Source of the DNA: an uncultured Clostridia bacterium
GTDB lineage: Bacteria > Bacillota > Clostridia > Oscillospirales > Acutalibacteraceae
Direction: 5' to 3'
NCBI GenBank assembly: GCA_945876745.1
Contig: CAMCPL010000001.1
Coordinates: 310,001-374,000 of the forward strand
DNA: 64,000 nucleotides
Part shown: piece after piece, positions 1-64,000 of the stretch
How positions within the stretch are numbered: position 1 is the stretch's first letter
How the letters are laid out: every line of letters begins with the position of its first letter
Notes under the pieces: generated by a model
Seen by the model: only the letters and a program-made list of their open reading frames with translations
What the model was told of the DNA's origin: nothing
Databases searched by the model: none
Made by a program: the position numbers and the translations under genes

Positions 1-253
1 TGATGTTGCCGGTTACGAAGCCGAGATATGTTCCGCCCGTGCCTAAAAGCGGCGAATATGTCAGAACCTCAAGAACGGCTGTCGGATAAAAGACAACTGC
101 AACCGTTGCAAGTCCCTTGAACACCATTTCTGCTTTCGGAAAAACATCAAGGTGGTAGCATATCAGCGCAGGTATGCACAAAAAGAGTGCCAGCGTTACG
201 AATATCCACACTCTGCCGTAGGTGTGGGTTTTGTCTATGTATCTGCTGTTCAT
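1..253 (-). CDS. Multi-pass membrane protein, partial (runs off left edge)
   Basis: Reverse-strand ATG at 253 opens a frame MNSRYIDKTHTYGRVWIFVTLALFLCIPALICYHLDVFPK... with no stop to the window edge; directly upstream of the DUF5058-like gene. Confidence 0.6.
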   Translation of the reverse strand, partial: MNSRYIDKTHTYGRVWIFVTLALFLCIPALICYHLDVFPKAEMVFKGLATVAVVFYPTAVLEVLTYSPLLGTGGTYLGFVTGNI

Positions 254-254
254 A

Positions 255-1064
255 CTAACCCCTCCATTCCAAAAACGCAATTGATTCAGGCAGAAGCTGT
301 GCAAGCAGCATAACGAGTGCCATTGCGCCTATCATTGAAAACGGCATTGCAAACGAGTCGAGCCATTTTAGATTTTTTGCGCTCGCGATTTTTTGAATTA
401 TCAGCATAAGCACTACCGAGAAAATCAGCGCCGCAACCGACAAAACGCCTGCACCGTCGCCGATTATATCGGGTTCGCCCTTGCCTGCGATAGCCCTTGC
501 AACAAATGCGGCAATAAGTCCGATAAACGCCGCCGCACTCATAACCGACGACCATTTTGAGTTTTTCGATACGGTTTTGCCTATTTTCTTTTGAACGGTT
601 TTGAGCAAAAACGGAATGAGAAGCAGGGGCATTATTGAGCCTAATGTCATTACCCACGCAACTGTGCCGAAAACCTCTTTGTCGGTTATGGCGTTTGCTA
701 TGCCGCCGCTTAGTCCGTACGCTTCGATAGCGTTCGTTGCCGCAGTTACCTCATACGAAATATTGCCGATAACCGTCAGCCTTATCCACGGCAATACATA
801 TCCCAAGCCTGCCGCAAGAGTAAGCACCGTTGCAACTATTCCGATAGCGGGAGCTACTGTAAATAATCCCGACGATACTATTGTGCTTTTTATTGTTGAT
901 TTTTCAATGCCGAGCTGTCTTGCTCTTTTTATTGCACGAACCAAAAAGAACATCGCCTGAACGATAACGAATGCAACTACAACAAGCGCCAAGGTCAGCA
1001 TAAAGCCGTCTTCCTTGAAATCCACTTCATCACTTCCTAAATTTTTTCTAAATAAATACATCAT
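255..1064 (-). CDS. DUF5058-like multi-pass membrane protein
   Basis: 269 aa ORF with several TM segments; recognised as resembling DUF5058 proteins. Confidence 0.65.
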   Translation of the reverse strand: MMYLFRKNLGSDEVDFKEDGFMLTLALVVVAFVIVQAMFFLVRAIKRARQLGIEKSTIKSTIVSSGLFTVAPAIGIVATVLTLAAGLGYVLPWIRLTVIGNISYEVTAATNAIEAYGLSGGIANAITDKEVFGTVAWVMTLGSIMPLLLIPFLLKTVQKKIGKTVSKNSKWSSVMSAAAFIGLIAAFVARAIAGKGEPDIIGDGAGVLSVAALIFSVVLMLIIQKIASAKNLKWLDSFAMPFSMIGAMALVMLLAQLLPESIAFLEWRG

Positions 1065-1113
1065 ACCATAAAACTAAATAAAAATAAACCCCTGCTTTTG
1101 ACAGGGGCAAAAA

Positions 1114-1947
1114 TCATTCGTTTTCATTATCCGACGGTGTTGCTTCGTTACAGCATGACGGGCAATCGCTGTCGCGTTCCGGAGGGAAGAATTGCTCAAC
1201 AGGGAAGTCGATGCCTTGAAACGCAGTGCAGGGGTCTTGCGTTGAGCAGGTACATTCACGTTCAGGTATGCAAAAATCGTATGCGCCGACTGTCATCTGA
1301 ACATCACGCTCCATTTGGACTATCGAAAACAGACCGAGCGTTACCAAAACCGCCTTGTCGTGATGTGGCGGCATTGACGGTTGAGTGATGTTCGTCAGCA
1401 CTCCCTGCGGAAAGCTTGTGCAAAACGGCACTCGGCAATCGCAAGCCTTTACGACGTCGCACGAAAGTACTATCGGGTCAACCGCCTGTACCTTTGCCGT
1501 CGGGTTTGCGTACTGCGGTGCTTCGGGGCAGTCGCCCTTTTTGTCGCAAACGCTTGAGGTAAAGATTTTTACATTACCCTGCGAGCCGTAGAGTATGCAA
1601 CGCTTTGTAAAGGTTGCAAAGCCGACCGCTGTTTGCGGCGGAGTGCACGGTGCGGTAAAGCAATCGAATTTCAGCATAAAATAATACTGCACGTCAACGC
1701 TGTAATATCCCTTGTTAAACGGTACCTCGTCGACGTCAATGCTGACCGCCTTAATCATACAGTCCCTGCATTTAACCGTGCTTGCTTCGTCAATGAGTGC
1801 TTGGCTTTCGCCGAAAAATGTAACTCTTAAATCCTCCAAGCAGTCCTTGCTTACACAACTGTCGTAAATTCTTTTTGTGTCAATGCAAACTGCTTCCTTA
1901 ATTTTTGAACAACCGTTTTGAATAATAGGCTTATCGGGCATAAACAA
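1114..1947 (-). CDS. Cysteine-rich conserved hypothetical protein
   Basis: 277 aa, many Cys including CXXC/CXC/CC motifs, no TM segment; hairpin TCCTTCATAG...CTATGAAGGA in the leader region (about 1951-2004). Confidence 0.6.
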   Translation of the reverse strand: MFMPDKPIIQNGCSKIKEAVCIDTKRIYDSCVSKDCLEDLRVTFFGESQALIDEASTVKCRDCMIKAVSIDVDEVPFNKGYYSVDVQYYFMLKFDCFTAPCTPPQTAVGFATFTKRCILYGSQGNVKIFTSSVCDKKGDCPEAPQYANPTAKVQAVDPIVLSCDVVKACDCRVPFCTSFPQGVLTNITQPSMPPHHDKAVLVTLGLFSIVQMERDVQMTVGAYDFCIPERECTCSTQDPCTAFQGIDFPVEQFFPPERDSDCPSCCNEATPSDNENE

Positions 1948-2018
1948 AACTCCTTCATAAGTATAAAATCGGCTAAGAACCGTTACCCTATACTATGAAG
2001 GAGCTTATATTATGTTAC

Positions 2019-3071
2019 TTATTCTGCAAAAAATCTAAATTCCGTTACTGTCTTGAACGGCTCGCCCGCCTTTACGAATTTAACCGGGAAGCAGTCTGCG
2101 TGGTGAAGTGAATCCGGATAGAACTGCGTTTCAAGAGCCGCGCCTCTGCGATATTTTACTGCGCCGTTTTCCTTGCCTGCGGTGTAGTCCTTCGAAAGCC
2201 AGCCGCCGCAGTAAAGCTGAATACCCGGCAGGTCGGTGTAAACCTCCATTTTTCGTCCGCTTTCCCTGTGCTCCAAAATTGCCGCCTGCTGTAAGGTGAA
2301 GTCCTTACTGCGAAGACAGTAGTTGTTATCGTAGCCGATACCGTCAATAATAGCTCTGAAGGGCTCGTCGATTTTGTCGCCGATTTTGTGAAGCGATGAG
2401 AAGTCCATCATTGTGCCCTTTAGTTCGCCGAGCTCACCCGTTGTAAGCTGGTCGTCGTCTGTTTCGGTAAAGTAATCTGCGTTAATTTGGAGATAATGTC
2501 CCTCAACTGTTTCGTCGGGATTGCCCGAAAGATTGAAATATGCGTGGTTAGTCGGGTTTGCAACCGTGTCCTCGTCAGAAAGCACGGTGTATTCTACTCT
2601 CAAAACATTATCGTCGGTAAGCGTATATTTTACCCACATAGTGAAATTTCCGCCGAAGCCGTCCTCACCGTCGGGGCTGAAACGCTTGAAGGTTACGAAA
2701 TCGTCGCCCTCTTCGTCAACCTCCCAAGCGGTAAAGCTGAAGCGACCGCCTGAATGAAGCGTCCATTGTCCCTGATTCATAGGGGTAGTGTACTGCTTGC
2801 CGTTAAAGGTGAATTTTGCGTCACGAATACGGTTTGCCCATCTGCCGACAACCAAGCCCTGATAGCCGAGGTCGGGATTTGTATAGTCCTGCGGATTGTC
2901 AAAGCCGAGAACAACGTCGGATAATTTGCCGTTTCTGTCGGGCATATAGAGTGACTGAATACCTGCGCCGAGCGTTTGCAGAGTAACGTAAGCACCGTTT
3001 TTGTTGGTTATTTTATAAAGGTCAATTTTTGTTCCGTCGGCAAGTGTGCCGAATATTGATTTTTCTGCCAT
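2019..3071 (-). CDS. galM: Aldose 1-epimerase (galactose mutarotase)
   Basis: 350 aa; GxxxxGRxANRI, LHSGG, NHAYFNLSG motifs typical of GalM. Confidence 0.93.
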   Translation of the reverse strand: MAEKSIFGTLADGTKIDLYKITNKNGAYVTLQTLGAGIQSLYMPDRNGKLSDVVLGFDNPQDYTNPDLGYQGLVVGRWANRIRDAKFTFNGKQYTTPMNQGQWTLHSGGRFSFTAWEVDEEGDDFVTFKRFSPDGEDGFGGNFTMWVKYTLTDDNVLRVEYTVLSDEDTVANPTNHAYFNLSGNPDETVEGHYLQINADYFTETDDDQLTTGELGELKGTMMDFSSLHKIGDKIDEPFRAIIDGIGYDNNYCLRSKDFTLQQAAILEHRESGRKMEVYTDLPGIQLYCGGWLSKDYTAGKENGAVKYRRGAALETQFYPDSLHHADCFPVKFVKAGEPFKTVTEFRFFAE

Positions 3072-3219
3072 AACAGTCTCCTTTTGATATTATTTATGTA
3101 TATATTATAGAATAAATGTAAACTAATTTCAAGTGACTTGACAATTATGCCCAAAATAATTAAACTGAATATGGAATAGTTTATAGTGTTATGTGTTAAA
3201 TAATGAAAGGAACACGGCT

Positions 3220-3954
3220 ATGGAATATATTATAAGTATTATGAGATTTGTCGCACCTGCGGCGGCGTTGATAATTTTGGCGACTTGCGTGATTTCACTG
3301 TTTCGCAACAGACCGAGAGTTCATAAGCTCGCAAAATTAGTTGACGAGACTGACGGCACGATAATCGACATCACTCATTGGGAAACCTCAATAGGAAAAA
3401 GTAAGGCAAACGATATTGTTTTGCCGCTTCCTACCGTTGCCCGTTTTCACGCCGTTATTGCAAAAAAACGCAAGGAATGGGTTGTTACCGACACCTCGGC
3501 AAGAACGATAGGCATTCTTGTAAACGGTCAAAAGGTGCAGGGAAGCGCGGTTATCGAAAACGAGGATATTATCACAATAGGTAATGTTCCGCTTAAATTC
3601 ATATGTGAGGAAGCGCTTTCCTCAAACAGTAAGCAGGAAATAAGAAATCAGGTCAAGTCGGATAATATTGCTTACGGCGTGCTTGTTGATATTAAGACGA
3701 AGCGACCTGTTTACCTGAAAAAAACGGATGTTCTTATCGGCAGGGGTGATGACGCGGATATACAGATTATGTCGCAGACGGTAAGCTGGCATCACGCAAG
3801 AATACATCAAACCTCACGTGGCTGGGCGTTGTCGGATTTAGACAGTCATAACGGCACGAAGCTAAACGGCAGATTTATTAATCAGCCCCAGCTCATATTT
3901 GACGAGGATATGATAACCTTTGGCGACAAGGTGTTTATTTTCTACGAAAGGTAG
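3220..3954 (+). CDS. Tandem FHA-domain membrane-anchored protein
   Basis: N-terminal TM then two FHA repeats (IGKSKANDIVLP...; IGRGDDADIQI...SWHHARI...NGTKLNGR); ATG at 3220 after AAAGGA. Confidence 0.85.
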   Translation: MEYIISIMRFVAPAAALIILATCVISLFRNRPRVHKLAKLVDETDGTIIDITHWETSIGKSKANDIVLPLPTVARFHAVIAKKRKEWVVTDTSARTIGILVNGQKVQGSAVIENEDIITIGNVPLKFICEEALSSNSKQEIRNQVKSDNIAYGVLVDIKTKRPVYLKKTDVLIGRGDDADIQIMSQTVSWHHARIHQTSRGWALSDLDSHNGTKLNGRFINQPQLIFDEDMITFGDKVFIFYER

Positions 3955-5226
3955 GTGACGGCAATGGGTAAAAAATTGAAAAAGCAGCCGAAAATTAAGC
4001 CGATAAATAACTTTTTGCTTATGGCGTTTTTGTCGGTGTTTCAGCTCGTAACAGGCTTTATCGGTGCGACGGTTGACGGCGAATTTGAAATCAAGGTGTT
4101 GCTTTCGTCGGTGATATTCCTTGTTGTTGAGTGGATATATCTTTTTGTATTTTACTACGGCTTTCACCGCAGAAATTTTGAGCTTGAAATAATTGCGTTC
4201 TTTTTGACGGGCGTAGGTCTTGTTGCAGTAGGAAGCCAAAATTCTTCGCAGGGCTTTAAGCAATGCTTAATGGCTATCGGCGGTCTTTGCGTTTTCATAT
4301 TTATGGTATTCTTGCTCGGACACGTCGACTTTTGTATGAAAATGCGAATTGTAGTCGCAGTCGGTGCGCTTGCGCTTTTGCTTGTAAATTTGGTTATTGC
4401 AAAAACATATATGGGCGCAAGAAACTGGATTGAAATCGGCGGAATAACCGTTCAGCCGTCGGAGTTCGTCAAGATTGCGTTTATTTTCGTGGGCTCGGCA
4501 ACGCTTGAAAAAATACAGACATCAAAAAATATTATTGCTTTTATCGGATTCTCGCTTGCGGTTGTAGGCTCGCTGATTATCATCAAGGATTTCGGAACGG
4601 CGCTGATATTCTTTGTTACCTTTTTGATTATCGCATTTATGAATTCGGGCGATATAAAAACAATCGGACTTGCTCTTGCCTCGGCGGTTATGGGCGGCGG
4701 TATCGTGCTTAAATACAAAAGCTATGTTGCACGCCGTTTTGCCGTTTACCGTCATATTTGGGAGGGAGACAACTACAATAATTCGGGCTATCAGCAGTCG
4801 AGAGTGCTTGTCGGTATGGCAAGCGGCGGTCTGCTCGGCTTGGGCATCGGCAACGGAAAAATCAGATATATCGGCGAAAGCACGAACGACCTTATTTTCG
4901 GTGTAATATGCGAGGAATGGGGATATCTTTTCGGTATACTCGTTGTGCTCAGCTTTGTTTGTATAGCTGTCAGCGCACTTGTTAACAGTATTGCTTCACG
5001 CTCAACCTTTTATTCGATAGCGTCTGTTGCGGGAGCAGGTATGCTTCTTTTCCAGACTGCGCTTAATATTTTCGGAATTACGGATATTCTTCCGCTTACG
5101 GGTGTTACCTTGCCGTTTATCAGTCAGGGCGGCTCAAGTATGATTTCGTGCTGGGCGGTGCTTGCGTTTATTAAGGCGTCGGATGTTCGTACCTACAATT
5201 ATCTGGGAGGTACAAGGAAGAAATGA
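3955..5226 (+). CDS. FtsW/RodA/SpoVE family peptidoglycan glycosyltransferase
   Basis: 423 aa multi-TM; GARNWIEIGGITVQPSEFVKIAF and PLTGVTLPFISQGGSSM motifs. Confidence 0.93.
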   Translation: MTAMGKKLKKQPKIKPINNFLLMAFLSVFQLVTGFIGATVDGEFEIKVLLSSVIFLVVEWIYLFVFYYGFHRRNFELEIIAFFLTGVGLVAVGSQNSSQGFKQCLMAIGGLCVFIFMVFLLGHVDFCMKMRIVVAVGALALLLVNLVIAKTYMGARNWIEIGGITVQPSEFVKIAFIFVGSATLEKIQTSKNIIAFIGFSLAVVGSLIIIKDFGTALIFFVTFLIIAFMNSGDIKTIGLALASAVMGGGIVLKYKSYVARRFAVYRHIWEGDNYNNSGYQQSRVLVGMASGGLLGLGIGNGKIRYIGESTNDLIFGVICEEWGYLFGILVVLSFVCIAVSALVNSIASRSTFYSIASVAGAGMLLFQTALNIFGITDILPLTGVTLPFISQGGSSMISCWAVLAFIKASDVRTYNYLGGTRKK

Positions 5227-6623
5227 AAATGATTACCAAACGAGGAATTTTCCTCTGGATACTTTCGGGATTGTTTATTGTGGGTCTTGTGTTTATGACC
5301 GTATCTCTCGTTGTAAACTGTGACGACTGGGTTATGAAACGCTTTAATTCCCACGTTTACAGCGACGGCGAGCTTATCGGAGCAGGTACGATTTATGACC
5401 GTGACGGCGAGATTTTGGTAAAAACCGAGGATGGCGACAGAGTTTACGCAGATACCGCCGTAACGAGAAAATCAACTCTTCACGTTGTCGGCGACCCTAA
5501 AAACTTTATTTCAACAGGCGTTCAGTCGGTTTACAGCGCAAAGCTGACGGGCTACGATTTGCTTTTCGGCGTTTATAACATTCAGCGTTACGGCAGAGGA
5601 AATGACCTCACTCTGACAATCGACAGGGATATTTGCGATATAGCTTATGAAGCGCTTGACGGCAGAAAGGGCACTATCGGAGTTGTGAATTACAAAACAG
5701 GCGAGATTATTTGCAGCGTTTCCTCGCCGAGCTATGACGTTGAAAATGTGCCCGACTCACTTGATACTAACCCGAAATACGAGGGTGTTTATATCAATCG
5801 TCTTCTTGACGCACATTATGTTCCCGGCTCAACCTTTAAGCTCGTTACTGCAATTTGTGCAATTCAAAATATTCCCGATATAGACAGTAGAACGTGGGAG
5901 TGTAACGGTGAGTATCAGCCTGAGAAGGGCGTTGCAATTGAGTGTAACGCAAACCACGGAAGTTCAATTAATTTTAAGGACGCACTTGCAAAATCGTGTA
6001 ACGCCGCCTTTGCGCAAATAGCTATTGAGCTCGGTCAGGAAAAACTGAGCAAAACCGCAAAGGAGCTCGGCATAGGTACGCCGATTTCCGTCAGCGGCAC
6101 GATAAATTCTTATGAGGGCGTTTTCGATTTTGAGGAAAATGTCACAATGAGCACCGACCTTTTGGGCTGGACAGGTATAGGTCAGGGCGACACGAGAATT
6201 GCGCCGATTACTATGCTTCGTATCGTATCGTCAATAGCAAACGGCGGTAATGCCGTTTCGTTCAATATCGTAAATTCGCTTGCAAATCAGGCAGGTAAGG
6301 CACTCAATTTGAGCCTGCCGTTTAACCAAACAACGCTTATGGACGAGGCGGTTGCAAACAAAATGAAGGAAATGATGCGCTATAACGTTACCGAATGGTA
6401 CGGCGAAAACAAATACAAGGGACTGAATCTTTGTGCAAAGTCGGGTACGGCGCAGATTGACGAGGTCGACAGCCACAATATTGCGTGGTTTACAGGCTTT
6501 ATGGATGATGACGAACATCCTTACGCCTTTGTTGTTGTTATAGAAAACGGAAATTCAGGCTCGCAGACTGCCGGACCTGTTGCAAAAAAGGTGCTTAATG
6601 CGATTGTTGAACAGGAGCAGTAA
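5223..6623 (+). CDS. Penicillin-binding protein 2 (class B transpeptidase)
   Basis: STFK active-site motif in VPGSTFKLVTA, SCN, KSGTAQ; overlaps the ftsW-like stop. Confidence 0.92.
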   Translation: MKMITKRGIFLWILSGLFIVGLVFMTVSLVVNCDDWVMKRFNSHVYSDGELIGAGTIYDRDGEILVKTEDGDRVYADTAVTRKSTLHVVGDPKNFISTGVQSVYSAKLTGYDLLFGVYNIQRYGRGNDLTLTIDRDICDIAYEALDGRKGTIGVVNYKTGEIICSVSSPSYDVENVPDSLDTNPKYEGVYINRLLDAHYVPGSTFKLVTAICAIQNIPDIDSRTWECNGEYQPEKGVAIECNANHGSSINFKDALAKSCNAAFAQIAIELGQEKLSKTAKELGIGTPISVSGTINSYEGVFDFEENVTMSTDLLGWTGIGQGDTRIAPITMLRIVSSIANGGNAVSFNIVNSLANQAGKALNLSLPFNQTTLMDEAVANKMKEMMRYNVTEWYGENKYKGLNLCAKSGTAQIDEVDSHNIAWFTGFMDDDEHPYAFVVVIENGNSGSQTAGPVAKKVLNAIVEQEQ

Positions 6624-6663
6624 TATTCGTTAAAAGGTGTGCATATATTTTATCGGTGATAAA

Positions 6664-7128
6664 ATGCGAATGTTTACTTTTAAGCTCAAGCCGAAGCAGA
6701 TTTTCGGCGGAATATTACTGCTGACGGGAATTGTTGTAATTCTCATAACCTTTTTGAGCAATCATCCTGCGAGTCCGACATCGGCAAAAACAGTCGTTAA
6801 TTGCGAAACATATGAGCAACGCTTGGAATATCTTGCGTCTCTCGGATGGGAAACGGACGGTGAGGAGGGCTCAAAGGAGATACTTATTCCGTCACAATTT
6901 AACGACGTATATAACAAGTATAACGAAATTCAAAAGCAGCAGTCCTTTGATTTGTCCGAATATAAGGGTACGACTGCCGTTATGTATACCTATAATATTA
7001 CTAACTACGAAAATAATGAAAATGTAATTGCAAATTTGATTGTCCAAAACGGTGTTCTCATAGGCGCAGACCTTTGCGACACCTCGGCGGACAGCGGATT
7101 TTTGGTAGCGCTTAATGACAAGAATTGA
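6664..7128 (+). CDS. DUF4830-like membrane-anchored protein
   Basis: One N-terminal TM; EQRLEYLASLGWETD motif; in operon. Confidence 0.65.
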   Translation: MRMFTFKLKPKQIFGGILLLTGIVVILITFLSNHPASPTSAKTVVNCETYEQRLEYLASLGWETDGEEGSKEILIPSQFNDVYNKYNEIQKQQSFDLSEYKGTTAVMYTYNITNYENNENVIANLIVQNGVLIGADLCDTSADSGFLVALNDKN

Positions 7129-7822
7129 CAAAATTTTAGCCCGTGAGCTGAATATTTCACGCACACAGGCAAAGCAGATAATTAAACAGGGCAGGGTTAC
7201 GGCTGATTCTCAAACGGTAAAAACAGCCGATTTCAAATGCTCCGACGACGCTCAAATTTTTGTTGACGGTGAGAAAATCGGCAACAGCGAGTTCGTTTAT
7301 ATTATGCTCAATAAACCAAAGGGCGTTATATCCGCGTCCGACGGCAAGGGCGAAAAAACTGTTGTTGACCTCGTACCGGACGGTATGAAACGAAAAGGGC
7401 TTTTTCCGGCAGGCCGTCTTGATAAGGATACGACGGGCTTCGTTTTGCTGACAGATGACGGCGAGCTTGCTCATAATATTCTGTCGCCGTCGCATCATAT
7501 CGACAAGACTTATATTGCCGTGCTTGATAAACCGTTTGACGATAACGTAGTTCAGGATTTTGAAAACGGAATGAGCCTTGACGACGAAAAGCTATTGAAC
7601 GCCGAAATTACACCCCTGAATGACGAAAAAACCGTTGCGCAGGTTGTACTCAGACAGGGGCTTTATCATCAGGTGAAGCGTATGTTCAAAAAGCACGGCA
7701 TTACCGTTGTTGAGCTCAAGCGAACGAAAATGGGCGGACTTTGTCTTGACCTGTCCCTCGGTGAGGGCGAATGTCGGTATCTTACGAACGACGAAATTGA
7801 AATGCTTTTTTGTGTTGACTGA
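7115..7822 (+). CDS. Pseudouridine synthase, RsuA/RluB family
   Basis: S4-like N-terminus, GRLDKDTTGFVLLTDDG catalytic motif, HQVKRMF. Confidence 0.92.
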   Translation: MTRIDKILARELNISRTQAKQIIKQGRVTADSQTVKTADFKCSDDAQIFVDGEKIGNSEFVYIMLNKPKGVISASDGKGEKTVVDLVPDGMKRKGLFPAGRLDKDTTGFVLLTDDGELAHNILSPSHHIDKTYIAVLDKPFDDNVVQDFENGMSLDDEKLLNAEITPLNDEKTVAQVVLRQGLYHQVKRMFKKHGITVVELKRTKMGGLCLDLSLGEGECRYLTNDEIEMLFCVD

Positions 7823-8010
7823 ATATTTAATGCACAATATCTTGTGGTATTTTTAACGCTTATGCAATTAGCACAAAAAATATAAAAAAATTTTGTAAAA
7901 AGGTTGCAAAATTGTCAAATTGATTGTATAATATATACAATGAGTTTGACATTTTTTTGTGCAACTTTATTTTCTGTATTGTAATTTCTACAATTTAGGG
8001 AGGAGCATTT

Positions 8011-9096
8011 ATGCCTAACAGATTGTTTCAGGGTATAATTAATCAAATGCGCGAGGCTACCGACAGAATTATCGGCGTTGTCGACGAAAGCGGAGCCGTT
8101 ATTTCGTGCAGCGAGCTTGGCTTAATCGGAGAAATACGCAAGGGTATTATTGCGGCAGGTGTTTTCAGCGGAGCACAGGTCTGCGTTGATACCTGCACCT
8201 ACAAGGCTTTCGGCGACAGTATTCATCCGGAGTATGCTGTTTTTGTTGACGGTACGGACGAAACGAGCCGCAGATATGTTTCGATTATCGCTATTGCGCT
8301 TGACCAAATAAAAAAGAATAATGACGAAAAATTTGACCGTTCAAATTTCATCAAAAATGTAATACTCGACAATATTCTCCCCGGTGATATCTATATTAAA
8401 TCCCGTGAGCTTCGCTTTAATAACGACGCTTCGAGAGTTGTGTTTATTATCCGTGTTGACGAGGCTGCCGATATTTCCTCGTTTGATGTTATTCAAAACT
8501 TCTTCCCCGATAAGACGAAGGACTTTGTTATCAACATTAACGAAACGGATATTGCCCTTGTAAAAGAGGTTCGTCCTAATGTTGAGTCGAAGGATTTGGA
8601 GAAGCTTGCACAGTCGATTTGCGACACACTTTCAACCGAGTTTTACTGTCACGCCGTTGTCGGAATAGGCACGTGCGTAACGGGAATTAAGGAGCTTCCT
8701 AAAAGCTTTAAGGAGGCGCAGGTTGCTTTGGAGGTCGGCAAGGTATTCGACAATGAGCGCCCGATTATTAATTACGATAATTTGGGTATCGCAAGACTTA
8801 TCTATCAGCTTCCTACCACTCTTTGCGAAATGTTTTTGCGTGAGGTTTTCAAGCGTGGAAGCATCGAAAGTCTCGACCAGGAAACGCTTTTCACTATTCA
8901 AAAGTTTTTTGAAAATAACCTTAATGTTTCCGAAACGTCACGTAAGCTCTTTGTTCATCGTAACACGCTTGTTTACCGTCTTGAAAAAATTAAAAAGCTC
9001 ACAGGTCTTGACCTGAGAGAATTTGACGACGCTATTGTATTCAAAGTAGCGCTTATGGTTAACAAGTATCTTGAAAGCACACCTATCAAATACTAA
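8011..9096 (+). CDS. PucR/CdaR-type helix-turn-helix transcriptional regulator
   Basis: C-terminal LNVSETSRKLFVHRNTLVYRLEKIKKLTGLDLR HTH_30-like motif; promoter-like TTGCAA-17-TATAAT and GGGAGG upstream. Confidence 0.85.
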   Translation: MPNRLFQGIINQMREATDRIIGVVDESGAVISCSELGLIGEIRKGIIAAGVFSGAQVCVDTCTYKAFGDSIHPEYAVFVDGTDETSRRYVSIIAIALDQIKKNNDEKFDRSNFIKNVILDNILPGDIYIKSRELRFNNDASRVVFIIRVDEAADISSFDVIQNFFPDKTKDFVININETDIALVKEVRPNVESKDLEKLAQSICDTLSTEFYCHAVVGIGTCVTGIKELPKSFKEAQVALEVGKVFDNERPIINYDNLGIARLIYQLPTTLCEMFLREVFKRGSIESLDQETLFTIQKFFENNLNVSETSRKLFVHRNTLVYRLEKIKKLTGLDLREFDDAIVFKVALMVNKYLESTPIKY

Positions 9097-9100
9097 AAAT

Positions 9101-9138
9101 GAAGAACATTCGTTGATTTTTTCAATGAATGTTCTTTT
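9101..9138 (+). terminator. Intrinsic terminator
   Basis: AAGAACATTCGTTGA/TCAATGAATGTTCTT stem followed by T run. Confidence 0.8.
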
Positions 9139-9199
9139 TGTTTACAATGCAGATTATTTGTGGTATACTATTGCTATATTTTTGAGGAGGTATGGTTTT

Positions 9200-9799
9200 A
9201 TGAATATTGTATGCTTGGATATGGAGGGTGTTCTCGTTCCTGAAATTTGGATTGCTTTTGCCGAGGAAACAGGTATTCCGGAGTTGAAGCTTACAACTCG
9301 CGACGAGCCCGACTACGATAAGCTGATGAATTACAGAATTAAGATTTTGAAGGAGCACAATCTCGGCTTGAAGGAAATTCAAGAGGTTATCTCGAAGATT
9401 GACCTTATGCCCGGCGCAAAGGAATTTTTGGACGAGCTTAGGACTATCACACAGGTTATCATTCTTTCCGATACCTTTGAGCAGTTTGCCGCTCCGCTTA
9501 TGAAAAAGCTTGATTGGCCGACTATTTTCTGCAACAGTCTTGAGGTTGCAGAGAACGGCGAAATCACAGGCTTCAAAATGCGTTGCCCTAAGTCGAAGCT
9601 CACAACAGTTAAGGCGTTGCAGTCCTGCGGCTTTGAGACTATCGCAAGCGGCGATAGCTTTAATGACCTTGGTATGATTCAGGCGAGCAAGGCAGGCTTT
9701 TTGTTCAAGTCCACCGAGGCTATCAAAAGGGATTATCCCGATATTCCCGCTTTTGAGGAATATGACGAGCTTTTGGACGCTATCAAAAAGGCACTTTAA
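9200..9799 (+). CDS. thrH: ThrH-like phosphoserine phosphatase/homoserine phosphotransferase
   Basis: MNIVCLDMEGVLVPEIWIAFAE...SGDSFNDLGM HAD motifs; GAGGAGG SD before ATG 9200. Confidence 0.85.
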   Translation: MNIVCLDMEGVLVPEIWIAFAEETGIPELKLTTRDEPDYDKLMNYRIKILKEHNLGLKEIQEVISKIDLMPGAKEFLDELRTITQVIILSDTFEQFAAPLMKKLDWPTIFCNSLEVAENGEITGFKMRCPKSKLTTVKALQSCGFETIASGDSFNDLGMIQASKAGFLFKSTEAIKRDYPDIPAFEEYDELLDAIKKAL

Positions 9800-9803
9800 T
9801 ACT

Positions 9804-10169
9804 ATGCTGAATTGTTTGCTTGTAGGTCTTGGCGGCTTCATCGGTGCAGTTATGAGGTATCTTATTGGACTGCTGCCGCTGAAAAATCCCGACGGCTTTC
9901 CGCTTGCAACATTTATCGTGAATGTTGTCGGAGCACTCGCAATCGGTTGTATTGCCCTCACCGTTTCAAAATACGCAAATCTTGACCAAAGGCTGATTTT
10001 GTTTTTGAAAGTCGGAATTTGTGGCGGCTTTACTACATTTTCAACCTTTTCACTCGAAACGGCACAGCTCATCAAAAACGGCTCGATAGGCGTCGCCGTT
10101 TTGTATGTCGCATTGAGCATTCTCCTCGGCGTCACCGCCGCAATGCTCCCCGAAATTTTGGCAAAATAA
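9804..10169 (+). CDS. crcB: Fluoride ion channel CrcB/Fluc
   Basis: GGFIGAVMRYLIG, NVVGALAIG, GGFTTFSTFS motifs; 121 aa from ATG 9804. Confidence 0.92.
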   Translation: MLNCLLVGLGGFIGAVMRYLIGLLPLKNPDGFPLATFIVNVVGALAIGCIALTVSKYANLDQRLILFLKVGICGGFTTFSTFSLETAQLIKNGSIGVAVLYVALSILLGVTAAMLPEILAK

Positions 10170-10178
10170 TAAAAAACA

Positions 10179-10216
10179 AGACGGTCTTGCGAAATGCAGG
10201 ACCGTCTGTGTTTTAT
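10179..10216. terminator. Bidirectional terminator between convergent genes
   Basis: AGACGGTCTTGC-GAAA-TGCAGGACCGTCT hairpin. Confidence 0.7.
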
Positions 10217-10219
10217 GAA

Positions 10220-11953
10220 TTATTCTGTTTTTGCTTGTTCGTACTTTGCGGCTTCTTCTTCCTCTAACTGGCGGTAAGCGACCTTGCCGACGAGGGTTTT
10301 CGGAAGAGCGTCACGGAATTCGATTTCCTTTGGAACGCCGTATTTTGAAATATTCTTCTTACAATTTTCGATAATTTCTTCTTTAATTTTATCGCTTGGC
10401 TCAACGCCCTGACGAAGAACAACGAACGCCTTTACAACGTGCATTTTGTACGGGTCGGGAATGCCGATTGCACAAGAGAGAAGTACATCCGGATGAGCGT
10501 CGATACAGTTTTCAACCTGCGACGGATAAACATTGATACCCGATACAATGATTAATCTCTTCATTCTCTGCTTGTAGTAGACGAAGCCGTCCTCGTCCAT
10601 TACACCGAGGTCGCCTGTATGTAACCAAAGATTGCCGTCCTTGTGACGTCTTAAAGTAGAAGCGGTTTCCTCTGCGTTGTTGAGATAGCCTTTCATAACT
10701 GTCGGACCACAGATACAGATTTCACCCTCTTCACCGTATGGAAGCTCGGTGTCGTTATGCGGATTTACGATAGCGTAATATGTATCCGAAAGCGGAATAC
10801 CGATACTGCCCTCGCGGTATGTATCAAACGGAGTAAGGCACGAAGCGGTTACACATTCGGTAGTGCCGTAGCCCTCGCGCACCTGAATTGTTGCGTTGTG
10901 CTCTTTAAGAAATGTATCAACCTTTTTCTTAAGCTCAACCGAAAGCGAGTCGCCGCCGCAGAACATACCTCTGAGGAATGACAAATCGAAATCAAAGCCC
11001 TCGCTTCTGAGAAGCGCCTCAAACAATGTAGGCACGCCTACGATTACGTTCGGCTTGTATTTCTTAACATCCTGTGCGTAAGTCTTTATTGTAAATTGCG
11101 GAATGATGATACACGTACCGCTTGCCATAAGGCTGGTATGTATGCCGACGCCCAAGCCGAAGCCGTGGAAAAGCGGCATAACCGAGAACATACGAAGTCC
11201 CTCCATAGTAAAGCCGGCATTTGTGGCAACCTGCGCTGCAAGTGCGTTCATATTGAGGTTTGTAAGCTCGATACCCTTTGAGGTACCGGTTGTACCGCCC
11301 GAAAACAGGATAACTGCCGTATCCTCTTTCTTCGGTAATGTAGCGGGAAGCTCCTTGATTTTTCTGCCACCTGCGATAAAGTCTGCCCAGTCGATAACGT
11401 CCTTATTATCTTTTGGAAGCGGAGCGGGCTTCTTTTTCAAAGTCAGAGGATAGAGCATATTAAGCGGGAAAGGAAGCTCGTCCTTGATGTGAGCAACGAT
11501 AACTTTAACAGGATAATCAACCTGCTCAAGTGCTTCTAACACCTTTTCGTAGAATAAATCAACAACCAAAACAGCCTTACTGCTCGAAGCCTTTACGTAA
11601 AAAGCAATTTCGCCGACTGCCGAAAGCGGATGAATCATAGCCGGAATAGCACCGATTCTGTTAAGCGCATAAAAAGTGTCAACGCCCTGCGGAGTGTTTG
11701 GCATACAAACGGTAACGCAGTCGCCCTTTTCAATTCCGATACTCATATATGCCTTTCCAAGAACGTCAATCTTGTTGAAAAAGGTTTTATAATTAGTTTT
11801 CTTGCCCTTAAATTCGTAGGCAACGCTGTTCATCTTTTTCTTTTCCTCGGCACTTTTTCTGACTGCCTCGTACATTGAACCCTGAGGATAGTCGAGGTGC
11901 TCCGGAATATCGCCGAAATACTTTAACCACGGAGCGTTCGGTGTGTTACTCAT
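10220..11953 (-). CDS. AMP-dependent acyl-CoA synthetase/ligase
   Basis: 577 aa; FSGGTTGTSKGIELT, REGYGTTE, WLHTGDLGVMDEDGFVYYKQR. Confidence 0.92.
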   Translation of the reverse strand: MSNTPNAPWLKYFGDIPEHLDYPQGSMYEAVRKSAEEKKKMNSVAYEFKGKKTNYKTFFNKIDVLGKAYMSIGIEKGDCVTVCMPNTPQGVDTFYALNRIGAIPAMIHPLSAVGEIAFYVKASSSKAVLVVDLFYEKVLEALEQVDYPVKVIVAHIKDELPFPLNMLYPLTLKKKPAPLPKDNKDVIDWADFIAGGRKIKELPATLPKKEDTAVILFSGGTTGTSKGIELTNLNMNALAAQVATNAGFTMEGLRMFSVMPLFHGFGLGVGIHTSLMASGTCIIIPQFTIKTYAQDVKKYKPNVIVGVPTLFEALLRSEGFDFDLSFLRGMFCGGDSLSVELKKKVDTFLKEHNATIQVREGYGTTECVTASCLTPFDTYREGSIGIPLSDTYYAIVNPHNDTELPYGEEGEICICGPTVMKGYLNNAEETASTLRRHKDGNLWLHTGDLGVMDEDGFVYYKQRMKRLIIVSGINVYPSQVENCIDAHPDVLLSCAIGIPDPYKMHVVKAFVVLRQGVEPSDKIKEEIIENCKKNISKYGVPKEIEFRDALPKTLVGKVAYRQLEEEEAAKYEQAKTE

Positions 11954-12181
11954 AAGAGACTATCTCCTTATTATAATATTACAGATTATTATACAAAATT
12001 ATTTCGTATAAGTCCACTTTTTCACTGCGAAGTTAATAAAACGTTAATAAAACGTTATCGGATTTGTCTTATGTTTGCCGGTTTTTGGAAATGCGACGTT
12101 ATTATTACTTGAAAAAAAGTAATAATGTGATATACTGAAAATATATTATTTATACAGATTTATATGACAGAGGGGATAAAT

Positions 12182-13330
12182 ATGTCCAAACTATTGATAA
12201 ATATTCTCAAGAAGCGAGGCAATTCGCGCGAAAGCTACGGCGTGTTAAGCGGAATAGTGGGAATTGTGTGCAATCTCGTTTTGTGCGTTTTTAAGTTTGT
12301 TGTCGGAACGATGTCAAGCTCGATTTCGATTACTGCCGACGCTATTAACAATCTTTCAGATATGGCTTCAAGCACCGTTACGATTGCAGGAGCAAAGTTG
12401 TCTGCAAAGCCGGTTGACAAGGAGCACCCGTTCGGTCACGGCAGACTTGAATATATTTCGGCGCTTGCCGTTTCGGGACTTATTTTGCTTATGGGCTTTG
12501 AGCTTGCAAAAAGCTCGTTAGAAAAGATTATCAATCCCGAACCGCTGAAATTCAGCATTGTATATATTGTAGTGCTTTCGGCTTCGATTTTGGTTAAGCT
12601 GTGGATGGCATATTTCAACGGCAGGCTATACAGGGAAACGAAAAATATTAATTTGAAAACGGTTCGTCAGGATAGCTTAAACGACTGCATTGCTACGCTT
12701 GCGACCATTGTTTCGCTTGTTGTTTCGCACTTTTTCGGTCTTGAGTGGATTGACGGCGCAATCGGTCTCGGAGTAAGCGTTGTTATTCTTATCGGCGGTA
12801 TCGGAATAGTTAAGGATATTATCGGTCCGCTTTTGGGTCAGGCACCCGACAAGCAGTTTGTCGAGGATTTGGAAAAGACTATTATGGAGCCCGAAATGAT
12901 TGTCGGCGTTCACGATTTGATTGTTCACGATTACGGTCCGGGCAGAGTTATTGCTTCGGCTCACGCAGAGGTGCCCAGCGACGTGGACATTATGGAAATT
13001 CACGACGTTATCGACAATGTTGAAAAGGAGATAATGAAGCGGTTTAATACGATTATCTGCATACATATGGATCCTATTGTTGTTGATGACGAAGAGGTTG
13101 AGCGTTACAGACAAATGGTGACGCAGGTTCTTAACGAATACAACAGCGAGTATTCGTTCCACGATTTCAGAATGGTTAAGGGACCGACTCATACTAATTT
13201 GATTTTTGATTTGATAGTGCCGTTTTCCGACACGGAATTCAAAAAAATCAGCGAGGAAATTAAGTCGTTGTTCAAGAAGCAGGACGATACAATTGAGCTT
13301 GTTATGACGCTTGAGCATCCGTTTGTGTAA
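12182..13330 (+). CDS. Cation diffusion facilitator (CDF) family transporter
   Basis: ITADAINNLSDMASS, HPFGHGRLEYIS, DSLNDC motifs; GAGGGG SD before ATG 12182. Confidence 0.93.
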   Translation: MSKLLINILKKRGNSRESYGVLSGIVGIVCNLVLCVFKFVVGTMSSSISITADAINNLSDMASSTVTIAGAKLSAKPVDKEHPFGHGRLEYISALAVSGLILLMGFELAKSSLEKIINPEPLKFSIVYIVVLSASILVKLWMAYFNGRLYRETKNINLKTVRQDSLNDCIATLATIVSLVVSHFFGLEWIDGAIGLGVSVVILIGGIGIVKDIIGPLLGQAPDKQFVEDLEKTIMEPEMIVGVHDLIVHDYGPGRVIASAHAEVPSDVDIMEIHDVIDNVEKEIMKRFNTIICIHMDPIVVDDEEVERYRQMVTQVLNEYNSEYSFHDFRMVKGPTHTNLIFDLIVPFSDTEFKKISEEIKSLFKKQDDTIELVMTLEHPFV

Positions 13331-13356
13331 AATATTATATTTAGAGAGGGAATAAT

Positions 13357-14373
13357 ATGAGTTCAAATGAAAAAAAGCGCTTCGGCGCAGGGAAAATTAT
13401 ACTTTGCGTGTTGGCAGGAATTTTACTAATTTTTATATTAAGCAAGGTCGTTTTTGTAAATTGGCATTCAAGTCCGAATAATATCGAAGTGTTTGAAACG
13501 GACAACAAATACATAAATAATTCCTCAACACCGTATGTCAGCGCTCACAGAAGCGGCGGCGGAATTGAGCCTGAGGAATCAATGATTGCATTTGAAAACT
13601 GTATTGAAAATCCGGATTTCAATGTTGATGTTTTTGAATTTGATTTGCATATTACAAAGGACGACGTTCTTGTTTTGCTTCATGACGATACGCTTGAACG
13701 AACAACCGACTGTGAGAGTGTTTTGGGAGTTGCCGACGCCGCACCCGAAAACTATACATATGACGAGCTTCGACAGCTTAATATCGGCGCAAAGTTTGAA
13801 AACGAAAACGGCGAAACGCCTTATGCCGACATTACAGGCTCTCAATTACCAGACGAGCTGAAAATTTTGAGAGTTGAGGATATCCTCGATTATCTTATGG
13901 CACACGGCGATTTTGACTATATTATCGAAATCAAAAACAGCGGCGAGCTCGGTTGCAGGGGAGTAGATATTCTTTACGGAATTTTGCAGGAGAGAAATCT
14001 GCTTGATGATGTGATTTTCGGAACATTCCACGAGGAGGTTTCGCTTTATGTGGACGAGAACTATCCCGATTTGAAGCGAAGCGCAACGATAAAAGAGGTT
14101 TTGAGCTTCTTTACTGCGGCTATCAAAAATGATGAGGATTTTCAAGCAAATTATATCGCACTTCAAGTCCCGTACAATATGCCGTGGAGAATAGCCGCTA
14201 ATCTCGGCACGGCACGAATGATTAACTATGCACACGAGCATAATATCGCCGTTCAGTATTGGACAATAAACGACGAAAAACAGCTTGAATACCTCGCTTC
14301 AATCGGCGCAGATTGTATTATGAGCGACTACCCCGACAAGTTATATGAAATAATACACGAAAATAATGAATAG
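13357..14373 (+). CDS. Glycerophosphodiester phosphodiesterase family protein
   Basis: SAHRSGGGIEPEESMIAFENC, EFDLHITKDDVLVLLHDDTLERTTD, membrane anchor. Confidence 0.9.
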   Translation: MSSNEKKRFGAGKIILCVLAGILLIFILSKVVFVNWHSSPNNIEVFETDNKYINNSSTPYVSAHRSGGGIEPEESMIAFENCIENPDFNVDVFEFDLHITKDDVLVLLHDDTLERTTDCESVLGVADAAPENYTYDELRQLNIGAKFENENGETPYADITGSQLPDELKILRVEDILDYLMAHGDFDYIIEIKNSGELGCRGVDILYGILQERNLLDDVIFGTFHEEVSLYVDENYPDLKRSATIKEVLSFFTAAIKNDEDFQANYIALQVPYNMPWRIAANLGTARMINYAHEHNIAVQYWTINDEKQLEYLASIGADCIMSDYPDKLYEIIHENNE

Positions 14374-14380
14374 TAAGATA

Positions 14381-14414
14381 AAAACAGCTTCTCGTTTTTC
14401 AGGAAGCTGTTTTT
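14381..14414 (+). repeat. Hairpin repeat H, copy 1 (terminator-like)
   Basis: AAAACAGCTTC-TCGTTTTTCAG-GAAGCTGTTTT; homologous to copies at 15041, 36768 and 37117. Confidence 0.85.
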
Positions 14415-14521
14415 ATTATTTGGCAATATTAAAAATTTTTAATATTTTTTTATAACAATGACTTTTTTCGACAAAAAATATGGTCTATATATGATACAAT
14501 CATTGTGAAAGGAGGAATATT

Positions 14522-14704
14522 GTGAAATATCAAGAATTGCTAAAAAAGATTGCAGAAAATGAAGGTGCTTCTCTTGAAAATGTAGATGCAGAAATAAAAA
14601 AAGCCATAAAGGCAACAGGAATAACTGTTGAGCCTATGGAGTTTATTACACTTGTTCTTGCTCAAGTTATTATGGAAAATGAAAACAACAAAATGCCTCA
14701 CTAA
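14522..14704 (+). CDS. Small (60 aa) protein, weak resemblance to the Spo0A C-terminal helical region
   Basis: GTG start with AAAGGAGG SD; IAENEGASLENVDAEIKKAI pattern. Confidence 0.55.
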   Translation: MKYQELLKKIAENEGASLENVDAEIKKAIKATGITVEPMEFITLVLAQVIMENENNKMPH

Positions 14705-14798
14705 TAGTCTATTTATAGACTATTAGTGTCATATATAGCCTGCTTTTTGATTATGCTTTATTTAGAATATAAATAAAGCATATATTAGGAGCAAGGCT

Positions 14799-15041
14799 AT
14801 GGATATGTACACTGCGGTAAAAGAAAGATTGCTAATGTTGTGTGAGCAGAGAAAAATGTCGATACACAGACTTTCTATCGAATCTGCTGTTCCTGCCTCA
14901 ACAATAAAGAATATTCTATATGGCAAAAGTAAAAATCCCGGCGTGGTAACGATAAAAATGCTTTGCGACGGTCTTGGAGTGTCAGTTACGGAATTTTTTG
15001 ATACACCGGTATTTAAGGAATTAGAGCAGGAGATAAGATAA
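14799..15041 (+). CDS. XRE-family HTH transcriptional regulator
   Basis: 80 aa; MSIHRLSIESAVPASTIKNILYGKSKNPGVVTIKMLCDGLGVSVTEFF. Confidence 0.9.
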   Translation: MDMYTAVKERLLMLCEQRKMSIHRLSIESAVPASTIKNILYGKSKNPGVVTIKMLCDGLGVSVTEFFDTPVFKELEQEIR

Positions 15042-15072
15042 AAACAGCTTCTCGTTTTTCGGGAAGCTGTTA
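15041..15072 (+). repeat. Hairpin repeat H, copy 2 (terminator-like)
   Basis: TAAGATAAAAACAGCTTCTCGTTTTTCGGGAAGCTGTT, nearly identical to copy 1 including flank. Confidence 0.85.
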
Positions 15073-15171
15073 AATTTTTCAAATAATATTACAAACCGCT
15101 CGCAATGCATAGTGCAGCTCGTCGTGGGAACAAAAAAGCACCCCGTATGGAGTGCTTTGATTGTAAAGAAA

Positions 15172-15570
15172 TTATCTCTTGCTGAACTGTGGAGCACGAC
15201 GAGCTGCCTTGAGACCGAACTTCTTTCTTTCCTTCATACGTGGGTCACGAGTGAGGAAGCCTGCCTTCTTGAGAACAGGGCGAAGATTCTCGTCATACTG
15301 AAGAAGTGCTCTGGAAAGACCGTGACGGATAGCACCTGCCTGACCTGAAACACCGCCGCCGTTTACGCGGCAGATGATGTCGAACTTCTCGGTTGTTTCT
15401 GTAAGAGTAAGAGGCTGACGAACGATGAGCTTGAGAGTGTCAAGACCGAAATAATCGTCGATGTCTCTGCCGTTGATGATGATTTTACCTGTACCTGCAT
15501 AAACACGTACACGAGCAACAGACTCCTTGCGTCTGCCGGTTCCGTAGAAATAAGGATTTGATTCGTACAT
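15172..15570 (-). CDS. rpsI: 30S ribosomal protein S9
   Basis: [26 protein letters not shown] ... [15 protein letters not shown]. Confidence 0.98.
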
Positions 15571-15585
15571 TCTGTATTACCTCCC

Positions 15586-16014
15586 TTATGCTTCGTAAGC
15601 AACCGGCTTTTGAGCCTCGTGCTTGTGATCGGCGTTCTTATAAATCTTGCATCTTGTGAGCTGCTTTCTGCCGAGGGTTGTATCAGGAATCATACCCTTA
15701 ACAGCGAGCTGCATAGCGAAGTCGCTCTTTTCCTTCATAAGAGTGCCGTACTTAACTTCCTTGAGATTACCGATGTAGCCTGTGTGGTGCTGATAAAGCT
15801 TCTTGTTGAGCTTATCGCCTGTAAGAACAGCCTTGTCGGTGTTGATGATGATTACGAAATCGCCGCAATCTACGTTTGGCATAAAGATTGGCTTGTGCTT
15901 GCCTCTGAGAAGAACAGCAGCCTCTGCTGCAACTCTACCAAGCGGCTTGTCGGCAGCATCAATGATATACCATGTGCGCTGGATTTCGTCAGCTTTTGGC
16001 ATAAATGTTGACAT
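15586..16014 (-). CDS. rplM: 50S ribosomal protein L13
   Basis: WYIIDAADKPLGRVAAEAA...LRGKHKPIFMPNVDCGD; start MSTFMPK at 16014. Confidence 0.98.
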   Translation of the reverse strand: MSTFMPKADEIQRTWYIIDAADKPLGRVAAEAAVLLRGKHKPIFMPNVDCGDFVIIINTDKAVLTGDKLNKKLYQHHTGYIGNLKEVKYGTLMKEKSDFAMQLAVKGMIPDTTLGRKQLTRCKIYKNADHKHEAQKPVAYEA

Positions 16015-16230
16015 AGTCTTTTCCTCCGAATTTATATAATCTTTTTGATTGCCTGCATATGATATCATAATAGCTAAAAATAGTCAACACCTAATTTCAA
16101 ATAATTCTTGATATCTCTTTATTTCTCTTGTTTTCTCGCTTTTTCATAGCAAAATCTAATTTATTATTTACAAAAATATTTAGCAAAAGCAGGACGAAAA
16201 TAAATTTTTTGAATAATTCTATAAAACCTA

Positions 16231-16259
16231 TTGACATACTGGGTATTATGTGGTAATAT
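16231..16259 (+). promoter_or_regulatory. Sigma-A-like promoter of cysK
   Basis: TTGACA-17 bp-TAATAT 34 bp upstream of the ATG. Confidence 0.7.
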
Positions 16260-16292
16260 GTAGCCATAACAAATATGAAAGAAGGCATTTAT

Positions 16293-17222
16293 ATGGCACT
16301 TTATGAATCTGTCGCACAGACAGTCGGCAATACGCCGTTAGTAAGAATTAAGAATTTTGAAAAGGAAAATGAGCTTGAGGCAAGGGTTTATGCAAAGCTC
16401 GAATACTTCAATCCGGCAGGCTCGGTTAAGGACAGGATAGCAAAGGCGATAATCGACGACGCTGTTGCAACCGGAAGAATTAAGGACGGCTCAACAATTA
16501 TCGAGCCTACATCGGGCAACACGGGTATAGGTATTGCTTCATATGCGGCGGCAAAGGGCTTTAAGGTAATTATCACAATGCCCGAATCGATGAGCGTCGA
16601 GCGTAGAAATCTTATGAAGGCTTATGGTGCGGAGCTTGTTTTGACCGACGCAAGCCTCGGTATGAAGGGCGCAATAGCAAAGGCTCAGGAGCTTCAAAAG
16701 GAAATTCCCGATTCAATTATCGCAGGTCAGTTTGAAAATCCCGTTAACCCGAAGGCACATTACGAAACTACGGGACCGGAGATTTGGAACGACCTTGACG
16801 GACAGGTTGACATATTTATTGCGGGTGTAGGTACAGGCGGAACCGTTTCGGGCGTCGGTAAATACTTAAAGGAAAAGAATCCTAATGTAAAGGTAATTGC
16901 GCTTGAGCCCGAAACATCTCCTGTTTTGACAACAGGTAAGGGCGGAGCGCACAAAATTCAGGGTATCGGCGCAGGCTTTGTTCCGGCAACGCTTGATACA
17001 ACTGTTTACGACGAGGTTTTGACAGTGCCGAACGAAGCGGCATTTGAGTTCGGCGCAAAATTCCCAAGTCAGGAGGGCGCTCTTGTAGGCATCAGCTCGG
17101 GCGCGGCTTTGTATGCGGCAAGCGTTGTTGCAAAGCGAGAGGAAAGCAAGGGCAAAAACATTGTTGTTATCCTCCCCGACAGCGGCGACAGATACCTTTC
17201 GACCCCGATGTTGAGTAAATAA
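16293..17222 (+). CDS. cysK: Cysteine synthase A (O-acetylserine sulfhydrylase)
   Basis: NTPLVRI, NPAGSVKDRIAKAII, EPTSGNTGIGIA, GVGTGGTVSGVGK. Confidence 0.96.
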   Translation: MALYESVAQTVGNTPLVRIKNFEKENELEARVYAKLEYFNPAGSVKDRIAKAIIDDAVATGRIKDGSTIIEPTSGNTGIGIASYAAAKGFKVIITMPESMSVERRNLMKAYGAELVLTDASLGMKGAIAKAQELQKEIPDSIIAGQFENPVNPKAHYETTGPEIWNDLDGQVDIFIAGVGTGGTVSGVGKYLKEKNPNVKVIALEPETSPVLTTGKGGAHKIQGIGAGFVPATLDTTVYDEVLTVPNEAAFEFGAKFPSQEGALVGISSGAALYAASVVAKREESKGKNIVVILPDSGDRYLSTPMLSK

Positions 17223-17242
17223 AACAAAATAATAAATGTATT

Positions 17243-17282
17243 CAGGCTGTCTTATCGTAACAGGTAGGACAGTCTGTTTTTT
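17243..17282 (+). terminator. Intrinsic terminator
   Basis: CAGGCTGTC...GACAGTCTG then T run. Confidence 0.7.
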
Positions 17283-17384
17283 TGCAGGAAAATAAAAGTT
17301 GTTGAAATAATATGAAATTCGTTATATAATACATAAATATTGCGGATTATATTATTGAAAATAAAAAACGAAGGACAGGGTATT

Positions 17385-18641
17385 GTGGCGAAAAATATGA
17401 TCATCGGGCAGTCGGGCGGACCTACTGCCGTAATAAATGCAAGTCTTGCAGGTGCGCTTGAATATGCGTTTGGGTGTGATGAAATAGATACCGTGTACGG
17501 TATGGTGCACGGAATACAGGGCTTGCTTGAAGACAATGTTATTAATCTTACCGAGCATTTTGCTCATAAACCGTCGAGGCTTAACCGTTTGAGCCTTACG
17601 CCTGCGATGTTTCTCGGCTCGTGCCGCTTTAAGCTTTCGCAAAAAGAGGACGAGTATGAGCAGATTATCAAAGAACTGAAAAAGTATGACATTTCGTATT
17701 TCTTTTATATCGGCGGTAACGACTCGATGGACACCGTTGAAAAGCTGTCGCAATATGTTGCGCAGAATAATATTGATATCAAGGTTGTCGGAATACCGAA
17801 AACTATCGACAACGATTTAATGGGGATTGACCATTCTCCCGGATTTGCTTCGGCGGCGAAATATGTTGCGCTTGCTGTCAGAAATGTCGCATATGATACT
17901 GCGATTTACAACATTAAATCCGTTCATATCATCGAAGCTATGGGCAGGGACGCCGGCTGGCTTGCGGCGGCAAGCGTGCTTGCAAGAGACAGCGAAAACG
18001 AATCACCTCATCTTATCTATCTTCCCGAAGTGCCGTTTAGTATTGAAAAATTTATAAGCGATATTCAGCGTAAATTAAAGGAATACAACTCCGTTATTGT
18101 TGTTGTCAGCGAGGGTATACGTGATGAAAACGGCGAATATATTTCGGCACGAAGCGACAATGTTGACAAATTCGGACACAAAAGATTAAGCGGCGTCGGT
18201 GCATATCTTCAAGGTGTTGTTGAGGAAAAAATCGGCTGCAAGGTACGTTCGCTTGAGCTTTCCGTTTTGCAGAGAAGCGCAGGGCATACCGCCTCACTTA
18301 CCGATATTACCGAAGCGCAAAATCTGGGAATGATTGCCGTAAAGGCGGCGCTGAACGGCGAAAGCGGCGTGTTTTCTACCTTGAGAAGAACGTCGAACTC
18401 TCCGTATTCGGTTGAATACTATACCGAGAGAGTGGGCGTTGTTGCAAATGCCGAGAAGACAGTTCCACGTCATTGGATAAATGCCGACGGAAATGACGTT
18501 ACAAAAGAAATGCTTGAATATCTAAAACCGCTTGTCAGAGGCGTTGCACAAATTCCTTACCGTGACGGCTTGCCGGATTACGTGAATATTTCGCATCTTG
18601 ATAACCGCAACCAAAGATATACGGAAGACGAAAAAATTTGA
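17385..18641 (+). CDS. 6-phosphofructokinase, PPi-dependent type
   Basis: MIIGQSGGPTAVINASL, GGNDSMDT, PKTIDNDL, EAMGRDAGWLAA; probable GTG start at 17385. Confidence 0.88.
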   Translation: MAKNMIIGQSGGPTAVINASLAGALEYAFGCDEIDTVYGMVHGIQGLLEDNVINLTEHFAHKPSRLNRLSLTPAMFLGSCRFKLSQKEDEYEQIIKELKKYDISYFFYIGGNDSMDTVEKLSQYVAQNNIDIKVVGIPKTIDNDLMGIDHSPGFASAAKYVALAVRNVAYDTAIYNIKSVHIIEAMGRDAGWLAAASVLARDSENESPHLIYLPEVPFSIEKFISDIQRKLKEYNSVIVVVSEGIRDENGEYISARSDNVDKFGHKRLSGVGAYLQGVVEEKIGCKVRSLELSVLQRSAGHTASLTDITEAQNLGMIAVKAALNGESGVFSTLRRTSNSPYSVEYYTERVGVVANAEKTVPRHWINADGNDVTKEMLEYLKPLVRGVAQIPYRDGLPDYVNISHLDNRNQRYTEDEKI

Positions 18642-18654
18642 AAGGCTAAAACAT

Positions 18655-19353
18655 ATGGCGTACAAACTAAGAAAAGACCCGATTAACGAAATACCCAAGG
18701 CACAGTTCATTTTTTGGATAATAGTGCGTGTCAGTATGCTTATTTGCGCAGGATATAGTTTTATAAAAGGCGACGTTGTAATGGGCTTTGAAAGCGTTTT
18801 TTGCTTTATCTTTGCACATCTTTGGGATATGTTCCAGGTTTTCGGACACACGAGCTTTATTATCGAGGTGCCGCCTCTCAGTCAGACGATGCTTAACTTG
18901 ATTATCTTTATCGGAATTGTTATCGGCTCATATTTTGGTTTGTTCGACAGCGTAAGCTGGTTTGATAATTTTATGCATATTATGTCGGGTATTGTTTGCG
19001 CTGTTTTCGGATATGATTTTGCCGTGATTATTCAGCGAAAAAAAGGACAATGTGCGGCAACTCTTGCGGCACTTTTCAGCATTATGTTTGCGCTTTCGAT
19101 TGCCGTGGGCTGGGAATTTTATGAGTTTTTGATGGATACGCTTCACTCAACAAATTTGCAGCTTGCAAAGTACGGACAGGAAACCGCAATGATTGATATT
19201 TCAAAATACCGTGGAGAGTACGGTTATCTGGGTCTTGTCGATACAATGACGGATATGATGATGAACGCCTGCGGCGGTCTGTGCGGTATGGTGTTTATGA
19301 TAGTTTTGAGAAACAGGAAAAAGAAACACAATGAAAACAAACAAAAAGTGTGA
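18655..19353 (+). CDS. Multi-pass membrane protein (YjdF/DUF2238-like)
   Basis: ATG 18655; SWFDNFMHIMSGIVCAVFGYDF, WEFYEF and YLGLVDTMTDMMMNACGGL. Confidence 0.6.
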   Translation: MAYKLRKDPINEIPKAQFIFWIIVRVSMLICAGYSFIKGDVVMGFESVFCFIFAHLWDMFQVFGHTSFIIEVPPLSQTMLNLIIFIGIVIGSYFGLFDSVSWFDNFMHIMSGIVCAVFGYDFAVIIQRKKGQCAATLAALFSIMFALSIAVGWEFYEFLMDTLHSTNLQLAKYGQETAMIDISKYRGEYGYLGLVDTMTDMMMNACGGLCGMVFMIVLRNRKKKHNENKQKV

Positions 19354-20125
19354 AAAATTAATACAAAATATCAAAGGCTATGGCGCTGTTGCCGTAGCCT
19401 TTTCGGGCGGTGTTGACAGTACGTTGCTTCTCGATTTGTGCATTGAAGCACTCGGAAAAGAAAATGTGCTCGCCGTCACGGTGACAAATGAGTCGTTTCC
19501 TAAGAGAGAAATATCCGAAGCAGTTGAGCTTTGCAAAAAATTCGGCGTAAAGCAGGAAATTATTGAGTTCAGCCAGCTTGAAATCGACGGCTTTGCCGAA
19601 AATACAAGGGACAGGTGCTATATCTGCAAAAAGAAAATGTTTTCACTCATCAATGCCGAGGCTCAAAAAAGCGGAATTAATACTGTTTTGGAGGGTAGCA
19701 ATCTTGACGATACGAACGATTATCGACCGGGTATGAGAGCTGTGAGTGAGCTTGGAGTAAAAAGTCCGTTTATTGAATTTGAGCTTACAAAGGACGAAAT
19801 AAAACGCCTTTCGGCTGACAGAAGACTGCCTACGAGTAGTAAGCCGTCCTTTGCCTGCCTGTCCACGAGAATACCCTACGGCGAAAAAATCACGCCGCAA
19901 AAGCTGCGCACTATTGACCTTGCAGAACAAAAATTATTTGATTTGGGCTTCTCTCAAGTCAGAGTTCGTTGCCACGGCAATATGGCAAGAATTGAACTTG
20001 AAAAATCCGAAATGCTCCGTGCCGTCGAATTGAAGGATATTATTTGTCAAAGCCTCGAAGTATGCGGCTTCGACTACATTTCCCTCGACCTCGCCGGCTA
20101 CAAAACAGGCAGTATGAACAAATAG
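19331..20125 (+). CDS. larE: ATP-dependent sacrificial sulfur transferase LarE-like
   Basis: VAFSGGVDSTLLLDLC, DRCYICKKKMF, EGSNLDDTNDYRPGMRA, ACLSTRIPYGEKIT. Confidence 0.9.
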   Translation: MKTNKKCEKLIQNIKGYGAVAVAFSGGVDSTLLLDLCIEALGKENVLAVTVTNESFPKREISEAVELCKKFGVKQEIIEFSQLEIDGFAENTRDRCYICKKKMFSLINAEAQKSGINTVLEGSNLDDTNDYRPGMRAVSELGVKSPFIEFELTKDEIKRLSADRRLPTSSKPSFACLSTRIPYGEKITPQKLRTIDLAEQKLFDLGFSQVRVRCHGNMARIELEKSEMLRAVELKDIICQSLEVCGFDYISLDLAGYKTGSMNK

Positions 20126-20179
20126 AAAATTTTACCTTTTTTGTTGACAAAATGCGCAATATGTGGTATCATATTTTTG

Positions 20180-20262
20180 CTTGTTAATGCGTTAGCGTAT
20201 TAAAGTGTCTGTCTAAAACAAACTATGGGGGAAAACGGCAGTGCGGCTGTCGTTTTTTTCTT
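20180..20262 (+). ncRNA. Candidate small RNA or terminated leader
   Basis: TTGACA-17-TATCAT promoter (20144-20172), stem-loop TTAATGCG-TTAG-CGTATTAA, terminator ACGGCAG-TGCGG-CTGTCGT-T7. Confidence 0.55.
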
Positions 20263-20358
20263 TGTATGGTATTTGTAGGGACGGTGTTATTTCTTTTTGT
20301 TGCATTATTTTAGGATATGTGATAGAATGACTCTATATTTATATCAGGAGGAGAATTT

Positions 20359-21915
20359 ATGACTCAGGCACAAATCTGTATTATGATTTCGATAGTGGCA
20401 TATTTGGCTGTTGTGCTGTTAATCGGTATCGGATTTTCAAAAAAGACGAAGAATGTCGGCGACTTTTATTTAGGCGGCAGAAAGTTAGGACCGCTTGTTA
20501 CGGCAATGAGCGCAGAGGCTTCGGATATGAGCAGCTGGCTTCTTATGGGACTTCCGGGTCTTGCATTGCTTACAGGTGTTGCAGACGTAAGCTGGACTGT
20601 TATCGGTCTTGCTGTCGGAACATATCTTAACTGGCTGATAGTTGCGAAAAGGCTTCGTAACTATTCCGCAAAAATCGGAGCAATTACAATACCCGATTAT
20701 TTCTCTCTTCGCTATAAGGACGAAAAGAGAATTTTGATGGCAGTATCGGCGCTTATAATTATTATTTTCTTCGTGCCGTATACCGCATCCGGCTTTTCGG
20801 CTTGCGGAAAGTTATTCTCAACGCTTTTCGGAGTTGATTATCATCTCGCTATGATTGTTTCGGCTATTGTTATCGTGGGCTATACGACGCTCGGCGGCTT
20901 TAATGCGGCTTCGACTACAGACTTTATTCAATCGATAATTATGACGATTGCATTGTTTATCGTTGTCGGCTTCGGCGTGTCGAAGGCAGGCGGTATGGAA
21001 GCCGTTATTGAGAATGCAAGAAGACTTGACGGATATTTCGAGCTGTTCAGCTCGTATTCGAGAGCAGCGGTGACAGACGTCGGAGCACGCTCGCCTTACG
21101 GATTCTTGACTATTGTTTCGACTCTTGCTTGGGGTCTCGGATATTTCGGTATGCCGCATATTCTTCTTCGATTTATGGCTATTGAAGACCCGAACAAGAT
21201 TAAGACTTCACGCAGAGTAGCAACTGTTTGGGTTGTTATTTCAATGGCTGTTGCAATTCTTATCGGCGTTGTCGGAAATGCTCTTATGGCAAACGGTACT
21301 CTTTCAACTCTCACTCAGTCGGGTGACGCAGTTGACAAAGAAACTATTATTATTCAAATTGCGAATTTCCTTGCTTCTCACGGAATTTTGCCTGCATTAA
21401 CTGCCGGTGTAATCCTTGCAGGTATTCTTGCTTCAACTATGTCGACATCGGACAGTCAGCTCCTTGCGGCGTCGTCGTCGGCAAGTGAAAATATTTTAGG
21501 CGGACTGTTTAGAGTTAACCTCAGCGAAACCGCAAAAATGATTGTCGCAAGAGTTACGCTTATTACTATTGCGGTTATCGGTGTGGTTGTTGCGTGGGAT
21601 GAAAACAGCTCGGTATTTAAGATTGTATCCTTTGCTTGGGCAGGCTTCGGTGCGGCATTCGGACCGGTTATGCTTTTGTCGCTGTTTTGGAGAAGAAGCA
21701 ACAAGTACGGTGCGCTTGCAGGAATTATCGTAGGCGGCGCTATGGTATTTGTTTGGAAATTCTGTATTGCGAAGCTTTCACCGGTGCTTAACATTTATGA
21801 GCTTTTGCCGGCATTCCTTATCGGATTGGCAGTAAATATTATTGTATCTCTTTGTACCTCAAAGCCGTCAAAGGAAATTACAGACAGCTTTGACGAAGTC
21901 AAGATGATGAAATAA
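20359..21915 (+). CDS. putP: Sodium/proline symporter (SSS family)
   Basis: 518 aa; FYLGGRKLGPLVTAMSAEASDMSSWLLMGLPG, TTDFIQ, ILASTMSTSDSQLLAASS. Confidence 0.94.
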   Translation: MTQAQICIMISIVAYLAVVLLIGIGFSKKTKNVGDFYLGGRKLGPLVTAMSAEASDMSSWLLMGLPGLALLTGVADVSWTVIGLAVGTYLNWLIVAKRLRNYSAKIGAITIPDYFSLRYKDEKRILMAVSALIIIIFFVPYTASGFSACGKLFSTLFGVDYHLAMIVSAIVIVGYTTLGGFNAASTTDFIQSIIMTIALFIVVGFGVSKAGGMEAVIENARRLDGYFELFSSYSRAAVTDVGARSPYGFLTIVSTLAWGLGYFGMPHILLRFMAIEDPNKIKTSRRVATVWVVISMAVAILIGVVGNALMANGTLSTLTQSGDAVDKETIIIQIANFLASHGILPALTAGVILAGILASTMSTSDSQLLAASSSASENILGGLFRVNLSETAKMIVARVTLITIAVIGVVVAWDENSSVFKIVSFAWAGFGAAFGPVMLLSLFWRRSNKYGALAGIIVGGAMVFVWKFCIAKLSPVLNIYELLPAFLIGLAVNIIVSLCTSKPSKEITDSFDEVKMMK

Positions 21916-21929
21916 CAGAGGTTTTTCTT

Positions 21930-22286
21930 ATGCAGGAATCGGGAGAAATGTATATTGAAACGATATACATTCTTTGTAAAGAACAAAGCAATGTAAGGTC
22001 GATTGATGTCGCTGAAAAAATGGGATTTTCAAAGCCGAGCGTTAGCCGAGGCGTGAGCATTTTGAAGCGTGACGGATATTTGACAATGGACGAGAACGGC
22101 TTTTTGAAGCTGACAAAAAGCGGACTTGAGCTTGCAGAAAAGATTTATGAGCGCCATACGATTTTGACCGAGGCGTTGACAAAATTGGGCGTAAGCAGTG
22201 ATGTTGCACAACAGGACGCCTGCAAAATGGAGCATATCATCAGCGATGAAACCTTTGAAGCGTTCAAAAAGCATATGGCAAAATAA
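21930..22286 (+). CDS. DtxR/MntR-like metal-dependent transcriptional regulator
   Basis: MYIETIYILCKE..VRSIDVAEKMGFSKPSVSRGVSILKRDGYLTM. Confidence 0.85.
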   Translation: MQESGEMYIETIYILCKEQSNVRSIDVAEKMGFSKPSVSRGVSILKRDGYLTMDENGFLKLTKSGLELAEKIYERHTILTEALTKLGVSSDVAQQDACKMEHIISDETFEAFKKHMAK

Positions 22287-22300
22287 AGTGTACAACAAAT

Positions 22301-22341
22301 GAAAAATCGGGATTCACGAAAAAGTGAACCCCGATTTTTTT
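22301..22341 (+). terminator. Intrinsic terminator
   Basis: AAAATCGGGATTCAC-GAAAAAA-GTGAACCCCGATTTT-TTT. Confidence 0.75.
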
Positions 22342-22372
22342 GTATAAAACCTTTTTAATGATTATTGTTCTT

Positions 22373-22514
22373 TTATCCCCTCAGTCACTGTGTGACAGCT
22401 CCCCTTGATTTTCAAAACAAGGGGAGCCTTAATCACTTAAAACGGCGTTTCGTCTTGAACAATAAGGCTCCACTTATTGTAAGGGGAGCTGTCACGCAGT
22501 GACTGAGGGGATAA
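22373..22514. repeat. MITE-like element with 34-bp terminal inverted repeats
   Basis: TTATCCCCTCAGTCACTG[T/C]GTGACAGCTCCCCTT at both ends (22373-22406 and 22481-22514) in inverted orientation, one mismatch. Confidence 0.8.
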
Positions 22515-22545
22515 GATATTGTATGCGGATTTAACTAACAACGTG

Positions 22546-23949
22546 TTATTCTCTGGATTTTTCGAGCTTGGAGCGTAGCTTTTCAAGCTCGGATTTTGAC
22601 AGCTTATAGCCGAAGAAAAGCAAAACGAACAGCGCAATCAAAATTATTGACGGCACGAGAGTTGATATTCCGTACAGTTTTTCGACAACCTGCGCCGGTT
22701 GCTCGGCGAGTGTGCCGTCATAACCGATTATTCCGAGTACGGCAGGAACGCCCGCACCTGCAATAGTCTGACCGAGCTTTCGTGCAAAGGAATAAACAGA
22801 ATACGCCGTGCCTTCCTCACGCCTGCCCGACAAAAGCTCGTGGTAGTCGATAACGTCCATAACCATTGCCCAAATTTCAAGTACAAGAAATGTTTGACCT
22901 GCGCCCGAAAGGAATGTCATAGCCAAAAACAGATACGGATTTTTTGATAGCGCAGTAAAGCCTATCAGGTACATTGCGATATTTATTGTTGCGGCAAAAG
23001 CGATACCGACAGTGCAGATTTCTTTTTTGCCGTATTTTGCTACGAGCTTGCCCATAACCGGTATGAACATCGCCATAGGAAGATAGGTGCAAACCGTGAC
23101 AATACTGTAAAGTCCCGGCTGTTCAAAATAGTTCTTGAACAGATAGTTGTATACCGTTTGAGTGTACATCTGGAAGCATATCAAAAGCATCGAAACGCCG
23201 CAGAGAGCCAAAAACGGCTTGTTCTTTATGAGAAGTCCCATACTGCGAAGCGGATTATAGGAGCTTTGAGATTGATTTTTTGTTACTCCCACTCTTTCCT
23301 TTGTCAGCTTGAAGTGGACAAAAAATGTGATTATAGTGAGAATTGAAAGACAGCCAACGGCAATGCTTAGTTTTTTACCGTCAAGCACCTTGATACTGCC
23401 GCTTGCGGTTGTAACTGTTGAATAAACGACAAGCGGAAGCAGTATTTGAGCAGGAAGTCCGCCTACACCGGCACCGACCGAACGCCACATTGACAGCGAG
23501 GAACGCTCGATATTGTCGTCTGTAATAACGCTTGCAAGCGAGCCGTAGGGAATGTTAACGCCGGTATACATCATACCGTAAATAATGTAGGTTATGTAAG
23601 CGTAAACGAGATACTGACCCTGTGTAAGATTCGGCACCTTAAAGAACATAAAAAACGCAGAAACGGCAAGCGGCACGGAGCAGGCGAGAATGTAAGGTCT
23701 GAATCTGCCGTGCTTTGTCGGTTTTCGGGAGTCGATAAATGCTCCCCACATCGGGTCGTTTACAGCGTCCCATATTCTTGCAACGAGCATAAGAACCACA
23801 ATTGAAGCGTTTGCTATGCCGAGAATATCGGTATAAAACATTGTCAAAAACGAATTGACGAGCGAAAAGGTCAGTATTCCGCCCATATCACCTAAAGCGT
23901 AGCCGAAACGGTCAACCGCCCTTATTGAACCTGTATTTTTGTTACTCAT
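22546..23949 (-). CDS. GPH-family (MFS) sugar:cation symporter
   Basis: 467 aa, 12 TM pattern; DRFGYALGDMGG, ARIWDAVNDPMWGAFIDSR. Confidence 0.9.
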   Translation of the reverse strand: MSNKNTGSIRAVDRFGYALGDMGGILTFSLVNSFLTMFYTDILGIANASIVVLMLVARIWDAVNDPMWGAFIDSRKPTKHGRFRPYILACSVPLAVSAFFMFFKVPNLTQGQYLVYAYITYIIYGMMYTGVNIPYGSLASVITDDNIERSSLSMWRSVGAGVGGLPAQILLPLVVYSTVTTASGSIKVLDGKKLSIAVGCLSILTIITFFVHFKLTKERVGVTKNQSQSSYNPLRSMGLLIKNKPFLALCGVSMLLICFQMYTQTVYNYLFKNYFEQPGLYSIVTVCTYLPMAMFIPVMGKLVAKYGKKEICTVGIAFAATINIAMYLIGFTALSKNPYLFLAMTFLSGAGQTFLVLEIWAMVMDVIDYHELLSGRREEGTAYSVYSFARKLGQTIAGAGVPAVLGIIGYDGTLAEQPAQVVEKLYGISTLVPSIILIALFVLLFFGYKLSKSELEKLRSKLEKSRE

Positions 23950-23952
23950 AGT

Positions 23953-26235
23953 TTACTCCTTGTTTTCAATGATGAGCCGTCTTTTGTCCGCCTTGCAAAG
24001 ACGTATATTCGGACAAAACGGCATATTTCCCGAATTGTGATAAGTTACATTTACTGTTTGACTGTCGCATTTAACGCTGAATTTCAGCATTACGCAGTCG
24101 CCGTTTCGGTAGTTGAAGGTCACCCCGTCGTCTGTGAAAAAGCTGTCCTCAAACTCGCCGTTTTCAACGGGATAAACCGTGAACACCGTTTCGTCCTCCT
24201 GAATGGGTAAAACGCTTCCTGCCTTGACAAAATACGGCATAGGTCTGTCGGTCGGGATTTTAAGCACAATCCATTGACCGCCGTTATAATACCTGTCGGC
24301 AAGATACCAATTGTCGGCCTTCGGAAGATATACGCTTGTGCTTTGCTTATCCTCGTCGAATATGAATGAAACGAGAATATTCCTACCGACGAGCATACAG
24401 TCGTTTTGGGCATAAAGCTCCTCGTCGTCATAGTACAAAATGAGAGGTGCGTTAATCGGTATTTCGTTTTCTACCGAATTGTAGGCGCAATTATAAAGAT
24501 ATGGAATGAGCTGACGTCTTTGCTCAAATAACGCCTTTACGCTCGGCATAATGTCCTCGTAGCTCCACGGCATTGTTGCAGAGCCGTCCTCGTTCCAGCT
24601 GTGAATAGTGAAGCGAGGCTCAAAAATTCCGTGCTCAAGCCAGCGTAAAAGAAGCTGTCTTGACGGCATTTTTCCGTGAAAGCCGCCTAAATCGTGACCG
24701 TAAAAGCCGAAGCCCGAAAGCGACATTGTAAGTCCGATATTGTGGCAATATCTCAAATCCTCAAAGCTCGTTTTATTGTCGCCCGACCACGTTTGAGACA
24801 AACGGCGAACGGCAATATTTCCGCTTCTTGTCGAAAGAAACGGACGGTTGTTCGGGCTTTGCTTTTTCTGTGCAAGGTATGAGGCTGCAACCATAAGATA
24901 GGTCAGGGTACTTCGTATTCTGCTTGCCTTGACCTCTCCGCTTGAAAAGCCGGAGCAAAGCGCCTCGGTGTCCTTGATATCAAATTCGTTGTTGTCGTTC
25001 CAAGTAGAAGTAATACCTAAATCAAGCAGGGAGGACGTCACCTTTTCGCTCCAATAATCAAAAGCGTCCCTGTTTGTAAAATCAAGATAGCTTCCGAGAC
25101 CGTCCCAAAACTCGGTAACAAACGGCGTGCCGTCCGGATTTTTTACGAAATATCCCTTTTCTTTAAGCTCGCCGTAAAGAGGGTGAGAGTTTAGAAAAGC
25201 GGGCTTGATATTCGGGATAATGTTTATTTTGCGTTGTGAAAACCTTTCTACAAATTCTTTCGGATTTGGAAATTTGTCGTAATTCCAGTTGAAGACATAC
25301 CGCCTTTCGCCGATTGAGGTGTAGCCCGATGAAAGATAGAAGCCCTGACACGGCAAATCGTATTTTTCGAGCTTATCCAAAAAGGCATACATCTGCTTTT
25401 CGGAATCCGGCGCGTCCGTGTATGCCATGGTGCTTGCGCAGTAATCAAAAGACCATTTCGGCGGAAATGCCTGCTTGCCGCACAGCCTGCAAAATTGCTG
25501 CAAAACGGACAGCTTACTGCCGAAAAATACGTAATAAACGAGGCAGTCGTCATCGGTTTTGAAGTATTTATAGGCAGGGTAGTAGTTGTTTATTTCCTTG
25601 CCGAAATCGAAGTACGAGGTGTCGGTTGTGTCATAAAAAATACCGTAGCAAAGCGCCTCGTTTTCGCAGATATAAAACGGCAGATGCTTGTATAACGGGT
25701 CGCTGTTCTTTGCGCTGTAGCCCATACAGTCAACCGTTTCGATACGAAACGACCTGCCGGATTTATCAAGTGCACCGCCCTTGTCGCCCAAGCCGTAAAT
25801 ATGCTCGTTCTCACTTCGTGTTATGTAGTGATACAAGCCGTCGCCGAACTCCTTTTGAAAATTATAGGCAAGCGGCTTTCTGTCGGCAAAAACAGCTTTT
25901 CCGGCGTATGCATAGCTTAAAAGAAAATTCCTTTTGTCAAGCGTAATATCAACTCCGCAGGGAAGAGAGAAGAAATCCTCACTTTCCCGATTTTCGGCTT
26001 TTATCCTGCATAAATCAAAGCCGTCGGTGCTCAATCTCTCCCTGCCGTCAAGCAAAAGCTTGTTTGTCGGATTGATGCAAAAGGTCGGCAAAAGCTCGGC
26101 GTTCTTTTTGTATATCGCAACTCGAATACTGCTTTGACTTATGAAATCAATTTGTGCAATATTGTCGTCACATTCGTAAATTCTACTGCTTTCGTCTGCG
26201 GCAGTAAGTGTGAAGCAATGGTTGAATTTCGGCAT
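23953..26235 (-). CDS. Glycoside hydrolase family 31 (alpha-glycosidase)
   Basis: 760 aa; GLGDKGGALDKSG, WNDNNEFD (nucleophile region), WSGDNKTSFEDLR, FYGHDLGGFHG. Confidence 0.93.
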   Translation of the reverse strand: MPKFNHCFTLTAADESSRIYECDDNIAQIDFISQSSIRVAIYKKNAELLPTFCINPTNKLLLDGRERLSTDGFDLCRIKAENRESEDFFSLPCGVDITLDKRNFLLSYAYAGKAVFADRKPLAYNFQKEFGDGLYHYITRSENEHIYGLGDKGGALDKSGRSFRIETVDCMGYSAKNSDPLYKHLPFYICENEALCYGIFYDTTDTSYFDFGKEINNYYPAYKYFKTDDDCLVYYVFFGSKLSVLQQFCRLCGKQAFPPKWSFDYCASTMAYTDAPDSEKQMYAFLDKLEKYDLPCQGFYLSSGYTSIGERRYVFNWNYDKFPNPKEFVERFSQRKINIIPNIKPAFLNSHPLYGELKEKGYFVKNPDGTPFVTEFWDGLGSYLDFTNRDAFDYWSEKVTSSLLDLGITSTWNDNNEFDIKDTEALCSGFSSGEVKASRIRSTLTYLMVAASYLAQKKQSPNNRPFLSTRSGNIAVRRLSQTWSGDNKTSFEDLRYCHNIGLTMSLSGFGFYGHDLGGFHGKMPSRQLLLRWLEHGIFEPRFTIHSWNEDGSATMPWSYEDIMPSVKALFEQRRQLIPYLYNCAYNSVENEIPINAPLILYYDDEELYAQNDCMLVGRNILVSFIFDEDKQSTSVYLPKADNWYLADRYYNGGQWIVLKIPTDRPMPYFVKAGSVLPIQEDETVFTVYPVENGEFEDSFFTDDGVTFNYRNGDCVMLKFSVKCDSQTVNVTYHNSGNMPFCPNIRLCKADKRRLIIENKE

Positions 26236-27569
26236 TATACTGTTTTTCCTTTACCTGTAAATGTGTATTTTATGTTGTCCCATGTGTGCCAGCTGTCACA
26301 TTCTGTTTTTTCGCAAAACGACATCGGCTTTTTGTAGTTAATTTCCCAAGTCGGTATTGACTTGCAATTCGGGTTTTGCGTTTTTGCAAATTGTGCAATA
26401 GCGTCGCTTAACTGTTCGGATATTTTGTAGTCAACCTCTTCAAACGGTCGCCAGTTGAAATCGAGAGTTGAAAAGGCATAGAGCAAATCGGCAGAATGCC
26501 ACGCTCCCATATCGTCGCCGGGTAGGAAACGGTTGAAGTTGTAAAGCCAGCATTTTCCGTTTTTGCTTTGAATATGGCGAGCATATTTTTTCGTTACCGC
26601 TTCGAGCACAATCGGAATCATATCCGTACAGGTTGAGCCGATAATGCAGGGAATATCCGGTAGGGATTTTAAGGTGAAATCGTTTTTGCAGATGATTTTT
26701 TCATCGTAGACGGGGAAGGTGTAGGGCATACTGAATTTGCTTTCCTTACACGCCTTGAGCCAAGCGTAATAAAGCTTTTTTGCATCGACGTTCTTCAGCT
26801 CGTTAATAGATTTAACACCTGCGTTTTCGATGATTTTGTCCCAAAACGGTGTGATTTTTTCAATACTCAACGGTTTTAGAAGACATCTTTGAAGTCCTGC
26901 GCCGCTTTGCATAATCGCACCCTTGATTTTGTTTTTAAGCAGGGGATTGCTCAGGTGAATATCAACGCTCATTGCGCCTGCGCTTTGTCCCATAAGAGTA
27001 ATATTTTCGGGATTTCCGCCGAATGACGAGATGTTTTTGATTACCCATTTTATAGCGGCTGTTTGGTCATACAGTCCGAAGTTTGCAAGAATTTCGCCGT
27101 CCTTTTTCAAATCCTTGTGAGCGCAAAAGCCGTAGGGACCGAGACGGTAGTTCATTGCAACGGTGATAATTCCTTTTTCGGCAAGGCGTTCGCCCTTTAT
27201 ATGACCCTCGTCGGTGCTTCCGCCCGTGAAGCTTCCGCCGTGAATGAATATCAAAACAGGGCAGTTTTCGGCATTCTTCGGAGCCCAGATATTCAGAAAA
27301 TGGCAGTCCTCGCTGTATGTAAAATGAAGCCCTTTTCTAAATTCGATATGATAAAACGGATTGACCTTTGCATCGTCATCAAAGGCTCTGTGCTGATAAC
27401 AGCACGCCTTGTATTCGGTTGCGTCGTACACGCCGTCCCATTTTTTCTGTTCAACAGGCATTTCGTATCTTTCGGCTCTTGCGTAACGCACGCCTCGAAA
27501 TTCGTAACATTTTTCGCCGTTTATTCCTTTGATTTCGCCGCAGGGCGTTGATTTTGTAATATATCCCAT
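26235..27569 (-). CDS. Type-B carboxylesterase/lipase family protein
   Basis: GxSxG GQSAGAMS, FIHGGSFTGGST, RGVRYA; stop overlaps the GH31 start by 1 nt. Confidence 0.92.
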   Translation of the reverse strand: MGYITKSTPCGEIKGINGEKCYEFRGVRYARAERYEMPVEQKKWDGVYDATEYKACCYQHRAFDDDAKVNPFYHIEFRKGLHFTYSEDCHFLNIWAPKNAENCPVLIFIHGGSFTGGSTDEGHIKGERLAEKGIITVAMNYRLGPYGFCAHKDLKKDGEILANFGLYDQTAAIKWVIKNISSFGGNPENITLMGQSAGAMSVDIHLSNPLLKNKIKGAIMQSGAGLQRCLLKPLSIEKITPFWDKIIENAGVKSINELKNVDAKKLYYAWLKACKESKFSMPYTFPVYDEKIICKNDFTLKSLPDIPCIIGSTCTDMIPIVLEAVTKKYARHIQSKNGKCWLYNFNRFLPGDDMGAWHSADLLYAFSTLDFNWRPFEEVDYKISEQLSDAIAQFAKTQNPNCKSIPTWEINYKKPMSFCEKTECDSWHTWDNIKYTFTGKGKTV

Positions 27570-27646
27570 AGTAAAACCTACCTTTTCAGATTTATTTTAC
27601 CAAATTTTTTCAGTAATATCAATGTTGTATGAAAAAATAAAATACT

Positions 27647-27669
27647 GCAAGCCGTGACAGCTTGCAGCA
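27647..27669 (-). terminator. Intrinsic terminator downstream of MATE gene
   Basis: CTGCAAGC-N7-GCTTGCAG, T-rich on minus strand. Confidence 0.6.
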
Positions 27670-27680
27670 GAAAACGATTA

Positions 27681-29027
27681 TTATTGCTTTTGCGAAAAGC
27701 ATTTTTTGAAATTTCTTCGGTAAACAAGTGCGCTGACTGCGGCGGTCAAAAGCTCCGTTACGGGAAAAGCAACGAACACGCCGTTTGCTCCGATTATTCT
27801 GCCGAACAAAAACGCAAGCGGAATTATTACGGCGGTGTAGCGCATAAACGAAATTATGAGAGACTGCACTCCTTTTCCGAGAGCCTCCAACACTCCGCAG
27901 CAGGTGACGGATACTGCCGAAAAAATGAAGCCTATGCAGATTACTCTCAATGCAGCTGCACCGATATTGACTGTTTCGGGACTTGATGTGAAAATTCCCA
28001 TAAGCTGCTTCGGTATGACGAGTGAAAGCAGAACACCGAGCGCCATTACCGATGATATAAGAATAACGGTTGTTTTGAAAATCTGCTTTACTCTCTCGCG
28101 CTCGCGTGCGCCGTAATTGAAGCTGACAAGAGGTCTAACACCCTGAATAATGCCGTTTGCCGAAAGATAAATAAATGTTTGAAGCTTGTAGTATGCGCCG
28201 AGAACGAGAACATATTTATCGCCGAAAACTGCTAAAATTCCGTTGAGTGAGGATATCAAAAGCGACGGCAGAGCCATATTGAGCGTTGCCGGAATACCGA
28301 CGGAATAAAGACTTTTGAGCATATTTTTGTCAAATGAAATATGCTTGATTTTGAGCTTTATGGGAATGGGGGACATGAATAGACAAATTATGTAAACCAG
28401 AAGCGTTACGCTTTGTCCGATACCCGTTGCCCAAGCCGCGCCCGACATTCCCATTTCGGGGAAAAAGCCTATTCCGAATATCATCAGCGGGTCGAGAATG
28501 ATGTTTGTTACAAATCCGCAAATCATACTTATCATTGAGATATTCATTTTTCCGACAGACTGAAATATTTTTTCAAGGGAAATGCCGAGCATAATTACAA
28601 CGCTGAACAAAAATGCCCTGTTTGAGTATTCGAGCCCCATATTGATTATACTCTCGCTTTCGGTGTACATCATCAAAAAACGCTTCATACCCAAAAGGCA
28701 TACGACCATAAGTATGATCCCGTGAACGGCGCTTAACAAAAGACCTGTCACAGCCGCAGAATTTGCGCCCTTTTGCTTGTTTGCGCCGAGGCAATATGCA
28801 ATTCTTGCGTTCATTCCCACTCCGAAGCCGACGGCGAGCGCGGTCATAAGATTTTGAACGGGATAAACGAGCGAAAGCGCCGTCATTGCGTCCTCGCTGA
28901 TTTTTGCAACAAAGTAGCTGTCTACGATATTATAAAGCGAATTTACCGCCATCGAAATCACCATCGGCAGCGACATAGAAACAACAAGCGGAAAAATTTT
29001 CTTTTCTTTCATAAAATTCCTGTCCAT
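27681..29027 (-). CDS. MATE family efflux transporter
   Basis: VVSMSLPMVISMAVNSLYNIVDSYFVAKISEDAMTALSLVYP; GAGGTGG SD before ATG at 29027. Confidence 0.93.
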   Translation of the reverse strand: MDRNFMKEKKIFPLVVSMSLPMVISMAVNSLYNIVDSYFVAKISEDAMTALSLVYPVQNLMTALAVGFGVGMNARIAYCLGANKQKGANSAAVTGLLLSAVHGIILMVVCLLGMKRFLMMYTESESIINMGLEYSNRAFLFSVVIMLGISLEKIFQSVGKMNISMISMICGFVTNIILDPLMIFGIGFFPEMGMSGAAWATGIGQSVTLLVYIICLFMSPIPIKLKIKHISFDKNMLKSLYSVGIPATLNMALPSLLISSLNGILAVFGDKYVLVLGAYYKLQTFIYLSANGIIQGVRPLVSFNYGARERERVKQIFKTTVILISSVMALGVLLSLVIPKQLMGIFTSSPETVNIGAAALRVICIGFIFSAVSVTCCGVLEALGKGVQSLIISFMRYTAVIIPLAFLFGRIIGANGVFVAFPVTELLTAAVSALVYRRNFKKCFSQKQ

Positions 29028-29035
29028 ATTCCACC

Positions 29036-29092
29036 TCAACAAAAAACGCCGCACAGCTTATTACTGTGCGGCGAAAAAAGATTACTCTTCAA
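29036..29092 (-). CDS. Candidate leader peptide of the MATE gene (MKSNLFSPHSNKLCGVFC)
   Basis: TTG start 7 nt after GGAG; ORF spans the terminator hairpin and its stop lies in the MATE Shine-Dalgarno. Confidence 0.45.
   Translation of the reverse strand: MKSNLFSPHSNKLCGVFC
29043..29075 (-). terminator. Leader terminator/attenuator upstream of MATE gene
   Basis: CGCCGCACAG-N7-CTGTGCGGCG followed by T6 on the minus strand, 20 nt before the MATE ATG. Confidence 0.75.
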
Positions 29093-29124
29093 AAATCCAC
29101 TCCCAAAAGGGTTTTGCTATGAGC

Positions 29125-29153
29125 AATATATCATATTCTTCATAGTTAGTCAA
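29125..29153 (-). promoter_or_regulatory. Promoter of MATE gene with inverted repeat
   Basis: TTGACT-17-TATATT; CTATGA...TCATAG inverted repeat flanks the -10. Confidence 0.6.
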
Positions 29154-29217
29154 TATGAAATTCACATTATAGAAATGATAAGGTTGACAAATATGGTTTT
29201 TGTGGTATAATAAAAGC

Positions 29218-29310
29218 AGATAAGGAGCTTGCCGATAGACGGTTAGCCCCTGATTGGATTATTTAGAAATAATCGCTAACTTTCTCAGGGTCAGGCGATT
29301 ATTTCTTTTT
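29218..29310 (+). ncRNA. Candidate antitoxin RNA of TA-like module A
   Basis: TTGACA-16-TATAAT promoter (29184-29211); terminator AGAAATAATCGC...GCGATTATTTCTTTTT overlapping the peptide 3' end. Confidence 0.6.
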
Positions 29311-29379
29311 GTTATCGGTTGCCTTTATGTAACCTGTGGCTACAATAATAAAAATTATCGCCAATATCAAGTATTCCAT
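29299..29379 (-). CDS. 26 aa hydrophobic toxin-like peptide, module A (MEYLILAIIFIIVATGYIKATDNKKK)
   Basis: GGGGGTG SD, own TTGACA-17-TATAAT promoter (29461-29489, minus), paralogue of module B peptide. Confidence 0.7.
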   Translation of the reverse strand: MEYLILAIIFIIVATGYIKATDNKKK

Positions 29380-29663
29380 AGCAACACCCCCTTAAACCTA
29401 TAAAGGCTTGGGGCAAGATTTAACCGCCTACCGTTATGGTAGTTTTCCTTATCCTACAAAATTATACATAATTCGATTAATGTTGTCAATGTTTTACAGC
29501 ATTAACCGGTAAAAATTGTAAATGAAATAATCATCGTTATTTGAATCACGGTTGATTATTTCTTTTTTATTTCCTCTTTGTAAATTTGATAATCAAATCT
29601 TGTATTTTGGTCGGATATAATATATAATAAAATAGACTATAATATTTAAGAAACGGTGAAGCT

Positions 29664-30437
29664 TTGAAATTTTTGGCTATCGGCGATGTTGTATCGTCGC
29701 AGGGGTGCGAATATCTGCGTGATGTTCTGCCGAAATTAAAAAGAGAATACGGTGCCGATTTCGTTATTGTCAACGGCGAAAACAGCGCAGTCGGAAACGG
29801 CGTTACTCCCAAGAGCGCTCAGCATATTTTCAACAGCGGCGCAGACGTGATTACTCTGGGCAATCATGCACTCAAGCGTCCTGAAATTTATGATTATCTC
29901 GACAGTAACGAGTTTATTATTCGTCCGTGTAATTTTCATTCCTCGGCTCCGGGAAACGGCTCGGTTATTCTTGACAAGGGCGCAAGCCGAATTGCAATAA
30001 TCAATTTGCAGGGTACGGTTTATCTCGACAATAACCGCAATGCGTTTGATGCTGTTGACGAGGAAATCGAAAAGGTGAAACGCGAGGGTGCAAATATAAT
30101 CATTGTTGATTTTCACGCAGAGGCAACGAGCGAAAAGCGGGCAATGGGATTTTATCTTGACGGCAGAGTATCGGCGGTTTTCGGAACTCATACTCATACT
30201 CAAACCTCGGATGAACAGATTTTGCCGCTCGGTACGGGATATATTACCGACCTCGGAATGACGGGACCGTATTATTCGGTGCTCGGAATTGAGCCGAAAA
30301 TTGCAATACAAAAGCTGAAAACGAATATGCCTGTCAGGTTTTCGAATCCCGACGGACCGTGCACCTTGGAGGGAATATTCTTCGAGGTCGACAACAAAAG
30401 CGCAAAAACCGTTCACATAGAAAGGTTTAGAAAATGA
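29664..30437 (+). CDS. YmdB-like metallophosphoesterase (TIGR00282 type)
   Basis: IGDVVSSQGCEYL, VNGENSAVGNGVTP, GNHALKRPE, FGTHTHTQTSDE. Confidence 0.92.
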   Translation: MKFLAIGDVVSSQGCEYLRDVLPKLKREYGADFVIVNGENSAVGNGVTPKSAQHIFNSGADVITLGNHALKRPEIYDYLDSNEFIIRPCNFHSSAPGNGSVILDKGASRIAIINLQGTVYLDNNRNAFDAVDEEIEKVKREGANIIIVDFHAEATSEKRAMGFYLDGRVSAVFGTHTHTQTSDEQILPLGTGYITDLGMTGPYYSVLGIEPKIAIQKLKTNMPVRFSNPDGPCTLEGIFFEVDNKSAKTVHIERFRK

Positions 30438-31921
30438 CGAAAAGAATAATCGCCGTGCTTTGCTCGCTTGTTATTATTGCCGCAACTATGTGCGCCTGCA
30501 GTAAGGAAAACGTGCAAAGTCAACGCCCGATAATAAATGAGCAGTCGGCTCAAATCGTCACCGATACAACCGGCTTTAAGCTGAGCTATACTCAATCCGA
30601 CTCGCTTTCGCCGTATGAGTCCGACTCGCTGAACAATCATATTGTGCAGGATTTAGTGTTTGAATCACTGTTTAGAATAGACGAGGAGCTTGATGTTCAA
30701 CCCGAAATAGCAACCTCCTATTCGTATTCCGACCCTACTACGTTGAATGTAACGATAATAAGCGGTCTGAAATTTTCAGACGACAGCGTTCTTGATGCCG
30801 ACAGCGTTGTTGAAGCGTTCAATCTCGCCAAGGAGTCGCCGTATTGGCAAAGCTCGCTGGAAGCAATACGAAATGCAAGAGTGTTGAGTGCAACCGAAAT
30901 TGCCTTCGATTTGAACTATCCCGATAAATATGCCCACAGATTGCTGACATTTTATATCGCAAGGTCAACTCAGGGCGACAGTAAGTTCCCGATAGGAAGC
31001 GGAAGATATGCTTTTACAGAGGGTGACGGAAAGCTGTATGTTGAGGTTAATCCTCTTTACCGTGAGGAATTTACTCCGAGATTTACAAAAATTCAGCTCG
31101 TGAACGTTCCTGCAACCGACTCGATAAATAACGCACTTAATATCGGAAATATCAGCTATGCCTACCGTGATGCGGCAACCGACGAGATTTCAAGGCTCAA
31201 ATGCAGCAAAAAAAAGGTAAGTCAAAACAATCTTGTTTATCTCGGCGTTAACTCAAAAAGCGGCATAACCGCAAACGCAGATATACGCCGTGCAATATCG
31301 CTTGCACTGGACAGAGCAACTATCGTAAAAAGCGCATATCAGGGATATGCAAAGGCGGCGACATCAATTTATCACCCGAACTCAAGCCTCGGCAGACAAA
31401 CGCAGATGTTTTCGTCTGCTTCGGATACGGCAGCGGCAAAGCAGGCAATATCTCAAAGCGAAGTGTCGGGCAGGTCAATCAGCATACTTGTTAACGAAAA
31501 CACAAACAGAAAATCAGCCGCAACGCTTATTAAGCAACAGCTTGAGGCGGTCGGATTTTATGTCGACATAAAATCGCTGTCCAACGACGCTTATGTTCAG
31601 GCACTTGAAAGCGAGAGCTTCGACCTTTATATAGGCGAAACGAAGCTGCCGTTTGATATGCGCCTTACGGGCTTTTTCACCGAGGGCGCAAGCACAAGCT
31701 ACGGTATTGACCAAGAGTGCAACGCTGCATTGGAATACAATAGTTTTTTGGGCGGCGGTGCCGAAATAGGAAAATTCACTCTCGCTTTTTCGGTTGATAT
31801 GCCGTTTATTCCGATACTCTACCGTGACGCCGTAATATGCTATTCTAAGGCAATGCGCGGAGATATGCAGGGTTATTTCGGAAATTATTTTTCAAATATT
31901 CAAGATTGGTATTATAATTAA
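30434..31921 (+). CDS. ABC transporter solute-binding lipoprotein (SBP_bac_5 family)
   Basis: Lipobox ATMCAC; VQDLVFESLFRIDEEL, NADIRRAISLALDRATIV. Confidence 0.88.
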   Translation: MTKRIIAVLCSLVIIAATMCACSKENVQSQRPIINEQSAQIVTDTTGFKLSYTQSDSLSPYESDSLNNHIVQDLVFESLFRIDEELDVQPEIATSYSYSDPTTLNVTIISGLKFSDDSVLDADSVVEAFNLAKESPYWQSSLEAIRNARVLSATEIAFDLNYPDKYAHRLLTFYIARSTQGDSKFPIGSGRYAFTEGDGKLYVEVNPLYREEFTPRFTKIQLVNVPATDSINNALNIGNISYAYRDAATDEISRLKCSKKKVSQNNLVYLGVNSKSGITANADIRRAISLALDRATIVKSAYQGYAKAATSIYHPNSSLGRQTQMFSSASDTAAAKQAISQSEVSGRSISILVNENTNRKSAATLIKQQLEAVGFYVDIKSLSNDAYVQALESESFDLYIGETKLPFDMRLTGFFTEGASTSYGIDQECNAALEYNSFLGGGAEIGKFTLAFSVDMPFIPILYRDAVICYSKAMRGDMQGYFGNYFSNIQDWYYN

Positions 31922-31943
31922 TTCGCTCAATAGGAGGTAATGT

Positions 31944-32321
31944 ATGATTAAATATGAAAACCAAAACGGTTATATTGAAATAACTAACAGCTATTTTGCA
32001 AAATTAGTGGGCAATGCCGCACAAAGCTGCTTTGGCGTAACGAGAATGGTAAATTCAAATCCGGTGCAGAGCATCAAGTCGGCTATTATTAACCGCGTTG
32101 AAAGAGCTTCCGAGCTTGACAACTCAAATCAGGGCGTTGTTATAAAAAGTGTAAACGGCGCGCTTGTTGTCGACCTCTCAATTGCCGTTTCTTACGGTGT
32201 AAATATCAATGCGATTGCCGACAGTATTGTCAATAAGGTGCGCTATACAATCGAAAGCGCAACCGACCTTAAGGTGTCGGAGGTAAATGTGCACATAGAG
32301 GGAATTGACAGTATTAACTAA
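31944..32321 (+). CDS. Asp23/Gls24 family protein
   Basis: GYIEITNSYFAKLVGNAAQSCFGV...VNVHIEGI. Confidence 0.88.
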   Translation: MIKYENQNGYIEITNSYFAKLVGNAAQSCFGVTRMVNSNPVQSIKSAIINRVERASELDNSNQGVVIKSVNGALVVDLSIAVSYGVNINAIADSIVNKVRYTIESATDLKVSEVNVHIEGIDSIN

Positions 32322-32341
32322 CCGGAGGAATTGGAAATATT

Positions 32342-33976
32342 ATGATTACAGGAAAAATGTTTCGTGACGGTGTTATCTCCGGTGCGAACAATATTGCAAA
32401 CAGCAGACAGGCGGTTGACGCGTTAAATATTTTCCCGGTGCCCGACGGCGATACGGGAACAAATATGTCTATGACAATTGCTTCTGCGGCAGAGGATATA
32501 AAGAATTTAAGCGATGACGTAACGATAGGCGAGGTGTCGAAAAAGGTTGCTTCGGGACTTTTAAGAGGCGCAAGAGGAAATTCGGGCGTTATTCTTTCGC
32601 TTATTTTCCGTGGCTTTTCAAAGGTGTTTAAGGGCTTGGATGTCGCAGGCGGCAAGGATATTGCAAGGGCTTTTCGTGCAGGAAGCGACGCGGCTTATAA
32701 GGCAGTTATGAAGCCTACCGAGGGTACGATTCTTACTGTTGTAAGATGTGCGGCGGAGGCGGCGGAGCAGATGGCAGAGATTAACGACGAGCCTATCGAG
32801 GTTTGCGTTGCCGCACTTGAAGCGGCAAAGGAAGCGCTTGCCTCTACTCCCGATTTACTTCCCGTGCTGAAAAAGGCAGGCGTTGTCGATGCAGGCGGTC
32901 AGGGCTTTTTGCTCATACTCAAGGGTATGGAAAGCGTTCTCGGAAACGACGTTATTATCCGCCCGATAGGTGACGAAGCACTTGCTGACGAAACCGACGG
33001 CAAGGCACAGTCTTCACAGGAAAATCTAAAATATAACTATGCCGTTGAGTTTGTTATTCATAAGAAAAACGGCGCAAAGGAAAGCAGCATTGAAAAGCTT
33101 CTCGCATATTTAGAGGCGCTCGGTGACGGTGTAAAGGTCAGCGAGGACAACGGTGTTATTTGCGTTAAGGTGAATACCGACGCACCGGGTACAGTTTTGA
33201 CAACAGGTGCAAAATACGGCGAAATGTACGACCTTTCGATTGTTAATATGAAAGCCCCTGAAAAGCAGGAAGCTGTTGAAAAAGAGGAAAGTGTACCTGT
33301 CGAGCCCGAAAAGGATTACGGCTTTGTATGTGTTTGCGCAGGTGACGGACTGACGGAGCTTTTCTCCGATTTGGGTGCGGATGTCGTTGTAAGCGGCGGA
33401 CAGACTATGAATCCGTCAACCGATGATATTTCAAGAGCTGTTTTGAGCGTAGGCGCAAAAACCGTTTTCGTTCTTCCTAACAACAAAAATATTATTATGG
33501 CGGCGCAAATGGCTCGTGATGAAATTAAGGACAGAGAGGTTGTAGTGCTCGAAACGAAGACAATTCCGCAGGGTATTGCGGCTATGCTGACCTTTGACGA
33601 ATCCGAGGAAGCTCAGGCGAATGCCGAGAATATGATGCAGGTCGCACTCAAAACTCAAACGGCAAGTGTAACCTTTGCCGCACGTGACAGCGAGTTCGAC
33701 GGAAAGCCGATACAAAAGGGACAGATTATGGGACTTTGTAACGGCGCAATTAAATTCATCGGTGAGGATAAGGAGCAAATTGCTCTTGACTCCTGTTGTG
33801 AAATGTTCAATCCCGACGAAAACAGTCTTATTACCGTTATATACGGCGAGGGTATGACCGAGGACGACGCTTCGAGACTTGAAGCAATGCTGGGTGAAAA
33901 GCTTGGCGACTCGGCTGAAATCAGCGTTGTTAACGGCGGTCAGCCTGTATATTACTATATTATTTCGGTGGAGTAA
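32342..33976 (+). CDS. fakA: DAK2-domain fatty acid kinase (FakA/YloV-like)
   Basis: VDALNIFPVPDGDTGTNMSMT, GARGNSGVILSLIFRG, VDAGGQGFLLILKGM. Confidence 0.92.
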   Translation: MITGKMFRDGVISGANNIANSRQAVDALNIFPVPDGDTGTNMSMTIASAAEDIKNLSDDVTIGEVSKKVASGLLRGARGNSGVILSLIFRGFSKVFKGLDVAGGKDIARAFRAGSDAAYKAVMKPTEGTILTVVRCAAEAAEQMAEINDEPIEVCVAALEAAKEALASTPDLLPVLKKAGVVDAGGQGFLLILKGMESVLGNDVIIRPIGDEALADETDGKAQSSQENLKYNYAVEFVIHKKNGAKESSIEKLLAYLEALGDGVKVSEDNGVICVKVNTDAPGTVLTTGAKYGEMYDLSIVNMKAPEKQEAVEKEESVPVEPEKDYGFVCVCAGDGLTELFSDLGADVVVSGGQTMNPSTDDISRAVLSVGAKTVFVLPNNKNIIMAAQMARDEIKDREVVVLETKTIPQGIAAMLTFDESEEAQANAENMMQVALKTQTASVTFAARDSEFDGKPIQKGQIMGLCNGAIKFIGEDKEQIALDSCCEMFNPDENSLITVIYGEGMTEDDASRLEAMLGEKLGDSAEISVVNGGQPVYYYIISVE

Positions 33977-35995
33977 ATGAAGCTAAACGAATATGATATT
34001 CAGTTCGTAAAAGGTGTTGGAGAAAAGAAAGCCCGGCTTTTTAATAAGCTGGGCGTTTACTCATTGGAAAATCTTGTTCATTACTATCCGAGAAAGTATC
34101 TTGACCAAAGCAGTACCGTAAGCGTTGTTGACGCACCGACCGACCAAGCGGTTTCGATTCGTGCAACGATGATTACGCCTGTTCGAGAAAACAGAATACG
34201 AAAGGGCTTAACGCTTTACAAATGCAACTTCTCCGACGGCGAAACCGTTATTCATGTTACGATTTTTAATAACGAATATCTTGCAAAAGCGCTTCGTACC
34301 TATGACGAATACATACTTTACGGCAAGGTTGAAAAGCGTTTTACCGACGCTGTTATGTCCTCGCCGCAAATCGAGAGTATAAAAACGGGAATGGCAATTC
34401 ACCCGATTTATCCTGCTACTCAAAATCTAAATTCAAAGGCTATTGCAAAGGCGGTGCGTGGCGCATTTGATAAAATCGGCGTTTTTGAGGATACGTTAAG
34501 TGATGAGATACGCAAAAAATATGACCTTTGCACGCTTGATTTTGCACTTAAGGAAATTCATTTTCCGTCTTGCGGGGAAAATATAGAAATTGCAAGAAAG
34601 CGCTTGATTTTTGAAGAGCTTCTAACCTTGCAATTAGGTCTTATGCTGCTTAAAGGCAAAAGAAGTGAACGCAACAATCATTTGATAAAAGCGGACTATA
34701 CCGACGAATTTTATTCGCTTTTGCCGTTTGAACCCACGCACGCACAGAAAAGGTGCATAAATGATTGCATTTGCGATATGCGTTCGTCCCATACAATGAA
34801 CAGGCTTATTCAGGGCGATGTCGGTTCGGGTAAAACAGCCGTTGCCGGTGCTGTTATCCATACCGTAATTAAAAACGGCTATCAGGCGGCTATGATGGCG
34901 CCGACGGAAATACTCGCCACACAGCATTATGAGAGCTTCAAAAGGCTTTTCTACGGCACGCCGATAAATCTTGCCTTGCTGACCGGCTCAACAAAGGCGA
35001 GCGAAAAAAAGAAAATCAAGTCACAGCTTATTGACGGTGAAATTGACTTTGTTATAGGAACTCACGCGCTTATTCAAAATGATGTCGAATTTGCAAATTT
35101 AGGCTTGGTTTGTACCGACGAACAGCACCGCTTCGGCGTTGAACAACGTGCCGATTTGGCAATGAAGGGTAATCATCCTCACCTGCTTGTTATGTCGGCA
35201 ACGCCGATACCGAGGACGCTCGGACTTATAATATACGGCGAGCTTGATATAAGCGTGCTTGACGAGCTTCCGCCAAACAGACAGGAAATTCGCACCGATT
35301 ATGTAAATTCGTCATATCACGAGCGAATATACAGATTTATCAAAAAAGCGCTTGATAACGGTAGGCAGGCGTATATCGTTTGCTCACTTATCGACGAGGG
35401 TGAAGGCGAGCTTTTAGCAGCAGAGGAATACGCAAAAACGCTTTGTGAAAACGAGTTTTGCGATTATACGCTCGGACTTCTTCACGGCAAAATGAAGCCG
35501 AAGCAAAAGGACGAGATTATGCACCGTTTTGCAAGCGGCGAAATTCAAATTCTTGTTTCGACAACCGTTATCGAGGTTGGCGTTGACGTGCCTAATGCCA
35601 CAATAATGCTTATTGAAAATGCCGACCGCTTCGGACTTTCACAGCTTCACCAGCTTCGTGGACGAGTAGGTAGGGGAAAAGAAAAAAGCTATTGTATATT
35701 AGTCAGCGATAATCAAAGTGAGCAGACTAAGGAACGTCTCGGTGTTATGAAATCAACCTCAAACGGCTTTAAGATTGCCGAATACGATTTGAAAACAAGA
35801 GGACCCGGTGACTTTTTCGGCAAAAAACAGCACGGTCTTCCGAATCTTAAGATTGCCGATATGGTTGAGGATATTCAAACGCTCAATTTATGCAGGAAAT
35901 GTGCAGAGGAAATGCTCAAGACTGACAGACGGCTTGACAATTATCCGCTTTTGTGCGACAAAATAAACGATATGTTCAAAAGGACCGATTATTGA
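33977..35995 (+). CDS. recG: ATP-dependent DNA helicase RecG
   Basis: QGDVGSGKTAVA, TDEQHRFGVEQR, MSATPIPRTL, RGRVGRG. Confidence 0.97.
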   Translation: MKLNEYDIQFVKGVGEKKARLFNKLGVYSLENLVHYYPRKYLDQSSTVSVVDAPTDQAVSIRATMITPVRENRIRKGLTLYKCNFSDGETVIHVTIFNNEYLAKALRTYDEYILYGKVEKRFTDAVMSSPQIESIKTGMAIHPIYPATQNLNSKAIAKAVRGAFDKIGVFEDTLSDEIRKKYDLCTLDFALKEIHFPSCGENIEIARKRLIFEELLTLQLGLMLLKGKRSERNNHLIKADYTDEFYSLLPFEPTHAQKRCINDCICDMRSSHTMNRLIQGDVGSGKTAVAGAVIHTVIKNGYQAAMMAPTEILATQHYESFKRLFYGTPINLALLTGSTKASEKKKIKSQLIDGEIDFVIGTHALIQNDVEFANLGLVCTDEQHRFGVEQRADLAMKGNHPHLLVMSATPIPRTLGLIIYGELDISVLDELPPNRQEIRTDYVNSSYHERIYRFIKKALDNGRQAYIVCSLIDEGEGELLAAEEYAKTLCENEFCDYTLGLLHGKMKPKQKDEIMHRFASGEIQILVSTTVIEVGVDVPNATIMLIENADRFGLSQLHQLRGRVGRGKEKSYCILVSDNQSEQTKERLGVMKSTSNGFKIAEYDLKTRGPGDFFGKKQHGLPNLKIADMVEDIQTLNLCRKCAEEMLKTDRRLDNYPLLCDKINDMFKRTDY

Positions 35996-36660
35996 TGGAA
36001 TATAAATATGAAATGCATACACATACCGGACCTGTGTCGCAATGCGGCAGAGTGTCGCCGAGGGATATACTTAAAAGCTATCTTGAACAGGGCTTTTCGG
36101 GAATTGTGCTTACCGACCATTACAGTCCGCTTACGTGGTATAATCATAATTTGATTGCGCCGCAGAAGAAAATTGATTTTTATCTTCAGTCTTACAGGGA
36201 AATGAAAAGGCTTGCGCCGTCTGATTTTACCGTTATGCTCGGCATAGAGCTTCGTCATTACGGCACGGCAAACGATTATCTCATTTACGGCGTTGAGGAG
36301 GATTGGCTCAAAAAGCAGGGCAATCTTATGGCAATATGGGAGGAAAAGGTTTACCGTCTTATGCATTCCGAGGGCTATCTCGTTTATCAGGCGCATCCGT
36401 TTCGTACAGGAATACGCCGCTGCAATCCCGATTTTATCGACGGTGTTGAAATCTACAACGGAAAAACGAGCAGGGAATGTAACGAAAAGGCGGAGGCTTG
36501 GGCAAAGGAAAATAATAAGCTGATGGTTTCGGGCTCGGATTTTCATGTTCCTCGCCAGCTTGCAAGGGGCGGTATTATAACAAAAAAGCCTATTAGCAAT
36601 AACGCCGACCTTCTCGATATGCTAAAATCAATGGATTTTGAAATGATTAAAACGTATTGA
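35995..36660 (+). CDS. PHP-domain phosphoesterase
   Basis: MHTHTGPVSQCGRVSP, LTDHYSP, SGSDFHVP; ATG overlaps the recG stop. Confidence 0.88.
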   Translation: MEYKYEMHTHTGPVSQCGRVSPRDILKSYLEQGFSGIVLTDHYSPLTWYNHNLIAPQKKIDFYLQSYREMKRLAPSDFTVMLGIELRHYGTANDYLIYGVEEDWLKKQGNLMAIWEEKVYRLMHSEGYLVYQAHPFRTGIRRCNPDFIDGVEIYNGKTSRECNEKAEAWAKENNKLMVSGSDFHVPRQLARGGIITKKPISNNADLLDMLKSMDFEMIKTY

Positions 36661-36684
36661 TGTGCTTATCTGTATCTTAAAATA

Positions 36685-36804
36685 ATGAACAATAAGGTAA
36701 AAAAGATTTGCCTTGCGGGATTAATGGCGGCATTGATTACCGTGTGCACCGCAATTTCTGTAATCAACAAAAACAGCTTCCCAACGAGAAGCTGTTTTTT
36801 GTAA
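36685..36804 (+). pseudogene. Truncated N-terminal fragment resembling an ECF-transporter S component
   Basis: MNNKVKKICLAGLMAALITVCTAISV then reads into hairpin repeat H copy 3 and stops (39 aa). Confidence 0.4.
36768..36801 (-). repeat. Hairpin repeat H, copy 3
   Basis: Reverse complement CAGCTTCTCGTTGGGAAGCTG matches copies 1 and 2. Confidence 0.8.
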
Positions 36805-36807
36805 ATA

Positions 36808-36836
36808 TTGACAAAAAAGTGATAATTCTGTATACT
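36808..36836 (+). promoter_or_regulatory. Promoter of toxin-like peptide, module B
   Basis: TTGACA-17-TATACT. Confidence 0.75.
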
Positions 36837-36919
36837 TTTATCAGATAAGGAAAACTACCATAACGGTAGGCGGTTAAATCTTTCCCCGACCTTGTAAAAG
36901 GTGTAAGGGGGGTGTTGTT

Positions 36920-37000
36920 ATGGATTACTTGATTGTCGCAATAATATTTATTGTTGTAGCTACGGGATACATAAAAGCAACAGAAAACAAAAAGAGATAA
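36920..37000 (+). CDS. 26 aa hydrophobic toxin-like peptide, module B (MDYLIVAIIFIVVATGYIKATENKKR)
   Basis: GGGGGGTG SD; near-identical to module A peptide with conservative substitutions. Confidence 0.7.
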   Translation: MDYLIVAIIFIVVATGYIKATENKKR

Positions 37001-37077
37001 TCGCCTCATAACCACACGAAAGATTATCTCTTTTTAATCATAGTGGGGCTAACCGTCTATCGGCAAGCTCCTTATCT
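36985..37077 (-). ncRNA. Candidate antitoxin RNA of TA-like module B
   Basis: Minus-strand TTGACA-16-TATAAT (37084-37111), shared bidirectional terminator 36991-37033. Confidence 0.6.
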
Positions 37078-37116
37078 ATTTTTATTATACAACATTTTTG
37101 AGATTTGTCAAGTGTG

Positions 37117-37151
37117 CAAAAACAGCTTCCCAAAACGAGAAGCTGTTTTTG
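37117..37151 (-). repeat. Hairpin repeat H, copy 4
   Basis: Reverse complement CAGCTTCTCGTTTTGGGAAGCTG. Confidence 0.8.
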
Positions 37152-37271
37152 TAACAATGAGAGGGCGATTTTCATATTATGTCACTGAAAGGTAACGGGC
37201 TGTTTTAGGGTTTTCGGTGGTGTTATGCCCGCAGAATAGCCGTCAATCCTTGCCTGATGACATAATTGAGT

Positions 37272-37595
37272 TTAGTTTGACAGTCTCTCGTATTCGTCTA
37301 TTGCCTTTGTCAGCGCTATGTAGCAATATTGAAGCGAGTTGTTCATTATCTCCTTTGCGGTGCTGATATGACGTGAAACAGTTGGCTGGGACAGCTGTAA
37401 TATTTCGGCAATCTCAGCCTGATTTTTGTTGTTTATGTACTTATATCTCAGGCAAACGCTTTGCTTTTGAGTAAGCTCGTTATTCATAATAAGCGGAACA
37501 ACAGCCTGAAATGCTTTTTGCTTCGCCTTTTCTCTGTCGTAGCCGTCAAGCTGTGAATAATCCGTGCAGTAAAAGCTTTCCATAAAATCAATCAT
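37272..37595 (-). CDS. Sigma-70 region-4-like / HTH regulator
   Basis: LTQKQSVCLRYKYINNKNQAEIAEILQLSQPTVSRHISTAKEIM; ATG 37595 with GGAGG SD. Confidence 0.75.
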   Translation of the reverse strand: MIDFMESFYCTDYSQLDGYDREKAKQKAFQAVVPLIMNNELTQKQSVCLRYKYINNKNQAEIAEILQLSQPTVSRHISTAKEIMNNSLQYCYIALTKAIDEYERLSN

Positions 37596-37803
37596 ACATC
37601 GAATCCTCCTTGTAGTATCCAAAAAGCAGTGATGCGGTTCTTTTGCATTCACAAGCCATATCGTAGTATATTTTCATTTTTCTTCTTAGCAAAACAAGGT
37701 CGTTTCCTCTGTAAATGCAAAGAAGCGGCTTCATAGCATCTAACTTTGCGTTGAGGATATTGTATTGCTGCTCATATTCGTGAGCCAATTCATTAATTGT
37801 CAT
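37588..37803 (-). CDS. Conserved small hypothetical protein paired with the sigma-like gene
   Basis: 71 aa, translationally overlapping the downstream gene (ATGTATGATTGA). Confidence 0.65.
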   Translation of the reverse strand: MTINELAHEYEQQYNILNAKLDAMKPLLCIYRGNDLVLLRRKMKIYYDMACECKRTASLLFGYYKEDSMYD

Positions 37804-37892
37804 CTTCTGCCTCCTTTTGAAAATTCGATTAACTTGAGTGGTTCGCTAATCTATAATAGATATTAATCGAACATTTGTATTATGTCAATAGA

Positions 37893-37936
37893 TTCGACAA
37901 AAATAGTCCAATTTTTTTCTCTGTCAAAATTCGACA
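37893..37936. promoter_or_regulatory. Two Spo0A-box-like sites
   Basis: TTCGACA (reverse of TGTCGAA) at 37893-37899 and 37930-37936, each followed by AAAA. Confidence 0.5.
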
Positions 37937-38034
37937 AAATTATTAAACGGCAAGAAAAACCGATTTGTGAAATTTGCAAAAAAATATTCAACTTTAACCT
38001 TGACATATTGTAAAATATATACTATAATGAATAC

Positions 38035-38134
38035 ATAACCAAGACGGAGCCGCAACCGTCTTGGTTAACCTGTCCTCCTATAGTTTGTTATAGACAGAGA
38101 GGGAAAAGGATGAGTGTTACGCTCATCCTTTTTT
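38035..38134 (+). ncRNA. Candidate approximately 100-nt small RNA
   Basis: Consensus TTGACA-17-TATAAT (38000-38028); hairpins AACCAAGACGG/CCGTCTTGGTT and CTATA/TATAG; terminator AAAAGGATGAGTG-TTA-CGCTCATCCTTTTTT; no SD-led ORF. Confidence 0.6.
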
Positions 38135-38316
38135 CTTGTGCGAACCTTTTGATTGTGCGTGTTTTTAAGAAAAATTCCGAAATGAGAATTTTTTTCGAAA
38201 ATTCGCAGAAAAATTCTCAAATGAATAAAAAATTTGGATAATTCAGATAGAATAAAAAGAAGCATAATCTTTCTTTTTGAAATGATTATGCTTCCTACAG
38301 TTGATATATTAGGTTG

Positions 38317-39966
38317 TTAGCCGACGTTCTTTTCCCTGCGAGCTGTCAGGAGAATTGTACCCAAACCTAACGTAATTGCAAAAATCGGAATTGCAAGGCT
38401 GTCGCTGTGAGTGTCGGGCGACTTCGTTTGATTTTTTGCGCTGAGCGAAGTATCGACTTCGGCATAGCTTTTTATACTGTCTGTGCCGCAGTCGAGAACG
38501 CTGACAATTTTTTGCTCGTTGTCGGTTCCCAAAAACTGATTATATCCGAATTCCTTTTTAACATTCTTGACGCTCAAGGTTTCGTCGGTAGTAATCAAGT
38601 CTGCCAAGAACTTATTTGCCTCGGTGTCGTACCAAAAGTTCATATGCTGAACGCCTTTTACAAACCAAGTGTTGTCGGGAAGTACGCAGGTGGACGCGTC
38701 GATTATTTTGTCTTCGGAAACGTATTTGCCTGTTGAATTGAGCTTTGTGCCGTAGTCGGCAACCGTTGCTCCTGCCGAAGCGTATTTTGTATCAATAAGT
38801 ATATCGGTTTGGTTCTTGTAGCCCGATGTTATGGGAATACCCGGAGTGCCGTAGTTTGCAATAATAGCTATTTGAACACCCTTGTTTTTGAGTTCTTTAA
38901 GATTGCTTTCGACTCTGCCCTGAACGCCGTGATATCTTACGATTTTATCATAAAGTCCGCTGCTTTTGTCCAAAAATCCGATTTCGCTCATTTTGTTCAC
39001 AGCGCTGTAAAAGCTGTCGTACGGTATAAATTCCCATAAAACAGGAATATTGCCAAGCGGCTTCAAGACGTCGTTATATACGCTTGTCAGCATAGCTTCG
39101 TCATCTATAACGTCGTTGAGATAATTGCACAAACTATCTACAACGCCGGGCAGTAATCCGATGAGCAACGAAAGAAATCCTGTATTGATATCGGAGCCGC
39201 TGTATGTTTGACAAAATTCGTCAACATAGCTCATAAGCACGTCCTTATCTATGTAAAGGTCTTGCTTAAATGCGTTTGCAACTCCGACGCCGCAGAATGC
39301 GCCGTCAATCAAAACGAGCTTTTCAAGGTCATTTTTGTTTTTGTATTTGTCAATGTATGCGCTTGCAACGACTGTACCCTCGGAGCCGCCGACAAGAGTA
39401 ACCTTGCTTTTTCCGGTTTTCGATTTTACCAAATCAATAAAGTCGTTGAGCCTGTCGGCATTTTCGCACGCGTCAAGTCGCCAGTCGTAGTTAAAGGCGT
39501 AGACGTTGTCGGCGCCGACCTTGTCGCATACCTGACGGTAAATCGCAGGCTCGTTGGCGTCATAACCTTCAAGCCAATCTCTGTGATTGGCAAGGCTGTC
39601 CTCCCAATAGCTTGCAATACCGATATTGTCAATGGAATTTCCGTTGTCGTCACAGGCAATATCGGCATACGGACTCATAAAGTATTTCAGCGAATTAATA
39701 ATTTCCTGCGCGTCAACATCATTTCCGATTGCTACTCTGAGAAGCTGTCGCAGCAGTCCGCTGTCGCCTAAAAGCGACGCAATGTCGAAGTCGGCAAGCT
39801 TTTGTTCGGAAGGTGTATTCGGATTTTTGTACAGAGCGAAGGCTCCCATTCCGTGCACCATAACAACCGGCGTGACATTAGTTGCTGCGAATACAGTCGA
39901 AGTATGACTGAATGTCATAATAATAGTAAGAGCAATGCACAAAATTGAAGTTAATCTCTTTTTCAT
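38317..39966 (-). CDS. Secreted LCAT-like alpha/beta-hydrolase (lipase) with C-terminal anchor
   Basis: Signal peptide; PVVMVHGMG, NYDWRLDA, GGSEGTV nucleophile elbow; C-terminal SPDTHSD-TM-RREK. Confidence 0.8.
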   Translation of the reverse strand: MKKRLTSILCIALTIIMTFSHTSTVFAATNVTPVVMVHGMGAFALYKNPNTPSEQKLADFDIASLLGDSGLLRQLLRVAIGNDVDAQEIINSLKYFMSPYADIACDDNGNSIDNIGIASYWEDSLANHRDWLEGYDANEPAIYRQVCDKVGADNVYAFNYDWRLDACENADRLNDFIDLVKSKTGKSKVTLVGGSEGTVVASAYIDKYKNKNDLEKLVLIDGAFCGVGVANAFKQDLYIDKDVLMSYVDEFCQTYSGSDINTGFLSLLIGLLPGVVDSLCNYLNDVIDDEAMLTSVYNDVLKPLGNIPVLWEFIPYDSFYSAVNKMSEIGFLDKSSGLYDKIVRYHGVQGRVESNLKELKNKGVQIAIIANYGTPGIPITSGYKNQTDILIDTKYASAGATVADYGTKLNSTGKYVSEDKIIDASTCVLPDNTWFVKGVQHMNFWYDTEANKFLADLITTDETLSVKNVKKEFGYNQFLGTDNEQKIVSVLDCGTDSIKSYAEVDTSLSAKNQTKSPDTHSDSLAIPIFAITLGLGTILLTARREKNVG

Positions 39967-40058
39967 ATTAGCATCATAGCCTTTCAGTAGTATGCATTCA
40001 TTATAACATAGTGAATAACGAAAAACAATAGCATACTTTTACCTGTGCAGGTAATGAA

Positions 40059-40095
40059 AAACAGCCCTCGCATATTTGCGAAGGCTGTCTGTTAT
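40059..40095. terminator. Hairpin
   Basis: ACAGCC-TCGC-N5-GCGA-GGCTGT. Confidence 0.55.
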
Positions 40096-40162
40096 CAGTC
40101 AAGCGTAATCGTTATATGCTCACCGTTGGTTGAATATCCTCTCAACTGTCGGTTGATTTCGG

Positions 40163-40408
40163 CTATTTCAGTGATTTTATAAATCTAATCTGTTCTTTTT
40201 CGTTATCAAAGCCTAATTTTCTGTAAAATTCGTGGGCTTCTTTTCTTGATGAACCTGAATTAAGCCGTATCATTTTGACACCGTTATCCTTTGCCCAACG
40301 CTCAACACGATTAATAAGTGCCGTTGCAACACCCTGTCTGCGATAATCCTTCGCAACCGCCAAGCCGAGCAGATTTACAAGCTCCTTCAAAACATCCATA
40401 TCTGTCAA
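40163..40408 (-). pseudogene. N-terminally truncated GNAT acetyltransferase
   Basis: Only the acetyl-CoA-binding C-terminal half (LAVAKDYRRQGVATALINRVERWAKDNG...FYRKLGF) is present. Confidence 0.55.
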
Positions 40409-40549
40409 CTCGCTTTGATTATATAGGAAAGCAAAATTCCTTACACAGAATTTTCTGTTTGAAATATTCTTTATCCTTTAAGCTGATTTTATCATAAAAA
40501 ATGATTTTGTACAATCTTTTGAAACATATTATAACGGATTGTCGAGGGT

Positions 40550-40870
40550 GCGAGTGTCCGGTGGACACCTTTGCATTTTAATGCAGAAGCACCGACCGAG
40601 CCGGCAGGCGAGAATTGGGACCGTAAGCGGTGGAGGGATTCCACATCGGAACACCTCGGACGGTGTTCCCTACGAAACGATGAAATAACACACCGTAGGG
40701 AACGCCATCCTTGGCGTTCAAAGTTCACTTCGTTCGCAGTGAAGAGAGAAGTGAGAAAAGATAAGAGAATCGGTTTTTTGATTATATTTTCTTACGGGTT
40801 GTCGGGGACGCCAACCCCTACGATTGCGTTATTGTAACGGACTTGTAGGGAACGCCGTCCTCGGCGTTCC
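40550..40870. repeat. Intergenic repeat region with GTAGGGAACGCC.TCC..GGCGTTC hairpins
   Basis: CGTAGGGAACGCCATCCTTGGCGTTC (about 40695) and TGTAGGGAACGCCGTCCTCGGCGTTCC (about 40844); GTGTCC-GGT-GGACAC hairpin. Confidence 0.65.
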
Positions 40871-40891
40871 AAAAACTACAATCAAACAAAC

Positions 40892-40988
40892 CTCAACACG
40901 TCGCAAGACGTATATCACTTTGCGATTATAATCGCAAAATATCACATTCTCGTAGGGAATATATCACACGGCGTAAGCCGTATATCAT
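40892..40988 (-). repeat. Iterated-palindrome (GTGATAT) repeat, copy 1
   Basis: Reverse complement GATATACGGCTTACGCCGTGTGATATATTCCCTACGAGAATGTGATATTTTGCGATTATAATCGCAAAGTGATATACGTCTTGCGACGTGTTGAGG. Confidence 0.8.
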
Positions 40989-41109
40989 TGAACACAGGGC
41001 ATTGTCCTGTGTTCTTTTGTACAATGATTTGAGAACACGACATTTTATATTTGATATAGCGGGCATAATATGTTATAATATATAGGATTTGTATTTACGG
41101 AGGGACAAT

Positions 41110-41493
41110 ATGAAGGATATTCAATCAAAGGCATATGCCGAGGTGAGTGTTGAGGTCGGCGAGGACAATACTGCCGTTGCGGTAGGAAGCGGCTCGCTTG
41201 AGGTGTTCGGCACGCCGTGTATGATTGCGCTTATGGAAAAGGCGACTGTTAATGCCGTTGCTCCTTTTTTGGAGAATGACGAAACGACTGTCGGAACGCA
41301 GATTAACGTCAATCATTGCAAGGCGAGTGCCGTCGGTGCCTCGATAACGGCAAGGGCAGAGCTAAGCGAAGTACAGGGCAGGAAGCTCGTTTTTGATGTC
41401 AGCGCCGTTGACGACAAGGGCGATGTTATAGGCGAGGGCAGAATTGAACGCTTTGTTGTTTTTGCCGAGAGGTTTATGAGTAAGCTTTCCTAA
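41110..41493 (+). CDS. Thioesterase (hot-dog fold, FlK-like)
   Basis: PCMIALMEKATVNAV...VGTQINVNHCKASAVG. Confidence 0.85.
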   Translation: MKDIQSKAYAEVSVEVGEDNTAVAVGSGSLEVFGTPCMIALMEKATVNAVAPFLENDETTVGTQINVNHCKASAVGASITARAELSEVQGRKLVFDVSAVDDKGDVIGEGRIERFVVFAERFMSKLS

Positions 41494-41507
41494 AAGGGGT
41501 GGTACTA

Positions 41508-42680
41508 ATGAAAAAAGCAGTAATATTCGACTTTGACGGAACGTTGTGCGACACGGGCGTCGGTGTAAAAAAGAGTGCAAAATATGCGCTTGACGCCTTC
41601 AACATTTCTGCGCCCGAATGGGAGGAGCTTGACTTTTTTATCGGTCCGCCGCTTCTTGTAACATTTCAGGAAAGGTTTGAGCAAAGCGCCGCAGACGCCG
41701 AGAAGCTCGTGAAAAAATACCGTGAAAGATATACAAATATCGGACTTTATGAAAGTGAGTTCTACGACGGCATTGCACAGCTTCTTCAAAGGCTGAAGAA
41801 TGACGGAATACTGCTCGGCATTGCTTCGTCAAAGCCGATTAACTACGTTGAAGAGCTGCTTATTAAGGCTGATTTGAGGGATATGTTCGACTGCGTGAGC
41901 GCCGTGAGCTTTAATGCCGACTGCGAATCAAAGCAGAATATTATCGACCGTTGCCTCGGCGAGCTTGGCGTTGAGCCGAGCGAGGCGCTTATGGTGGGCG
42001 ACAGGTTTTATGATATCGACGGAGCGAGAGAGTGCGGCGTTGACAGCGTCGGCGTGCTTTGGGGCTTCGGCACGAAGTTTGAGCTTATCGAAAGCGGTGC
42101 AAAATATATTATTGACAAGATTGACGATGTTGAAAATATTGCACTCGGACTTTACGAGGCAACGGAAAATGTTCAGGGTATTTTCAGCGGTAAGGTCATT
42201 ACCGTGCATTTGGACGATATCACTCTTTGCAACGATTTACCGGCTCAAAGGGAGTGCGTTGACCACCCCGGCGGAGTAGGCGTTATCTGCGTTAATGAGG
42301 ATGACGAGGTCGTTTTGGTACGTCAGTTCAGATATCCGTACAAGGAAACGATTTATGAAATTCCGGCGGGCAAACTTGAAAAGGACGAGGATCCGCTTGA
42401 CGCCGCAATGAGAGAGCTTCGTGAGGAATGCGGCGCAGTGTGCGACGAGCTAAAGCCGCTGGGAGAGATTTATCCGTCACCCGGTTATACAAACGAGATT
42501 ATTCGTCTTTATGCCTGTGTAAATCCGACCTTTGTTGAGCAGGAGCTTGACGTGGACGAGTTTTTGCAGGTTTGCAAAATGAAGCTTTCAACCTTGCTGG
42601 CGAAGATTATGTCGGGTGAAATCAAGGACGCAAAAACCATCGTTGCGGCAATGAAATTAAAGGAATTAAGAAATAAGTAA
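41508..42680 (+). CDS. HAD hydrolase - Nudix hydrolase fusion protein
   Basis: N-terminal FDFDGTLCDT...MVGDRFYDIDGA; C-terminal Nudix box GKLEKDEDPLDAAMRELREECGAV; one continuous ORF. Confidence 0.9.
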   Translation: MKKAVIFDFDGTLCDTGVGVKKSAKYALDAFNISAPEWEELDFFIGPPLLVTFQERFEQSAADAEKLVKKYRERYTNIGLYESEFYDGIAQLLQRLKNDGILLGIASSKPINYVEELLIKADLRDMFDCVSAVSFNADCESKQNIIDRCLGELGVEPSEALMVGDRFYDIDGARECGVDSVGVLWGFGTKFELIESGAKYIIDKIDDVENIALGLYEATENVQGIFSGKVITVHLDDITLCNDLPAQRECVDHPGGVGVICVNEDDEVVLVRQFRYPYKETIYEIPAGKLEKDEDPLDAAMRELREECGAVCDELKPLGEIYPSPGYTNEIIRLYACVNPTFVEQELDVDEFLQVCKMKLSTLLAKIMSGEIKDAKTIVAAMKLKELRNK

Positions 42681-43813
42681 TGAGTGTTTATTTAGATAAC
42701 AGTGCAACGACAAAGCCGACAAAGGAGGTTGCCGACAAGGTTTACGAAATGCTTGTTGATAAGTTCGGCAATCCGTCCTCGTTTCACAAGGAGGGCTTGG
42801 CGGCTAATGATGAAATGCGCATGGCAAGACAGGCTGTTGCAAGGGCGATTTCCTGTCAAGAGGAGGAAATATATTTTACTTCGGGTGCGACGGAGGCGAA
42901 TAATCTTGCAATTTTCGGTGCGGCTTATGCCAACAGACGAAAGGGCAGGAGAATAGTCACAACCGCTATTGAACACGAAAGCGTGCTTGAAGCAACGGCA
43001 CAGCTTGAAAAAGAGGGCTTTGAGGTTGTTCGTCTTATGCCCGATAAACAGGGAAATATAACAGCCGAGCAAATATTTGACGCGGTAAACAGCGACACAA
43101 TATTAGTCACTATGATGTATATCAACAACGAGGTCGGCTCGGTTTTGCCCGTTAAGACAATAAAAAAAGCGGTTGAAAAAGCGAAAGCACCTGCGCTTAT
43201 TCATATCGACTGCGTTCAGGCGTTCGGCAAGGTTGAGGTTAAACCTGCGAAGTTGGGTGCGGATATGATAAGCGTTACGGCACATAAAATCCACGGTCCC
43301 AAGGGCGTGGGCGCATTGTATTTGAAAAAGGGTGCAAGGATTATTCCACGTACATTCGGCGGCGAGCAGGAAAAGAAAATTCGTCCCGGCACGCAGTCAA
43401 GTCCGCTTATCGCAGGCTTCGGAGTTGCGGTGGGTCAAATTCCCGATTTTAACGAAAGCAGCGAAAAAATAAGCGAGCTTAATGCTTACGCAAGGCAGGA
43501 GCTTTCAAAAATTGACGGCTTGAGCTTCAATAATTCAACGGATTCCTCCGACTATATCTTGAATGTTTATGTGCCTACCTTTATGACGAGCCAGACTATT
43601 GTTCAGCATTTGTCGTCGCAGTACGGCGTTTACGTCAGCAACGGTTCTGCTTGTGCAAAGGGCAAAAAAAGTCACGTGCTTACGGCTATGAAATTGAGTG
43701 ATAAAGTGATAGAAAAGTCAATTCGCATAAGTTTTTGCAGATTTACAACAAAGGAAGAAATTGACGCTTTGGTTGATGCACTCAAAGAAACAGTAAAAAA
43801 TTATCCTATATAA
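42680..43813 (+). CDS. Cysteine desulfurase (NifS/IscS family)
   Basis: YLDNSATTKP, SGATEANNLAI, TAHKIHGPKGVGALY, SNGSACAKG. Confidence 0.95.
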   Translation: MSVYLDNSATTKPTKEVADKVYEMLVDKFGNPSSFHKEGLAANDEMRMARQAVARAISCQEEEIYFTSGATEANNLAIFGAAYANRRKGRRIVTTAIEHESVLEATAQLEKEGFEVVRLMPDKQGNITAEQIFDAVNSDTILVTMMYINNEVGSVLPVKTIKKAVEKAKAPALIHIDCVQAFGKVEVKPAKLGADMISVTAHKIHGPKGVGALYLKKGARIIPRTFGGEQEKKIRPGTQSSPLIAGFGVAVGQIPDFNESSEKISELNAYARQELSKIDGLSFNNSTDSSDYILNVYVPTFMTSQTIVQHLSSQYGVYVSNGSACAKGKKSHVLTAMKLSDKVIEKSIRISFCRFTTKEEIDALVDALKETVKNYPI

Positions 43814-43822
43814 AGGAGCATT

Positions 43823-44992
43823 ATGAAAGAAATTATACTTGTAAAAAACGGCGAGCTTGTTCTTAAGGGACTGAACAGAAACACCTTTGAGGACATACTT
43901 ATTAAGAATATGAGAAAGGCTCTCAAGCAGATAGGGGAGTTTAGCTTTACAAAAAGTCAGTCAACCATTATGATTGAGCCTGTTGAAGAAAATGTTGATA
44001 TGGACGAGTGCACCGAGATTTTGAGCAAGGTGTTCGGAATTGCGGCGTTGTCACGCGCGGTAGTTGCCGAAAAGGATTTTGAGGATATAAAGGAAAAGAC
44101 TCTTGAATATCTCGGCGAAAGACTCGGCGAGGTTGAAACCTTTAAGGTTAACGCAAAGAGAAGCGACAAGAAATTTCCTATGAAGTCGCCTGAAATTTGC
44201 CGTGAAATCGGCGGCTTAATTCTTTCAAAATTCAACAGCTTAAAGGTTGACGTTCATAATCCCGAGCTTACGGTGACGGTTGAAATAAGAGACAGATATG
44301 CCTTTATTCACGGCGACAGTATTAAGGGCGCAGGCGGTATGCCCGTCAGTACAAGCGGCAGGGGAGCCGTGCTGATAAGCGGCGGTATTGATTCTCCGGT
44401 TGCGGCGTATATGATGGCGAAGCGAGGTATTGAGCTTGTCAGCGTTCACTTCGCATCTCCGCCGTTTACAACCGAGCTTGCAGAACAAAAGGTTATGGAT
44501 TTGCTTCACAGAGTTGCAAAGTACAGCGGACCTATTACTACTTATGTTGTTCACTTTACGGAGATTCAGGAGGAAATCCGCAAGCGTTGTCCCGAACAGT
44601 ATTTTACGATAATTATGCGCAGATATATGATGAGAATTGCCGAGGCACTTGCGAAAAAGCAAAGATGCTCTGCACTCATTACAGGCGAAAGCGTAGGTCA
44701 GGTTGCAAGCCAGACTATTTATGCTCTCGGTTGCACGGACGCGGCTACAACTCTTCCTGTTTTCCGCCCGTGCATCGGTATGGACAAGGAGGAAATTATT
44801 CGTATTTCAAGGAAGATTGACACCTTTGAAACGTCGATTTTGCCGTATGAGGATTGTTGTACCGTGTTCACTCCGAAGCACCCTAAAACAAGACCTAATC
44901 TCGAAGAAATAATTGAGGCGGAAAAAGCGCTTGACAGCGAAGCGCTTGTCTTACGCGCAATAAAAAATGTTAGAAAGACGGTTGTTCACTAA
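43823..44992 (+). CDS. thiI: tRNA 4-thiouridine sulfurtransferase ThiI
   Basis: LISGGIDSPVAAYMMAKRG, RRYMMRIAE, TGESVGQVASQT. Confidence 0.95.
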   Translation: MKEIILVKNGELVLKGLNRNTFEDILIKNMRKALKQIGEFSFTKSQSTIMIEPVEENVDMDECTEILSKVFGIAALSRAVVAEKDFEDIKEKTLEYLGERLGEVETFKVNAKRSDKKFPMKSPEICREIGGLILSKFNSLKVDVHNPELTVTVEIRDRYAFIHGDSIKGAGGMPVSTSGRGAVLISGGIDSPVAAYMMAKRGIELVSVHFASPPFTTELAEQKVMDLLHRVAKYSGPITTYVVHFTEIQEEIRKRCPEQYFTIIMRRYMMRIAEALAKKQRCSALITGESVGQVASQTIYALGCTDAATTLPVFRPCIGMDKEEIIRISRKIDTFETSILPYEDCCTVFTPKHPKTRPNLEEIIEAEKALDSEALVLRAIKNVRKTVVH

Positions 44993-45972
44993 TGAAGGAA
45001 TTTGACGATAAGCTCGATAAGGCGCTCAAGGACGCCGAGCTTGACGATATTTTGGATTCAATCAAAAATGAAAATGCAAAAAAGACTCAAAACGTTTCTT
45101 ATATTGATGAAATTGAGCCTGCAAAAAAATCGGAGCCTTGCGAAGATAAAACAGAAAAGACGTTGACGAAAAAGAAAAAACCGCCGATAAAGGCGATTGT
45201 AATAGTCTGCGTTGCGGTGCTTGCTGTTATCGGCATTGTCTTCGGTGTTATTCAATACACCTCGACCGCGTACCTAAAGCCGTATAAGGAAAAGTACGGA
45301 ATTGATTTTCCAAAGGGCATAGCCGAGGATTTTTGCGATGCCTACGGAGAAAACCAAAGAGTTGTCGGAAAGCTCGAAATACCGGATTCAAACGCAGAAT
45401 TTTTTGTTTCTTCAGAAAAAGATTCGCTCAGTCCACATTTTGAAAACGGAAGTAGAGCGAATGAAACGCCTCAGTTTCGTTCAATCACGATTTATTCAAA
45501 AAATGCCGATATTGAAAGCGTATATTCAACTGCCGAAAAATACAATAACGCAAAGCAAGAGGTTACGTTTACCGACATTTACGGAAATTCGGTTAAGTAT
45601 CAGGTTGTCTGCGCTTATTATGTAAACACAAATCCGAATGACGACAACGGCTACGCTTTTCCGTATAATTTAAGCGGAACGCTGACAGAGGACAGCTTCG
45701 ACGATTTTGAAGACAGAGTGCTTACGAGAAGTCTTTTTGATGCGGTGGAAAATCTTTCGTATACCTCGCAGTATCTCACGATAAGCGCCGACAGCGATTT
45801 TATGGAGCAGTTCAGATTTGTCATTCTCTGCGAAAGAGTTGACGGCAAAATAGCACCGATTACCGACGCCGTACCTAACGAGAAGGTTCATTATCCGCAG
45901 ATTTGGTACGACGAAAACAACGAGCATAATCCGTATTGGCTCTCGTCGAAATGGCAACCGACATACGAATAG
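44992..45972 (+). CDS. Hypothetical membrane-anchored protein
   Basis: 326 aa with one TM; overlaps the thiI stop. Confidence 0.65.
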   Translation: MKEFDDKLDKALKDAELDDILDSIKNENAKKTQNVSYIDEIEPAKKSEPCEDKTEKTLTKKKKPPIKAIVIVCVAVLAVIGIVFGVIQYTSTAYLKPYKEKYGIDFPKGIAEDFCDAYGENQRVVGKLEIPDSNAEFFVSSEKDSLSPHFENGSRANETPQFRSITIYSKNADIESVYSTAEKYNNAKQEVTFTDIYGNSVKYQVVCAYYVNTNPNDDNGYAFPYNLSGTLTEDSFDDFEDRVLTRSLFDAVENLSYTSQYLTISADSDFMEQFRFVILCERVDGKIAPITDAVPNEKVHYPQIWYDENNEHNPYWLSSKWQPTYE

Positions 45973-45974
45973 TT

Positions 45975-46007
45975 AAAAAAGGAACTGTTTTTTCAGTTCC
46001 TTTTTTA
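45975..46007 (+). terminator. Intrinsic terminator
   Basis: AAAAAAGGAACTG-TTTTTT-CAGTTCCTTTTTT. Confidence 0.85.
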
Positions 46008-46008
46008 A

Positions 46009-46104
46009 GTGATATACGGCTACGCCGTGTGATATATTTCCAATGGAAATGTGATATTTTGCAACTGATATCGCAAAGTGAAATACGCCTTACGGCGTGT
46101 TGAG
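46009..46104 (+). repeat. Iterated-palindrome (GTGATAT) repeat, copy 2
   Basis: GTGATATACGGCTACGCCGTGTGATATATTTCCAATGGAAATGTGATATTTTGCAACTGATATCGCAAAGTGAAATACGCCTTACGGCGTGTTGAG. Confidence 0.8.
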
Positions 46105-46129
46105 ATTAGGAATATAAGCTAATTAAAGC

Positions 46130-46158
46130 TTTACAAGAATTGTCAAATATGGTACTAT
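46130..46158 (+). promoter_or_regulatory. Promoter of toxin-like peptide, module C
   Basis: TTTACA-17-TACTAT. Confidence 0.6.
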
Positions 46159-46268
46159 ATCGTTGAGCTTCGGCTCCGAGGAGTTACCATAACGGTAGGT
46201 GGTTTGCCCTTCTTTTTTGAGAGGGCGTATGTTTCTGCCCTCTTAGTTTTGTAACAAAGGAGGGCGAT

Positions 46269-46361
46269 ATGATGTACATAACTGTAACAGAACTATTTTT
46301 GTTTACAAGTTTAATTGTATCAATCATCTCTCTTATTGTGTCTTTATACAACAGTAAGTAG
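46269..46361 (+). CDS. 30 aa putative holin-like toxin peptide, module C (MMYITVTELFLFTSLIVSIISLIVSLYNSK)
   Basis: AGGAGGGCG SD; single hydrophobic segment of the Hol-Tox type. Confidence 0.7.
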   Translation: MMYITVTELFLFTSLIVSIISLIVSLYNSK

Positions 46362-46369
46362 TTGAAAAA

Positions 46370-46449
46370 GAAACAACCACCCATATTGCACTTAGGGTGG
46401 TTGTTTTCTACCATCATTAGGGCAAACCGTCTATCGGTAGCTCCTTTGT
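46370..46449 (-). ncRNA. Candidate antitoxin RNA of TA-like module C
   Basis: Minus-strand TTGACA-17-TATAAT (46456-46484); terminator AAACAACCACCC...GGGTGGTTGTTT. Confidence 0.6.
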
Positions 46450-46499
46450 ATTATCATTATACACTCATAATCTTTATTTGTCAATATTAATTCAATGCA

Positions 46500-46522
46500 G
46501 TGATATACGCTAAAGTGTGTTG
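46500..46522 (+). repeat. Iterated-palindrome repeat, short or deleted copy 3
   Basis: GTGATATACGCTAAAGTGTGTTG, joining the left and right ends of the element. Confidence 0.5.
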
Positions 46523-46659
46523 TGGTTTGGGCGATTATATTTTTTTGCAAAATGTACAACCGGGGGACTGTCCCTGGTTGTACATTTTTGTAATATTTTT
46601 TGAATAAAATGGCGAAATATTATACTAAAAGTTATATCTAATCACCAATGTCAAATATA

Positions 46660-48009
46660 TTAGTAAATACCCTGCTCCATCATTGCCTGTGCAACTTTTT
46701 CAAAGCCTGCGATGTTTGCTCCTGCAACAAGATTATAGCCGAGATTGTATTTTTCAGCCGCCTCAACAGAGTGCTTATGTATATCAATCATAGCCTGATG
46801 AAGTCGCTTGTCAACCTCCTCGGCAGTCCATGAAAGTCTCTGACTGTTCTGGCTCATTTCAAGACCCGAAACACAAACGCCGCCTGCGTTTACTGCCTTT
46901 GACGGTGCAACGATAACGCCCTCGGTATCAATGAAGAGATTGAGCGCGTCCTCGGTTGTCGGCATATTTGCAACCTCAATATAGTATTTCGTACCGTTTG
47001 CAATAATTTTCTTTGCTTGCTCAAGGTCAACCTCGTTTTGAGTTGCGCAAGGCATAGCGATATCAACCTTTACGCCCCACGGCTTTTCGCCCTTGAAGAA
47101 CGGAACACCGAATTTATCGGCATAATCCTCGCATCTGTCTCTGCCCGAAGCACGCATTTCCAAAAGATAATTGATTTTTTCTTCGGTAATAATGCCATCC
47201 TCGTCGTAAACATAACCGTCCGGACCTGAAATCGTAACAGGCTTTGCGCCTAATTCGGCGAGCTTTTTGCAAGCACCCCAAGCAACGTTGCCGAAGCCTG
47301 AAATTGCAACTGTTTTGCCCTCAATAGTGTCGTTTTCGTGCTTCAAAACCTCTTGAGTATAGTAAACGGCACCATAGCCTGTTGCCTCTGCACGAATAAG
47401 CGAGCCGCCGTATGACAGTCCCTTTCCGGTAATAACGCCGTTTTCAAAGGTGTCGCAAATGCGCTTGTACTGACCGAAGAGATAGCCTATCTCACGACCG
47501 CCAACGCCGATGTCACCTGCCGGAACGTCGATATTATGACCGATATGGCGGTAAAGCTCTGTCATAAACGCCTGGCAAAATCTCATAATTTCGCCCTTGC
47601 TTCTACCTCTTGGGTCGAAGTCCGAGCCGCCCTTTGCACCGCCCATAGGAAGACCTGTAAGCGAGTTCTTAAATGTTTGTTCAAAGCCTAAAAAGTACAT
47701 AATTGAGCCGTTTACACTCGGGTGGAAGCGCAAGCCACCCTTGTAAGGACCGATAGCCGAGTTGAACTGAACACGGTAGCCGCGGTTGATTTGAGTCTTT
47801 CCCTCGTCGTCAACCCAAGCAACACGGAAGGTAATCAGTCTGTCAGGCTCCGCCATTCTTGAAAGCAGGTCGTCTTCAACATATTCGGGATGCTCCTCAA
47901 TAACAGCCTCCAGCGATCTGTAAACCTCTTTTACGCACTGGATAAATTCGGGCTTTGCATTGTCTCTGCGTTCAACAGTCGCAATAACCCTTTCAATATA
48001 TTCGTTCAT
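46660..48009 (-). CDS. gdhA: NADP-type glutamate dehydrogenase
   Basis: NRGYRVQFNSAIGPYKGGLRFHPSV, PMGGAKGGSDFDP; start MNEYIERV at 48009. Confidence 0.96.
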   Translation of the reverse strand: MNEYIERVIATVERRDNAKPEFIQCVKEVYRSLEAVIEEHPEYVEDDLLSRMAEPDRLITFRVAWVDDEGKTQINRGYRVQFNSAIGPYKGGLRFHPSVNGSIMYFLGFEQTFKNSLTGLPMGGAKGGSDFDPRGRSKGEIMRFCQAFMTELYRHIGHNIDVPAGDIGVGGREIGYLFGQYKRICDTFENGVITGKGLSYGGSLIRAEATGYGAVYYTQEVLKHENDTIEGKTVAISGFGNVAWGACKKLAELGAKPVTISGPDGYVYDEDGIITEEKINYLLEMRASGRDRCEDYADKFGVPFFKGEKPWGVKVDIAMPCATQNEVDLEQAKKIIANGTKYYIEVANMPTTEDALNLFIDTEGVIVAPSKAVNAGGVCVSGLEMSQNSQRLSWTAEEVDKRLHQAMIDIHKHSVEAAEKYNLGYNLVAGANIAGFEKVAQAMMEQGIY

Positions 48010-48124
48010 ATTTTTCCCTCTCTTTTTGCCTAATCCTCGGACATTCTCTTTTATAAAGCCCCCTCTTTGTTTATTATCCGAACATTCGGCTGTTTTTATT
48101 ATTAAGCAATCAAGCCGTTTTAGG

Positions 48125-48799
48125 CTATGCAAGCATAAGCCGAAGCTTTTTGTTTTGTGATACGATTATATCGTTTGACTCGGTTAGAATAATATAGTCG
48201 ATAATTTCAATGTTCAGCTCTCGAAGCGCATATTTTATATCGCATAAAAAGTCAACGTCTTCGCTTATTGCAGAATTTTCATCAGGCGTGAAGTGGATTA
48301 AGTAAACGCAAGACGCATTATTTTGGACGGCGGCACTTGTAATTTGTGAAATGGTAGTCTTGCTTTTTAATGAAAAATCGGTCATAACCTGTGCGTCCTT
48401 TGCCGAAAGTGCACCTGTCATAAAAACTGCCGCGAGCGCCTCGTGTTTATTATCTTCAAAAAGCGAGCGTGCATATATCAGCCTTTTTATAGGCTTGTCG
48501 AGCTTGTTATCATTTTTTTCGCTTCTGTTTATTAATTCGTTAAGGGTGAGAATTGACATAGCTGTTGCGTTTTGCATATCCTTTACGCTCATAAGCTCGT
48601 CATAAGACGCATTGAAAAGCTCGTTTAAGGTAGGAAATCTGTTCATCACGGCATAAAGAAGCTCCTTAACATCCTTTCTCGGTACGGTTAGCGAAAGGAA
48701 AAGCTCAAGCATTGTTCTTGTGCTCATTTCTTCAGAGCCGCTGTCGTAATACTGCTGCCTAAGGCGTGCTCTGTGACCTTCTCTTCCGACTGTCGCCAT
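48125..48799 (-). CDS. RadC-like protein with degenerate JAB/JAMM site
   Basis: N-terminal GHRARLRQQYYDSGSEEMSTRTMLELFLSL...; canonical HNHPSGD replaced by IHFTPDENS. Confidence 0.75.
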   Translation of the reverse strand: MATVGREGHRARLRQQYYDSGSEEMSTRTMLELFLSLTVPRKDVKELLYAVMNRFPTLNELFNASYDELMSVKDMQNATAMSILTLNELINRSEKNDNKLDKPIKRLIYARSLFEDNKHEALAAVFMTGALSAKDAQVMTDFSLKSKTTISQITSAAVQNNASCVYLIHFTPDENSAISEDVDFLCDIKYALRELNIEIIDYIILTESNDIIVSQNKKLRLMLA

Positions 48800-48989
48800 T
48801 TGCTTCCCCTCCAAAAAATACTATCCTAACTTAATTATAACATTAATAATCCTATTGTCAATGTTGTATTAAAATCAAAGCGAATTCATTGCAATTGCAA
48901 AAATATTCCATTTTGTTTTAGGTATATAAAATGACGCATTGAGCAAAATATTACAGTAAAGTTCAACAAAAATTTCAAGGAGTATGGAT

Positions 48990-49526
48990 ATGAAAGCAAC
49001 AGGAATTGTTAGAAGAATTGACGATTTGGGAAGAATAGTTATCCCAAAGGAGATACGCCGTTCGTTTAGAATTAAGGAGGGCGACCCGCTGGAGATTTAT
49101 ACCGATAGCGAGGGCGAGGTTATTTTCAAAAAATATTCGCCGATAGGGGAGCTGTCAAATTTTGCGCTTCAGTATGCGGACGTGCTGGGAAAGGACGCAG
49201 GACTGCCTGTTGCGATTATGGACAACGACCACGTAATCGCCGCGTCGGGAGTAAATAAACGAGAGGTGCTTGAACGCAGGGTGAGCAAAAATTTAGAGGA
49301 CCTTATGCAAAACAGAAAAATCCATATTAAAACAGATAAGGTTCCGTCGATAAACGCGGTTGAGGGCTACGATATGCCGGCTCAGGTAGTCTACCCGATA
49401 ATCTACGGCGGAGATGTAAGCGGAGCAGTCGTGCTTTTTGACGACGGAAAGCAAAACCTACCGAGTGAATCGGACATTAAGCTCGTTCAGGTTGCGGCTT
49501 CATTCCTCGGAAAACAAATGGAATAA
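48990..49526 (+). CDS. spoVT: Stage V sporulation protein T (AbrB-GAF regulator)
   Basis: MKATGIVRRIDDLGRIVIPKEIRRSFRIKEGDPLEIYTD plus C-terminal GAF-like domain. Confidence 0.94.
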   Translation: MKATGIVRRIDDLGRIVIPKEIRRSFRIKEGDPLEIYTDSEGEVIFKKYSPIGELSNFALQYADVLGKDAGLPVAIMDNDHVIAASGVNKREVLERRVSKNLEDLMQNRKIHIKTDKVPSINAVEGYDMPAQVVYPIIYGGDVSGAVVLFDDGKQNLPSESDIKLVQVAASFLGKQME

Positions 49527-49682
49527 CTTGTGCAAGTTGCACAAAAAAGTTTTAACATTTTTGTGTAAACTATCCACAAGCGAAAATATGCAAAAAACCT
49601 CTTGATTTTTTTGTCGTCAAGTATATAATGGGTTGCAAGAGAGAGGAAAAAAGCAACTGATTGCGGAAAATGAGGCAATAAA

Positions 49683-50528
49683 ATGAAGAGTTTTGAGAAA
49701 GAAGCATACGGATATATCAAAGATATGTTTGTTCAGCACAATATGATAAAGCGTGTTGTAATGACAGTTATATCAATTGTTGTGATGGGCTTTGGTATTT
49801 CTCTCTTTTCGGTTTCAGGCTTTGGTGTTGACCCCTTTACATCAATGAATATGAACGTTGCCGGCGCATTGGGAATTGGGTACGGAACTTACCAACTGAT
49901 TGTCAACGCAATTATCATCGTGTTTGTAGTGATTGTGGCACACAGAGGACTAATCGGAGTCGGAACGGTGATAAATATGGTTGGAGTCGGATATTCGTGC
50001 GAGCTGTTTACGGGAATTACTACTTCCATCCTTAAATCTGCTTCTGAAAATATCGCAGTTCGCATTGCACTTCTTGCGGCAGGTATAATAGTTCTGTGCT
50101 TTTCCTGCTCTCTTTTCTTCGTTTCAAACATCGGCGTAGGTCCTTACGACAGTCTCGGCTTTATGATAAGCAGAGGCACGAAAATTCCGTATAAATGGGT
50201 AAGGGTTTTCACCGATATAACAGTTATATTAATCGGCTTGATTGTCAGCGGTGGACTTAAATATGTTTTCCAAGGCGACCTTTCTCATATTAATAATATC
50301 GGAATAGGTACAATTATAACGGCGTTTATGATGGGACCGCTTGTAAACTTCTTTTCAAAGAATGTTACGTCAAAAATTCTTGATGTTGACTATGCTCGAA
50401 TCAGTAAGGACGTTGCTTTCTTTATGATAAGCGGCGCAATGGTAAAAAACCGTGTGCCCAAGGATTACAATCCTGCCGAGCTTAATACAAGCTCCGATCC
50501 ATTTGTAGTGCTCAATAAATTGAATTGA
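49683..50528 (+). CDS. YczE/YitT-like multi-pass membrane protein
   Basis: GFGVDPFTSMNMNV, GVGYSCELF, NIGVGPYDSLGFMIS. Confidence 0.75.
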   Translation: MKSFEKEAYGYIKDMFVQHNMIKRVVMTVISIVVMGFGISLFSVSGFGVDPFTSMNMNVAGALGIGYGTYQLIVNAIIIVFVVIVAHRGLIGVGTVINMVGVGYSCELFTGITTSILKSASENIAVRIALLAAGIIVLCFSCSLFFVSNIGVGPYDSLGFMISRGTKIPYKWVRVFTDITVILIGLIVSGGLKYVFQGDLSHINNIGIGTIITAFMMGPLVNFFSKNVTSKILDVDYARISKDVAFFMISGAMVKNRVPKDYNPAELNTSSDPFVVLNKLN

Positions 50529-50652
50529 GCAAAAATTCAGGCTTTTGCAAGCCGGGTTGGCGGAAATTTTCCTCAACCTTTTATATATAGCCTTTTTAGA
50601 TTTTATATAAATTTACTCCTCGTGTCATTGTCGGTTACGGCAGGGCACAATA

Positions 50653-50682
50653 AAAACGACCTGAAAGCTCAGGCCGTTTTTA
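50653..50682. terminator. Bidirectional terminator between convergent genes
   Basis: AACGACCTGA-AAGC-TCAGGCCGTT hairpin with flanking A and T runs. Confidence 0.75.
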
Positions 50683-50721
50683 TTTTTATCAAGCGTAGTG
50701 CCAAGAATATTGTTTTTTGAA

Positions 50722-52437
50722 TTATTGCAAGGAAATGCGGTATGCCTTTACGCCGTGAGGCTTTATTTCAGCACGAATACTGTCCTTATGGAACACCTCG
50801 TCGGTCCACAAATCCTTGATTTGTGCGCTGTTTGTACGGGTGAGATTGAGATACTTGTCCTCCTTCAAGTCGTTGAGCTCGTATTCAACGGTCTTGGGAG
50901 ACTTGCTCTTGTTAAAGAAGCAAATTGCAACGTCGCCGTTTTCAAGCGGTCTTGCCATAATATCAACACTGCCGCGCTTTGCGATAATCTTTGCCGGCTT
51001 AACGAGAGAGTCTTGGTCGATTGCGATAAGCTCGCTGTTTGTTACGATATTGAGAATAACCTGACTCTTTTTTGAACCGTCTGTCAGAGTGCGAATATCA
51101 TTTCCCAAAACAAGCGGAGCCGCCATCATACACCATAAAGTAAAGTGAGATTTATTCTCGTCAACGCTCAAATTACCGTTGCCGACCTCAAGCATATCGG
51201 GGTCGTTGATATGACCGGGAGAAGCGTATTTATAAAGAGCGATTGTCTTCTTGTAGATATACAGAATACTAAACCATTTCGGCATAATATCGTGGGTTGT
51301 TCGCCACATATTGCCTGCCTTTGCGCCCCATTTCCAAGGTGCGCCCGTGCCCCATTCACAAATTGAATATGTTATCGGCTTAACAGGTGTGTTGTTGTAA
51401 ACTGCCCAAAGATTTGCACCGTTTTCGAGCGCCTTGCCCATTCTGCGGTACTGGATATATTCGGAGTCAGCCTTTGTTACAACAGGGTTTTGAAGAGTGA
51501 TGTTGTTTTCTCCCGCAAGCAGTCTGACAGTCAGCTGAACTCTTGCGTCAGCGGTAAAGGCTACTGACGGTGGGAAGAAAACCTCGTATATTTCGCCGTT
51601 TACATCAAGCTGCATATACTGTTTTTTCTTGCTTGAAAGCTTCTTGAAGTGGATGGTGAAAACGTATTCGCCCGATTGCTCAAGGTTAACAACAAACGAA
51701 GCCTTGCCGGCGTTGTGATTGAGAAAGGCAATGCCCTTTTTTGTAGGCAAGTCCTTAACGGTAACTGCCATTGCTCTGCCTGTGTACTTCGCCTTATCGG
51801 GAGTCAGTCGCAGACATTCACGCTCGCCCTTTGAGCTTATGGAAATGTATTCGATAATCGGCGTTTTGCCGATGATGTTCTCGTGGTGGCAAAAATCGTA
51901 TTTGAAAAATTCAACGCCCCAAGAAGCAAAGGTCTTTGCATCGAGCACTTCGTTGCCGAGAGACGCAGGCAAATCCTCGCAGGTCAGCGTGCCGTTTGAC
52001 GAATAAATTCCGAGCTTCAAGCCCATTGAGTTAACGACATTTGTGAGTGCCGGAATACCGCTTGGAAATGTTTCCAAATCGCCCTGTAACATTCCGTTTT
52101 CATCACGCATTGAGCTTTGCCAGCAGTCGTCAAGATTGACATATTTATAGCCTGCATCGGCAAGTCCCGTGCTGACCATAGCCCTCGCAACGTCAACAAT
52201 TGTGTCTTCGTCGATATGATTGCGCATAGTGTTCCAGCTTGACCAACCCATAATAGGCGTTTTGCTTCCGCCGATATAGTCCTCGTCGTGCTCATAATCA
52301 ATAGTAGTCTGTCTTAGCTTAATTGCCTTTAATGCACAAAGCGGACAGTTGCCGTCTGCCTTTGTCGAGAAAAACCATGTCAAAAATCCGACAACGGCAA
52401 GTCCGATTATGACAAGCAGAATAATCAAAAAAATCAT
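50722..52437 (-). CDS. GH27 alpha-galactosidase with internal CBM-like insertion
   Basis: MGWSSWNTMRNHIDEDTI, GYKYVNLDDCW, SWGVEFFKYDFCHH; about 120-residue beta-rich insertion; N-terminal TM anchor. Confidence 0.88.
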   Translation of the reverse strand: MIFLIILLVIIGLAVVGFLTWFFSTKADGNCPLCALKAIKLRQTTIDYEHDEDYIGGSKTPIMGWSSWNTMRNHIDEDTIVDVARAMVSTGLADAGYKYVNLDDCWQSSMRDENGMLQGDLETFPSGIPALTNVVNSMGLKLGIYSSNGTLTCEDLPASLGNEVLDAKTFASWGVEFFKYDFCHHENIIGKTPIIEYISISSKGERECLRLTPDKAKYTGRAMAVTVKDLPTKKGIAFLNHNAGKASFVVNLEQSGEYVFTIHFKKLSSKKKQYMQLDVNGEIYEVFFPPSVAFTADARVQLTVRLLAGENNITLQNPVVTKADSEYIQYRRMGKALENGANLWAVYNNTPVKPITYSICEWGTGAPWKWGAKAGNMWRTTHDIMPKWFSILYIYKKTIALYKYASPGHINDPDMLEVGNGNLSVDENKSHFTLWCMMAAPLVLGNDIRTLTDGSKKSQVILNIVTNSELIAIDQDSLVKPAKIIAKRGSVDIMARPLENGDVAICFFNKSKSPKTVEYELNDLKEDKYLNLTRTNSAQIKDLWTDEVFHKDSIRAEIKPHGVKAYRISLQ

Positions 52438-53600
52438 AATAGTCCAATCTCCTTAAAATATTGCAGCTCGTCCTCTGCCTGCCGTAGCGTTTCGCCGTCG
52501 GAAAGGGAAGAGGTCGCCTGTGCAACAAATGATTTTCTGTATCTTAAATTATAATATATTCTGTATATCCAACCAAGTACGAGCAGATACGGTCTGCCCT
52601 GAATAAAGCGCATATACGGAATATCCTTTATTTTTTTGTATGACGGAAAGAGTAGGGAAAGCTTTGCCGAAAAACCGCTTTTTTTGCCCTCCTCAAGCGC
52701 TTTTCGTCGGACAACTGCCGCCTTGTTGCGCCCTGCGTTTCCGAATGCGCCGTAGCTTAAAAGAAATTCCTCGGTTTGCGAAACATCCGATTTATAATCC
52801 TTGCCGACGCCGTACCATTTATGACATAGAGTTAAAAGTACTCTTGCAAAATCATCAAGTCCAAGCTCGTCAAGATATGCGAATACCTTTGAATAATCAA
52901 GGCTTTTGCTCCTTTGAAAAACCGCTAAATCGAGTATCATTTTCACGCCTGCGCCGTAAAACCAAAAATGGTGCGCAATGTGTGTCAGCAGATAGCAAAA
53001 ATGGTATTCGTCCTCTAAATCACCGCAGTATTCGTCAAATTTCGCATATTCAATCGCATTTTCAAAATACTCCTCGGCGTTAACGCCTCCGACCTTGCCG
53101 CTTACGATTTTTGTGTGAACCTCAATGAGTGTGCCGTCCTTTTTGTAATCGTATACGGGACCGTTCGAGTTTATAAGCTCAAAGCCGTTAGTCATAAGCA
53201 GAGCCTTAACCCTGTCTCTGTCGCTTGCACCGATAAGTACATCAATGTCGCCCATACTGCGAAGCTCCGGCACAGGGTAATATTCCTTTATTACAGAGCC
53301 CTTAAAAAAGACGTGGCGTATTTTTTCACTCTCCAAGAGAGAACGTATTTCGTTTATTATTGCCGACTGAAAATCGTATCTCGTAATGCTGTCGAAAAAG
53401 CAATCCTCAAACATTTTGTATGCCTTGCTTTGCCTTGACGCTTCGTCATCCTTAATGACCGAGAAAACGATGCCGGCAAGATTTTGAGCCTTTGAGATTT
53501 CGTAAAGCCCGTCGATGCTTACATCAGACGGCACGACTGCTTTTTCGCCGTTGAAATACGCCCTTGTGCATTTTAGTAAAAATTTCTGTTCGTTTGTCAT
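52434..53600 (-). CDS. Uncharacterised nucleotidyltransferase family protein
   Basis: HVFFKGSVIKEYYPVPELRSMGDIDVLI (NTP_transf_5-like). Confidence 0.85.
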   Translation of the reverse strand: MTNEQKFLLKCTRAYFNGEKAVVPSDVSIDGLYEISKAQNLAGIVFSVIKDDEASRQSKAYKMFEDCFFDSITRYDFQSAIINEIRSLLESEKIRHVFFKGSVIKEYYPVPELRSMGDIDVLIGASDRDRVKALLMTNGFELINSNGPVYDYKKDGTLIEVHTKIVSGKVGGVNAEEYFENAIEYAKFDEYCGDLEDEYHFCYLLTHIAHHFWFYGAGVKMILDLAVFQRSKSLDYSKVFAYLDELGLDDFARVLLTLCHKWYGVGKDYKSDVSQTEEFLLSYGAFGNAGRNKAAVVRRKALEEGKKSGFSAKLSLLFPSYKKIKDIPYMRFIQGRPYLLVLGWIYRIYYNLRYRKSFVAQATSSLSDGETLRQAEDELQYFKEIGLL

Positions 53601-53601
53601 A

Positions 53602-54111
53602 TCAGTACATTGCAACGTTAAATACGGCGCTTGCAATTGAAATAATCAAGCCTGCAATAAACACGCCGATACAGATTACGCCGAAGCTCTTTTTGCGGTC
53701 GAGATGCAGCAGTGCCGCAAGCAGCGACCCTGTCCACGCTCCTGTTCCCGGAAGCGGAATAGCAACGAACAAAAGCAAGCCCCAAATTCCGTACTTGTCG
53801 ATTTTGTCACGCTTTTTGAGCGTCTTTTCCTCAAGCCAGTAAATCGGCTTGTTGATTACCGGTATCTTTTTGAGCCATTCAAAGATTTGATTAATCAAAA
53901 GTAATATGAACGGTATTGGAATTATGTTACCCAAAAAGCTGATTGCAAAGCCCAAAAACGGGTTCATATTCAAAAGGCTGATTGCCGTGAACATACCGAG
54001 TCTGCATTCGAGTATCGGGCAAAGGGATATGATAAATACAACGAGCCAGTCGGGTATTCCGTGGGTCGTGAGAAATTCCTGAATAGTTCTGCAAACCTCT
54101 TGCATAATCAT
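53602..54111 (-). CDS. COG2426/Sm_multidrug_ex-like membrane protein
   Basis: VVFIISLCPILECRLGMFTAI, AIPLPGTGAWTGSLLAALL. Confidence 0.85.
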   Translation of the reverse strand: MIMQEVCRTIQEFLTTHGIPDWLVVFIISLCPILECRLGMFTAISLLNMNPFLGFAISFLGNIIPIPFILLLINQIFEWLKKIPVINKPIYWLEEKTLKKRDKIDKYGIWGLLLFVAIPLPGTGAWTGSLLAALLHLDRKKSFGVICIGVFIAGLIISIASAVFNVAMY

Positions 54112-54128
54112 TCTCCTATATTAATAGT

Positions 54129-54845
54129 TTATATTATATTATTTTCATTAAGGAAATTATATGCGCTTTCCAAAATGTTTTTGTCATTTTCAAATTTCAA
54201 CAAATTCATAGCCTTATCATACGTCAGCCAAATGAAATCCTCAATTTCCTCACGCTGAATAACCGTCGAGGTGTCCGAGGTTGTGCCGACAAAAATAGTA
54301 ACCATTTTGTCAATCTTATCTCTGATTTTGTATTTTGAAACACAGTTGAAGCCGTCGATGATATTAATGTGAAGTCCTGTTTCCTCAAGTACTTCACGCA
54401 AGGCTGTTTGCTCAAGCGTTTCGCCCTGTTCAATATGACCCTTCGGAAAGCCCCAATGAGCCGAGCGTCTGTTTTTTATAAGCAGGTATTTTACCTCGCC
54501 CTTGATGTCTCTGAAAACAACAGCGCCGCAACTGCTCTCGTAAAGACATTCCAAACGGTAAGAGGGGAAATCCCTCTCAACATTAATGTATTGCTTGATA
54601 TCGTTGATTATGAAGCGTGTGCTTTTTGGGGCAACTATCCAAATAAAGTGATTGTTCTTTCGGTCGCTTAATATGGCGATAACTCTGCCGTCGAAGTTCT
54701 TCACAGGATGATGTATGCCCATAATAAAGGCGTCCTGATTTTCTTCGTTATATACGCTTCCGAAATTCAATGGATAGGTGAAGCCCGCTTCGTCAGTCGA
54801 GCCGATAGGTTTTTCTATTCGGACTCTAACATATTTTCCGAGCAT
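54129..54845 (-). CDS. Inorganic-pyrophosphatase-like domain fused to Nudix hydrolase
   Basis: N-terminal VRIEKPIGSTDEAGFTYPLNFGSVYNEENQDAFIMGI; Nudix box GHIEQGETLEQTALREVLEETGLHI. Confidence 0.82.
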   Translation of the reverse strand: MLGKYVRVRIEKPIGSTDEAGFTYPLNFGSVYNEENQDAFIMGIHHPVKNFDGRVIAILSDRKNNHFIWIVAPKSTRFIINDIKQYINVERDFPSYRLECLYESSCGAVVFRDIKGEVKYLLIKNRRSAHWGFPKGHIEQGETLEQTALREVLEETGLHINIIDGFNCVSKYKIRDKIDKMVTIFVGTTSDTSTVIQREEIEDFIWLTYDKAMNLLKFENDKNILESAYNFLNENNII

Positions 54846-54948
54846 TATTTCACCACCGAGTAAAAGAGTATATATGAAAATATTATACTATTTTTTATTA
54901 TAATATACAATACCAAAAAGCAATATTTTCTCATTTATAATAAAAGAA

Positions 54949-54986
54949 AAATCCTCTTCCTCAGGAAGCCCCAAGGAAGAGGATTT
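54949..54986 (-). terminator. Intrinsic terminator of the giant-protein gene
   Basis: AAATCCTCTTCC...GGAAGAGGATTT with T run on minus strand. Confidence 0.75.
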
Positions 54987-55023
54987 GTTATTTGTTTAAG
55001 ACTTCTTAACAAATTGTAGGTTA

Positions 55024-58000
55024 TTAGCCTGCAAGAGTTTGAAGAAGGTCAACCAAGTTTGCGATTACTGTATCGGCGTCGCCCTGAAGCATACCGAGTA
55101 CCTGGTCAACAACACCGCTTACAGTGTCGTTTGCACCACCGAGTAAGCCGCCTACGAGACCAACGATTGCGTTGTAGTTGTCTTTGTAATTGATTGTGTT
55201 AATCAAGAAACGAAGAACTGCAATCAAGGTTTCGTCCTGATCGGATTGAACCATAATTCTTTCGCCGTTGATAGCAGCCTGTGATGTTGTGCGAATTACA
55301 GTACCGTGGCTTGCAAGAGTGAACCAGTCAATTTCCGGAAGAACAATTCCGAGTGACTTGCCGCCAATCTTGATTGTGCTGAGGATACCGTTAAGGAGAG
55401 ATACAACATTGTCAGCCGAAATCAGCGGTGCAAGTGTTGCCTTAAGATTGTAAATGTCGAGATTTACATTTGTCTTAATGCCAATCTTTGCAAGAAGTGA
55501 GTTCAGGTTAAAGCCGAGAACCTTCAATACGCTGTTAACATTTACTATCGGCTTTAAAGCGTCGAGTAATGCGGAAACAGGAGTGAGAAGATTGTCGATA
55601 ATCTGAAGCAAACCGTCGTTTGCAAAGAAGAGTGAAAGGTTCGGAAGAATGTCTGCAAGCATCTGGACAGGTGCGTAGAGAACGTCTTCTACCTTGTCAA
55701 GAATAGGATTGAGAATATCAATGAGAATAGCGTCGTATTCCTTGCTCATATCCATTCTGTAATCGTACTGCGTCTTGATGTTGTAGCAACCGAATGCTTC
55801 AAGAAGCGGAACGATGAATGATGTGTAGCCGTCGGAGCCCTGAACCTTAACAACGTTGAAGAGGTTGAGTCTTGAGTTGTTGAGGATTACGTCAAGTACG
55901 CCGTAAAGCGGACGGAGAGCAGCAGCGATAGCGTGAACGAATGAATCTCTGTCTGTTACGCCCCAAGACAAGCTTGACTTGTTTACCTTCTTCCAGCTGC
56001 CTGCGCTCTTAATCTTGCTTGCAACTGAAGAATACTGCTTACCGTAAGACTTGTCTGTAAGGAGATTTGCAACATTTGTTGTGCTGAAATCAATACCGGT
56101 CTTTGCAAGAAGGCTTGAAAGCGAGCCCATATCACCGAGGCTTACGCCCTCGATTGCGCCGTAAAGACCAACTGCGATTGTGCTTACGATTTCATCGGTA
56201 TAAACCATACCGCCGAGAAGACCGTTTAATCCGCCCTTGTCAACAAGAAGACCGTTTACAAGACCGTCAAGCATCGGAGCGAGCTTTCTGCAGAAGTCTT
56301 CGTCCATTTCGCCGAAGGAGAAGTCATTTTCCTTTGTCTTGAAGTTTGAATAGTCGAAGAATGAGTCTTCGGCAACGTTAACCGAGCCTGTCTGTGCAAG
56401 GAGATAGAATACTGCACGTACGATATCGTCCTTTGATGCGGCTCTGATTGATGAGAATACACAGTCAAGAATGTTCTTAATTGTTGCGTTCTTCTTGATA
56501 GCGTCGATTCCCTGAAGAGCGTTATTAATGTATGATGCGTTTCTGATAAGAACGTCTGCAACGTATCTCAATACTGCAACGAGAACCTCGCCCTTGTTTG
56601 CAACAACTCTCTTTGTTGTGTACTGACCGTTTGAATTCTTTGCCTTGCTTGCTACGGTTTCGATTGTACCGTGAGAAGCAATCTCTGCAAATGTGAAATC
56701 AGGAATCTTGATGTCAATATTCTTCGAAGCAAGAATTGACTTAACAAGCGGAAGAATGATGTCCTGAATATTGCAGGTCGAAAGATCCGAAAGGTTCATT
56801 GTGAGCTTAACATTGATGCCCATAGCGTCGGTGATGATGTCGCCGAGAGGCTTGCCTGCAAGTGTTACGATAAGCTCGTCAATGTTGATACCAACGCTGT
56901 TGAGCTTGCCGACGATACCGTCCTGTGAAGTAATCGGAGCAAGAAGATTGCCGATTGCCTGAGCCAAACCGTTGCTGTCAATGAAGTATGCAATGTTCGG
57001 AAGAACTGATGTAAGTGTTGTAGCAGGTGCTTCGATAATATCGTTTACAAGATTGAATACAGGAGTAAGTACGTTGATGAGAAGGTTATCGGAAGCCTTC
57101 TTGTAGTCAGCAACATATTCATTATATGTCTTGATACCGTCGCACATAAATGCTTCGAGAATCGGAATGATTGCACTCTCGTAGCCGTTTGTTCCCATCT
57201 CGAAAAGATGTGAGCCGTCGAAGATTGCACCGAGGTCGATTGAGATGTTTGTATCCTCGCCTGCCTGTGTAAGAACAAGGTTGAATACGCCGCCGCTCAT
57301 ACCGATTGCGATGCTTCTCTGAGTATCCTCTTCGTAGAATACAGGAAGTGAGAAATCAAGACTGTTGATAATCTTGAGTACAGGAGCCTTGTCGTATGTA
57401 TCTGCGCCTACAAGGAACATTGAAAGAATGTCGTTGATAGGACGTAATACAGCGGCAATTGCACTGATGAAGCCCTGCTGAGCTTTAGCCGAGCCATCCT
57501 TGAAGCCCCAGTTAAGAGTAGTAACGTTATTCCAGCTTGATACACTCTTGAGTGTGCTTGCAGCAGATGAATATGTAGCGCCGTAGCGTGAATCCATAAG
57601 GTATGAAGCAATGCCCTTTGTGGAAAGGTCAAGGTCGGAATCAGCCAAAATACCTGCAAGGTCAACGCCTTCAATTCCGTTGAATGCGTCTTCGATTGCA
57701 CCGTAAAGACCCTTTGCAATGGTTGTTACCATAGCGTTTGTGTAAAGGTTGTCGTTTACGAGCTGCTCAAGACTGTCAACCTTAAGTACGCCGAAGCTCT
57801 TGAGAAGTGGGAAGAGATTTAGAACAAGCTCGTCGAGGTTGCTAACTGCTGTTTCAGCCTCGCTTGCTGTGATGTTGTTCGGATATTTGAAGGAATTTGT
57901 AATCTTGTTTGAATATTCCTTGAAGTTCCAGAACACCTCGGTTGTGCCCGACAATGAGCCGCCGATGCCGTTTACAACAGCCAAAATGCCGTCAACCCAG

Positions 58001-60882
58001 TTGCCGATTAATGCGCTGAGATACTGATATACCTTTGCAGGTGCTTCGTTCGGATTAACCTTGCTTGTATCTGCGCAGTCCTTGATGTTTTGGATATCTC
58101 TGTTAACCTGATGTGTATAATCGCGTGTAGAATCGCCGTCCTTGAACGTTCTTGTTTCGTCGAAGAACTTGCCTGCCGGAACAGCCGTCCAGTCGGAGGT
58201 GATATTGTACTTCTTTGCGAATGACTTGAAGATAGAATCTACAAGATAAGGAAGAGATACGGAAAGGTTGTTGAGTCCTCTCTGAACGGTTTCAACTTCG
58301 CTGTCCGGATTTTCTCTTGCATATCTCGGGTCGTCCTTATGCTGTGCAAGATAATCGTCAACTGCGTCGCCTGCGAAATCAACAACATTGTAGATAACCT
58401 CGCTTATCATTGCAGCAACTTCAGGACTTAAAGCATTTACTTCGTTGCCTTTTTCATCTTTCTTTTTGATGTTTGCAATTGCGTCTGCAATGTTAAGACC
58501 GCAAAGTGCCTTGTCGGCAACATAAATACCTGTTATTTTGAGAACTTTTGCAAAGCCTTCGTCTTCAACTGTATACTTGTCAGCTTCGGTAGTCTGTGCT
58601 GCATTGTAGCTGTCGATATATTCCTGATATGTAGGAACGATAGCGTGAGCTGCTTCGTATCCGCCGTCCTTTGAAAGGATTGTAAGGAGTGCAGGAAGAA
58701 GTGTGTTCAGGTCGAAGCTGAGTGTTGAAATACCTACATCGGTGTTTCCGTTCTTAAGTGCCAATGCACCCAAAAGTGTGTCGGGACTGCTGATGAGGAA
58801 GTTAAGTGACTCGTATTTTGCATCGCCCTCTTGGTTGAGAAGCATCGGAAGCAATACTTCGTCAACAAGCGCTACCAAAACAGGAACTAACTTGAGAACT
58901 GTTTCAATAGGAGCGTTGTAGAGATTGAGCCAAAGGTCATTGAGAACGCCCGAACCGTCAAGTGCATAAAGCGTTACCTTTGTCTCAAGAAGACCTTCGA
59001 TAATCGGGTTAACGATACCGCCGATTTCACCTTCTTCGTCGAACAACATTCCTACTGTGTCGTTGAGAAGATTGTTAACAACGATAACTGCGTATTCGTC
59101 AGGAATAGCATATTCGCTGTATGCATAGCTGTAATCAGCAGTTGCAGGAGCAATAGCGTTGTTGAACTTATTTACTTCCATCAAATCGAAACGAGGTGAT
59201 GAAACGATAGATGCACTTGGAATGGTATAGCCTGAATTGATTTCTGATTTAGCAATGATACCTGAAATAATACTGTTAATGAAATCAATTAACGGCATAT
59301 TTGTACCGTTATTTCTTGCGCAGGCAAGATCATGGAAGAATGTGCTCTTGTATTGCTTTGCTTCGTTTGTTCCTGTTGCGATTTCGTTACAGAAAATTGA
59401 AAAGTCGCTTCTTTCTGCATCGTACAGGTAGCTTAACAACGAAACAACATAAGGGCTCAATGTACATTCATCGGAATTAATATAGTTATACATTAAATCT
59501 GCATTACCGTACCAATTGCCTTCTTTTGCAGCTTTATGCAATGTATCAATGTCGGTATTGCTGATCTTTGCATCATTGATTGCCTGTGTAGCTTCGTTTA
59601 TGTCTGCATATGTGCCGTTTGTTACAAGGACTGCCTTGTTGATTGCTTCATATGAATTTGAACAAAAAGCGTCCAATGTCATACCGTTGAAGTTAACCTC
59701 AACACCATCAAACAAGCTTTCATAAACCTTTTCTGCAACGATACCGGGAACAAGCTCATTGCTTGAATTAATTGCACCGAGAACAGTTGCATAGTTGTCG
59801 AGAGTAAGAGCGGTACCGTTATACTTTAACGGAGTGCCGCCGTCGTTAGCAAGCTTGATGTACTGAAGCGCCTGAACGAATGAAAGACCGTTAGTGTATT
59901 CGTCAACACCGTTGTTGTTGTAAAGATAGCTTGTTGTGCTGATGAAATAGTAGAAAGCGGCCTCTGCAGCGTTAGTTGCTCTGAGGTTTACGCCCAAATT
60001 TTTGAGAGCGTCGTTACAAATATCTACGCCGTAGCCGTACGCAGTCTTGTTTCCGCTTGCGTCAGTTAACGGAAGATCCTTGAGTTTACCGTAAGAACCC
60101 TCAAGCTCGCCTGCCTGTGAAGCGGTAAGGTAGAGTGAATCGTCGCCTCTTGTGCTTGCTGCATATGCAAAAAGCTCACCGATGTATTCACTTGAGTCCT
60201 TGAATGAGGCTTCATCGTAAACAATATTGTTTTCGTATTCGTTGTTTGCAGCATTAACACGAGTATCATATGCTTTCTCGGCAGCAGAGCAAATGTTCAG
60301 AAGAACATTAAGCTTTTCGAGAGTGGTTTTGCAATACTCTGCAAATTCGGGATTTTCTGTGTCGTTTTTGTTGTTCTCGCACAATGTATACAGAGCATAG
60401 AATGAAAGACCGTCTTTCTCTGTGTTGTCAAGATAAGAGTAGTAATTGTAGTACTTATCTTTCCAAGTGTCTTCGGTTATGCCTGTGATTGATGAGTGAC
60501 TTGTGAGGAAAGACTGTGCGTCTGTTCCGCCGGAGGCAAGTAAATCCATAAGTATCGGAGTTACCGCTGCGATAACATCCTTGATTTTAGCAGTCTTTAC
60601 TTTTTCGGCGTCCATTCCGATCAAGTCGCCGAGAGTCTGCTTTGAGATAACTTCTCCGGTTACTTCATCAACCGTTTCTTTTACAGTAATTCCGAGCAAA
60701 GACGGAATTACGAAGTTGAGAATACTTTCAACTTTTTTGTAAGCTTCGGCATTCTCTTGGCTGCTATACGTACTCGCTGAACCGCCGTCTGCTGCAAATG
60801 CGGTAAAGCCGACAGAGCACGAAGTAACAACCATTACTACAGCTAAGAAGAAGCTGAGTAATTTCTTGCTTGTTCTTTTCAT
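55024..60882 (-). CDS. Giant secreted protein of unknown function with tandem about 400-aa repeats
   Basis: About 1950 aa; signal peptide MKRTSKKLLSFFLAVVMVVTSCSVGFTAFAADG; repeated LYGAIE...SYG..YSS.AS..KS..SW / IAAALRP / VPLLEAFGC..IKT..DY / ASHGT blocks. Confidence 0.85.
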   Translation of the reverse strand: MKRTSKKLLSFFLAVVMVVTSCSVGFTAFAADGGSASTYSSQENAEAYKKVESILNFVIPSLLGITVKETVDEVTGEVISKQTLGDLIGMDAEKVKTAKIKDVIAAVTPILMDLLASGGTDAQSFLTSHSSITGITEDTWKDKYYNYYSYLDNTEKDGLSFYALYTLCENNKNDTENPEFAEYCKTTLEKLNVLLNICSAAEKAYDTRVNAANNEYENNIVYDEASFKDSSEYIGELFAYAASTRGDDSLYLTASQAGELEGSYGKLKDLPLTDASGNKTAYGYGVDICNDALKNLGVNLRATNAAEAAFYYFISTTSYLYNNNGVDEYTNGLSFVQALQYIKLANDGGTPLKYNGTALTLDNYATVLGAINSSNELVPGIVAEKVYESLFDGVEVNFNGMTLDAFCSNSYEAINKAVLVTNGTYADINEATQAINDAKISNTDIDTLHKAAKEGNWYGNADLMYNYINSDECTLSPYVVSLLSYLYDAERSDFSIFCNEIATGTNEAKQYKSTFFHDLACARNNGTNMPLIDFINSIISGIIAKSEINSGYTIPSASIVSSPRFDLMEVNKFNNAIAPATADYSYAYSEYAIPDEYAVIVVNNLLNDTVGMLFDEEGEIGGIVNPIIEGLLETKVTLYALDGSGVLNDLWLNLYNAPIETVLKLVPVLVALVDEVLLPMLLNQEGDAKYESLNFLISSPDTLLGALALKNGNTDVGISTLSFDLNTLLPALLTILSKDGGYEAAHAIVPTYQEYIDSYNAAQTTEADKYTVEDEGFAKVLKITGIYVADKALCGLNIADAIANIKKKDEKGNEVNALSPEVAAMISEVIYNVVDFAGDAVDDYLAQHKDDPRYARENPDSEVETVQRGLNNLSVSLPYLVDSIFKSFAKKYNITSDWTAVPAGKFFDETRTFKDGDSTRDYTHQVNRDIQNIKDCADTSKVNPNEAPAKVYQYLSALIGNWVDGILAVVNGIGGSLSGTTEVFWNFKEYSNKITNSFKYPNNITASEAETAVSNLDELVLNLFPLLKSFGVLKVDSLEQLVNDNLYTNAMVTTIAKGLYGAIEDAFNGIEGVDLAGILADSDLDLSTKGIASYLMDSRYGATYSSAASTLKSVSSWNNVTTLNWGFKDGSAKAQQGFISAIAAVLRPINDILSMFLVGADTYDKAPVLKIINSLDFSLPVFYEEDTQRSIAIGMSGGVFNLVLTQAGEDTNISIDLGAIFDGSHLFEMGTNGYESAIIPILEAFMCDGIKTYNEYVADYKKASDNLLINVLTPVFNLVNDIIEAPATTLTSVLPNIAYFIDSNGLAQAIGNLLAPITSQDGIVGKLNSVGINIDELIVTLAGKPLGDIITDAMGINVKLTMNLSDLSTCNIQDIILPLVKSILASKNIDIKIPDFTFAEIASHGTIETVASKAKNSNGQYTTKRVVANKGEVLVAVLRYVADVLIRNASYINNALQGIDAIKKNATIKNILDCVFSSIRAASKDDIVRAVFYLLAQTGSVNVAEDSFFDYSNFKTKENDFSFGEMDEDFCRKLAPMLDGLVNGLLVDKGGLNGLLGGMVYTDEIVSTIAVGLYGAIEGVSLGDMGSLSSLLAKTGIDFSTTNVANLLTDKSYGKQYSSVASKIKSAGSWKKVNKSSLSWGVTDRDSFVHAIAAALRPLYGVLDVILNNSRLNLFNVVKVQGSDGYTSFIVPLLEAFGCYNIKTQYDYRMDMSKEYDAILIDILNPILDKVEDVLYAPVQMLADILPNLSLFFANDGLLQIIDNLLTPVSALLDALKPIVNVNSVLKVLGFNLNSLLAKIGIKTNVNLDIYNLKATLAPLISADNVVSLLNGILSTIKIGGKSLGIVLPEIDWFTLASHGTVIRTTSQAAINGERIMVQSDQDETLIAVLRFLINTINYKDNYNAIVGLVGGLLGGANDTVSGVVDQVLGMLQGDADTVIANLVDLLQTLAG

Positions 60883-61421
60883 AATCATCTCTCTCCTTTT
60901 CTTAATGATTTACGGTTAAGGGGGTAGTTTTTGCCCCGCCGTATTTGCAATAGGGCAAAGTATGCCCTTTGCAATAAGAACAATGTCCAAGTTAATTTAT
61001 ATCAAAAATACTTTATAATGTCAACATTTTTTACTAATTTTATCAATTTTTTTGTATAAAATATAAACATTATAACCGAAAACACGCTCGCTGCGGTTAA
61101 AATCCGACGAAAAAACCGCAGTATTTTCGATACAAAATAAGTCGTAATTCGGCGAAAAAGAGCTTGCACAACAGTGAAAATATGCTTACAAAATCGGTGA
61201 ATTGTAACACGATATTTTTTTACTGAAATGTAAAAACTTTTTTAACAAATTATGAACTTTCATTGCTATGATACAACATTTGTTAATAAAAATCAATACC
61301 TTTTTCAAAAAATCACCTAAAATTCTGCCTGCTTTTTCGGGTGGATTTGACAGACCTGTTTCGGTTAGGTTAACTGTTTGTTAAATATGTATTAATACTT
61401 AAAAGATTTGTTCATTATTTC

Positions 61422-61450
61422 TTGACATATTATAACAATTGTGGTTAAAT
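61422..61450 (+). promoter_or_regulatory. Promoter of right-end giant secreted protein gene
   Basis: TTGACA-17-TTAAAT, about 160 nt before the start codon. Confidence 0.6.
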
Positions 61451-61610
61451 AGTACTGCGTGGAGTGTCCCGTTGAAAAAAGTATTCATTATTTTGTCGGG
61501 TATTTCTACCCCTCTTTCTGCTGCGAAATATTGCAGTGAGGTCAGAGAAGGCGACAGACGGATAATCCTCGGAGCACTATCGTAAAAATTTATGGAGGAA
61601 ATTTAAGAAA

Positions 61611-64000
61611 GTGAAAAAATCTAAAATCTTTGCACGCAAGATAATTTCTGTCATCCTTGCAGCTTTGATGGCGGCTTCGACCTTCACAGGCGTTCTTACA
61701 GCCTATGCAAAGTCGACAGACGACAATCATGACTCCAAGCTGGCAGCAAACTTTATGGCATGGGCAGAGACGACCGATAACCAGACAGCCGAAGCTCTTC
61801 TTGACTGGCTTGACGATACGCTTCAAAAAGCAGGTATCGCTCCTATCAAGTTCTACGGCAACTACGTTGTAGTTAAAATCGACCTTAATATCTACATCGA
61901 CAGCGTTGATGGTTTATTGGACGCTGTAAGACAGATTAACGGCTTGCTTGACTCATACGGCGGACTTCTCGGCGGTGATATAAAGTACATCAACCTCAGT
62001 CCTGTCGCGAGTCTTAACTCAATTACAGCCGGCGACGGTATCGTTTCTCAGTGTAACAGGTCATATCGTGCAGTAAATGACGCAAAGGACATCATAATGG
62101 CCCTTGCAAAAGCTATTTATTGGAACTCAAACGACAACACGGCAAGTGGACATACAAACAATAACATTATCGGCCAGTTCCTCAAGGGCAAGCTTGATCT
62201 TGGCCCGATTTTGAGTGGTATTTTTGATGTATACGGCTTGATCGGTAATATGCTCGGTATGTGGTCCGGCTATCAGTCAAACCTTGTTTACAACCTTGTT
62301 GCAAACATCATTTTGACAATGACAGGCTGGTACACAGACGCTGAAATTGCTGATTATCAAAGCTATCTTCAGGGCAAAGGCGGTTCAACATGGAACTTCG
62401 ACCAGCAGCTCTTCGAGAAGCTTTGCGACGCATTCCTTAACAAGATTGCACTTAACATCACATATTCACATAAGAGAGTAGTCGACCCCGATACGGGCAA
62501 GGTTACTTACGAGACGACAGACTCTTCGGAGGCTCGCTTTACCGAAATTAAGGCTTGGCTTGAAAGTCACAGCTTGGATATAACCGACGACAATGTTGCA
62601 ACGGCATCTACAGCTCTCGGCTATGATCCTAACCTCAGATATGAGCCGACAACCGGTAAGATCTATCTCTTCAGATACGGTAACGAAAAGCTCACTCTTT
62701 CAACCGATACAAAGGTTTATGACGCAGTTAAAGAAGCGTTGAGACTTGTTTGGAATTCCGCATTGGTACCGACCATCAGCATCTTGCGTGTTAACAACAA
62801 TATGGATTGGTATGACGGTCACGGCGGAAACTTCGATAATCAGTTCTACTATTGGTTACAGTCCGAGGGCTTAATCAATGAAAGCGACTGGACAGCAGCA
62901 TACACTATGGAAAATCTTGATGCATACTGCCAAGCAAAGTACGTTGAGTACGGCTACAGCTATGCCGAGGACTTCAAGGCTGCTATCAGAAAGACATTCG
63001 ATTACGACAGAAATATTGTTGACGAGCCTACATATACTTGGGCAGACGTTGCAGAAAACAACAATGTTGTTACTGCCGAGGGCAGAACAGAAAGCATACT
63101 TTTCGGAAAGCTTAGATACAGCCCGATTGCTGACAAGATCTTCGATATGCAGACAGGTCCTATCAACCTCTACTTTATGCAGACAGGCTTTGATAACCTT
63201 GAAGCATTTATGGATAAGTTCTTCACCACAAACAGCTACACCAACCTTATCGCTGCAGTAAACGATCTTTTGGTTGCCGCTGTTTATGACTTCTTCCCGA
63301 ATTCAGATAATATCGGTTTGGGCGACGGCAAGAACACTGTTACAACAGACATTTCCCGTCCTGTTCTTACAACAACCTCAACAACAAATAACCTTACAAT
63401 TGCACAGACTATTTCCGGCAACCTTATGAAGATGCTTGAGTATGTCGCAAATGTTACAGACGAAAACATTTTGAGTGCTTTCTATCATTCAAACGGTATT
63501 TCGGACAAAACACAAAGCAATAACCTCAATGAAGTAAATATTGAGGGCGCAGTTGTTCCTCTCATTGTTGCTTGCATTCAGCTCATCGCTGATACAAAGT
63601 CAATCCATCAGCTTGACTGGTCTTATGCAAAGGATGCAGAGGGTGTTGCATTCGTAGCACTCAGAGAGTATCTCTCATACTCGCTTCCTAAAAAGGATTA
63701 CGATCAGCTTGTTTCAACAGCTAACGGTTACTATGAGGCTGTTAAGGATGTTGACGGCGACGGTAAGTATAACCTCTATCTTGACGTTATTCTTCCGATG
63801 TGCCGTGACGCTGTAGGATATCTTCTTAACTCGGTTGTTCCTTGCCGTGACAAGAACGGTAACATCTGGAACGTATACGAGTCCAATCCTGCAACAGACA
63901 AGACAACAATCTTCGATATTCTCAACTCCGTAATTTGCTACTATGCTTCTATGGATGAGTTCGCAGAGCCATCATGGAACACAACAGCAAGCAAGACATA
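61611..64000 (+). CDS. Giant secreted protein, partial (runs off right edge)
   Basis: GTG start after GGAGG; VKKSKIFARKIISVILAALMAASTFTGVLTAYAKS signal peptide, open frame of about 800 codons to the window edge; missing from the ORF track because no stop is reached. Confidence 0.85.
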   Translation, partial: MKKSKIFARKIISVILAALMAASTFTGVLTAYAKSTDDNHDSKLAANFMAWAETTDNQTAEALLDWLDDTLQKAGIAPIKFYGNYVVVKIDLNIYIDSVDGLLDAVRQINGLLDSYGGLLGGDIKYINLSPVASLNSITAGDGIVSQCNRSYRAVNDAKDIIMALAKAIYWNSNDNTASGHTNNNIIGQFLKGKLDLGPILSGIFDVYGLIGNMLGMWSGYQSNLVYNLVANIILTMTGWYTDAEIADYQSYLQGKGGSTWNFDQQLFEKLCDAFLNKIALNITYSHKRVVDPDTGKVTYETTDSSEARFTEIKAWLESHSLDITDDNVATASTALGYDPNLRYEPTTGKIYLFRYGNEKLTLSTDTKVYDAVKEALRLVWNSALVPTISILRVNNNMDWYDGHGGNFDNQFYYWLQSEGLINESDWTAAYTMENLDAYCQAKYVEYGYSYAEDFKAAIRKTFDYDRNIVDEPTYTWADVAENNNVVTAEGRTESILFGKLRYSPIADKIFDMQTGPINLYFMQTGFDNLEAFMDKFFTTNSYTNLIAAVNDLLVAAVYDFFPNSDNIGLGDGKNTVTTDISRPVLTTTSTTNNLTIAQTISGNLMKMLEYVANVTDENILSAFYHSNGISDKTQSNNLNEVNIEGAVVPLIVACIQLIADTKSIHQLDWSYAKDAEGVAFVALREYLSYSLPKKDYDQLVSTANGYYEAVKDVDGDGKYNLYLDVILPMCRDAVGYLLNSVVPCRDKNGNIWNVYESNPATDKTTIFDILNSVICYYASMDEFAEPSWNTTASKT

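Follow-up and report, generated by a model that had tools for sequence, protein, structure and literature searches.

Type II X-module-dockerins are known from CipA/ScaA of Acetivibrio (Clostridium) thermocellum, a large secreted protein with an X-module and then a dockerin at its extreme C-terminus. Such dyads have a tethering role (PMC5141474), and solved examples from CipA/ScaA and other scaffoldins (PDB 2b59, 3kcp, 5g5d, 4u3s and 4wi0) served here for comparison. Single-cohesin adaptor scaffoldins combine one cohesin domain with a dockerin. Non-cellulosic assemblies of the cohesin-dockerin type are found in gut Firmicutes, examples being the Ruminococcus bromii amylosome and the Limousia mucinolysome; there the dockerin proteins are starch- or mucin-active, and the accessible portions of the two reports contain nothing on E. 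coprostanoligenes (PMC9112005, PMC12997984). That species goes unmentioned in a 2024 survey of cellulosome-displaying bacteria. In the open-access literature no paper pairs 'Eubacterium coprostanoligenes' with 'dockerin', which is weak evidence of novelty, and none pairs 'dockerin' with 'concerted evolution'.

The locus described below lies in a window of 64,000 nucleotides (the whole stretch of DNA that was analysed), positions 310001–374000 of a 1.93-Mb assembly that is 98.6% complete. We propose, at about even chances, that it encodes co-regulated, non-catalytic extracellular giants, of which B, together with the smaller protein C, would be docked through a species-specific dockerin, with A as their partner.

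Layout and conservation of the locus

Gene A (55024–60888, minus strand) is an ATG ORF of 1954 aa ending in ...VDLLQTLAG. Gene B (plus strand, visible at 61611–64000) is a GTG ORF (61611–63998) open at the right edge of the window, with 796 aa visible. Judged by eye from the translations, both have signal-peptide-like starts of about 33 residues, MIMKRTSKKLLSFFLAVVMVVTSCSVGFTAFA in A (60790–60888, minus strand) and MKKSKIFARKIISVILAALMAASTFTGVLTAYA in B (61611–61709, plus strand). The initial annotation, made from the sequence alone, had described the two as divergent secreted giants, and with A at 1954 aa and B at no less than 796 aa that description stands. Its suggestion of a larger locus beyond the right edge was borne out when the contig was extended rightward: B was completed to 1995 aa (L002:7612–13599), and two further genes, C (351 aa) and then D (759 aa), were found on the same strand, C with a putative cohesin-like domain and, as in B, a C-terminal X-module-dockerin. 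To the left of A lie Nudix, small-multidrug-export, nucleotidyltransferase and alpha-galactosidase genes. These neighbours occur in identical order in E. coprostanoligenes ATCC 51222 (L068; G005), which a genome search showed to be congeneric with the window species; this strain, which is in culture and not a pathogen, carries the whole locus.

Orthologues of A and B are found across the genus, and in all 40 loci that hold both genes the two are divergent; the pairing is therefore not due to chance. One genome (G075) is an exception, in that A stands beside its usual left neighbours with B absent next to it (three contigs) and a search for B in the genome gave no match; this represents a secondary loss of B, of which there is at least this one case. 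A reading of the two proteins as one family was rejected. In a profile-profile alignment with hhalign their similarity is confined to the signal peptide (A residues 4–62, B residues 5–72), and the best P for B against the repeated module of A is 0.13; a run with model secondary structure added contributes nothing, its SS score column having stayed at 0. A and B are thus unrelated in sequence but nonetheless co-conserved, so that the refutation set out in the initial annotation, an unrelated plus-strand gene or lack of co-conservation of the pair, applies in its first half only. Because A has no dockerin, cohesin or anchor, its one tie to B and C is location.

A and B share a divergent, non-coding control region (60889–61610, no strand) of 722 bp, in agreement with the approximately 720 bp first noted, with blocks conserved between species. 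Probable promoters for A (60996–61024, minus strand; TTGACA-17-TATAAA) and for B (61422–61450, plus strand; TTGACA-17-TTAAAT) were identified by eye; both are conserved in a seven-species alignment and both fall below the promoter-scan criterion. The B leader contains a structured RNA element (61514–61551, plus strand) with covariation in two separate clades. It consists of helix P1 (61514–61518/61547–61551), helix P2 (61520–61524/61533–61537) and an invariant GGTCAGA (61540–61546), all on the plus strand. The motif is present in 40/40 B leaders, partly by construction since the leaders were located through it; helix covariation is independent of that search. The covariation score was 0.362 in clade 1, against 0.159 +/- 0.026 for shuffled and at most 0.140 for slid controls, and 0.479 in clade 2, against 0.248 +/- 0.029 and at most 0.157; as the helix structures were set by hand for each clade from the same sequences, it is these controls, not the raw pairing, that carry the claim. 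A single alignment of all 40 leaders gave no consensus structure, the P2 hairpin being misaligned between the two clades, and was rejected. The RNA model has one strong match in its own genome (63.6 bits; the next scores 16.1). No Rfam 15 family matched the plus strand of 54800–64000 at E<=1, and the minimum-free-energy fold of the B leader is not unusual (z -1.25).

Docking modules of B and C

The C-terminal ~140 residues of B, which lie outside the window, are by homology an X-module-dockerin, the two domains in tandem and aligned full-length with the solved cellulosomal dyads. A profile built from 26 species matched 2b59_B (CipA) at E 9e-14 over positions 13–159 of 162, with further matches to 3kcp_A (3.9e-13) and 4u3s_B (4.4e-11). 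The earlier statement that A has no LPxTG or dockerin end holds. In the window species the first calcium loop of the B dockerin (DFNNDGKINATD) is canonical and the second is degenerate, and the domain scores 21.3 bits against Dockerin_1 (cut-off 22.9), or 23.3 with its neighbours in frame; many B orthologues retain both loops. C likewise ends in an X-module-dockerin with two dockerin repeats (Dockerin_1 24.1 bits, cut-off 22.9; C-terminal profile against 2b59_B, E 1.6e-8).

The N-terminal domain of C appears cohesin-like. Of 28 orthologues, 5 give a PF00963 match there at E<=1, one of them above the cut-off (L126, 30.0 against 24.1 bits); the window species' own copy has no PF00963 match, and a profile of the domain found no cohesin in the PDB. 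D, the best Pfam cohesin match in the genome, was rejected as a cohesin scaffold because it scores 10.6 bits only and a PDB search with its profile gave no cohesin. With that one sub-cut-off match in its own genome, the window species shows no multi-cohesin scaffoldin, and the locus holds no carbohydrate-active enzyme with a dockerin.

The dockerins of B and C tend to match within species. Where both C-termini are complete, which is so in 14 genomes, the two dockerins have an identity of 0.73 in the same genome and 0.32 between different genomes; B-B identity across genomes is also only 0.32. The dockerin of B has its own C as best match in 14/14 genomes, and 0/5000 permutations reach the observed sum, a figure that is no clean probability since the species are related. 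Identity is lower in the window species (0.50) and in E. coprostanoligenes (0.46). The same dockerin type occurs on proteins of other contigs, with identities to B of 0.97 and 0.90 (G001), 0.70 (G007) and 0.57 (G012), and other large proteins of these three genomes carry a second dockerin class with 0.07–0.33 identity to B.

Neutral gene conversion between adjacent genes could produce such a match, which would then be uninformative on a common partner. We regard this explanation as possible, if doubtful: synonymous differences in the dockerin are fewer than in the X-module in several genomes (8/55 against 31/60 in G001; 10/49 against 27/53 in G002), but in G007 and G012 the codons have diverged at many positions with protein identity still at 57–74%, copies on other contigs included. 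Conversion is also poorly suited to a homogenised boundary that tends toward the X-module/dockerin junction and to a second dockerin class left untouched in the same genomes. Synonymous differences range from few to many depending on the B-C pair, which makes both gene conversion and selection for sameness plausible. The cohesin-like domain of C is correlated with the dockerin (partial r 0.38, 0/2000, allowing for B residues 401–800), a value for which linkage is a confounder, the domain lying near C's own dockerin on the gene; the corresponding values are 0.15–0.18 for regions of A and 0.11 for another region of B.

Alternatively, A and B could act independently of each other as surface-coat or adhesin proteins, and B and C could carry their dockerin-like tail as a calcium-stabilised cap or generic retention tag. 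The absence of any Pfam cohesin above cut-off in the genome would suit this, as would the degenerate second loop of B and the similar tail type of a BspA-type LRR protein of the same genome (L087, 2383 aa), which ends in an X-module-like domain and a dockerin. We nevertheless think it unlikely, given the full-length match to X-module-dockerin structures solved with or as anchoring-type dockerins and the cohesin-like domain encoded by a neighbouring gene; nor does a generic tag predict B and C tails that match within but not between genomes.

The bodies of A and B

A consists of an N-terminal region of 966 aa (signal peptide included; beyond it 57991–60789, minus strand, about residues 34–966) and a tandem of mostly helical modules of ~470–520 aa: residues 1485–1954, at the end of the protein (module 2; 55027–56436, minus strand; module HMM 487 bits), repeat those at about 967–1484 (module 1; 56437–57990, minus strand; 517 bits). 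The repeat rich in short helices that had been noted at the outset thus resolves, by HMM search and AlphaFold2, into two large helical modules. Profile comparison of the N-terminal region with the module gives one weak local match (residues 621–678, 37% probability). The module profile counts two copies in A; most orthologues have three, whereas L115, L116, L117, L121 and L122 have five, and A orthologues always terminate 0–3 residues past the last copy. The module also fills family ORFs of 8,008 (G050), 8,730 (G018) and 9,406 aa (G082) with ~14–18 copies, an approximate count since each of these ORFs was read as two parts. In two of the giants the C-terminus is a hydrophobic stretch with charged residues behind it, by eye a likely membrane anchor; A has no such end.

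In sequence searches the module is taxonomically restricted. It has matches in 68 of 79 other genomes of the genus, in 4 of 10 sampled genera of the family outside it and in one further genome, of a different family, among 297 sampled from the order; in a 398-genome sample of the phylum only its own genome matched.

A has no match in Pfam and sub-cut-off matches only in NCBIfam; for B, neither the visible 796 aa (Pfam) nor the body (Pfam, NCBIfam, PDB) has any. Matches to known-phage families were weak only. The structure predictions called for initially are confident for the tandem of A and the body of B. For the A tandem (residues 961–1954) the AlphaFold2 model has a mean pLDDT of 85.2 and a pTM of 0.76; Foldseek found nothing at E<=0.001 with it in the PDB or among viral models, and the module profile has no match among PDB sequences. 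The absent fold match holds for the two-module query, and a new fold is suggested by it, not proven. For B residues 37–1175 (pLDDT 85.5, pTM 0.79) the model shows a mostly helical body, with no significant PDB fold match, followed by a beta-sandwich with weak Ig/MSP-like matches (best E 3.5e-3). On these searches, A and the body of B belong to undescribed families. With their secretion signals and no recognised catalytic family in Pfam or NCBIfam, the two fit the original proposal of scaffold-like extracellular proteins.

Either could still be an enzyme with a polymer of the gut as its substrate, from a family so far unrecognised, but we hold this to be improbable. The body of B has many residues that are polar and invariant in 42 species (e.g. 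D228, D303, E609, H630, E650 and D697, numbered in the modelled segment), and the B/C dockerin class also occurs on a protein with an NAGPA-type glycosidase domain (G001) and on a CotH-domain protein (G012); against this stand the lack of any catalytic family or PDB fold match and, in the A module alignment, a single invariant column, a proline. Least probable of all is that the A modules bind lipids or sterols. This role would be in keeping with kinship to E. coprostanoligenes, a cholesterol reducer, and with the apolar character of the modules for a secreted protein: mean hydropathy is +0.16 over 139 modules and +0.33 in A module 2, where those control ORFs of the window that are not membrane-like lie between -0.44 and -0.03. 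The excess is modest, however, and compact helical repeats rich in leucine can have it too; neither a family nor a fold known for lipid binding was matched, and cholesterol reduction is known in only one species of the genus.

A putative docking system and its known counterparts

Under the reading we prefer, with B and C docked and A as their partner, the genes would be a secreted locus, conserved together and expressed from the common divergent control region, and the leader RNA element probably adjusts expression of B and C. The dockerins would join B and C to an extracellular cohesin-type partner through one specificity per species, common to both proteins, and would tether them in the manner that links primary to anchoring scaffoldins. 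A would be a non-catalytic, co-expressed partner, and its modules, variable in copy number, could provide an extended binding or spacing array. A more elaborate version is tentative: a genus-specific assembly of non-catalytic giants with new folds, with a dedicated leader RNA controlling the docked components and a species-specific dockerin code that is uniform on several genes per species and changes fast between species along with the cohesin-like domain of C.

Through such a system, a gut lineage that is abundant and counts the cholesterol-reducing E. coprostanoligenes among its members would be linked to assemblies of the cohesin-dockerin type whose main bearers are non-enzymes. The roughly 40 species with matched dockerins offer a natural series for how docking specificity changes and yet stays coherent, and the ~470–520-aa module, reaching ~14–18 copies in proteins of 8,000–9,400 aa, represents a folded unit for which the PDB holds no significant match.

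The locus would work like scaffoldin anchoring, yet we do not class it with the cellulosomes, since no scaffoldin with several cohesins was found and the cognate cohesin is not established. B resembles CipA/ScaA in its size, secretion and terminal dyad, and differs in that it has no Pfam-recognised cohesins or CBM, its helical body is undescribed and, in the window species, its second dockerin loop is degenerate. C resembles the single-cohesin adaptor scaffoldins in pairing one cohesin-like domain with a dockerin, although the cohesin is above cut-off in one orthologue only, not in the window species' copy. The BspA-type LRR protein is, like B, a secreted giant with an X-module-like domain and dockerin at its end, but has an LRR_5 body and a dockerin of the second class, which does not match those of B and C. 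The main dockerin bearers here have no known catalytic domain, unlike those of the amylosome and mucinolysome; what B and C would share with these is a non-cellulosic assembly of the cohesin-dockerin type in gut Firmicutes.

The A-B control region

The leader of B, the plus-strand secreted giant, carries a covarying RNA element with an invariant GGTCAGA (window 61514-61551, plus strand), which is present in leaders from 40 species, although the motif's presence there is partly by construction, the element having been located by a search for GGTCAGA. The genome under study holds a single strong copy, and no match for the element was found in Rfam. Midway between the probable promoters of B and of A, the divergent minus-strand secreted giant, lies an AT-rich block, TGTAAA...TTAACAAATT... 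(window about 61229-61320), conserved across seven aligned species; it is a candidate site for a regulator common to both genes.

Giant ORFs of the A module

The helical module of A makes up most of giant ORFs in relatives (L069-L074), of 9406 aa (G082), 8008 aa (G050) and 8730 aa (G018). The latter two end in a C-terminal hydrophobic segment followed by a charged tail, and each overlaps with an ORF lying downstream of it; these downstream ORFs are 333-356 aa long and gave no clear Pfam match.

Neighbouring genes and a second dockerin class

An alpha-galactosidase (window 50722-52437, minus strand) has a hydrophobic N-terminus and a Melibiase_2 match split in two by a CBM35-like stretch. Gene D (L002:14833-17112), 3′ of C, encodes a secreted protein of 759 aa with a sub-cut-off cohesin match, and is kept in several relatives. 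The same genome encodes, some 16-24 kb to the left of the window, a 2383-aa BspA-type LRR protein (L087:1274-8422, on G000:C1) whose terminal dockerin belongs to a second class, unlike those of B and C.
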